Translations under genes and position numbers: made by a program
Source of the DNA: Desulfobacteraceae bacterium
GTDB taxonomy: Bacteria > Desulfobacterota > Desulfobacteria > Desulfobacterales > UBA11574
DNA: 35,437 nucleotides
Assembly (NCBI GenBank): GCA_030613575.1
Contig: JAUWLP010000005.1
Span: forward strand, 1-35,437
Direction: 5' to 3'
In this document: in pieces, positions 1 to 35,437 of the stretch
Layout: each line of letters opens with the position of its first letter
Numbering within the stretch: the stretch's first letter is position 1
The notes under the pieces: model-generated
The model's input: only the letters and a program-made list of their open reading frames with translations
Database searches by the model: none
Told to the model about the DNA's origin: nothing

Positions 1-117
1 TTCCATTCTGATGGCATAAATAGGTTTTCATTAAAAAACCTGTATTTTCAAGAAGTTGTAGAATTTCCGAGACGTTTAGTTAACCCTTTTGGACTTTCTT
101 CTCAATCACACGTTTTT

Positions 118-1299
118 ATGGATAAGCAATTTCAGTCAAAACACATCATTCATTTGGACATGGATGCTTTTTATCCCTCGGTTGAGATGCTGGACAATCC
201 TGCCTTAAAAGGGAAACCGGTCATAGTGGGAGGTGGCAAGGAAAGAGGTGTGGTGTCATCTGCCTCATATGAAGCTCGAAAATTCGGTATTCATTCTGCC
301 CAACCTATTGCGAGAGCAAAACGCCTTTGTCCTGATGGGATTTTTTTACCTGTCAGAATGTCAAGATACCAAGAAGTCTCTAAGCAGGTATTTGAAATAT
401 TTCATCGTTTCACACCATTAGTTGAGCCCATATCTATCGATGAAGCATTTCTTGATGTAACAGGTTCCATACGTCTTTTTGGTCAGCCCGAGAAAATCGC
501 TAAAAAGATTAAGCAAATAATTTTAGCAGAGACAGACCTGACAATTTCAGCCGGTGTTGCTCCTTCAAAATTTGTGGCAAAGATTGCCTCTGACATTGAC
601 AAACCTGACGGTTTAACTGTTATACATCCCGATGGTGTTAGAGATTTCTTAGATCCGCTCCCCGTCAAAAAAATGTGGGGGGTTGGAAAAGTGACACAGC
701 TACTCTTAAGTCGCCTCGATATCCACACTTTTAGGGATTTGAGACAAACTCCAGTAAAGGTTTTGGAGAAAAAATTTGGAAAACATGGTGCCAAAATACA
801 TCTGTTGGCCATGGGAATAGATGAACGAGATGTGATACCAGAACATGATGTGAAGTCTATCGGTCATGAACAGACTTTTTTACAAGACATCATATCTTTG
901 GATGTGGCTCAAAAAGAGCTCCTTGCTTTGGGTAATAAAGTGGCTCGACGGATGCGGCATAAGGGCCTAAAAGGAAAAACCATCACATTGAAGGTCAAAT
1001 ATTTTGATTTTGTTCAGATCACCCGGTCAACAACTCTGCCTAAATCCATAAATGACAGTTTGGAGATATATTCAGTTGCTTGTCGTCTTTTAGAAAGGAC
1101 TGAGGTAACTAAAAAACCAATCAGGCTTTTAGGGATTTCTTTGTCTCAACTCAGTTTTTTGGGCATCGGAACCCAGCTCTCTCTTTTTGATCAAGACCAG
1201 TCACCTCAAAAACGTCAGAGATTAAATACTGTTTTAGATTCATTATACGAAAAATTTGGTGACAAAAGTGTTCTTCCTGGCACGCTTTTAAACGATTAA
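118..1299 (+). CDS. dinB: DNA polymerase IV (Y-family translesion polymerase)
   Basis: Error-prone translesion DNA polymerase of the Y family, 393 aa, slightly longer than E. coli DinB. The palm begins with DMDAFYPSVE (residues 14-23) and the second metal-binding motif is SIDEAF, so D14, D108 and E109 are the expected catalytic acids. The steric-gate position is Tyr19, as in archaeal Dpo4, where E. coli has Phe. A C-terminal QLSLF (about 353-357) is a textbook sliding-clamp binding motif. The ATG at 118 has only a weak ribosome binding site, but the conserved N-terminus starts right after it. No LexA box is evident in the 117 bases upstream. The gene converges on a truncated HU gene. Identity is firm; SOS control is not shown. 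Confidence 0.96.
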   Translation: MDKQFQSKHIIHLDMDAFYPSVEMLDNPALKGKPVIVGGGKERGVVSSASYEARKFGIHSAQPIARAKRLCPDGIFLPVRMSRYQEVSKQVFEIFHRFTPLVEPISIDEAFLDVTGSIRLFGQPEKIAKKIKQIILAETDLTISAGVAPSKFVAKIASDIDKPDGLTVIHPDGVRDFLDPLPVKKMWGVGKVTQLLLSRLDIHTFRDLRQTPVKVLEKKFGKHGAKIHLLAMGIDERDVIPEHDVKSIGHEQTFLQDIISLDVAQKELLALGNKVARRMRHKGLKGKTITLKVKYFDFVQITRSTTLPKSINDSLEIYSVACRLLERTEVTKKPIRLLGISLSQLSFLGIGTQLSLFDQDQSPQKRQRLNTVLDSLYEKFGDKSVLPGTLLND

Positions 1300-1325
1300 A
1301 TTATTCTCTACGGATTTGATTTCTG

Positions 1326-1454
1326 TTATGCCGTTATAGGGAAGGGGAGGGCGTTGGCCATTTCGTTAAAAAACAGGTTCACAACCTCCGCAGCCTCCTT
1401 TTTCGTTAATCCCGCTTCCGTTTTGAGCTTCTCAATAAGTTCCAATTTGTTCAT
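1326..1454 (-). pseudogene. Truncated HU-type DNA-binding protein (N-terminal half only, 42 aa)
   Basis: The 42-codon frame begins MNKLELIEKLKTEAG and continues through LTKKEAAEVVNLFFNEMANAL, matching helices 1 and 2 of HU and closely resembling the full HU at 18461. It then diverges (PFPITA) and stops where the beta-sheet and DNA-binding arms should begin. The sequence beyond the stop runs into the 3' end of dinB and shows no HU continuation. A strong promoter and a GGGGA ribosome binding site precede the ATG, so the short product could still be made. It is either a decaying gene or a dimerisation-only microprotein; the sequence alone cannot decide. Confidence 0.75.
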
Positions 1455-1485
1455 CTGCGTTCCCCAAAGTTTTTGTTATTTCAAC

Positions 1486-1514
1486 AAAATACAGTAGTGA
1501 TAAAGAAGTGTCAA
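1486..1514 (-). promoter_or_regulatory. Sigma-70-type promoter of the truncated HU gene
   Basis: Read on the minus strand, TTGACA (1509-1514) is followed after exactly 17 bases by TATTTT (1486-1491). It lies about 30 bases upstream of the ATG at 1454, with a GGGGA Shine-Dalgarno between. Confidence 0.65.
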
Positions 1515-1700
1515 GAATTCTGCATAGTTAGAAGTTATGGGTTTAGGCGAATGAAATCAGGACGAAGATTATTTGAAAATTGTCAAAATTAGGATTTACT
1601 TGACCTGAGACCAGAAAAATATGATATCTCTATATCAATTGTTGTTGTGAATGGTGTAGATACTGGCAAGTATCTGTAATTTGAGAAATTAATTCTCTGA

Positions 1701-1790
1701 CGTTAACGACTGCCTTCACCCGCGCCACCACCGAGCCTGCCGCGAAGCGCCGCCAAGCTTTCCGGCTTCGGGTGGAAGGCTTGGTTAGTC
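1701..1790 (-). other. attC-like recombination site closing the cassette with the 123-aa membrane protein gene
   Basis: On the minus strand the region starts GACTAAC and ends GTTAACG. Between them AAGCCTTCCACCCG is mirrored by CGGGTGAAGGC, with a further inner arm. This is the imperfect-palindrome layout (outer AAC and GTT boxes, inner paired arms) of integron attC sites. The stop codon TAA of the preceding gene lies inside the left box, a common feature of gene cassettes. The R' box departs from the GTTRRRY consensus, so this is attC-like and not proven. Confidence 0.55.
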
Positions 1791-2156
1791 GCCATAGTCT
1801 CTCAACCAAATTGAAACCATCCGATAAGTTACAAACATGACGGCCACTGTTGTGCCAAGAAAAGCTACACCTATGAACCAATACCAACCGCGATTAATAT
1901 TACGCTTTAGTTTGCTGAAAAACTTCAATGACTTATTCGCTTTTTCAGGAACTGAACGAAAAGTCACAATAAAGGAGTAAGTGCTAATAGCCCAGAGTAG
2001 TCCGACAATATTCGGGATAAGAAATCGATCACTTTCATGAGACTCAGAGATGAACATGATCACGACCATTGATGCCAAGCTAATTAATCCAACAGCAATA
2101 GATGGCAGGCGAAGGATTTGAATGGCTTGAGCAATTCCCTGAAGTTTATCGATCAT
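1785..2156 (-). CDS. Small integral membrane protein, cassette-type hypothetical
   Basis: A 123-aa protein I cannot assign to a family. It has about three hydrophobic stretches (roughly residues 17-36, 45-65 and 92-113), separated by a basic loop with many Lys and Arg (about 68-90), so it is probably an inner-membrane protein. Its ATG lies about 12 bases after the GTTAGCC end of one attC-like site, and its stop codon sits inside the next. That compact arrangement is what an integron gene cassette looks like. There is no clear Shine-Dalgarno in the very short leader. Function unknown. Confidence 0.65.
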   Translation of the reverse strand: MIDKLQGIAQAIQILRLPSIAVGLISLASMVVIMFISESHESDRFLIPNIVGLLWAISTYSFIVTFRSVPEKANKSLKFFSKLKRNINRGWYWFIGVAFLGTTVAVMFVTYRMVSIWLRDYGD

Positions 2157-2165
2157 TTTTATTAA

Positions 2166-2231
2166 GGCTAACGGCGCGCCTGACCAGCTGGCGCGGTTTT
2201 TAGCCCGTCTGCGTCCAGGCGCAGGTTAGCT
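2166..2231 (-). other. attC-like recombination site between the two cassette genes
   Basis: Minus strand: AGCTAAC at one end and GTTAGCC at the other are complementary over six bases. Inside them GCGCCTG pairs with CAGGCGC. The 66-bp element lies directly between the stop of the 88-aa gene and the start of the 123-aa gene, as expected for integron cassettes. No intI gene is present in the window. Confidence 0.6.
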
Positions 2232-2234
2232 AAA

Positions 2235-2501
2235 TCATTTCTTTGATCCGATGACGAGATTGTCAACGACTTTAAGAATAGAGGTGTCCCAAGGATATTC
2301 TTCCTTTTGCGCCACCCACTTTTTTGCCTTGGATTGAAATCCAATGTCGCAAGCAACTGGTATAAAGAATTCTGAAATAATTCCCTCCATAAGTTGCCAT
2401 TCGTAATCCAAATCATTCTTTATAGTTGTGTTACCGCGTAAGAACCAAAGAGTGTACTCACGATCAATAGGGGGGATGATGTTAGGCAACATGTGATGCA
2501 T
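2235..2501 (-). CDS. Cassette-type hypothetical protein, possibly 5'-frameshifted
   Basis: An 88-aa soluble protein rich in aromatic residues (motifs REYTLWFLRG, YEWQLMEG, KKWVAQKEEYPWD). I do not recognise the family. An attC-like site follows the stop almost at once. Upstream, in another frame, a 45-codon open frame (2482-2619, GTG start) encodes a plausible protein segment that overlaps the ATG used here. The two may be halves of one gene of about 125 aa split by a frameshift. If so, the annotated start is artificial. There is no strong ribosome binding site at the ATG, which favours the split-gene reading. Confidence 0.5.
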   Translation of the reverse strand: MHHMLPNIIPPIDREYTLWFLRGNTTIKNDLDYEWQLMEGIISEFFIPVACDIGFQSKAKKWVAQKEEYPWDTSILKVVDNLVIGSKK

Positions 2502-2621
2502 AACCTTGAAAAGTTTCAGCCTTGTAGTAAGATTGATGATATTTTTCAGCGTTTATCAATATGTTTTTAACCTTATCATCATAGTTTATTACTTTGACGG
2601 AGTAAGCTGTACGCCTCACCG

Positions 2622-2921
2622 TTAGGGCGCATCGATGGCCAAAAGTCCGTGAGCCTTGGCCGCCATGACGATTCGGCTTATTTCAAAATTCCACCGGTGG
2701 CCAGGATAAATCTCTTCTTCTTTTTCACCGTGTCCTGAAATCGACACCAGTCGGGCGCTGATGGAGACCGAATAATCCACGATGCCGAACACCAGGGTGA
2801 TCAACCGGTCACTGGCTTTGGCGATCTGAGACACCTGTTCCAGGCCTTCGGCACTTTCGATGATGGCCTCGATATTGATACGGCTCGAGAATTCCTTTGC
2901 CGCTTCAATCCCGTCAAGCAT
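2622..2921 (-). pseudogene. Fragment of an HpcH/HpaI-type (malyl-CoA/citrate lyase-like) aldolase
   Basis: The 99-aa frame carries hallmarks of the C-terminal half of CitE/malyl-CoA lyase proteins: IIESAEGLEQVSQIAKAS, LVFGIVDYS, then GHRWNFEISRIVMAAKAHG and AIDAP. Family members are roughly 300 aa and continue after IDAPYG; here a stop replaces the tyrosine codon. The frame is open upstream of the ATG to about 2975, adding the homologous-looking GGIHFVCR, but the N-terminal half is absent because serA ends there. It is truncated at both ends and presumably inactive. The right-hand junction abuts the cassette-like region, suggesting the rearrangement broke it. Confidence 0.7.
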
Positions 2922-2964
2922 TCGGCAGACAAAATGGATGCCTCCGGGAATGGAAAGTGTCGAT

Positions 2965-4596
2965 TCAGCTTGGTTTCATGATGTTGTCTCCTGTGGCCCC
3001 TGATCCCTGATAGGTTTCAAATTCTAGTCGGGTCACCGATATAATCAGCGGCAGGTCAAGCAACTTTTCAACAACAGTATCGGAAATACGGATATTGGTT
3101 TTGAGGAAAATGATGTTCATCTTTCCGGTTTCTTCCCGTCCCAGATGCATCTGGTCGATGCTGATTTTTTTACTCCCCAGAAGTGACGAGAAACTTCCGA
3201 TGGCCCCCGGCTTGTCAAGGGTGTATATCAGCGCCAGATGACCTTCCGGGATAAGTTCGAGCCGAAAATTGTTAATCTTTACGATCCTCATTTTATCCTT
3301 TCCGAATAGGGTTCCGGAAACGGTATTCGTCACTTTCGGCGTCGAAACACGGACGGTAATCAGGTTGATATATTCTTCGGCCGTATCACTGATGATCTCT
3401 TTGATTGTTATCCCTCTGTCCTTTGCCAGGACCTGGGCGTTGACGAAATTGACATCATCCTTCACCACGGGCGCCAGCAGGCCTCTAAACACCGCTGTTG
3501 TAACCGGTGACAGGTCGAGTTCCTTGAAATCTCCGGCATATTCAATGGAAACTTTTTCAATGGGTCCCCGGATAAGCTGGGTCTGAAGGCTGCCGATATG
3601 ATCCGCCAGGGTCAGTAACGGTCTCAGTTTTGTAAGAAGATCACCGGTGACCGATGGAACGTTAACGGCGTTCATAATCGTGCCGTAATTGAGATATTCA
3701 ATGATCTGACCGGCCACATCCACAGCCACTTTTGTCTGGGCTTCCTGGGTGGAAGCACCGAGATGGGGGGTACAAATCAGGCGTTCATGTTCAATCAAGG
3801 GGCATATACCGGGAGGTTCTTTTTCAAAGACATCCAGTGCAGCGCCGGCAACTTTCCCTGACTCCAGGGCAGCATAAAGGGCATCCTCGTCGACAATCCC
3901 CCCCCGGGCACAGTTGATGATCATGACCCCGTCTTTCATCTGCTCGAAGACGTCCTTGTTCAGCAGTCCGATGGTTTCTTTGAACTTGGGGACATGCACC
4001 GTAATGTAATCGGACCTGCGGTACAATTCTTCCAGGGAAACACTTTCAAAGCCGGTCTTTTCGATCTGCTCAAGCGTAACATAAGGATCGTAAACAATCA
4101 CCTTCATCTTCAGGCCACGGGCAAGATCGGCGACAATGGATCCGATTTTTCCATATCCGATAACGCCGAGGATTTTATTGTATATTTCTCTTCCCTGCAG
4201 TTTTTTCTTGTCCCAGCGTCCGGCCTTTAACGATGCGGTTCCTTCAGGCACATTGCGCGAAAGCGCCATCAACATGCCGATGGCGTGCTCGGCGGTTGTA
4301 ATCACGTTGCCGCCCGGTGTATTCATCACAATGATCCCGCGCTTGGTCGCCGCCGGAATATCCACGTTGTCAAGACCGATTCCCGCACGGCCCACAACCT
4401 TAAGGCGCGTTGCAGCGCCCAAAAGATCCTCTGTCACCTTTGTGGTGCTCCGGATAACAAGGCCGTCATACTCCTGGATAATGCTTTTGAGCGCCTCGGG
4501 AGCCAGTCCGGTCTTCACATCCACTTCAATCCCTTCTTCTTCCTGAAACATCCGGATACCGGCTTCTCCCAGATTGTCGCTGACCAGAACTTTCAT
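2965..4596 (-). CDS. serA: D-3-phosphoglycerate dehydrogenase
   Basis: Oxidises 3-phosphoglycerate to 3-phosphohydroxypyruvate with NAD+, the first step of serine synthesis; cytoplasmic. The 543 aa fit the long, ACT-containing form. The substrate domain is followed by a Rossmann fold with GYGKIG at 147-152. The catalytic set is Arg231 (NCARGG), Glu260 (DVFEKEPP) and His278 (TPHLGAS). An intervening domain (about 320-450) and a C-terminal ACT domain (about 455-530) follow, the latter usually mediating serine feedback. It lies 58 bases after the PurD-like gene and is probably cotranscribed with it. The tail runs about 15 residues past the usual ACT end. Confidence 0.97.
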   Translation of the reverse strand: MKVLVSDNLGEAGIRMFQEEEGIEVDVKTGLAPEALKSIIQEYDGLVIRSTTKVTEDLLGAATRLKVVGRAGIGLDNVDIPAATKRGIIVMNTPGGNVITTAEHAIGMLMALSRNVPEGTASLKAGRWDKKKLQGREIYNKILGVIGYGKIGSIVADLARGLKMKVIVYDPYVTLEQIEKTGFESVSLEELYRRSDYITVHVPKFKETIGLLNKDVFEQMKDGVMIINCARGGIVDEDALYAALESGKVAGAALDVFEKEPPGICPLIEHERLICTPHLGASTQEAQTKVAVDVAGQIIEYLNYGTIMNAVNVPSVTGDLLTKLRPLLTLADHIGSLQTQLIRGPIEKVSIEYAGDFKELDLSPVTTAVFRGLLAPVVKDDVNFVNAQVLAKDRGITIKEIISDTAEEYINLITVRVSTPKVTNTVSGTLFGKDKMRIVKINNFRLELIPEGHLALIYTLDKPGAIGSFSSLLGSKKISIDQMHLGREETGKMNIIFLKTNIRISDTVVEKLLDLPLIISVTRLEFETYQGSGATGDNIMKPS

Positions 4597-4654
4597 GATA
4601 TTTTCTCCTCATTGGGGTTGATGTTCAAATATGAGCCATTCAGGGCCTTTTGAT

Positions 4655-6259
4655 TTACATGTCCAGTTGCCAATCCGGGAAAAGTTCATCCCATTCTTCA
4701 TAAATCCTGCCGGGGTCCCGGCGGATATCAAGACGATTGGCTTTTTCGAAAGCAGCCTTTGCTTTGTTAAATTCAGCCTCGGTAATGTTGCCCTGTTCGA
4801 ACAGTATCTCCGCCGGCTCAAAAGTTTCCTCTGCTTCACGGGGAATCACCCTGACAAGGCCATGGTCAAAGGCCTGCAAGAGTGAGGCCCTGAGTGCTTC
4901 CGCGACTTCTCCTCTTTTCTGTCCGGGTTTGACCGTGGCATTTTTACTGAGGTAGCACACCCGAGAGCCGTCTGATATCAGTCGCTGATTTTCTTCATCC
5001 CAGCTCATGTTGGATGGGACAATGAGAATACCTCGTTTTCCAAGGCTCTTGAAATTGATGAGCACGGGCTCATACTTTGTATACGAATTCGGGTATCCCT
5101 TCTGCCCGTGTGGCCCACCGGGTCCGGTAACCAGCGCGAGGCAGATAGAGATTTGATCATTGCGCACATCCGGCTCAATGGAATCGAGTTTGCTATCGAT
5201 TGCGGCAACGATCAGTTCTCCCAGATTTTTAAGCCGGCGTGCCACAACCTGCATCTCGGGTTCACCTGCCCGAATATTCATTTCGTAGACCAGTATACCC
5301 ACCGGTTTTCCGGTCTCAGGATCGATGGATACGCGACAGCCAGGGTAGAGAATACATGGCCGGAGAATAGCCCTCTTCTTCATCTCCTCCACAAAGGGCT
5401 GGATGACTTTGTCACCCACCAACTTGATAAGGTCAGGTGTTTCGGCGGGGTGCATGCCGATGGCTCCCATTCCCCCTGTAACCGGGTTGGTCTGGCTCGG
5501 GGGCCCTTCATAGCGAAGGGGATAATCCATGGCGGTGGGAAGAATGCAAAAGTTACCCTTTTTGTCGATCAAGGCGGTAAAGCTGATCTCGATTTCGGAT
5601 TTCCAGGCCTCGATCAACAGCGGCCATTTATTGTCTCCGTGCCGTGTTTTATAGTTTTCGCTGTAATCCTTGAGCAGTATATTTCGCACATCGAGGATGT
5701 CTTCAATCCGGAAAACAGGTCGGGAACCTTTGCCGTCGGCGCTGTAGGGATATTTGAAAACCGCGCCACCATGGTTGCGTATGAAATTCGTAACAATGCT
5801 CTTGATTTGGTGCAGGTTTTTCGCATCCGCCACCTTGAAGGGTGCAACAGGCACACCGGCTCTTTTCATCCAGGTCTTTGCCTTGACTTTATCTCCCTCG
5901 ATGAAAGCCGCTTCCCTGGTCAAGCCAATGACCCGGTCACCATACCCGGCATCGATGAGTTCATTTACGATACCGTCATAAATGAGATCTTCAGGCATAA
6001 TAACAACACAGTCAATTTCCTTGCTCTTAAACGCCGTTATAATAACAGACTTGTAATCTTCAAGTGACTTTCCCGGGACGGGGAATATTTTCATGGCCCA
6101 CTTTTTCTTTCCCCTGACGGCATCCATTACCGGACCCATACCTGTCATGCCTTTGATTATGGCGCCCATAAACTGGTCTTGTTCAACTGTCGAAACAGTA
6201 TACGCACACATACAGGTTCTACCATCTGGTCCAACAAAGCCGATCGTCTTTTTTGCCAT
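4655..6259 (-). CDS. PurD-like ATP-grasp ligase (phosphoribosylamine-glycine ligase family)
   Basis: An ATP-grasp enzyme of 534 aa, about 100 longer than typical PurD. PurD-like segments include the IDCVVIMPE/VIGLTREAAFIEGDK region (82-123), NPVTGGMGAIG (258-268) and the metal/ATP-binding YEMNIRAGEPEMQVV (325-339). The N-terminus is atypical: instead of the GGREHAL motif it has GPDGRTCMCAYT, and the C-terminus carries an extra charged tail after about residue 470. It may therefore be a genuine but divergent GAR synthetase or an ATP-grasp ligase with a changed acceptor. It lies upstream of serA, which makes glycine's precursor, so a link to serine/glycine or purine metabolism is reasonable. 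Fold assignment is firm; substrate is not. Confidence 0.7.
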   Translation of the reverse strand: MAKKTIGFVGPDGRTCMCAYTVSTVEQDQFMGAIIKGMTGMGPVMDAVRGKKKWAMKIFPVPGKSLEDYKSVIITAFKSKEIDCVVIMPEDLIYDGIVNELIDAGYGDRVIGLTREAAFIEGDKVKAKTWMKRAGVPVAPFKVADAKNLHQIKSIVTNFIRNHGGAVFKYPYSADGKGSRPVFRIEDILDVRNILLKDYSENYKTRHGDNKWPLLIEAWKSEIEISFTALIDKKGNFCILPTAMDYPLRYEGPPSQTNPVTGGMGAIGMHPAETPDLIKLVGDKVIQPFVEEMKKRAILRPCILYPGCRVSIDPETGKPVGILVYEMNIRAGEPEMQVVARRLKNLGELIVAAIDSKLDSIEPDVRNDQISICLALVTGPGGPHGQKGYPNSYTKYEPVLINFKSLGKRGILIVPSNMSWDEENQRLISDGSRVCYLSKNATVKPGQKRGEVAEALRASLLQAFDHGLVRVIPREAEETFEPAEILFEQGNITEAEFNKAKAAFEKANRLDIRRDPGRIYEEWDELFPDWQLDM

Positions 6260-6295
6260 AACATTCCTTCCTTTTTTTGCACAAGTTTAGAGTAT

Positions 6296-6326
6296 TACAT
6301 ACTCACAAGCTTAGTACTTTTGTCAA
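6296..6326 (-). promoter_or_regulatory. Candidate promoter of the PurD-like/serA operon
   Basis: Minus strand: TTGACA at 6321-6326, then TATGTA (6296-6301) after 19 bases, or AGTATG after 17. It is 37 bases upstream of the ATG. The -35 is perfect and the -10 is weak, so moderate support only. Confidence 0.4.
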
Positions 6327-6838
6327 TACTTGATATGGCATGATGTATCGTATTTTTTTAAGCATTCTTAATTATCAGCTACACCCTACGGGCTCGCTCG
6401 CTTCCCCAACATCTCCCTCTCGGAAAGGTACCAGAAATCACGGGCCGCCGAACATATTATGAAATGTATTGTACGGCAGCATTTTTCTGAAAAGATAACC
6501 TATTGCTCAACTGAACCAGATCCCTTTGCCCTTTTCCCCAAAATCGAATTAATTTGACATACATTAGAAAATATTAAATAATACATATATTCAATCTCTT
6601 TCGAGTATTTAGCATCATTCCTGAAGCGATTTTGATTCATTGGCACCTCTTCAATCCGTGCTGAAATTGATAGGCCATAGCGTATTGATTTTAACCTGCT
6701 AAAAACACAATAAAACAAACCGAGACATAACCCAAGCAAGGGATAAAACCTTTATTAAACCACTAAAGGTTCATCCACTGTTTTATAATATACGAGGGTG
6801 ATGGGTCTTTGTTTTTACAGCAAATGGGGGATTTCCTA
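6327..6838. other. Intergenic stretch with no convincing gene
   Basis: AT-rich spacer between the divergent PurD-like and cyclopropane synthase units. The only candidate is a minus-strand frame starting at 6640 (46 aa, MNQNRFRNDAKYSKEIEYMY..., preceded by GAGGTG) and ending at 6500. It has no recognisable family and atypical composition. I see no RNA gene or strong repeat. Confidence 0.4.
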
Positions 6839-6874
6839 ATGGTCAAAAAGCCAACCTATGAAGAATTAGAATAA
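6839..6874 (+). pseudogene. Relic of a PAS-domain sensor protein start (11 codons)
   Basis: A good ribosome binding site (GGGGGATTTCCTA) leads to ATG and the codons MVKKPTYEELE followed by TAA. That peptide is the characteristic beginning of many PAS/histidine kinase proteins in Desulfobacterota (usually continuing EQRVKELEKE). The CAA codon expected next reads TAA, and nothing kinase-like follows. A scrap of a deleted gene, directly upstream of the cyclopropane synthase; it could act as a short leader. Confidence 0.5.
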
Positions 6875-6899
6875 GGGATTATGAAATAAGCAAGGGATT

Positions 6900-8087
6900 A
6901 TGAAAAAGGCTATCAAAAATATAGCCCAGATGATGCATCAAGCTGATCCAAAGGCATGCTTTGCCTTTGAATTCTGGGATGGTGATGTAATACGTTTCGG
7001 GGCTGTTCCCCGGGTAACTTTACGCTTGAAGACCAAAAGTTGTGCTCGTAGTATCATCGGCAAAGGCTTTTTGGGGCTTGGCGAATCTTATATGGAGGGA
7101 GATCTGGAAATAGAGAACTGTATGGCGGAACTTTTTCGTCTTGGATTCGCCATTGGTTTTGACGATTACAAGTTACCTTTATGGCAGCAATTTCGACTTT
7201 TTATCCTCGGGATGCTAAACAGTAATACACTGCGGTGTGCTCAGAAAAATATTTCTTACCATTACGATCGGGGCGATGAATTCTACGCACTTTACCTTGA
7301 CAAAACCATGACTTACTCATGCGCATATTTTAAAAGGTCAGACGATTCTCTTGAACAAGCGCAATTGAATAAGTACGAGCATATTGCTCGAAAACTTATA
7401 CTTAAGCCTGATGAAACGCTGCTCGACATTGGTTGCGGCTGGGGTGGAATGCTTATCTTTGCGGCCCAGAAATACGGTATTCGGGGGGTAGGAAATACGT
7501 TATCGAAAAATCAGTTCGAGTATGCCAATCGTAAAATCAAGGAATTGGGGCTTCAAGATCGCCTCAAGGTTTTGTACAAGGATTTCCGACAATTAAGCGG
7601 AAAGTTTGATAAAATAGTTTCCATCGGTATGTTTGAACACGTTGGGAAAAAATTTATACCTGCCTTTATTCAAAAAGTTTCGGATTTATTGAAAACCGGT
7701 GGGCTGGGTCTGCTACATACCATTGGGGAAAATACCCCGTCTGCCAGCGATCCCTGGACGTTTAATTATATCTTCCCAGGGGCCTATATTCCTACACTTC
7801 ATGAAATCACGTCCGAGATGGGAAAAACCGGTTTTTCCATAATAGATGTAGAAAATTTGTGGTTGCACTATGCTAAAACTCTTGAAAAGTGGATAGAAAA
7901 TTACGAGAAAAATATAGAAAAAATAAGGGGGCTATTTGATGAAGCGTTTGTGAAACAATGGCGTCTTTTTTTACACAGTACCGCAGCAGGATTTAAGTGC
8001 GGCAAGTCTCAACTGTTTCAGATTCTCTTCTCCAAGGGATCAAACAATGCTTTACCGATAACCCGAGCACATGTGTATCGTGAATAA
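6900..8087 (+). CDS. cfa: Cyclopropane-fatty-acyl-phospholipid synthase family methyltransferase
   Basis: SAM-dependent enzyme that methylenates cis double bonds of membrane phospholipid acyl chains. The 395 aa match the family length. Family signatures appear in order: YHYDRGDEFYALYLD (120-134), TYSCAYF (138-144), the SAM-binding LLDIGCGWGG (174-183) and MFEHVG (244-249) with the conserved glutamate. The N-terminal region (about 1-100) corresponds to the lipid-binding domain of Cfa. The start at 6900 follows an AGGGATT Shine-Dalgarno. It is alone on its strand with the PAS relic just upstream. It is likely peripheral at the inner membrane and stress or stationary-phase related in other bacteria. 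Confidence 0.93.
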   Translation: MKKAIKNIAQMMHQADPKACFAFEFWDGDVIRFGAVPRVTLRLKTKSCARSIIGKGFLGLGESYMEGDLEIENCMAELFRLGFAIGFDDYKLPLWQQFRLFILGMLNSNTLRCAQKNISYHYDRGDEFYALYLDKTMTYSCAYFKRSDDSLEQAQLNKYEHIARKLILKPDETLLDIGCGWGGMLIFAAQKYGIRGVGNTLSKNQFEYANRKIKELGLQDRLKVLYKDFRQLSGKFDKIVSIGMFEHVGKKFIPAFIQKVSDLLKTGGLGLLHTIGENTPSASDPWTFNYIFPGAYIPTLHEITSEMGKTGFSIIDVENLWLHYAKTLEKWIENYEKNIEKIRGLFDEAFVKQWRLFLHSTAAGFKCGKSQLFQILFSKGSNNALPITRAHVYRE

Positions 8088-8316
8088 CCACCATGAACGA
8101 ATCCTGATTAACAAAAAACAGCTTAACCAGGAAATATCATGATGAGCATGATTTTCTGGTGTTACTTCAGGCCAGTAATCTGTAATAGTGCTTCTCGATT
8201 TTCATGTTTCAATGAAGGCAAAGAAGCATCAATTAAAGATTGGACCGGGTCAACGATTGCTGATTCATCACAGAATTGGTATAAATTCATCTCCGAGTAA
8301 TTTTATGGAGGAAGTT

Positions 8317-8616
8317 ATGGAAACCAAAGATTCCTATTTAGAGAAGATGAAGGCCAAGTTCAATGATCTAAACTACAAATGGAACATTGAACGTAATAAG
8401 CTAGAGGTCAAAGCGCAAAATGCCAAAGTCGAAGTAAAGAAGAAATTCGAAGAACAATTGAAAACCCTTCAAAAAAGGCGCGAAAAAATGAGTCAGAAGC
8501 TGGATCAAATCGACGTGGCCAGCGATGCCGCGTGGAGGGACATTAAAGAAGGAGCGGATAATGCCTGGCAATCCCTAAACGAGGCGATAAAAAAAGCGCG
8601 ATCCCACTTTGATTAG
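8317..8616 (+). CDS. Small coiled-coil protein (Sll1863-like stress protein family)
   Basis: I chose the ATG at 8317 because GGAGGAAGTT precedes it directly; a longer frame from 8188 has no such site. The 99 aa are highly charged and almost entirely helical. Heptad-like Lys/Glu runs cover about residues 5-75, followed by the family ending SDAAWRDIKEGADNAWQSLNEA. This resembles short coiled-coil proteins annotated as Sll1863-like. There is no signal peptide or membrane segment. Molecular function is not established. It follows the cfa gene by about 230 bases and could be co-regulated. Confidence 0.7.
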   Translation: METKDSYLEKMKAKFNDLNYKWNIERNKLEVKAQNAKVEVKKKFEEQLKTLQKRREKMSQKLDQIDVASDAAWRDIKEGADNAWQSLNEAIKKARSHFD

Positions 8617-8702
8617 ATGCTTGCACCGGCTGCCCAAGCCATTTGGACTATTTGCCCCTGACCGGCAGTCGAGTTCGACCTTGGCTTTTACAAAGTAAGT
8701 CT

Positions 8703-8987
8703 ATGGATTTATTTTACCGCGGATGCTTCGAGTCTGACGATGCCGCGCAGTGGACGTCCCAGAATATCGGATCCGGCAATCACGAGTTTTTCATCGCCCC
8801 ATATTACTTTAAATTTACGATTTTTGGTACTCTGCCTTTAAACCTTGCATGCAAACTACTCCAAAAGCGGTATAGATTGGGGTACGAAATCATCTATCCG
8901 AAACCTTGGATAGCTGCAATATATGTAGGGCCCTTTGAAATCCGTCGCCGCCCAAGATACGAAACGATTATCTCAGCCGTAAAATAA
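8703..8987 (+). CDS. Hypothetical protein, doubtful
   Basis: A 94-aa frame from the ATG at 8703 (a TTG at 8643 would extend it by 20 residues). The central part (EFFIAPYYFKFTIFGTLPLNLACKLL) is mildly hydrophobic and the end is basic. I recognise no family, and the ribosome binding site is poor. It could be a gene remnant or a chance frame. Confidence 0.25.
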   Translation: MDLFYRGCFESDDAAQWTSQNIGSGNHEFFIAPYYFKFTIFGTLPLNLACKLLQKRYRLGYEIIYPKPWIAAIYVGPFEIRRRPRYETIISAVK

Positions 8988-9104
8988 TCCTAAATTTTAC
9001 GCTTATAAACACAAATCTAAACTTTTTCGGCCTTTCCATATTCCAGGATACGATACGTACCATATATCTTGATGATTATAGAGATTATTAAATTGAAATA
9101 TTTT

Positions 9105-9132
9105 TTGATTTAGTCCGCATTAATGATATAAT
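9105..9132 (+). promoter_or_regulatory. Promoter of the radical SAM gene
   Basis: TTGATT (9105-9110) and a perfect TATAAT (9127-9132) are separated by 16 bases and lie about 70 bases upstream of the ATG at 9203. Confidence 0.55.
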
Positions 9133-9202
9133 ATATCCAGCTGCAATTTGAAGATTATCGCTTCTATTCCCATCAATTTACTGGCATCAAGATATTAATA
9201 AG

Positions 9203-10219
9203 ATGACCGAACATTCTTTTTTAAAGGACCTTAAGAAATGTGAACTTTGTGAACACCGGTGCAGGGTAAATCGGATGAAAGGTGAAACAGGTGTTTGCAA
9301 GGTGACCATGCCCACAGTCGCTTCTGCCACTTTACATCCCGCACCACCGGAAAGCTATACTGTCTTTATGGCTGGTTGCAATTTCAAGTGCCTGAATTGC
9401 CAAAACTGGACGATTTCCCAATACCCGGACAATGGATTCGTACAAAGAGGATTTATAGATCCGGCTGAGCTGGCTGAAGAATGCGTCGAGCAACTGGGTT
9501 CGATTTCCGGTCAGCGAATGGGGGCAGATCGAATTTTCTTTTCAGGCGGAGAGCCAACCATTCATTTACCATACATAGAAAAGATCGTTGAAGAAGCAAG
9601 GAAAATAGAGCCTATCACCAAGGTAAATTACGATACCAATGGATATATGACTGAAGAAAGTTTAATAAGGGTTTTAAATTTTACCACATCTATTACTTAC
9701 GATTTAAAGGCCTATCATAACGAAGTTCACCTTGCCTTAACGGGAACCTCTTCAGCGCCGATTTTAAGGAATGCGGAATATATCGGAAAATATGCCAAAG
9801 ATAGGCTGTGGGAGTATAGAATCGTTGTGATCCCTAAGATAAACGAAAATGAGATAAAACCCTTAACTGAATTCATTGCCTCCATCGACCCCTCTTTGCC
9901 TGTATCCTTTTTAGCTTTCAGGCCTAATTTTGTTTTAGAATATCACTCTGGAGCCGACCGGCAGCTTATGGAAAGATGTGTCGATATCGCTTGGCAATCC
10001 GGGCTGAAAAATGCCTACTGGTCCGGATACACAGGCATATCAGGCAAAGTCGCCGATATTAAAAATGGCCCTAAACAAACATATTTATCCGATGAAGCTC
10101 GGTTGGCCGGTTCTTATGCACTTTACGCAGGATGCCGAACCCATTTAAGGGACTGTAAAGCATGTTGCTTTAATCAAGAGTGCCAGGTTAAAAAATATAT
10201 TCCCAGATTATCAACTTAG
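9203..10219 (+). CDS. PflA-like radical SAM protein with extra cysteine clusters
   Basis: Radical SAM enzyme of 338 aa. The cluster-binding CNFKCLNC (Cys59, Cys63, Cys66) is the CX3CX2C motif that holds a 4Fe-4S cluster and SAM. Before it comes a four-Cys N-terminal knot (Cys13, Cys16, Cys20, Cys32), and at the C-terminus there is a second set (Cys311, Cys318, Cys321, Cys322, Cys327). Both could bind auxiliary clusters or zinc. The layout resembles the PflX/AmmeMemoRadiSam-type subgroup of pyruvate-formate-lyase-activase relatives, whose substrates are mostly unknown. No glycyl-radical enzyme or AmmeMemo partner is next to it, so the target cannot be inferred here. It runs convergently to the DUF6599 gene. 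Confidence 0.8.
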   Translation: MTEHSFLKDLKKCELCEHRCRVNRMKGETGVCKVTMPTVASATLHPAPPESYTVFMAGCNFKCLNCQNWTISQYPDNGFVQRGFIDPAELAEECVEQLGSISGQRMGADRIFFSGGEPTIHLPYIEKIVEEARKIEPITKVNYDTNGYMTEESLIRVLNFTTSITYDLKAYHNEVHLALTGTSSAPILRNAEYIGKYAKDRLWEYRIVVIPKINENEIKPLTEFIASIDPSLPVSFLAFRPNFVLEYHSGADRQLMERCVDIAWQSGLKNAYWSGYTGISGKVADIKNGPKQTYLSDEARLAGSYALYAGCRTHLRDCKACCFNQECQVKKYIPRLST

Positions 10220-10248
10220 GTTGAATCATTTGAACCCTATTGAGGTAT

Positions 10249-11211
10249 CTATTTCCCAGACGTTTGTTTTAAATTTTTCAGTATATCCGCAAGCAATGTT
10301 TTCCCCGTTTCTATAGTGCTCAAATCATAGACACCTACCACAAACCGCCCTCGCTGTGTCTCGATAATCTTATTATGATAGGGTTCCTTTGAAACAAAAC
10401 TGTGCTCCCCAAATTTATCAAGTGGCAGGCATTTTTGCTTAGATTTCTTTAAAAAAGACCTGTGTTGTTCCACGGCTTTCACGGCATCCTGATATGAAGG
10501 CAAAATGGCAACGAATGCCGAAACTTTTTCTCCTTCGTTTTGATAATCGCACATTATCCCCCTATCTATAAATGCATGGCCAAGTATACCCCCCCTTATA
10601 TAACGCTCCGATCCAGCAATCCTTCCCTTTTCAGGAAGATATGAAAGCTCCATCGGCAAGGAATTTTCACCCGGCAAAAGCTCTGCAACTGATGAGGCCA
10701 TACTCTTAATCACCCCCTCATCTTTTTTGCTAATGATATAGGCCTGTATTTCAACGTAAAATCTATCTTTATAGAAAGCAATGTAGCCATCAGAAGCAAC
10801 AGATGCTGTACCAATGTTCAAAGAAGATACATGGCTGTCTCTTCTTGACTGGAATACGCCAAAGGCATTCAGCTTGTTTCCCAAATCATAGATATCAATA
10901 GTCACAAAGTCTCTTTCTCCTGAAACAGGAGAGTAGTTTGCCCCTGTCAGTTCAATAAAACCGTAAGCAATAAAAAAATCTGCCCCGCCATTAATATATT
11001 TATAAAGGTTTTGGGGGATATAGCGATAAGGTTGTCCTTCCAGATTCCATCCAGATACTGACAAAGTAGTGGTAAAAATGGCCTCAACTCTTGATTCAGC
11101 CACACTGTTGATACATGTCCCGACTAAAAGCAACAGAATAATAAGAAAACTTATGCAATAGCGTAATCCAACGTTGATTTGCTTACTTTTAAATAAAAGT
11201 AGTATGTGCAT
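10249..11211 (-). CDS. DUF6599-type exported protein
   Basis: A 320-aa secreted protein. The N-terminus has a basic start and a hydrophobic core (about 17-36, ISFLIILLLLVGTCINSVAES), typical of a signal peptide. The mature part has LYKYINGGADFFIAYGF and a DIYDLGNKLNAFGVF stretch that I associate with DUF6599 proteins. Function is not established. Its start overlaps the end of the Fe-S aldo-keto reductase gene by 23 bases, so the two are almost certainly translated from one message. Both carry export signals, which suggests they work together in the periplasm or at the membrane. Confidence 0.75.
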   Translation of the reverse strand: MHILLLFKSKQINVGLRYCISFLIILLLLVGTCINSVAESRVEAIFTTTLSVSGWNLEGQPYRYIPQNLYKYINGGADFFIAYGFIELTGANYSPVSGERDFVTIDIYDLGNKLNAFGVFQSRRDSHVSSLNIGTASVASDGYIAFYKDRFYVEIQAYIISKKDEGVIKSMASSVAELLPGENSLPMELSYLPEKGRIAGSERYIRGGILGHAFIDRGIMCDYQNEGEKVSAFVAILPSYQDAVKAVEQHRSFLKKSKQKCLPLDKFGEHSFVSKEPYHNKIIETQRGRFVVGVYDLSTIETGKTLLADILKNLKQTSGK

Positions 11212-12394
11212 ACCGCATTCGCTCCGAAATTTTTATTCCATTAATGCATTTACATGTAGGTGCTGAACAGCTCATACACGCCAAAGCGTTCTCTGCAGTT
11301 GACAGCTCCCGGTAAGTAGTCTGGCCCATTTCAAAGTCTTCATAGCCCTCCCAGTACATAAGCGAACGGTGAATTGTGGGAATGTCTACAGCCTTCTTAC
11401 ATGAAGAAGTGCAGTTGCCGCACCTTAAGCAATAGCGATCTTTAACAGTATCATAATAAACAGCAAGCGTCTTTCTATCACTCCATCCCATCTTCATTCC
11501 GATAATCCTAGAGTTTTCCGTAAGCTGCTGTCTGTTAACCATACCAGGTATTGCACAGTCCACAAATTTGAGGTCGAGGACCCATTTCAGCGCTGCCTGA
11601 TGGGGGTTGAGAGATTCACGGGTTCCCTGCTGATACCCACCTGCCTGTGTCTTCATGGCTACAATTCCCACATTTTTATTTTGCGCACGTTTCAGTGCCT
11701 CAATGTGCTCCGGGGGACTTTTATAATTTAAGGTTGCCAGAAATACATCATAGAAATCGGCCTTTAGAGCCTGATCCACTGTGTCCACATAAGTCTTGCC
11801 TGCCGAATGGAAGGAAATTCCCACAAAGCGTGCCTTTCCAGTTTTTTTCATTTTTTGACAAAAGCTCAGCATTTCATCATGTACTGGCAAGGCCGGGTCT
11901 TTAATACTATGAAGGAAAAGCACATCAACATAGTCAGTCTGTAGTCTTTTTAGGCTTTCCTCCATCTTTGCTTCCAGGGATTTTTGATCATTTAGTAGTT
12001 TTACACCCAAGCGCTTATTATAAGGGGGGATTTTAGTAGCAATAAAGACCTTCTCTCTACCATACTGTTTGAGCACATTACCGAGCATCTTTTCATTATT
12101 ACCCCTTTGGTAACTATGGGCCGTATCAAAATAGTTTATTCCCATTTCCAGAGCTTCAAACAAAACAGCAGGCTCTGTAAGTCGCATTACGCCAAAGCTA
12201 AGAGCAGATACCTTCAGCCCTGTTCTACCTAGAGTTCGATATTCCATGTTTATCGTATCTTTAGAACCATATTTCTTATGGGTTTTCCCTAGAGCATGAC
12301 GTGCAGTGAGAGAATTAACACACAGATTGCTGCATGTACATGTAACTGTAAGGTCTCTTAAAAACCTTCGGCGTGTTAATTTTTTTTCAGCCAT
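11189..12394 (-). CDS. Tat-exported aldo-keto reductase with C-terminal ferredoxin-type cysteines
   Basis: I place the start at 12394 (protein MAEKKLTRRRFLRD), because a GGAGG site precedes it and the twin-arginine signal then sits at the very N-terminus; a GTG at 12481 would add 29 unlikely residues. The 401-aa product has the Tat motif TRRRFLRD, an aldo-keto reductase barrel (YRTLGRTGLKVSALSFG, NYFDTAHSYQRG with the catalytic-type Asp/Tyr, ATKIPP) and a C-terminal CLRCGNCTSSCKK plus CMSCSAPTCKC that could bind Fe-S clusters. Such fusions are common in anaerobes, but substrates are unknown. It forms an operon with the DUF6599 gene. Confidence 0.85.
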   Translation of the reverse strand: MAEKKLTRRRFLRDLTVTCTCSNLCVNSLTARHALGKTHKKYGSKDTINMEYRTLGRTGLKVSALSFGVMRLTEPAVLFEALEMGINYFDTAHSYQRGNNEKMLGNVLKQYGREKVFIATKIPPYNKRLGVKLLNDQKSLEAKMEESLKRLQTDYVDVLFLHSIKDPALPVHDEMLSFCQKMKKTGKARFVGISFHSAGKTYVDTVDQALKADFYDVFLATLNYKSPPEHIEALKRAQNKNVGIVAMKTQAGGYQQGTRESLNPHQAALKWVLDLKFVDCAIPGMVNRQQLTENSRIIGMKMGWSDRKTLAVYYDTVKDRYCLRCGNCTSSCKKAVDIPTIHRSLMYWEGYEDFEMGQTTYRELSTAENALACMSCSAPTCKCINGIKISERMRYAHTTFI

Positions 12395-12499
12395 TTTACC
12401 TCCAACTGGACAAACTATAACCAAATAGTTTTTATAAAAAAAACGGAATATCAGCCTGTTTCTTCCTTCGGCCTTAACCACATCTTAACATATGGAAGC

Positions 12500-12575
12500 A
12501 TTCTGTTACGGTCTTAATTCGTGATGTTGTGCCTGTATCATCACTTTCAGAAAAGTGATGACATTCTAACAGAAT
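12500..12575. promoter_or_regulatory. Nested inverted repeats upstream of the aldo-keto reductase operon
   Basis: ATTCTGTTA (12500-12508) is repeated in inverse as TAACAGAAT (12567-12575). Inside is a perfect 9-bp hairpin, CATCACTTT/AAAGTGATG (12539-12560), with a 4-base loop. It lies about 105-180 bases before the reductase start and after the stop of the HTH gene on the same strand. It could be an operator or a terminator, but no long U-tract follows. Confidence 0.4.
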
Positions 12576-12711
12576 CCAACTTGTGCTTTCTTACCTTATG
12601 TTGTAATATCAGCTTAATACATTATTTATTCAAAATGATCAAAGGATTTTCGATGGGTGATTAATTGGCTTGGGCTTTCTTGCAGGCGTAGCGTTCCTGG
12701 TCACGGGCTCT

Positions 12712-13434
12712 TTACCTTTCAATATTTCTAAGGCGGTAGGCTCGGTCTCTGGCCCTTTTTGCCTCAAGGCGTCTTTTGGCTTCCTCGGTTTTTGCCGAGT
12801 CAACTTCAAATAAGTCCAGTTCCCCGGCTTCTATCTGATCACTGACAACTTTGATTTGTTTATAAACGGGTGTGCTATTTTTGAGACCTTCAAAACTGGC
12901 AATTTCGGAGGGAGTTAAATCGAATAGCTTGTTCAATAAGTACCATCGTTGACCACGAGTTAAAGCCCCTGATCTTTCTTTAACCGTTGCTTTTATATGT
13001 TGCAGCTTTCGAGGCTTTCCAGAGTCAAGGGCTTCCATTACTTCAAAAAGTCGTTTTTTAGCGTTGTGGTAATTAGCCCGGACATTTTCAACACTCATTT
13101 CATATTTAATAGATAGATCCGTATAGCTCCATTTGTGAAAAAAGCGGTCAACAAAGGTCCCTGTTTTGATAAGTTTAGGTTCAAAATGCCTGAAAGGGTT
13201 TTCTCCTTCAAGAATTGTATTTTTGCTGTAAGATCCATCACCGCCAAGCAAGAAAGTTTCATTTCTTACGATCTTTGAACCGTAAAAGATTGTTATCGTT
13301 TCCCCCGCTTCACCCTTAATATTTGTTTCCCATACATCAAGACCACTCTCTGATATGTAGTTTTCAATAAAGATGCAGGGATTTTCACATATCTTGAAGT
13401 GAGCGCATTTTTTACATGTTCCGGTAAGTTCCAT
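12712..13434 (-). CDS. Hypothetical protein with N-terminal Cys knot and sigma-region-4-like HTH
   Basis: A 240-aa cytoplasmic protein. Four cysteines at 7, 10, 16 and 20 (CKKCAHFKICENPC) could bind zinc or an Fe-S cluster. Residues about 105-140 (WSYTDLSIKYEMSVENVRANYHNAKKRL) look like a helix-turn-helix of the sigma-70 region 4 kind. The tail (about 205-240) is an Arg/Lys/Glu-rich helix. I do not recognise the full-length family; similar HTH proteins occur on mobile elements. AAGGACA precedes the ATG. It sits just after a decayed gene, consistent with an acquired segment. Confidence 0.55.
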   Translation of the reverse strand: MELTGTCKKCAHFKICENPCIFIENYISESGLDVWETNIKGEAGETITIFYGSKIVRNETFLLGGDGSYSKNTILEGENPFRHFEPKLIKTGTFVDRFFHKWSYTDLSIKYEMSVENVRANYHNAKKRLFEVMEALDSGKPRKLQHIKATVKERSGALTRGQRWYLLNKLFDLTPSEIASFEGLKNSTPVYKQIKVVSDQIEAGELDLFEVDSAKTEEAKRRLEAKRARDRAYRLRNIER

Positions 13435-13463
13435 GTTATCTTGTCCTTGTAATAACCGGGGCT

Positions 13464-13652
13464 TTAATATATGATCTTAAAATCGCAATCGCTTTTTGTG
13501 GTTTCTTCCTCGTCTTTGAGGGCATTAACTGCGATTTTCCTGGAATGGATGGTGATCAGCTTCCCATGGATCTTAAATCCTACGGACGGCGGATCTTTTG
13601 AATAGGAATTCCCGTCTAGAACCGCATTCACATAAGGCAATGCATCACTCAC
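13464..13652 (-). pseudogene. Decayed small gene (LPYVNAVLDG... fragment)
   Basis: The 62-residue frame starts at GTG and contains LPYVNAVLDGNSYSKDPPS and LITIHSRKIAVNALKDEEE. This resembles, from memory only, small proteins of anaerobes that continue with a helical segment after KDEEE; here it degenerates (TTKSDCDFKIIY) and stops. Upstream the frame stays open as LKNVAHPDQD back to CTG, just after the sequence ATAG where an ATG would be expected, with GGAGG eight bases further up. So both start and end look damaged. Family and function uncertain. Confidence 0.45.
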
Positions 13653-13715
13653 GTCCTGATCCGGGTGTGCAACATTCTTCAGCTATTTTCTTTTCCTCCT
13701 TTTTTATCTTGTTTG

Positions 13716-13949
13716 CTATTTTTCAATCCAGGTTTTGATTTCTTCTTTACCCGGAATTTTTCCGACACTTTTAACTTCGCCGTCGATGACCACCGAAGGG
13801 GTGCCGAAAACACCGTAGCCGGCGATTTCCATGACACCGGTTACTTTTTCAACCGTGGCATCCACGCCGGTTTCAGCAACTGCGTCCTTTACATTCTGTT
13901 CGGTCTGCTTACATTTTGGGCAACCGGGCCCTAAAACTTTAATTTCCAT
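13716..13949 (-). CDS. Small redox-active thioredoxin-like protein (CPKC)
   Basis: A 77-aa thioredoxin-fold protein of the Thioredoxin_3 (MTH895/TM0996-like) family. The active site is GCPKCKQTEQNV (Cys10 and Cys13) and the cis-proline loop is GTPSVVIDG. It is the third gene of the arsR-permease unit. Such small thioredoxins often travel with ArsP-type permeases, where they may reduce a metal(loid) substrate or a protein partner. A GGAGA ribosome binding site precedes the ATG. Confidence 0.88.
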   Translation of the reverse strand: MEIKVLGPGCPKCKQTEQNVKDAVAETGVDATVEKVTGVMEIAGYGVFGTPSVVIDGEVKSVGKIPGKEEIKTWIEK

Positions 13950-14020
13950 AATCTTCTCCTTTTGGTATCGTTAAATAGTGCCTGAACGAAAACTGTCTTT
14001 TCCGCCAATATCTGCGCCTG

Positions 14021-14117
14021 CCCCGTGAAATGCGTAGCCTATTTCTCTGGGGTCAGACTCAAATTTTAACCCGCCACCGAACTTTGGTGGGTTAATCCTC
14101 GAAATACTACCAGTATT
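14021..14117. repeat. Composite palindromic repeat between permease and thioredoxin genes
   Basis: Three hairpins follow each other: CCCCGTGAAAT/ATTTCTCTGGGG (14021-14052), CCACC/GGTGG (14074-14090) and AATACT/AGTATT (14103-14117). The line GTCAGACTCAAATTTTAA is shared, with one mismatch, with the MITE at 15641, and the CTC-AAATACT-TATT part is shared too. It is REP-like and may stabilise or end the message. Confidence 0.55.
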
Positions 14118-14179
14118 ACTGCCTGCCATTTTTAATTCATACATATTCTTTGTGCCTTAGTGGCTGAATGGGTTGTCTT

Positions 14180-15568
14180 TTATCGAAAAAAATGCCCGAA
14201 GATCATCCCGCTGATGGTGGCCATGATGACAACCAGCGTGATATAAGCGATGGTCTTTTTAGTGCCCAGCACACTTCGGATGACCAGCATATTCGGAAGG
14301 CTGAGTGCAGGCCCGGCAAGCAGAAGAGCCAGAGCCGGTCCTTGGCCCATGCCTGATCCCAGGAGTCCTTGCAAAATCGGCACCTCCGTGAGCGTGGCAA
14401 AATACATAAAAGCGCCGGAAACTGAAGCAAACAGGTTTGCCCCCAGTGAGTTTCCGCCTACCAGGCTGCTCACCCACTTTGATGAAATCAAACCCTCTGA
14501 GCCCGGCCTTCCAAGCAAAAGACCTGCCGCCAGGACTCCGGCAAAAAGCAGTGGCATGATCTGCTTGGTAAAATCCCAGGAAGAAAGAAACCAGTTTTCG
14601 GTTTCTCCACGGGTGGTGGTGATCATCCACACCAGTCCGATGATGCCTGTAGAAAAGGCAATGAGCGGCTCGTGTGGGAAAAGAAGCGCCAGAACCAAAA
14701 CCGCCGCGCCGACCAGCCCAACTTTATAGGCCTTCACCTTGAACCAGGCAATGAGAAGTACACCCAGGATCACTGCAAAAAGACCGGTCATCAGCCACTT
14801 GATACTGTAAATGGCATGCCACAGGCCGGTGGGTTCGGCTGGTTTTCCCCAGGTAGCAAAAATAAGTATAAACACCATGGTAGCGAAATAGATCACATTC
14901 TGCCACAGGGGCCGTTCAACTTCAGGTTCGGGCATATGTAATGCTGCCTGTGCTTTGGCTTCTTCTTCTTTTCTAAAAAGAAAATGCATGATCAACCCGA
15001 TGACAATGCTGAAAATCACGGCGCCCACAGCTCTGGCCGTGCCGATGGCCAGCCCGAGGACACGGGCCGTCAACACGATGGCCAGCACATTGATGGCCGG
15101 ACCGGAATAGAGAAACGCAATTGCCGGGCCGAGTCCCGCGCCCCGTTTCCAGATGCTGGCAAAAAGGGGCAAAACCGTACATGAACAAACCGCTAGAATG
15201 GAACCGGATACGGACGCCACACCGTAAGCCAGCACTTTTTTGGCGCCGGCGCCCAGGTATTTCATTACCGCCGCCTGGGACACGAAACAGGCAATGGCAC
15301 CTGCAATGAAAAAGGCCGGGACCAGGCAGAGAATCACATGCTCCTGTGCGTACCACTTGGCAAGTGCCAGGGATTCAATGACGGCATTGGTAAAATGGCT
15401 GCTGTCCACCGGAAGCCAGAAAAAGATCAGAAAAACACCCGTAATTAAAGAAAGCGGCTTCCAGATGGATTTCCAGTCGATCAGACTCGGTTGCGTTTCT
15501 TCCTTTTCCACTTCAGAAGATCCATCTATAACCACATTCATGCTTTTCGTTATTGATGTGTTATCCAT
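14180..15568 (-). CDS. ArsP-type/DUF318 permease
   Basis: A 462-aa inner-membrane permease of the ArsP_1 (PF03773, formerly DUF318) family, with about ten hydrophobic segments. The signature VCSCTVLPLFASIWKRGAGLGPAIAFLYSGPAIN (about 127-160) contains the CSC pair. A related membrane repeat near the C-terminus (ATLTEVPILQGLLGSGMGQGPALALLLAGPALSLPN) is the second half of the internal duplication. Family members export trivalent organoarsenicals or act in other metal(loid) resistance. Downstream of arsR and upstream of a CPKC thioredoxin, it fits a metalloid-response operon. A 142-bp MITE lies in the 327-base gap after arsR. Confidence 0.88.
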   Translation of the reverse strand: MDNTSITKSMNVVIDGSSEVEKEETQPSLIDWKSIWKPLSLITGVFLIFFWLPVDSSHFTNAVIESLALAKWYAQEHVILCLVPAFFIAGAIACFVSQAAVMKYLGAGAKKVLAYGVASVSGSILAVCSCTVLPLFASIWKRGAGLGPAIAFLYSGPAINVLAIVLTARVLGLAIGTARAVGAVIFSIVIGLIMHFLFRKEEEAKAQAALHMPEPEVERPLWQNVIYFATMVFILIFATWGKPAEPTGLWHAIYSIKWLMTGLFAVILGVLLIAWFKVKAYKVGLVGAAVLVLALLFPHEPLIAFSTGIIGLVWMITTTRGETENWFLSSWDFTKQIMPLLFAGVLAAGLLLGRPGSEGLISSKWVSSLVGGNSLGANLFASVSGAFMYFATLTEVPILQGLLGSGMGQGPALALLLAGPALSLPNMLVIRSVLGTKKTIAYITLVVIMATISGMIFGHFFR

Positions 15569-15640
15569 TTAATCTTCCTCCTATCTAAAATCTTTCTTTT
15601 ACCTAAATTCTGTAAGCCTTGTATCGGCCGGATATACAAG

Positions 15641-15782
15641 GAGACCTTTGCAAAACGCCCCCTTTTGCCCAATTCCGGCGTCAGGCTCAAATTTTAATCC
15701 TCAAAATACTCAATGTATTCCTGTGGTTAAAATTTTCGCCTTCCTTGGACTTGAACAAAATTGAACGTTTTTCAAAGGTCTC
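15641..15782. mobile_element. MITE-like element with 5-bp target duplication
   Basis: Inverted ends GAGACCTTTGCAAAACG and CGTTTTTCAAAGGTCTC enclose 142 bp without a gene. Both sides are flanked by ACAAG, a 5-bp target duplication. The interior is itself palindromic (CAAATTTTAA against TTAAAATTTTCG, ATAC against GTAT), so the whole can fold into one hairpin. It lies between arsR and the permease and could weaken or tune readthrough. Confidence 0.75.
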
Positions 15783-15894
15783 ACAAGGCATCATTATGAG
15801 CCAAGCGAAGAAAGCGCTTGGTAACGGGCAAAAGAAAAATATCGATATTATATACTAATATGCAATTATAGCTATATAATAAAACCAAAAAAAA

Positions 15895-16239
15895 TTATAT
15901 TTTACATATTTCATCCCGGTTTAAAAACGGCGCTTTTTTAACCAATTCCGCCACTTTAGGATCTTCGTTCAGCCAGTGTTTAATGTTCCCCAGCAGGCTG
16001 GCTGCATAGGGGCTGTGATGGCCGTCGGCCAGATAGTAGTTGACCCACAATCCATCCTTCTGATAATCGACCAACCCTGCCTCTTCCAGTATTTTAAGAT
16101 GTTTGGAAACACTCGGCTGGGAAATGCCTAAAGCACTCTGAAGTTCACAAACGCACATCACTTTTTGCTGGAGCATTTTTACAATTTTTACCCGATTGGG
16201 GTCTGAAAGGGCTTTCATAACTTTGACAAATGTTTTCAT
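15895..16239 (-). CDS. arsR: ArsR-family metalloid-responsive repressor
   Basis: A 114-aa winged-helix repressor. Helix-turn-helix ELQSALGISQPSVSKHLKILEEAGLV spans about 34-59. CVC (Cys29, Cys31, in KVMCVCELQ) sits at the alpha-3 start, where ArsR proteins bind As(III)/Sb(III). It begins ALSDPNRVKIVKML, the usual family opening. AAGGAGTTGGC precedes the ATG. It probably represses its own promoter, which contains a palindrome, and is released by an arsenic-type ligand. The extended C-terminal tail (about 85-114) carries no further cysteine before the final CKI. Confidence 0.92.
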   Translation of the reverse strand: MKTFVKVMKALSDPNRVKIVKMLQQKVMCVCELQSALGISQPSVSKHLKILEEAGLVDYQKDGLWVNYYLADGHHSPYAASLLGNIKHWLNEDPKVAELVKKAPFLNRDEICKI

Positions 16240-16265
16240 GCCAACTCCTTATATTGTTAAATTGG

Positions 16266-16300
16266 AATATAGACCATAATTCGACAACTGTCAAACAGTT
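16266..16300 (-). promoter_or_regulatory. arsR promoter with overlapping operator palindrome
   Basis: Minus strand: TTGACA (16289-16294), 17 bases, TATATT (16266-16271), ending 26 bases before the arsR ATG. The -35 lies inside the perfect inverted repeat AACTGT-N3-ACAGTT (16286-16300), so a bound repressor would block polymerase. A second, longer dyad, ATCAAATAT/ATATTTGAT (16332-16363), lies upstream and may be an additional ArsR site. Confidence 0.75.
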
Positions 16301-16598
16301 TTTTAATAATATTTTTTGAACTCCAGATATCATCAAATATAAGTGATTGGAAAAATATTTGATAGTTACTGGATACAATGTTAAATCATCAAACTACTAT
16401 AAAATATTCGTTAAAAGTAAAATTCAAACAGTGACTGGATTTAGAATCAGGGCACCTGCATATAATCGTATTTCAAAAAGCCGGAATGACGATATAATCA
16501 TGCAATTTCAATAAGATAGGAAAACACACAACATAAGGGACATAACGTTCGTGCAGAAAGTGCCTGACGTTTAATATTCAATATGAGAATTACAGGTT

Positions 16599-16883
16599 AT
16601 GCCAAGGTTAGCAAGATTAGATGCCCCTGTAGTGTTGCACCATGTAATGGGTTGGAGCATTGAGCGAAGAAAGATTTTTTTAAGTGATACGGATCGCAAT
16701 GATTTTATAGGTCGTCTATCAACCCTGGCTCAGGATGGTGCGATGGAAATCTATGCCTGGGTTTTGATGCCGAATCATTTCCATATCTTTTGTAAGACAA
16801 AGAATATGCCTTTGGCCTCTAGTATGCACAGAATACTCACTGGCTATGTTGTAAATTTTAACAAGCGTCATCGCAGATACTGA
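16599..16883 (+). pseudogene. Truncated REP-associated tyrosine transposase (RAYT), copy 1
   Basis: The 94-aa frame is the N-terminal half of a Y1 transposase of the RAYT group: MPRLARLDAPVVLHHVMG, RKIFLSDTDRNDFIGRL and the HUH motif in MPNHFHIF. It stops at NKRHRRY, just before the usual GHLFQNRYKSI, so the catalytic-tyrosine helix and the C-terminal HTH are missing. The 60 bases upstream nearly match those of the second copy at 21687. Non-functional. Confidence 0.85.
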
Positions 16884-16976
16884 CATTTATTTCAAAACCG
16901 TTAAGGCAAACCAAAGAAGCCGTCAGAAGGTTTGTTTTATATAAAGCAAGAGATATGCAAGGTATGGTGAAATAAA

Positions 16977-17432
16977 ATGAAAATTATAAAAGGCGATTTG
17001 ATAAAGTTGGTTTTAGAGGGAAAATTCGATGTTATCGTTCATGGATGTAACTGTTTTTGTACTATGGGTGCAGGGATAGCCAAGGCGATAAAGAGCGAAT
17101 TTCCAGAAGCATACGAAGCAGATTATAAAACTGAGAAAGGTAATAAGGACAAGCTAGGCACTTATAGTCATGCCACGATCAAAAGAAACGAAAACAAAAT
17201 AACCGTAATAAACGCATATACCCAGCACGATTATAAAGGCCCGGGGATAAAAGCAGATTATGACGCTATTCGTTCTGTATTCAAAAAGTTAAAATCAAAT
17301 TATTCTGGGAAGCGGATTGGCTATCCAAAAATTGGTGCTGGATTAGCAGGCGGTGATTGGGAACAAACTTCAAAGATCATTGATGAAGAATTGATTAATG
17401 AAGATCATACTTTAGTTGAGTTCGCACCATAA
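16977..17432 (+). CDS. Stand-alone macro-domain protein
   Basis: A 151-aa single macro domain. The ADP-ribose-binding features are visible: GDLIK near the start, VIVHGCNCFCTMGAGIAKAI (20-39) and YPKIGAGLAGGDWEQ (about 116-130), with the second glycine-rich phosphate loop. The closest type is the ADP-ribose-1''-phosphate phosphatase/Poa1p-like class also found in phages. It would hydrolyse ADP-ribose derivatives or remove ADP-ribose from a target. No DarT-like partner is present next to it. Low GC and the surrounding transposon scraps suggest an acquired gene. Confidence 0.85.
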   Translation: MKIIKGDLIKLVLEGKFDVIVHGCNCFCTMGAGIAKAIKSEFPEAYEADYKTEKGNKDKLGTYSHATIKRNENKITVINAYTQHDYKGPGIKADYDAIRSVFKKLKSNYSGKRIGYPKIGAGLAGGDWEQTSKIIDEELINEDHTLVEFAP

Positions 17433-17579
17433 CTCGAGAACATAAAGACAATTCTAAATATTCTAGAAAGAAAAAACATAAAGAAGATCTAATAAACAAT
17501 ACGAATAAGTCTACTAATAAACTTAAACGTAAGGGATAACCCTCACTACAACAGCAAGGATAACAGCGCAGGAGGAATT

Positions 17580-18142
17580 ATGGAAATAGACACATCTTCA
17601 TTAATTAAATTATTGTTGTTTTAATTATGAGGGTTTCGTAAAAAGCCCATTTTACTCGCTTCGTGAGTATTTTTGGGATTCATGAAACGCTTCACTAAAT
17701 TGCAAAAACTCGGGCTAACGCCCTCAAACAGTTTGCAATTCTTAACGTTCAGCCTTTCATGAATCTTTTTCCAAAAATTCTCAATATCGCTCGCAAAAGA
17801 CTGTTTACGAGCTCATCAATTATAGGATGTGGTAGGATTTGGAGTTTTCTCATTTGGCGTCACGATAGAACTAAAATTGCATTAGGGTTGCGTCGAAAAT
17901 TACAACAAAATTTGATTGAACTTATGAGATTAAGTGAACTCTATACAGAAGTAAGGGATAATGCCCAAAATTTAAAAGATGTAAATCGTAAAATAAATTC
18001 CGTGAAGGATAGAATTGAAATTGTACAAGAAAAAATTATGAGATTAGAAAAAGAATTGTCAAAGATAGAGAAGAGGACGCCAGAGGAAATTAAACTAAAA
18101 TATATTCCACTGCTACAACCAGATGAAATCAATTCATTATAG
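17580..18142 (+). pseudogene. Small membrane coiled-coil gene interrupted by a MITE
   Basis: A perfect AGGAGGAATT site precedes ATG and 14 codons (MEIDTSSLIKLLLF) ending in TAA at 17622. A 189-bp MITE follows at 17629-17817. Beyond it the frame resumes with IIGCGRIWSFLIWRHDRTK and a coiled coil (about 17900-18070, LKDVNRKINSVKDRIEIVQEKI...). Joined across the MITE, the first part and the IIGCGRIWSFLIW part make one good membrane helix followed by a cytoplasmic coiled coil, but one base is missing from a T-run. So this looks like a single gene broken by insertion plus a frameshift. Family unknown. Confidence 0.5.
17629..17817. mobile_element. MITE family copy A
   Basis: Left end GAGGGTTTCGTAAAAAG and a degenerate right end (CTGTTTACGAGCTCATC), with AATTAT duplicated on each side (17623-17628 and 17818-17823). 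Inside are nested arms: ATTCATGAAA against TTTCATGAAT, and AATTGCAAA against TTTGCAATT. The 189 bp contain no gene. The ends are shared with copies at 20239, 21314 and 30524. Confidence 0.7.
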
Positions 18143-18460
18143 CCATAATTTAATAGTATAGGAATTTCCTTTTTTGGACACAGATGAACACAGATTATCA
18201 AGATTCTTAAATTGCAAAATAACAATATTATCTGTGTATATCTGCGAAAATCTGCTTGCCCCGTAGCTCCGGCAGATGGTACTGGGGCGTTCTATTTAAC
18301 TTGATTGTCACAGGACGGATTCGATTCGCACCTTGACAAAAGGGCGGTCAGATTCTACAGATTACGCAACAGAGGCCGCCAAATAGCCGTATTTAAAGCG
18401 AAGTATTTTAAGGAAGGAGCAGGATGGATAATTAAAATCACTGTATGCAGGAGAATCTCC
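18143..18460. repeat. Intergenic stretch with an ACACAGAT inverted repeat
   Basis: GGACACAGATGAACACAGAT (18177-18196) is mirrored by ATCTGTGTATATCTG (18230-18244), forming a hairpin. This motif is a common dispersed intergenic repeat in many bacterial genomes. The rest of the stretch up to the HU start shows no gene; a frame that runs from 18305 into HU lacks a start signal. Confidence 0.5.
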
Positions 18461-18742
18461 ATGAACAAAATAGATATAATCATCGCCCTTGCAAATGAAA
18501 CCGGACTTACAAAATCTGAAGCTGATGCCGTAGTCAACCTGTTCTTTAGTGAAATGTCGGAGGCCCTTGCAAATGGTGACAGGGTGGAAATCCGGGGTCT
18601 GTGTTCATTTTGCGTTAAACAATACAAAGCGTATACCGGGAGGAATCCGAAAACTGGAGAACCGATCCAGGTTGAATCTAAGAAGTTACCGTTTTTCAAA
18701 GTTGGGAAGAAAGTGAAGGAACGGGTGGATAATCAAAACTGA
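18461..18742 (+). CDS. HU-family histone-like DNA-binding protein
   Basis: A 93-aa nucleoid protein. The start at 18461 is set by GGAG eight bases upstream and by the canonical MNKIDIIIALANETGLTKSEA; a longer in-frame extension to 18305 is not homologous. The dimerisation helices (1-40), the beta-arm region with RGLCSFCV and the proline-arm signature GRNPKTGEPIQVESKKLPFFKVGKKVK (about 62-87) are complete. It binds DNA non-specifically and bends it. The GIY-YIG/H1-like gene starts 3 bases after its stop, so the pair is one operon. Confidence 0.93.
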   Translation: MNKIDIIIALANETGLTKSEADAVVNLFFSEMSEALANGDRVEIRGLCSFCVKQYKAYTGRNPKTGEPIQVESKKLPFFKVGKKVKERVDNQN

Positions 18743-18745
18743 AAA

Positions 18746-19420
18746 ATGGATAAAAGACAATGGGTTGTTTATCTGATTCGGTGTTCTGATGAATCTTTAT
18801 ATTGTGGGATAACCAATAACCTAAAAAACCGGTTGGCAGCACATAATTCAGGCAGGGGTGCTAAATATACAAGATCTCGGAGGCCTGTTAAATTAGTTGG
18901 TGTCAGTTCTGAAATGACGAAAAGCGATACGCTTAAACTGGAATATCGGGTTAAACAAGTACCTTCCAGTAGGAAAATTTATGAACTTACAAAGGGGGAG
19001 AATGAAATGACAAAGAATCTGAAAAAGAACCTGCAGGCGATTAACAGGGAAATTAAGGTACTTGCTAAGAAAGTTGATAGGATGATTATTACGGTTGGGA
19101 AGCTTGTGAAACCAAAAGCCGTCAAGGCAAAACCAGTAAAGAAAACTGTAGCCAAAGCAAAACCCATGAAAAAGGTAGCAGCCAAAAAAGCTCCTGTAAA
19201 AAAAGTCGTTGCTAAAAAACCCGCCGCAAAGCAAACCGCTAAATTATCAGTTATTGATACAGTCCTGGCAATTATTAGAAGGAGCAAGAAAGGTGTTAAT
19301 ACCGCTACACTGGTGAAAAAGACTGGATTTAACGAGAGGCAGATTCACAATAATGTTTATAAACTTAAGAAGCAGGGTAAGGTTAAGAATGTTGGAAAAG
19401 GTGTTTATTTGAAGGCTTAA
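18746..19420 (+). CDS. GIY-YIG nuclease domain fused to an H1-like Lys/Ala-rich tail and winged helix
   Basis: Residues 1-85 are a complete UPF0213/YhbQ-type GIY-YIG domain: VVYLIRCSDESLYCGITN, then GAKYTRSRRPVKLV and the LEYRVK helix. From residue 88 a different protein begins: a short coiled coil (88-120), a histone H1-like KPVKK/AKKAP/VAKKP repeat tract (about 122-165) and a winged-helix-like C-terminus (SVIDTVLAIIRRSKKGVNTATLVKKTGF...). Met88 (19007) has its own GGGGGAG Shine-Dalgarno, so the second half can be made alone or as a fusion from one uninterrupted frame. Both halves are expected to act on DNA; no target is known. Confidence 0.8.
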   Translation: MDKRQWVVYLIRCSDESLYCGITNNLKNRLAAHNSGRGAKYTRSRRPVKLVGVSSEMTKSDTLKLEYRVKQVPSSRKIYELTKGENEMTKNLKKNLQAINREIKVLAKKVDRMIITVGKLVKPKAVKAKPVKKTVAKAKPMKKVAAKKAPVKKVVAKKPAAKQTAKLSVIDTVLAIIRRSKKGVNTATLVKKTGFNERQIHNNVYKLKKQGKVKNVGKGVYLKA

Positions 19421-19470
19421 TTTGCGCCTGTATCTGAATTAAGGAAGGCGATTAGATATTTTGAAAAACA

Positions 19471-20208
19471 TCAATGATAAGTTGGCTTATCATCATCCTT
19501 CTTTTTATTGCCGTCTAAAACTTTAAAACGAGATCGTTTCCTTTTAAGCTGCCACTCGAGGTACTTTGTATAAATTAAATTGGGATCGAATATAGTTCTT
19601 GGTCCTTTAAAATAGATATAACCAAAAAGAATCCCACCAAGATGATATGCACCGTGAGGATTTGCCTTAGCCAAAAAAGTCAAAAGGGTTATTAAGGCAG
19701 TACCGTAACTGACATACTTTGCTTTTATTGGTAATATAAACATTAACAATATTGTAGATTCGGGACTTAGCAGTCCAAAAATAACAATCATGGATAGTAT
19801 GCTCGGCAACATGCCTAAAAATGGTGCATTAAAACCGGATACGCTGCTAAAGGCAAGCCCGCATAAAGCTCCACCTAAAGCAGACAAATAAAAAAGGATC
19901 AAAAAACGTTTAGAGCCAAAAGCATTTTCAACCGGCGCAGCAAAAAAATAAAATACGATGCAGTTAATCAGAAAACTCATGGGCGCTCGGGGATTGTGAA
20001 TAAACGGATGGGTAAAAATCTGCCAGATATGAAAACTCTTATATTTAAAAGGGTAAAGCTGGAGAACTTCAACGACTGGAATTTTTAACCAGTGCTCAAA
20101 TAAAAGTTCTAAAATATAGATTGCCCCGTAAATAAGTAAGAGTCTCTTTCCGAGATGTGTCAAATTTGATCCAAATCCGTAGGTCATTCTCAATCGATCT
20201 GGGTTCAC
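19471..20208 (-). CDS. Rhomboid-like membrane protein lacking the catalytic serine
   Basis: A 245-aa protein with about six membrane helices. The rhomboid pattern is visible: IWQIFTHPFIHNPRAPMSFLINCIVFYFF (61-89), ENAFGSKRFLILFYLSALGG, and the last helix with AYHLGGILFGYIY containing His189 where the catalytic histidine lies. The serine helix normally reads GxSG; here it is FLGMLPSILSM (130-140), so the nucleophile appears replaced. It may be an inactive rhomboid acting as a chaperone or binder, or use a different residue. The cytoplasmic tail is basic. Convergent with the GIY-YIG gene. Confidence 0.72.
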   Translation of the reverse strand: MNPDRLRMTYGFGSNLTHLGKRLLLIYGAIYILELLFEHWLKIPVVEVLQLYPFKYKSFHIWQIFTHPFIHNPRAPMSFLINCIVFYFFAAPVENAFGSKRFLILFYLSALGGALCGLAFSSVSGFNAPFLGMLPSILSMIVIFGLLSPESTILLMFILPIKAKYVSYGTALITLLTFLAKANPHGAYHLGGILFGYIYFKGPRTIFDPNLIYTKYLEWQLKRKRSRFKVLDGNKKKDDDKPTYH

Positions 20209-20238
20209 TATACTATCCCTTTATTGGGTTTTAACATT

Positions 20239-20387
20239 GATGGCTTCGTAAAAAGTCCAACTTCTGCGTTGCGCTGCATTCCTCGTCACTGCGACGTACT
20301 ATATGTACGTCTCATTCCTCGGAATTTGCGCGCCTTGAATTTGGAGCTTTTTACTTTACCATCAAAATCTGACTTTTTACGAAACCG
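20239..20387. mobile_element. MITE family copy B
   Basis: The 149-bp element starts GATGGCTTCGTAAAAAGTC and ends GACTTTTTACGAAACCG. The 8 bases TTAACATT flank it on both sides (20231-20238 and 20388-20395), a clear target duplication. The core has a palindrome near ACGTACTATATGTACGT. No coding content. The core is nearly identical to copy C. Confidence 0.8.
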
Positions 20388-20474
20388 TTAACATTTACAA
20401 TACTAATTTTATTAAAATTGTCCAAATCTATAAAACTGATTCAATATTTTTTCAAGAAACAAAAAGCCATTTAG

Positions 20475-20663
20475 ACGATCAGCCTGAAAAAATCCACATT
20501 CAGATCCAAATTAAAACTTTCCAACAAGGACCGACAATATATTCAAGATAAAGGTATCGATACAATTCGGAAACATGCTTATGATTTTATTTCCGCAAGA
20601 ATAGCTCCTCAGTATCCTAAAAACGATGGAAAACAACCACCGATGAGAGGTCACCCTTTTTTA
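20475..20663 (+). pseudogene. DUF4186 gene fragment
   Basis: Read from 20475 the frame gives SLKKSTFRSKLKLSNKDR, then GIDTIRKHAYDFISARIAP and NDGKQPPMRGHPF. This is the central part of DUF4186 proteins, which go on to VFIAQHATATCCRGCL after MRGHP. The N-terminus is interrupted by a TAG, and the C-terminal Cys/His part is gone, replaced by the neighbouring convergent gene. No function is known for the family. Confidence 0.7.
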
Positions 20664-20665
20664 AA

Positions 20666-20980
20666 TCACAAATCTGATAACTTAGAATGCACTATATCGG
20701 CCATGTAAACGATATTCATAGCGATTTCTGTAGCTTCATCAGTGCTCATTTGGTCAATTGTAACCTGGACACTTCCTTTATTCCCAATAGGTTCGCACTT
20801 TGTTAATCTTTGAAACATATTGCTAAATTTAAGGCGAATTTCCTCCGGCAACTCTTCTGTTTCGAGATACATTAAATGGTTAATAAAGGCATCCCCAACT
20901 TTTTCTTGAATATTTTTGGGGCTTGTAGCCATCCCGGTAACTGCCGCTGTGAATTTTTTGTTTGGATATGCGTATTCCAT
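20666..20980 (-). CDS. Conserved-looking small hypothetical protein
   Basis: A 104-aa soluble, acidic protein with no signal peptide. GAGG precedes the ATG (GTGAGGATTATATGG), and codon composition is gene-like. Segments are helical (NIQEKVGDAFINHLMYLETEELPEEIRLKFSNMFQRL; DEATEIAMNIVYMADIVHSKL). I do not recognise a family. It sits between a DUF4186 scrap and a truncated IHF gene, in the accessory zone. Confidence 0.55.
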   Translation of the reverse strand: MEYAYPNKKFTAAVTGMATSPKNIQEKVGDAFINHLMYLETEELPEEIRLKFSNMFQRLTKCEPIGNKGSVQVTIDQMSTDEATEIAMNIVYMADIVHSKLSDL

Positions 20981-21140
20981 ATAATCCTCACTTTCTCTCT
21001 GAATTTACCCACGAACAGGAGCCAGACATGCCTTTCTTTCAGGCACTATCTAGTCACCTTCGAGATGGTTCTGATTTACTTTAGATGAAGCTTTTTTCGG
21101 AATTAGTAAAATGCATGCTTTCTCAAGAGTTTCAACAAAA

Positions 21141-21281
21141 TTAGGGTTCGTCGTCCTCACTGGATTCCAATGTGCTTTTGATGAGTTCAAGAAGCGTTTC
21201 TACAATTTCTGAGGATCTGTTTTTAGGAAAACCGATCTGATTGCAGATTGTTTCTACGATCTGAGCTTTTGTAAGTACCAT
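21141..21281 (-). pseudogene. Truncated IHF-alpha-like gene (N-terminal half only, 46 aa)
   Basis: The 46-codon frame reads MVLTKAQIVETICNQIGFPK, then a second helix EIVETLLELIKSTLES and SEDDEP*. It matches helices 1-2 of IHF-alpha/HU proteins, which continue with GEDVLISGFGKF. As in the truncated HU at 1326, it stops exactly where the beta arms should start. An AGGAAAA site lies upstream of the ATG. A MITE (copy C) sits 33 bases upstream, where the promoter should be. Probably a broken gene. Confidence 0.65.
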
Positions 21282-21313
21282 GGTGTATTTTTCCTACGGA
21301 TATAAATAATATT

Positions 21314-21486
21314 GATGGCTTCGTAAAAAGTCCAACTTCTGCGTTGCGCTGCATTCCTCGTCACTGCGACGCACTATAAGTACGTTCCCTCCGGGACCGG
21401 CGGATAGCCGATTCCTCGGAATTTGCGCGCCTTGAATTTGGAGCTTTTTACTTTGCCATTAAAATCTGACTTTTTGAGAGAACGTC
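21314..21486. mobile_element. MITE family copy C
   Basis: Starts GATGGCTTCGTAAAAAGTC; the right end (GACTTTTTGAGAGAACGTC) is decayed. AATATT is duplicated on each side (21308-21313 and 21487-21492). The core is almost the same as copy B but has an extra palindromic piece of about 24 bp (CCGGGACCGGCGGATAGCCG region). It lies upstream of the truncated IHF gene. Confidence 0.75.
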
Positions 21487-21686
21487 AATATTGATGTTGA
21501 AAAGCTTGGCCAATATCTCATCTTAGTTAAATATTGTCAAGATATTAATAGGTTATATAAGATATAGATGCAAATACAATTGAAATGATTGGGTTTTGTC
21601 AAATTTCGTAATTATTCCTAATGTAATAGGGGACATTCGTACAGAAAGTGCTTGACGTTTAATATTCAATATAAGAATTACAGGTT

Positions 21687-22270
21687 ATGCCAAGGTTAGC
21701 AAGATTAGATGCCCCTGGAGTGTTGCACCATGTCATGGGTCGGGGTATTGAGAGAAGAAAGATTTTTTTAAGTAATACGGATCGCAATGATTTTATAGGT
21801 CGTCTGTCAACCCTGGGTCAGGATGGAGCGAAGGTATTGATCAGGGCCGCAGGCCGGAATTGGTCGGCGGAGGATTAATACGGAGCATGGGCGGCTGGTC
21901 GGCGGTTCTCGCTATCCGAAGGCGCGGTGAAAGGGAGGTTGCTGACCAGCAGATACTCGGTGACGGAGATTTTGTCAAGCAGGTCATATCGGGCCTTGAT
22001 GATCTTTTTAAAAAGAGCTTAAGGCTGTCCGGACAGCGAATAGATATGAAAGCGCTTGCCGAAAAAGTGTCTGGAAGGTACAATGTTTCTATGGGTTAAC
22101 TTCGGTCAGGAGGTCGAAGAAGGGCAGTCGCTTAAGCCAGGCATGCGATGTCGTGGATCGGTGTCAGGGAACTCGGTTATTCCGGGGCTATTGTTGCGAG
22201 GTATCTTGGTGTTACGAACTCTTGCGTGACGCAAATGATATCAGCAGGGGAAAAACAGGGTTTTCGTTAA
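21687..22270 (+). pseudogene. Degenerate REP-associated tyrosine transposase (RAYT), copy 2
   Basis: It starts like copy 1 (MPRLARLDAPGVLHHVMGRG, RNDFIGRLSTLGQDGA), then loses the HUH core: an internal deletion joins it, after a frameshift, to the C-terminal part (VGGGLIRSMGGWSAVLA, FVKQVISGLDDLFKKSLRLSGQRID, VSGRYNVSMG). After a stop and another shift the DnaA-like HTH end is still legible (MSWIGVRELGYSGAIVARYLGVTNSCV) up to about 22270. Non-functional; directly upstream of hypA. Confidence 0.85.
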
Positions 22271-22297
22271 GCACTAATTATGCTAAATGAGTTACTT

Positions 22298-22675
22298 ATG
22301 CATGAAATGGGCATAGCTATGGAGATCGTTGAGATTGCGACTGCTTCAATTCCTGCCGGCATGAAAGGCCAGAGAGTTGAAAGAGTCAATCTGAAAATCG
22401 GCAAACTGTCGGCGGTGGTACCCGAAAATCTTCGTTTCTGTTTTGAGATTGTAGCTAAAGACACCCCCCTTTGTAATGCAGAACTCAATATTGAAGAGGT
22501 TCCGGTTGTAGTAAGGTGCCGGGATTGCCATTCGCAAGAAACCATCAATGAACCTGTCTTTGCCTGCCGGAAATGCAGCAGCGGGTCCGTGGAAGTAATT
22601 TCAGGCCGGGAGCTGGATATCAATTCTATCGAAATTACTGATGAGGGTGAACCAGATGCTGATAAAACTATATAA
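22298..22675 (+). CDS. hypA: Hydrogenase/urease nickel incorporation protein HypA
   Basis: Nickel-delivery metallochaperone for [NiFe] hydrogenase, 125 aa. I chose the start at 22298 because the product must begin MHE: the N-terminal amine and His2 bind nickel. An ATG 18 bases upstream would mask that site. The zinc site is CRDC...CRKC (two CxxC about 14 residues apart), conserved in the family. It works with HypB, whose gene overlaps its end, in the cytoplasm. The minus-strand hydrogenase operon converges on it. Confidence 0.95.
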   Translation: MHEMGIAMEIVEIATASIPAGMKGQRVERVNLKIGKLSAVVPENLRFCFEIVAKDTPLCNAELNIEEVPVVVRCRDCHSQETINEPVFACRKCSSGSVEVISGRELDINSIEITDEGEPDADKTI

Positions 22676-23435
22676 AATTCAACAATATAACCATCACAAA
22701 ACGTTTCAAAAACCTTTTCATTCTCATACCAGAAATGATGCTGGCAGGGGAAACATAAAAGCCGGCACCAGGAAAATAAAGGTAGTCCGCAGAGTTCTGG
22801 ATGTTAATGACGCAATTGCGCAGCAGAATCGTGAACTATTTGCTAAAAAAGGTGTTTTTGTTATTAACGTGATGAGTTCTCCTGGTTCCGGCAAAACCGC
22901 AATACTCGAAAAGGCCCTCTCTTATCTTATGCCTAAGATCAAATGCGCTGTGATTGTGGGCGATATCTGTACCTCAAATGACGCCGACCGGCTGGCTGTT
23001 TCAGGCGCGCCGGTTGTGCAGGTCAATACAGATGCGTTCGGAGGCGACTGTCACCTGGCGGCCCATGTCATTAAAACAGCGGTCAACAACTTTGAGTTGG
23101 AAGACATCGATCTTTTAATCGTGGAGAACCTTGGCAACCTGGTATGTCCGGCCGAATTTGACATCGGTGAGGATTTGCGGGTGGTCGTTTTAAGTGTGAC
23201 GGAAGGTGAAGATAAGCCGGTCAAGTACCCTTTGATGTTTAGGGTATGCGACGCAACCTTATTAAATAAAATTGATTTACTACCGCATCTCGACTATGAC
23301 CGCCAGGCGGCTGTGAAGTATATCCGGCAGGTACATTCCGACATGCCGATTTTTGAGATTTCGGCCAAAACCGAAGCAGGTTTCGGTCCCTGGATCGACT
23401 GGCTCAAACAGAAGATAAGTCGTAAGTTAAACTAG
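22656..23435 (+). CDS. hypB: Hydrogenase nickel incorporation GTPase HypB
   Basis: GTPase that inserts nickel into the hydrogenase large subunit together with HypA; 259 aa. Walker A is SSPGSGKT (74-81) and NKID (204-207) gives guanine specificity. The G-domain metal site is Cys132-His133 (GGDCH) and Cys164 (NLVCPAEFD). The N-terminal CxxCGC motif of E. coli is absent, but a His cluster (NHH, HSH at 12-24) could store nickel. The start at 22656 has GAGGG eight bases upstream and overlaps hypA by 20 bases; an ATG at 22641 has no such site. Confidence 0.95.
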   Translation: MLIKLYKIQQYNHHKTFQKPFHSHTRNDAGRGNIKAGTRKIKVVRRVLDVNDAIAQQNRELFAKKGVFVINVMSSPGSGKTAILEKALSYLMPKIKCAVIVGDICTSNDADRLAVSGAPVVQVNTDAFGGDCHLAAHVIKTAVNNFELEDIDLLIVENLGNLVCPAEFDIGEDLRVVVLSVTEGEDKPVKYPLMFRVCDATLLNKIDLLPHLDYDRQAAVKYIRQVHSDMPIFEISAKTEAGFGPWIDWLKQKISRKLN

Positions 23436-23472
23436 TTTCCATCCAGTCCCGCCATGGGAGACCCCGATTCCA

Positions 23473-24483
23473 TTAACAGATTCGCGGCAGCTGCTCGCCC
23501 GTGAGCATATCAACGATTCTGGATCCTCCTATGCTGGTTTGCATGATCACTTTACCGGGATTATCAGCGATCGCCTCCCCAATGATACAGGCGTCTTGGC
23601 CAAATTCATCTGCTCTTATCGCTGCAAGGACTTTCTCGGCATAATCAGGAGCGACAAAGGCAATCAATTTGCCTTCATTGGCAACATAGAAAGGATCAAA
23701 TCCTAGCAGTTCACAGATTCCGGCGATCTCTTTTTTTAGCGGGACCTTTTCTTCGTAAATTTTAATTCCGACGCCGGATTTGCCGGCAATTTCATTCAAT
23801 GCCGCACCGACACCTCCGCGAGTCGGGTCGCGCAGCACATGGATATCCTTGTGGGCGGCAAGCATTTTTGTCACCATATGATTTAGCGGCGCGGTATCAC
23901 TTATAACCGGTGAGTCAAAAATCATACCTTCTCTTTGGGTTAATACAGTCATGCCGTGGTCAGCAATACTCCCGCTGATGATAACTTTGTCTCCGGGGCG
24001 GGCCCTATGGCTGGAAATGTCGACCTGCCGGGGTATTAGCCCAATCCCAGACGTATTAACAAAAATCTTGTCGACAGCACCTTTGGGAACAACTTTAGTA
24101 TCTCCGGTCACAACTTTTACATTAGCCTTTTCAGCAGCCAAAGCCATGTCTTGAAGGATTTTTCCCAGGTCCGTCAAAGAGAGACCCTCTTCAATAATTA
24201 ATCCTGCGCTAAGATAAAGCGGAGTAGCCCCGCACATGGCGAGGTCATTGACAGTTCCGTTTACAGCGAGTTTTCCAATACTTCCGCCCGGGAAAAAAAT
24301 GGGATCGACTACATAGGTGTCTGTGGAAAAGGCCATTCGCTGTTTGGCAATATCGAAAATTGCGCCGTCGTGCAGTACTGCAAGTATTGGGTTGTCAAAT
24401 ATGGGGAGGACCATATCAGTAATCAACTGGTGTGACATTTTCCCGCCGCTACCGTGATCCAAAAGAATTTTGTCGATCTTCAT
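23473..24483 (-). CDS. hypE: Hydrogenase maturation protein HypE (carbamoyl dehydratase)
   Basis: Turns the carbamoyl group received from HypF into a thiocyanate on its C-terminal cysteine, which supplies the CN ligands of the Ni-Fe centre. The 336-aa product begins MKIDKILLDHGSGGK, with AAGGACAA before the ATG at 24483; a longer frame to 24600 is overlap with hypD. The essential C-terminal PRIC motif ending in Cys336 is present. The PurM-like ATP-binding fold shows DPTRGGVGAALNEIA. It ends convergently with hypB, about 37 bases apart. Confidence 0.96.
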   Translation of the reverse strand: MKIDKILLDHGSGGKMSHQLITDMVLPIFDNPILAVLHDGAIFDIAKQRMAFSTDTYVVDPIFFPGGSIGKLAVNGTVNDLAMCGATPLYLSAGLIIEEGLSLTDLGKILQDMALAAEKANVKVVTGDTKVVPKGAVDKIFVNTSGIGLIPRQVDISSHRARPGDKVIISGSIADHGMTVLTQREGMIFDSPVISDTAPLNHMVTKMLAAHKDIHVLRDPTRGGVGAALNEIAGKSGVGIKIYEEKVPLKKEIAGICELLGFDPFYVANEGKLIAFVAPDYAEKVLAAIRADEFGQDACIIGEAIADNPGKVIMQTSIGGSRIVDMLTGEQLPRIC

Positions 24484-24494
24484 TGAATTGTCCT

Positions 24495-25586
24495 TTATAT
24501 GCTGTAGTAGCGATAATAAGCTGCACAGGTCCCTTCGCTTGAAACCATGCAAGGGCCCACCGGGTTCATGGGTGTGCAGGCCTTTTGATAAAGCGGGCAC
24601 TCAGTCGGATTTTTAATACCTGTCAGGATTTCACCGCAGACACAGCCCTTGGGTTCCTTTGATTCAGAAACAATGATTGCAAATTCCTTTTGGGCATCAA
24701 AGGCGGCAAATTCCTTTCTGATCTTAAGACCACTTTCTGGAATTGTTCCGATACCGCGCCACTTAACATCAACGGTTTCAAAGACATCTTGCATGATTTT
24801 TTGGGCCTTTACGTTGCCTTCAAATGTAACGGCCCGCCGGTAGCTGTTGGTTAGTTGCGGAGCTCCGGTTTCAATCTGTTCAACCAGGATTAAGATTGCC
24901 TGCAATATATCTAGCGGTTCAAATCCCGCAATAGCACAGGGACTTTGATATTGTTTAAAAAATGGTTGGTAAGCCTTTGTGCCGATAACCACGGAAACAT
25001 GGCCGGGAAGTAAAAAACCGTCTATATTCACTTCTCTGGTGGCCATGAGGGCAACAAGGGCCGGAGGGACCAGTTTGTGAGTGGAAATGACAAAGTAGTT
25101 ACCAAGATTCATCTCTTTGGCAGCAAGTATCGATGCAGCTATGGTCGGTGCGGTGGTTTCAAAGCCGACCCCCAAAAAGACGACGTTTTTTTTTGGGTTT
25201 TTCTTTGCAATCTCAAGAGCGTCAAAAGTCGAATAAACGATGCGGATATCGCGGCCCCCGGCACGTTCTGTCTGAAGGGATGAATCGGTTCCCGGGACTT
25301 TGATAAGATCGCCAAAGGTTGTAATGATCACATCTTCTACTCTGGATAGCGCTATAAAAGCATCGATTTCATTTTGAGCGGTAACGCATACAGGGCAGCC
25401 GGGACCTGAAAGCAGCGAAATCGTTTCCGGTAACAGCTGTCTGATTCCGCTTTTGAAAATCGACATAGTGTGCGTGCCGCAGACTTCCATTAAGCGAATT
25501 TGTTTTAGGCTAGCCGCTTTTATCCGCTTAATGATTTTTTGAGCAATCTGCGGATCCCTGTATTCTTCTAAATGTTTGATAGCCAT
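24495..25586 (-). CDS. hypD: Hydrogenase maturation protein HypD
   Basis: Fe-S scaffold on which the Fe(CN)2CO unit is assembled with HypC and HypE; 363 aa, usual length. Conserved motifs: MEVCGTHTMS (33-42), LSGPGCPVCVT (59-69), GFETTAPT, and the C-terminal 4Fe-4S region (GCVCGEILTG..., C-terminal Cys residues in CPLYQKACTP and CMVSSEGTCAAYYRY). Its stop is 11 bases before hypE, and hypF ends 53 bases upstream, so one operon. Confidence 0.96.
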   Translation of the reverse strand: MAIKHLEEYRDPQIAQKIIKRIKAASLKQIRLMEVCGTHTMSIFKSGIRQLLPETISLLSGPGCPVCVTAQNEIDAFIALSRVEDVIITTFGDLIKVPGTDSSLQTERAGGRDIRIVYSTFDALEIAKKNPKKNVVFLGVGFETTAPTIAASILAAKEMNLGNYFVISTHKLVPPALVALMATREVNIDGFLLPGHVSVVIGTKAYQPFFKQYQSPCAIAGFEPLDILQAILILVEQIETGAPQLTNSYRRAVTFEGNVKAQKIMQDVFETVDVKWRGIGTIPESGLKIRKEFAAFDAQKEFAIIVSESKEPKGCVCGEILTGIKNPTECPLYQKACTPMNPVGPCMVSSEGTCAAYYRYYSI

Positions 25587-25639
25587 TGTTTAGTCCATTA
25601 CTCAAGTTAAATAGGACGCCCCAGTACGATCTTCTGGAC

Positions 25640-27919
25640 TTACGTATCGACAACTGCAGCAGCGACCATAGCCTGACCAAGACTGATACCCCCGTCATTG
25701 GGCGGGACCAGAGTGTGGGAATAGACATTAAACTTTGCTTCTTCTAGCGCTTTTATCAGGCCGGTTAACAGTATTGAATTCTGAAACACTCCGCCGCTTA
25801 AAACCACCTTGTTTAATCCGCTCTCTTCTCGAATAACTTCACACAGCTCGGCAAACAGCCGGATCAGGGTCTGATGAAACTTGCGGCTGATCACAGATGG
25901 GTGAATTCCTTGCAGCATGTCTTTAACCACACCTTGGATAATCGGCCTGGTTAGAATTTTGTGACTGTCGGTAGTTTCCCATTCGTAGTCATAGATGCCG
26001 GCTACTTGATCACTTGCTAACATCTCCAGTTCCATGGCGGCCTGGCCTTCGAACAAGACATGATTTCTTATCCCGGCAATCGACGCAATGCCGTCAAAAA
26101 GGCGCCCGAGACTGGAGGTAAAAGGCGCATTGATCTTTTTGTTCACCATATCCACCATGATTTTCACCTTGTTGGTGCCGATTGCTTTCAACAGGGGAAG
26201 ATCAAGATCCCAAAATTTTTCGCCAAAGGCATCGTAAAGGTAACTGACAGCCATGCGCCAGGGCTCTTTTATGGCTGCAGCACTCCCGGGCATTGGTAGA
26301 TAGGCGAAATGAGCGGTCCGGGAAAACTTTTCTATATCGGTAATCAAGATTTCGCCTCCCCATATGGCGCCGTCGGTTCCATATCCGGCTCCATCAAAAG
26401 AGAGGCCGATGACGGGGCCGTCGATCCGGTTTTCCGCCATGGCGCTGACAATATGAGCATGGTGGTGTTGTACTTGGACCTTTTTAATATCTTTTTGTTC
26501 TTGAGCATATCGAGAGCTCAAATAGTCCGGGTGAAGGTCAAAAGCAATAATTTCCGGTTGGATATCCAGTATCAGCTTCATGTGCCGGATCGTCAACTCA
26601 AAAAAATCATAAGTTGCCGGATTTTCAAGATCGCCGATATGCTGGCTTACAAAGGCTTTATTAGCTTTGGTCAGACATATCGTATTTTTTAATTCAGCGC
26701 CACAGGCCAAAATGGGTGGAACCTTATTTTTTAAAAAGACAGGAACCGGAACATAGCCCCTTGAACGCCGGATAACCCGGGTGGCACCAGCCGTTTTGCG
26801 GACGATCGAGTCATCACTGCGTAGATAGATATCACGGTTGTGAATCAGAAAATAATCGGCGATATCAGACAATCTTTCAAAGGCATCGTCATTGTCAATG
26901 ACTATCGGCTCTTCACGCAGGTTGCCGCTGGTCATCACCAGGGCGGTAAAGCCGCGACTTAAAAGAAGATAGTGGAGAGGTGTATACGGCAGCATGGCGC
27001 CAAAATAACAGTTGCGGGGCGCTACCGCCTTTGCAATCGAATTTGGTTCTTTTTTTTTCAGAAGTACGATCGGGCGCTGGGATGAAGTAAGCAGTTTTTC
27101 CTCTTTCTGCTCAACCTGGGCATATTTGCGAATACGTTCGACATCATAAGACATAATAGCCAGCGGTTTTGCTTCCCGATGTTTTCTTCTTCTGAGCCGG
27201 GTAACAGCATCATCGTTTTCAGCGTCCACTGCCAGATGAAAGCCTCCCAGGCCTTTAACGGCTATGATACATCCCTGCTTTAAAAGAGTTGCCGTCTTTT
27301 CAATAGGGTTGGGGGTTGTGATTTTTTGGCGGGCATTATCAAAAAGCCTTACATGCGGACCGCAATCTTCGCAGGCGTTGGGTTGGGCATGAAATCTTCT
27401 GTTTGCAGGGTCGTCATACTCAGCCTGGCAAAGGGGGCACATTTTGAAGTGCTTCATAGAGGTTTGGGGCCGGTCATAGGGGATATCAGCGATGATAGTA
27501 TAGCGGGGTCCGCAGTTAGTACAGTTGATGAAAGGGTACTGAAAGCGGCGGTCATTGAGATCAAATAATTCATGGCGACAGTCATCGCAGACAGATACGT
27601 CCGGTGATATAAGGGTCGTCATCACCGACTGCTCTCTGCTGTCTACAATCGTAAAGTCCTGGTAATTGTTAACCAGTTCATCAAAAAAATCAATCTCAGT
27701 GATATGAGCCAGCGGCGGTTTTTTTTCGGAAATATCGCGGCAGAAGAATTCAATATGCTGCTTGTTCCCCTCTATGTGTATGAATACGCCCGAGGATGTA
27801 TTGGCGACTTTACCTTTAAGATTATACCGGTTGGCAAGCTTGTAAACAAAGGGCCGAAAGCCGACCCCTTGAACGATCCCGTTTATCTCGACTCTTCTGG
27901 CAACGCATTCTTCCGTCAA
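25640..27919 (-). CDS. hypF: Carbamoyltransferase HypF
   Basis: Makes carbamoyl-AMP from carbamoyl phosphate and ATP and passes the carbamoyl group to HypE; 759 aa. Domains in order: acylphosphatase-like (about 1-95, with GIVQGVGFRPFVY), two CxxC zinc fingers (CDDCRHEL...CTNCGPRY, then CPLCQAEY...CEDCGPH; about 105-185), a YrdC-like domain (about 200-385) and a Kae1-like domain with HHHAH (near 478). Its ATG overlaps the hypC stop in an ATGA junction, so translation is coupled. Confidence 0.97.
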   Translation of the reverse strand: MTEECVARRVEINGIVQGVGFRPFVYKLANRYNLKGKVANTSSGVFIHIEGNKQHIEFFCRDISEKKPPLAHITEIDFFDELVNNYQDFTIVDSREQSVMTTLISPDVSVCDDCRHELFDLNDRRFQYPFINCTNCGPRYTIIADIPYDRPQTSMKHFKMCPLCQAEYDDPANRRFHAQPNACEDCGPHVRLFDNARQKITTPNPIEKTATLLKQGCIIAVKGLGGFHLAVDAENDDAVTRLRRRKHREAKPLAIMSYDVERIRKYAQVEQKEEKLLTSSQRPIVLLKKKEPNSIAKAVAPRNCYFGAMLPYTPLHYLLLSRGFTALVMTSGNLREEPIVIDNDDAFERLSDIADYFLIHNRDIYLRSDDSIVRKTAGATRVIRRSRGYVPVPVFLKNKVPPILACGAELKNTICLTKANKAFVSQHIGDLENPATYDFFELTIRHMKLILDIQPEIIAFDLHPDYLSSRYAQEQKDIKKVQVQHHHAHIVSAMAENRIDGPVIGLSFDGAGYGTDGAIWGGEILITDIEKFSRTAHFAYLPMPGSAAAIKEPWRMAVSYLYDAFGEKFWDLDLPLLKAIGTNKVKIMVDMVNKKINAPFTSSLGRLFDGIASIAGIRNHVLFEGQAAMELEMLASDQVAGIYDYEWETTDSHKILTRPIIQGVVKDMLQGIHPSVISRKFHQTLIRLFAELCEVIREESGLNKVVLSGGVFQNSILLTGLIKALEEAKFNVYSHTLVPPNDGGISLGQAMVAAAVVDT

Positions 27920-28167
27920 TCGCTATCAATCCCCTCCTTTTGATCGCCGAATATCACCGCAGCTGCTTCCCTGAGGAGCTTTAAAGATTCCAGGGCATGT
28001 TCTTCGTTTATTTTGTTGATGGCAAAGCCGGCGTGTACAATGACATAATCTCCAACCTTCGGATTTTCCAGCAGGAGAAGGCTGGCCTCTCTTTGAACAC
28101 CGTCGACATCGATGGTCGCCATATTGTCTTTGATTTTTATGATTTTTGATGGAATTGCAAGACACAT
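27916..28167 (-). CDS. hypC: Hydrogenase maturation chaperone HypC
   Basis: Small chaperone (83 aa) that binds HypD and the large-subunit precursor and delivers the iron-cyanide unit. It begins MCLAIPSKI, the family signature whose Cys2 is essential; I therefore set the start at 28167, not 28176. The GDYVIVHAGFAI segment is also typical. It overlaps hypF by 4 bases. Confidence 0.96.
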   Translation of the reverse strand: MCLAIPSKIIKIKDNMATIDVDGVQREASLLLLENPKVGDYVIVHAGFAINKINEEHALESLKLLREAAAVIFGDQKEGIDSD

Positions 28168-28211
28168 TCGTAACAACCCTTCTATTTGTAGAATTGCGAA
28201 GCGTTTAATAA

Positions 28212-28772
28212 TTACTTGTTTTTTGCTCGAACATTGATCCCAATGGTTTTTAGCTCCGCAACCACCATGTCAACCAGACGGCTTAAGTTCTGCGCGACTT
28301 CGGTCGATAGGGTCAGACCTGTTGAAAGCTGTTTGGGTTCAATGCCGAACAAGGTAATATTCCGGGGCAATTTATCGGTAATGGCGGCGATTCCCAGAAC
28401 ATCGGCCAGGCCGATTTGATGGGGGGAGGTTCTATCTCTGAAATAAGCAGGTGGATCATCGATCCTGACGATGGTTCCCGGATTTTTGCCGGTTTTAACG
28501 GCATCGATAATCACAATATGGCTGCGCTCTTCAAAGTAGGGTAGAAGTTCGAGGCCAATTGTTCCACCGTCGATGATCTCAACGGCACCGGAACAATCAT
28601 AGCAGCGCTGAAGTTCTTCGACAGCCTTAACACCCGCACCTTCATCTGAAAGCAAAATATTGCCTAAACCTAGAACCAGAACATTAAAAGAAAATTGCCC
28701 GGGACCTGTAGCAGAATTCTTGTTTGCAGATTCCGGGCAATTTTTTTTAGAAGAGTTTCGATGCGGGCTCAA
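28212..28772 (-). CDS. Hydrogenase maturation protease (HyaD/HybD type)
   Basis: Nickel-sensing endopeptidase that trims the large-subunit C-terminus after the Ni-Fe centre is built. Conserved: VLVLGLGNILLSDEGAGVKAVEEL (about 31-54, with the Ni-ligand Glu), DGGTIGLELLPYF, IIDAVK and SPHQIGL (with the Ni-ligand His). The only in-frame start is TTG at 28772, which overlaps the large-subunit stop (TTGA). This gives an unusual 28-residue N-terminal extension that lies over a 12-bp palindrome. The true start could be a rarer codon, such as CTG, nearer the conserved core. Confidence 0.92.
   Translation of the reverse strand: MSPHRNSSKKNCPESANKNSATGPGQFSFNVLVLGLGNILLSDEGAGVKAVEELQRCYDCSGAVEIIDGGTIGLELLPYFEERSHIVIIDAVKTGKNPGTIVRIDDPPAYFRDRTSPHQIGLADVLGIAAITDKLPRNITLFGIEPKQLSTGLTLSTEVAQNLSRLVDMVVAELKTIGINVRAKNK
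28691..28744. terminator. Hairpin between large-subunit and protease core, terminator-like
   Basis: AAAATTGCCCGG (28691-28702) and CCGGGCAATTTT (28733-28744) form a perfect 12-bp stem with a 30-base loop. On the plus strand eight T follow, and on the minus strand TTTTCTTTT follows, so it can work either way. In the operon it would reduce transcription into the protease and hyp genes or protect the 3' end of the structural message. Confidence 0.5.
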
Positions 28773-30487
28773 AATGCTCTAACTTTCACGATCTCTTTTT
28801 TATTATTAGTATCAACCATATGAATGGCACAAGCCAGACAGGGGTCAAAAGAATGTATGGTTCTAAGTATCTCCAGTGGTTTTTCAGGATCAGAGACGGG
28901 ATTGCCGATCAGGGCCGCTTCATACGGTCCCTTAGCATCTTCGCTGTTGCGAGGGGCCGCATTCCAGGTTGAGGGCACCACGCACTGGTAATTTTTAATT
29001 TTACCGTCCTGGATGACCACCCAGTGCGAAAGCATACCCCGCGGAGCTTCATGGAAACCGAAACCCATCTGTTCGCCTTTGGGAAAGACCGGTTCGTTGT
29101 ATGTAGCATAGTCACCTTTGCCGATGTTATCAATTAAAGCCTGCCACTGAGACACAAGGGAGTCATGCAGAACTGCGCATCGGATGGCCCGGCCGGCGAT
29201 CCTGCCGATGGTCGAATGCAGGGATTGAACAGAGACTCTTGTACTTGATCCCAGCATGGATAAAACCGCATTCACAGTATCCAGCATCCCGGTGGTATAC
29301 TTCACCGTTGGTTTGTGTCCGGCCGCAAACATGCACAGCACATTGGCAAGTGGGCCCACCTGGGCCGGCTTGCCCTTGAAAGTCGGTGCCTTTATCCAGG
29401 AGTACTTTCTCTTCCTGTCATATTCGGTAATATTAGGAACCGTCTCTTCCTCCCAGGGATGACGATTCCAGTCACCTTTATACCAGGAATGTTTAATGCT
29501 TTCCTTTACATTTTCTTTAAAATAATCATCCTTAAAAGAAGTTATGGCTTTAAAGGAGGAAACATCTCCATTTGCAATATAACCACCCGGCAGTTCAAAT
29601 TTAGTTCCGGCGGTATCCAGGGGCATGTCCGGAACGCATAGATAGTTGGTTACTCCGGCTCCGTAAGTTGTCCAATCGGCGTAAATGGCCCCGACGGCAG
29701 CAACATCTATCATATAAACGTTTTTAATAAAATCGCCGATTTCATCGATCAGAGTTTTCACATAATAGAGGCGTTCCATGTTCATGGCCGATTGGCTGTC
29801 AGGGTTAATGGGGTTGGCAACCCCGCCCACGGCCAGGTTTTGAATGTGAGGTGTTTTGCTGCCGAGAATAGCGACCACTTTGTTGATTCTCTGCTGATAA
29901 TCCAATGCCTGGAGATAGTGAGTGGCGGCCAGTAGATTAACTTCCGGCGGCAGTTTCATGGCTTTATGTCCCCAGTAGCCGCTGGCAAAAATCCCAAGCT
30001 GACCTGAATTGACAAAGGTCTTGAGTCTATCCTGAGCGGCTTTCATTTCATGCCGGCTGTTTTTTGGCCAGGTGGACAGCTTTTCAGCCAGGCTTGCAGC
30101 CGCCTTGGGATCGGCTTTCAGGGCTGATACAATATCCACCCAGTCCAGCGCACAAAGATGATAAAAATGAACGATGTGATCATGTATTCCGTGGGCTCCC
30201 ATAATCAGGTTGCGGATATATTGAGCATTTAAGGGAGCTTCCAAATTTAAAGCGTTCTCGACCGCCCGGACCGAGGTAATAGCATGGACGGTCGTTCAGA
30301 CCCCGCAAATCCGCTGGGTAAAAATCCAGGCCTCTCTGGGGTCACGGCCCTGAAGGATGACTTCAATGCCGCGCCACATCTGCCCGGATGACCAGGCATT
30401 AACCACCTTGCCGTTATCGACTTCACATTCAATTTTAAGATGACCTTCGATTCGGGTAATGGGGTCGATGACAATTTTTTTAGACAT
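28769..30487 (-). CDS. [NiFe] hydrogenase large subunit, with in-frame TGA (putative selenocysteine) in the N-terminal CxxC
   Basis: Catalytic subunit of a Hyb-type, group 1 hydrogenase, 572 codons. The start at 30487 follows AAGGAG. The N-terminal ligand motif should read RICGVCTTVHA; the codon at 30296-30298 is TGA, giving Cys61-Gly-Val-U64, then [16 protein letters not shown] without interruption. The C-terminal motif is DPCLACAIH (548-556) with both cysteines (550, 553), and maturation would cut after His556, removing [16 protein letters not shown]. Everything else is intact. I therefore read UGA as selenocysteine at a bridging ligand position. Known NiFeSe enzymes have it in the C-terminal motif. 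A nonsense mutation or base-call error is the alternative. Automatic callers would split this gene at 30296 and miss the N-terminus. Confidence 0.93.
30259..30298 (-). promoter_or_regulatory. Candidate bacterial SECIS hairpin directly after the TGA
   Basis: Counting U of UGA as 1, CGACCGUCC (5-13) pairs with GGGCGGUCG (32-40): nine consecutive pairs, one of them G-U. The loop is 18 bases and contains GGUC at 27-30. Position and size fit the roughly 40-base bacterial SECIS window. The loop is larger than the compact E. coli fdhF one, and GGUC is not apical, so the fit is partial. A 5-bp competing stem (6-10 with 26-30) exists. Confidence 0.4.
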
Positions 30488-30523
30488 TTAATTTCTCCTT
30501 ATATTGCAAATAAGTTAATTTTA

Positions 30524-30655
30524 ATGGCTTCGTAAAAAGTCGTCACTCCGGTGAAAACCGGAGTCCAGATGGTCTGCAACTGCTTGAAAAGACTGGATTC
30601 CGGCTTTCGCCGGAATGACGACAAAAGCGAATTCCCGACTTTTTACGAGACCATC
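30524..30655. mobile_element. MITE family copy D, inside the hydrogenase operon
   Basis: Ends ATGGCTTCGTAAAAAGTCG and CGACTTTTTACGAGACCAT with AATTTTA duplicated on each side (30517-30523 and 30656-30662). The right duplicate overlaps the hybB stop codon. The core differs from the other copies: two arms with CCGGTGAAAACCGG and CCGGCTTTCGCCGG. It sits between hybB and the large-subunit gene, where its hairpin could affect mRNA processing. Confidence 0.8.
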
Positions 30656-30659
30656 AATT

Positions 30660-31787
30660 TTAGGCTCGATGATATATTGGCAATCTTTTAATGAACCACA
30701 GAAACGCCATTATTTCTATGGACACGATTCCAACAGTTACTAAAATTTCTCCTGCTGCCGGAAAGTACTTCCAGCCTACACCCGGGTCAAATCCAATAAG
30801 ATAACAATTAAAACGGTACAAAGTGCCTGCAAGAATTATTGAAATTGCAGAGAGAAAAAGCATGCGGGCATTGTTCCGATTGGCCGGCATAAAAAGAATG
30901 CCCATGGGAATAAGCAAAAGTAGATTTTCCAGCAGAAACATGTTTCCCATTAGATCGCCTCTGAACGCCAGGCCTAAATGCCCCCGGATGGCAACGTCGG
31001 CAAAACGGATTATAAGATAGATCCCGATCATCCATGGGAAGATCCCTGAAAGCTTGCTCAGTATGCGGCTTTCATCAGCTATTTTATATCGTTGGGCTGT
31101 TATGCTTGCTTCGAAAATGACGATGGCATATCCCATAAAAATACACGAAATTAAAAACAAAAGCGGCAGCAGGCCGGTCCACCACAAAGGGCTAAGTTTA
31201 CTGCCAGCCACTACCATCATTGTTCCCAGCGAAGATTGATGCATGGTCGGCAGCAGGATACCTAAAGCAACGAAAATGAACATAATTTTTTCCAGGGACT
31301 TTTTGGCGCTGTCAGCCCCTAGTTTTTCCAAAAAAGCAGGCGTAAATTCGATCCACAGCACAACAACATAAGCACCGATACATAAGGCAACTTCCAGCAT
31401 GACCGAGTTGGGGTTTAAGTACCAGGGCAAAAAGATGTTATATATTTGCCAATAGCGGCCCACATCAAAGAACACTGCCAAACCTGCCAGGGAGTAACCG
31501 AACAGGCTGGTCATCAGCGCCGGTCGGATCAACGGGTGATATTCTCCCTTGTTGAAGAGATATACCATAATCGCTATTGCATAGCCGCCACAGCCAAAGG
31601 CGGTTCCTATGACCACATCAAAAACGATCCATATCCCCCAGGGATATCCGTCACTCAGATTGGTTACCGCTCCAAGGCCGTACATGAACCGTTTGGCGAG
31701 GAAGAAAAGGGAGATTATTAAAAGTAATAGAAAGAACAAGAACGTCGGTGTAAAAATCTTTCCCCCTAATGGTTGTTCTTTTTTCAT
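30660..31787 (-). CDS. hybB: HybB/NrfD-type membrane anchor of the hydrogenase
   Basis: A 375-aa integral membrane protein with about ten hydrophobic helices. The family opening is visible: GLGAVTNLSDGYPWGIWIVFDVVIGTAFG (33-61), followed by GYAIAIMVYLFNKGEYHPLIRPALMTSLFGY. HybB proteins bind quinone and pass electrons between the periplasmic HybA ferredoxin and the quinone pool without haem. AAGGAGTGATTT precedes the ATG. The last codon overlaps a MITE target duplication. It lies between hybA and the large subunit, the standard place in this operon type. Confidence 0.93.
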   Translation of the reverse strand: MKKEQPLGGKIFTPTFLFFLLLLIISLFFLAKRFMYGLGAVTNLSDGYPWGIWIVFDVVIGTAFGCGGYAIAIMVYLFNKGEYHPLIRPALMTSLFGYSLAGLAVFFDVGRYWQIYNIFLPWYLNPNSVMLEVALCIGAYVVVLWIEFTPAFLEKLGADSAKKSLEKIMFIFVALGILLPTMHQSSLGTMMVVAGSKLSPLWWTGLLPLLFLISCIFMGYAIVIFEASITAQRYKIADESRILSKLSGIFPWMIGIYLIIRFADVAIRGHLGLAFRGDLMGNMFLLENLLLLIPMGILFMPANRNNARMLFLSAISIILAGTLYRFNCYLIGFDPGVGWKYFPAAGEILVTVGIVSIEIMAFLWFIKRLPIYHRA

Positions 31788-31914
31788 AAATCACTCCTTA
31801 AGGCTAAAGCCTGCCATATATACCGGAATTTATAAAATTTGAAATGGTTATATTATAAAGCGGTTAAATTAAATTTTTAAAACTCTGTTTAACTCCCGAA
31901 AGCGGTCGGTTATG

Positions 31915-32865
31915 TTATTCTTTATTTTTATCCGACCGCTTTACCAAAAAAATTAATCCTCCAAAGGCCACAATCGGCAGAATCATTCCCTTGTAAAGCG
32001 TATGCTGAATATTCTCCGCCAGAGCTACATATGACCCCGACGGCAGATCAGGAAGTCCCAGCTTCTCGAAAGGCACTCCGGCCAGCATGAGCACCTGGGC
32101 ACCTCCCACTTCGTTTTCCCCGTAAATACGAGGAATATATTGGGCTGCCTGTTGATATTGGATTTTGCCGGATGTAATGGTGGATACCGGAAAGTCGTAG
32201 TAGCTGCCCGGCTGCATCTTTTGCCGGCGTTTTGCTTCTTCAAGTAGCGCCGCTGCCGGTCCGAACAGGGAAGCCCCGGTGGGACATGCATCGCAACAGC
32301 CAGGTAGTTCGCCTTTTGCCAGCAGGTGGTTACACAACTGGCATTTAACGATTTGCGGAAAAGGATTGTCCCACTCGAATTTGGGAATGTTAAACGGGCA
32401 GGCCACCTGGCAGTATCGGCAACCGATGCAGGCGTCCTTGTTATAGGAAACAATTCCTATTTTTTTGTCTTTGGTCATGGCGGAAGCCGGGCAAGCGGAA
32501 ACACAGGCAGGGTCAACACAATGCATACAGTGCCGCTTGATAAATGAAAATCCGTTGATTTCACGGTCTTTGTACTCACCGGTACCGCTTACATATTTTT
32601 TGATAATATTGAGGGTCCTGGCAGACAAATCAATAGGGTTGTCCCACAGTTTTTGTGGACCTATTGTTTCGGCCGGCAGATTATTGGCTTTGCGGCAACC
32701 GACCATACAGGCCTTGCATCCGATACAAAGGGTGGCATCATAAAGAATCCCGACTGCATCGGGAAGACGGCTTTTTTCGCGCGCCAGAGCCAGGGCCGGC
32801 TGGGCCAGCGCCAGGGCGGCACCGCCGGCAATTCCCTTGAGGAAATCTCTTCGTTTGATCTCCAT
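31915..32865 (-). CDS. hybA: HybA-type Tat-exported ferredoxin subunit
   Basis: Electron-transfer subunit of 316 aa. A twin-arginine signal (KRRDFLKG, 4-11) with a hydrophobic stretch leads to four 4Fe-4S-type motifs: CIGCKACMVGC, CMHCVDPACVSAC, CIGCRYCQVAC and CQLC...CCDAC. A C-terminal helix (about 288-307, YKGMILPIVAFGGLIFLV) anchors it to the membrane. It links the small subunit to HybB. AGGAGA precedes the ATG, which starts 3 bases after the small-subunit stop. Confidence 0.95.
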   Translation of the reverse strand: MEIKRRDFLKGIAGGAALALAQPALALAREKSRLPDAVGILYDATLCIGCKACMVGCRKANNLPAETIGPQKLWDNPIDLSARTLNIIKKYVSGTGEYKDREINGFSFIKRHCMHCVDPACVSACPASAMTKDKKIGIVSYNKDACIGCRYCQVACPFNIPKFEWDNPFPQIVKCQLCNHLLAKGELPGCCDACPTGASLFGPAAALLEEAKRRQKMQPGSYYDFPVSTITSGKIQYQQAAQYIPRIYGENEVGGAQVLMLAGVPFEKLGLPDLPSGSYVALAENIQHTLYKGMILPIVAFGGLIFLVKRSDKNKE

Positions 32866-32868
32866 GAA

Positions 32869-33981
32869 CTATTCTCCTTCTTCAGATTGGCCAAGCTGCT
32901 TGGCAATTACTGCACCAGCGCCTATCGCTACACCGGCTATCCCACCTAAAACGCCGGCTGCTCCCGCTGATAGACCTTTGCCTTGTTCCGTTTCAATGGG
33001 AGCGTGCGCAGCGTCAGGGGTAATTTGGGAAACTTCAGCCTGGGTATGCAAAGGGATTTTGAATCCGACCGCTTGTTCCGTACAGCCAAAACAGGGGTGG
33101 CCTGTACCAACCGGCCAGGCACCTGCGCCCACGTCACAGAAAAGGATAGAAGGACAATTGGCATTGGTTATGGGCCCCTTGCATCCTAATTTATAAAGGC
33201 AGTAACCTTGACGATGTCCTTCGTCGCCGAATTTTTCGGCAAATCGACCGGCGTCAAAATGGGGTCTGCGTTCACAGTTTTCGTGAATCAGTCGGCCGTA
33301 AGCAAATTTGGGTCTTGCCTTGTCATCCAGGGCCGGAAGTTTGCCAAAAGTCAGAAAATACAGGACCGTTGAAAGAAAATTGTAAGGATTGGGCGGGCAT
33401 CCCGGAATGGTTACCACTGTGGTTCCTTTCAAAACCTCGGGCAGGCCGGTAGCTCCTGTTGGATTGGGAGGCGACGACTGAACACCTCCCCAGGAGGCAC
33501 ACGAGCCAATGGCAATTACGGCAGCTGCTTTGGCGGCGGTCTCCTTGACTATGTCCACAAAGGGACGTCCCCCTATCATGCAGTATTTCCCGCCTTCTTT
33601 CAACGGGGTGGAACCTTCAACTACCAGAATGAATTTCCCTGCATTTTCCTTGATGGAGTTATGCAGAGCCGCTTCAGCCTGGTGACCGGCACCGGCATTT
33701 AAGGTCTCATGGTAATCCAGCGAGATAAGGTCAAAAATCAGGTGTTCCAGGGATGGGTGCGAAGCCCGCAGCAGGGATTCAGTGCAGCCGGTGCACTCCT
33801 GCCCATGCAGCCAGATAACCGGAGGACGGCGTTTGGGATTAGTGATCGCTTCAGCGATTTGCGGGGCAACTCCTATCGGCAAGCCCATGCTGACCGCCAT
33901 TATCCCGCAGAATTTCATAAAATCTCGCCTTGAAATTTCACTTAACTTTTCGTCTAACGCAAAATGATTTTGTTTTTTCAT
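32869..33981 (-). CDS. [NiFe] hydrogenase small subunit, Tat-exported
   Basis: Electron-transfer subunit that carries three Fe-S clusters; 370 aa (HybO/HynB type). I set the start at 33981, where GAGGA precedes MKKQNHFALDEKL. The Tat signal is SRRDFMKF (17-24), and it exports the folded heterodimer. Cluster ligands are visible in ECTGCTESLL (62-71), IPGCPPNP, HENCERRPHFD, CLYKLGCKGPITNANC and GHPCFGC. A C-terminal helix (about 340-365, rich in Gly/Ala) anchors it in the membrane. It is first in the operon, ahead of hybA, hybB and the large subunit. Confidence 0.95.
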   Translation of the reverse strand: MKKQNHFALDEKLSEISRRDFMKFCGIMAVSMGLPIGVAPQIAEAITNPKRRPPVIWLHGQECTGCTESLLRASHPSLEHLIFDLISLDYHETLNAGAGHQAEAALHNSIKENAGKFILVVEGSTPLKEGGKYCMIGGRPFVDIVKETAAKAAAVIAIGSCASWGGVQSSPPNPTGATGLPEVLKGTTVVTIPGCPPNPYNFLSTVLYFLTFGKLPALDDKARPKFAYGRLIHENCERRPHFDAGRFAEKFGDEGHRQGYCLYKLGCKGPITNANCPSILFCDVGAGAWPVGTGHPCFGCTEQAVGFKIPLHTQAEVSQITPDAAHAPIETEQGKGLSAGAAGVLGGIAGVAIGAGAVIAKQLGQSEEGE

Positions 33982-34171
33982 ATTTTCCTCTTTGCTGAAA
34001 GGTGACAGGAAACGACATTGAGTTATGCTAAAAATAGTACCTAAAAAAGAAAGAGTTGGATTTATCAACTAAACATACTTTATTTTATAAATATTCAATA
34101 TCAGGGTTTGTCAGTAAGTCAAGTCGAAAATTACAATCAGAATAAAGGAGGAAACTACGTATTATTGCAAA

Positions 34172-34204
34172 GTTACTATTGGTGAGCTTCGGTCAGGGGG
34201 TCGA
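34172..34204 (+). pseudogene. RAYT C-terminal scrap, copy 3
   Basis: The 33 bases translate as VTIGELRSGGR. They nearly match the region at about 22090 in RAYT copy 2 (VSMG-LRSGGR), including GGTCAGG-GGTCGAA. It is a relic of a third RAYT insertion. It now lies directly before the -10 of the small gene at 34312. Confidence 0.5.
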
Positions 34205-34207
34205 ATT

Positions 34208-34216
34208 TGTTATAAT
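34208..34216 (+). promoter_or_regulatory. Extended -10 promoter of the 53-aa protein gene
   Basis: TGTTATAAT gives a perfect -10 (TATAAT at 34211-34216) with the TGn extension, about 95 bases before the ATG at 34312. No good -35 is present at the right distance. Confidence 0.4.
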
Positions 34217-34311
34217 ATACATTGCTTTTATTTATAGGGGTTTGTTGAATTTATTTTGGACTTTTGTTAAAGCATACTTGGCATAATACTTTCAAAAAGG
34301 AGGCGATATTT

Positions 34312-34473
34312 ATGGCTACCAAACAACAAAAATTTGAAGCTCTCAAAACTGCTGTTGAAATAGCAAAAGAGTTTGCGAGAAGCGCAGCTGAAGGTTATCC
34401 AACAGGTGTTATGAAAGACTCATACAAAGCAATTATCGCAATTATTGATGAGATCGAAAATGGTGATGATTAA
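34312..34473 (+). CDS. Small conserved-looking protein (53 aa)
   Basis: I chose the ATG at 34312 because AAGGAGGCGATATTT directly precedes it. The 53-aa product (MATKQQKFEALKTAVEIAKE, then FARSAAEGYPTGVMKDSYKA and an acidic end) should form two amphipathic helices. No signal or membrane segment. I do not recognise a family. It is convergent with the histidine-rich exported protein. Confidence 0.65.
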   Translation: MATKQQKFEALKTAVEIAKEFARSAAEGYPTGVMKDSYKAIIAIIDEIENGDD

Positions 34474-34558
34474 TCCTTTTGCTGACTCGAAAATACTCTT
34501 GGCGTGACTGACCATTTATCTTTTCGTAACGACTCCCACAAAGAGGAAGCTGAAATTT

Positions 34559-34912
34559 TTAATGTCTCGAATGTCCATGACGATCTAAATAATGCGGGTC
34601 CCGGTATCCATGACGATGGTGATGACGTGGCCTCCAATACCGATAACGATGTGGATAATATGGATTCCGATACCAATGACGACGTGGAGGAGGAGGTCTA
34701 TTATAAACATAATAATAAACAGGTGGTGGACCACAATATGAATAACAGCGATACTGATTAATGAGAGCACTTCCCACAACAGCTGCTCCTATTCCTATGG
34801 CTACTCCTTCCCATCTATGACGTTGTTTGGAGCCGGCCCAGGCTGAAGTTACTACAAAGGACAATCCCAAGATCGTTGTGAATATTATAATAAAGATTTT
34901 TTTCTTTTTCAT
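34559..34912 (-). CDS. Exported His/Tyr/Pro/Arg-rich small protein
   Basis: A 117-aa protein. A signal peptide (KKKKIFIIIFTTILGLSFVV, cleavage expected after AWA, about residue 26) leads to a glycine-zipper-like helix (EGVAIGIGAAVVGSALI) and a tail with PPPVYYYVYNRPPPPRRHWY and many His-Arg repeats (HHHRHGYRDPHY). Such tails could bind metal or cell-envelope surfaces; no function is established. Low-complexity composition makes homology hard to judge. The long open frame on the other strand is its shadow. Confidence 0.7.
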   Translation of the reverse strand: MKKKKIFIIIFTTILGLSFVVTSAWAGSKQRHRWEGVAIGIGAAVVGSALINQYRCYSYCGPPPVYYYVYNRPPPPRRHWYRNPYYPHRYRYWRPRHHHRHGYRDPHYLDRHGHSRH

Positions 34913-35100
34913 TTTCCTATCCCCTATTTTTTTTGATTCTTAATGATTCTTAATATATTAGACGTTGCTTGTTGGAGAAAGGTTTACAAAATGTTTTCGA
35001 TTTTTTTGCAATGAGAGCTCACCCAGTGATTTAGCCTAAGCTCACATCATTTGACAAAACCAAGCATTGGAGCAGACATCCAAAAGATATAGGAAAACGA

Positions 35101-35128
35101 AAAAAAGCAGGGTCATAGCCGGCCCTGC
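35101..35128 (-). terminator. Intrinsic terminator of the right-edge gene
   Basis: Minus strand: GCAGGG...CCCTGC (35107-35112 paired with 35123-35128), a 6-bp stem with a 10-base loop, followed by TTTTTT. It lies about 77 bases after the stop at 35205. Confidence 0.8.
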
Positions 35129-35204
35129 CTTTAATGTTTAGTAAACGGTCACACCTATCCGACATCAAATTAAGTGTGTCTTCAAAAAATCTTAAATCAC
35201 TTAA

Positions 35205-35437
35205 CTATTTATTCCGTTTAGTTCCTGAATATGTGAATGCTTTACCAATCATTTTAATATGGGTTCCTTTATCTATACCGACATCCTTTCCACATTGGCA
35301 TTTTATTTTGCTATTTTTCTTTGTGAATGCATATATTTTTATGATTCGATCTTTGTGACATCTTAAAACTTCACCCTGTCCAATTTTGTCATATTTCCAG
35401 AGTTTCTTTTTACATGCGGCACATTTTAAAACTAACA
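35205..35437 (-). CDS. Zinc-ribbon-like small protein, partial (5' end outside the window)
   Basis: The open frame runs from the window edge to TAG at 35205-35207. Visible residues are CAACKKKLWKYDKIGQGEVL, then RCHKDRII and CQCGKDVGIDKGTHIKM ending in AFTYSGTKRNK. CxxC near the start and CxCG later are spaced like a zinc ribbon. I recall similar short proteins of this shape in related bacteria, but no function. The start lies beyond base 35437. A terminator follows. Confidence 0.6.
   Translation of the reverse strand, partial: LVLKCAACKKKLWKYDKIGQGEVLRCHKDRIIKIYAFTKKNSKIKCQCGKDVGIDKGTHIKMIGKAFTYSGTKRNK

Follow-up and report, generated by a model that had tools for sequence, protein, structure and literature searches.

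A probable two-site CALIN, decayed at one end and fused to a truncated HpcH-type gene, in a contig of the Desulfobacterales

The window analysed in this study is a stretch of 35,437 bases that makes up the entire contig C85 of a 2.4-Mb assembly (198 contigs, 82% complete). Its placement in the Desulfobacterales comes from the relatives Eth-SRB2 (G001, same genus) and bin239 (G010, same family). The feature of interest lies 1.7 kb from the left end of the contig. Read on the minus strand from the HpcH/HpaI-type gene downwards, it consists of a remnant of that gene, an ORF of 88 aa, a palindrome, a second ORF of 123 aa, a second palindrome and a repeat, which we call D; a gene for a Y-family DNA polymerase lies between D and the contig end (Table 1). 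The preliminary description had pointed to two short ORFs on the same strand, each followed by a palindrome with AAC and GTT boxes, and to an HpcH-type gene cut at the edge of the array. All of this is borne out on the sequence, and the cut falls at 2622/2623. A search of window positions 1701-2700 against the window's own assembly returned only the self-match. The searched genomes and the public loci cited below overlap in part, L124 being G001 C61, L125 being G122 C6, L122 being G010 and L126 being G002 C108.

Table 1. Features of the array and its surroundings, with the related block found in other genomes
Feature	Position	Strand	Details or basis
Y-family DNA polymerase gene	118-1299	+	ORF list and family scan
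Repeat D	1560-1690	+	beside attC2, 10 bases away
attC2	1790-1701	-	90 nt; R'' GACTAAC (1790-1784), degenerate R' GTTAACG (1707-1701)
Cassette B, intact 123-aa gene	2156-1785	-	membrane-protein-like, hydrophobic by eye; no family above cut-off
attC1	2231-2166	-	66 nt; R'' AGCTAAC (2231-2225), R' GTTAGCC (2172-2166); crossover G^TT between 2172 and 2171
Cassette A remnant, two pieces of a 245-aa gene	2235..2624	-	holds the 88-aa ORF (2501-2235); comparison with G220 C475
HpcH/HpaI-type gene remnant	2622..2949	-	PF03328, E 8.4e-9; comparison with G012 and G023
Block U (relatives, outside the window)	L122 3885-3990; L121 99-195; L126 3898-3988; L128 524-616		conserved, near-palindromic; ends at the cassette crossover

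The two palindromes were assessed with a simple box-and-arm score, which is not a calibrated attC covariance model, and the chance level was taken from 1000 dinucleotide shuffles of positions 1501-2700. The palindrome after the first ORF, attC1, scored 22.1, a value equalled in none of the 1000 shuffles, while attC2, about 380 bases away, scored 17.5, and a site at least as good occurred in 15 of the 1000. A third minus-strand site at 2431-2351, within the first ORF, scores 18.4, and because this ORF-internal site outscores attC2, the score cannot carry attC2. The arms L'' and L' of attC1 are complementary, and its outer and inner arms pair in the minus-strand fold. In single-stranded folding, attC-type stems form on the minus strand at both sites, with modest z values of -2.0 for attC1 and -1.8 for attC2. 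The plus strand is the strand that integrases use; there a pair of separate hairpins is the best fold for attC1 (z -3.1), and the z value of attC2 is -0.8. One stop codon had been placed inside a box, and that of the 123-aa gene does lie in the R'' box of attC2, an overlap that is usual in cassettes; the stop of the 88-aa ORF comes 3 nt before the attC1 box. Against the consensus boxes R'' RYYYAAC and R' GTTRRRY, as given in PMC12901181, each attC1 box agrees at 6 of 7 positions and the R' box of attC2 at 5 of 7. No match to Rfam at its own thresholds was found in the window, and our alignments of attC-like sites (A1 with 12 sites, A2 with 7) were poor in the middle. The first part of attC2 is common to L124, L122 and L123, where the remainder differs; the complete site was seen in the window only, and no second complete copy was found among the relatives. 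The observation of two attC-type sites mostly holds, attC1 being well supported and attC2 weaker.

The gene between the two sites, cassette B, starts 15 nt past the attC1 crossover, so the very short leader that had been claimed for both ORFs stands for this one. Its relatives were found in five other genomes among the 291 searched in the class and at six public loci, and their start, G^TTAGCCTTAATAA-ATG, is constant apart from single-base variants. The DNA upstream of this start varies. The window has attC1 there, and Eth-SRB1 (L125) has a different attC; L121, L122 and L126 carry block U, and in L123 it is a further sequence that agrees with U over its final few bases only. Homology between the window and other genomes, including G220, bin239 and Eth-SRB1, begins or ends at the G^TT of attC1. 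In G220, for example, cassette A and attC1 match up to window position 2170 and another gene follows, and in Eth-SRB2 an attC1-like hairpin stands downstream of another gene. Homology that starts and stops at G^TT amid varied upstream DNA is the pattern left by cassette exchange at G^TT, and this boundary is the principal evidence. Two more distant relatives of cassette B, in G181 and G295 (61% identical), adjoin one kind of gene and are followed, by reading, by an attC-like site of different sequence. The 123-aa protein also has a 29% identical relative in Vibrio campbellii, beside which a first scan and reading found no strong attC, and no relative was found on viral contigs. A weak Nramp match (E 0.0034, below the family cut-off) was set aside.

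Cassette A has fared differently. In G220 (C475) a gene for 245 aa has two distinct portions that match window positions 2624-2508 (94.0% identity) and 2508-2170 (91.7%), and by this comparison the gene in the window has lost about 305 internal bases and its first 40-43 or so bases, start included. On the alignment, then, the 88-aa ORF is the wreck of a 245-aa cassette gene and not an intact cassette gene. The short leader is not confirmed for it, and no att site was found upstream of it. Likewise, the proposal that the two genes are integron cassettes stands for the attC sites and for intact cassette B, and has to be amended for the first gene, which is a remnant. The 245-aa protein matched no family in Pfam, NCBIfam or PADLOC. 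The 88-aa stretch has two relatives on viral contigs, 57 and 63% identical, and had no match on plasmids.

The neighbouring HpcH gene is also damaged. Compared with its relatives it lacks about 270 internal bases and its 3′ end, and an early stop falls four codons past the start used by the relatives. The intact gene follows PGDH in G012 and G023 (93-96% DNA identity). In G012 it continues beyond the position of the window's cut, with the end of the G012 contig soon after, while in G023 and G016 the intact gene has other neighbours downstream and both cassette genes are absent; the same gene order without attC sites, which would have counted against the proposed array, was not seen. At 2622/2623 the sequence GCGCCCTACGGAAAC of G012 becomes GCGCCCTAACGGTGAGG in the window, the right part of which is cassette A coding sequence and reads ATATCGGTGAAGCG in G220. 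The CGG at this joint is common to both partners, and the joint lies about 40-43 bases inside the cassette A gene, away from the G^TT crossover. Since the joint is inside cassette coding sequence and CGG is common to the partners, it appears that an illegitimate event, and not an integrase, made the HpcH joint. Of the two origins proposed for the cut, integron insertion is thus not sustained, and deletion or rearrangement fits. The motif CCCTAAC-GGTGAGGCG at the HpcH edge was considered as the 5′ half of an attC and rejected, as it is cassette A coding sequence from ACGG onward.

Taken together, these comparisons indicate that the feature is very probably a CALIN with two attC sites, in which one end of an array of integron cassettes survives in decayed form. 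An integron integrase would have linked cassettes A and B at the G^TT crossover of attC1; the boundaries are observed, and the action of the enzyme is inferred from them. Later illegitimate deletions, seen against the relatives, removed the beginning and the central part of cassette A and fused the rest to the partly deleted HpcH gene. Cassette B might be mobilised in trans by the IntI of either of two other contigs, C114 or C33, provided that they share a cell with it and that its sites are recognised.

A concern about any reading of this neighbourhood is that the contig could be a chimera of two organisms, in which case the array itself would be real and its position beside HpcH an assembly artefact. 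Window positions 2623-6358 are 92.6-96.3% identical to four genomes of g7 and 80% identical to a fifth, G016, whereas positions 22251-30503 are collinear with, and 87% identical to, G002 of the window's own genus, and HpcH was found in none of the six same-genus genomes. The contrast between a g7-like left part and a later part like its own genus could reflect either horizontal transfer or a chimeric contig, and horizontal transfer accounts for the same facts. However, the HpcH joint and the deletions are internal to the g7-like end, away from its border, and cassette B is present in Eth-SRB2, which belongs to the same genus as the window's assembly. We therefore consider a chimera unlikely.

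It is less likely still that a trans-acting integrase inserted the cassettes into HpcH off target, at an attG-like site, with the cut marking the point of insertion. Off-target insertion has been reported in other bacteria (PMC12901181), the HpcH cut adjoins the array and intI genes exist in the assembly, but the joint, some 43 bases inside the cassette A gene and with its common CGG, is not a G^TT boundary, and no continuation of HpcH is seen on the far side of the array. An attG insertion at the present joint was rejected in that the joint between host and array does not coincide with a cassette crossover. An older insertion near HpcH that was trimmed later is possible. The parallel with attG insertions, as described in PMC12901181 and referred to in PMC11023631, is that cassettes lie in the host genome away from an integrase; the difference is the HpcH joint of the window, which is not at a cassette boundary. 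That the palindromes are ordinary hairpins, such as terminators, with a chance likeness to attC is highly improbable, for although each follows an ORF, the predicted folds are not extreme and an equally good chance site occurs inside an ORF, a terminator leaves unexplained the homology that starts and stops at the attC1 G^TT in several genomes, and attC1 exceeds all 1000 shuffles.

The term CALIN denotes attC sites that cluster without an integron integrase (IntegronFinder 2.0, PMC9024848), and the origins listed for CALINs in PMC8618304 include loss of intI, rearrangement and off-target insertion. As in the CALINs of these two sources, the window has two attC-type sites and cassette genes on a contig without an integrase. 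There is no difference of kind; the window array is of minimum size, with two sites if attC2 is accepted, and is visibly decaying. It would be one more eroding CALIN, a known kind, in which the route of decay, small deletions and a fusion that mimics insertion, is unusually clear, and it suggests that a gene cut beside a cluster of attC sites need not mark an integration site.

The lack of an integrase, as originally described, holds for the contig and not for the assembly. A TIGR02249 search reported no match on C85, and it found two full intI genes above the cut-off elsewhere in the assembly, on C114 (448 bits) and C33 (429 bits), which answers the suggestion to look for intI in the rest of the genome. 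Eleven further matches in the assembly are all below the cut-off, and since each of the 14 control genomes also yields such matches, the count was restricted to the two above it. The complete chromosomal integron of C114 (locus L011, 600-7874) resembles the window array in having cassettes on one strand with attC sites (3158-3073, score 29.1; 1726-1622, score 25.6) in the same assembly. In contrast to the window array, it has intI beside its cassettes, and no window cassette was seen in it. The proteins encoded on C114 include an Mrr_cat nuclease and a member of HEPN_Cthe2314, and the closest matches of the C114 flank are in G002 and G003, genus g1. The two intI contigs may not derive from the same organism as C85, as part of C85 is nearer another genus.

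The comparison of cassette B loci also brought up block U, which lies outside the window. In L121, L122 and L126 about 90-105 bases before cassette B are common, and the DNA diverges further upstream. U was matched in 7 of 24 genomes of the family. A typed consensus of 81 nt was matched in 34 of 389 genomes and 20 of 150 genera of the order; the match is at least 65 nt in 11 genomes and shorter in the rest, and some of the short ones may be chance. The layout, over roughly 50-80 nt, is a near-palindrome in most copies, then about 20 nt, then ACTKG^TTA. The consensus of the last 50 bases over 23 loci is gtAtATCATTaCAATTTacATGATAaACAGAaCTGtAtAATcACTtGTTA, and the crossover is GTT in 16 of these 23. 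Different ORFs lie downstream of U. For their study 25 of 34 U loci were used, the others being duplicates (L135, L136, L139), partial (L140, L141, L152, L155, L157) or too short after U (L126); nine matches of the 389-genome search are not among the loci taken individually. In 21 of the 25, no more than 55 nt separate U from the start of the longest ORF behind it, a count for U loci alone with no control set. An attC candidate between -15 and +70 of the ORF stop was found for 6 of 19 scorable U-linked ORFs and for 8 of 331 control ORFs (Fisher p 2.6e-5, a value that ignores kinship among loci). The 13 scorable ORFs without a candidate include those of L121 and L122, two cassette B loci with a truncated attC2.

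Both intI proteins were compared by tblastn with 20 stretches of 3.4-19.9 kb around U, which often end at contig ends, and no match of intI grade was found. Weak hits occur in two stretches, L175, which comes from the present assembly (best E 1e-8), and L171 (7e-4). In G010, where one contig carries both U and cassette B, TIGR02249 likewise gave no match above the cut-off. By eye, the DNA beside intI in G122 and G004 has the U elements TATATCAY, TTTACA or TTTACG, and ACTG^TTA, most other intI loci being unclear. A tentative explanation, which we hold to be somewhat less than an even prospect, is that U is a conserved attI-like site, scattered through genomes of the order and lacking a neighbouring integrase, which would capture single cassettes or short arrays through an integrase acting in trans. 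Under the attI-like reading, the 123-aa cassette of the window would be a client of U in other genomes.

The rival to this explanation is that U is an operator-promoter of accessory genes. This possibility is supported by the near-palindromic form of most copies, by the TATAAT that often precedes the crossover and by the 13 of 19 scorable ORFs that lack an attC. What speaks for the attI-like site instead is the attC enrichment, together with the crossover that U shares with cassette B. U also differs from attG, which is described as strongly divergent from classical att sites (PMC12901181), in being a conserved sequence. Integrase-less attI sites in this group were not met among the titles and abstract openings listed in literature searches, the original attG paper excluded, and a repeated landing-site-like sequence such as U may be new. 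If the attI-like reading is true, the CALINs here would partly be satellite landing sites and not ruins alone. If U turns out to mark attI sites that lack an integrase, these would allow a direct test of where non-integron cassettes come from and of whether such cassettes are placed where they can be expressed.

Several smaller observations concern the relatives and the rest of the contig. In G183, partial U-like motifs at L165 8200-11250 precede, by eye, a toxin-antitoxin-like gene pair and another ORF, and they adjoin a U site with two genes that bear attC candidates. Repeat D has one match in this assembly, four in G010, 11 in G012 and three in G013; in L122 and L123 part of D lies in the opposite orientation downstream of the truncated attC2. 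As an element that targets attC sites D was rejected, as the other copies examined end at differing points and none enters a cassette except those of L122 and L123. On the minus strand at 1322-1460, an ORF of about 42 codons, broken off, resembles by eye the N-terminus of an HU/IHF-type protein, and related DNA occurs in several relatives. The short repeat at window positions 1-82 recurs many times in genomes of genus g1, above all in G001, and a long imperfect inverted repeat at 20229-20393 is MITE-like and has related copies in G001 C67.
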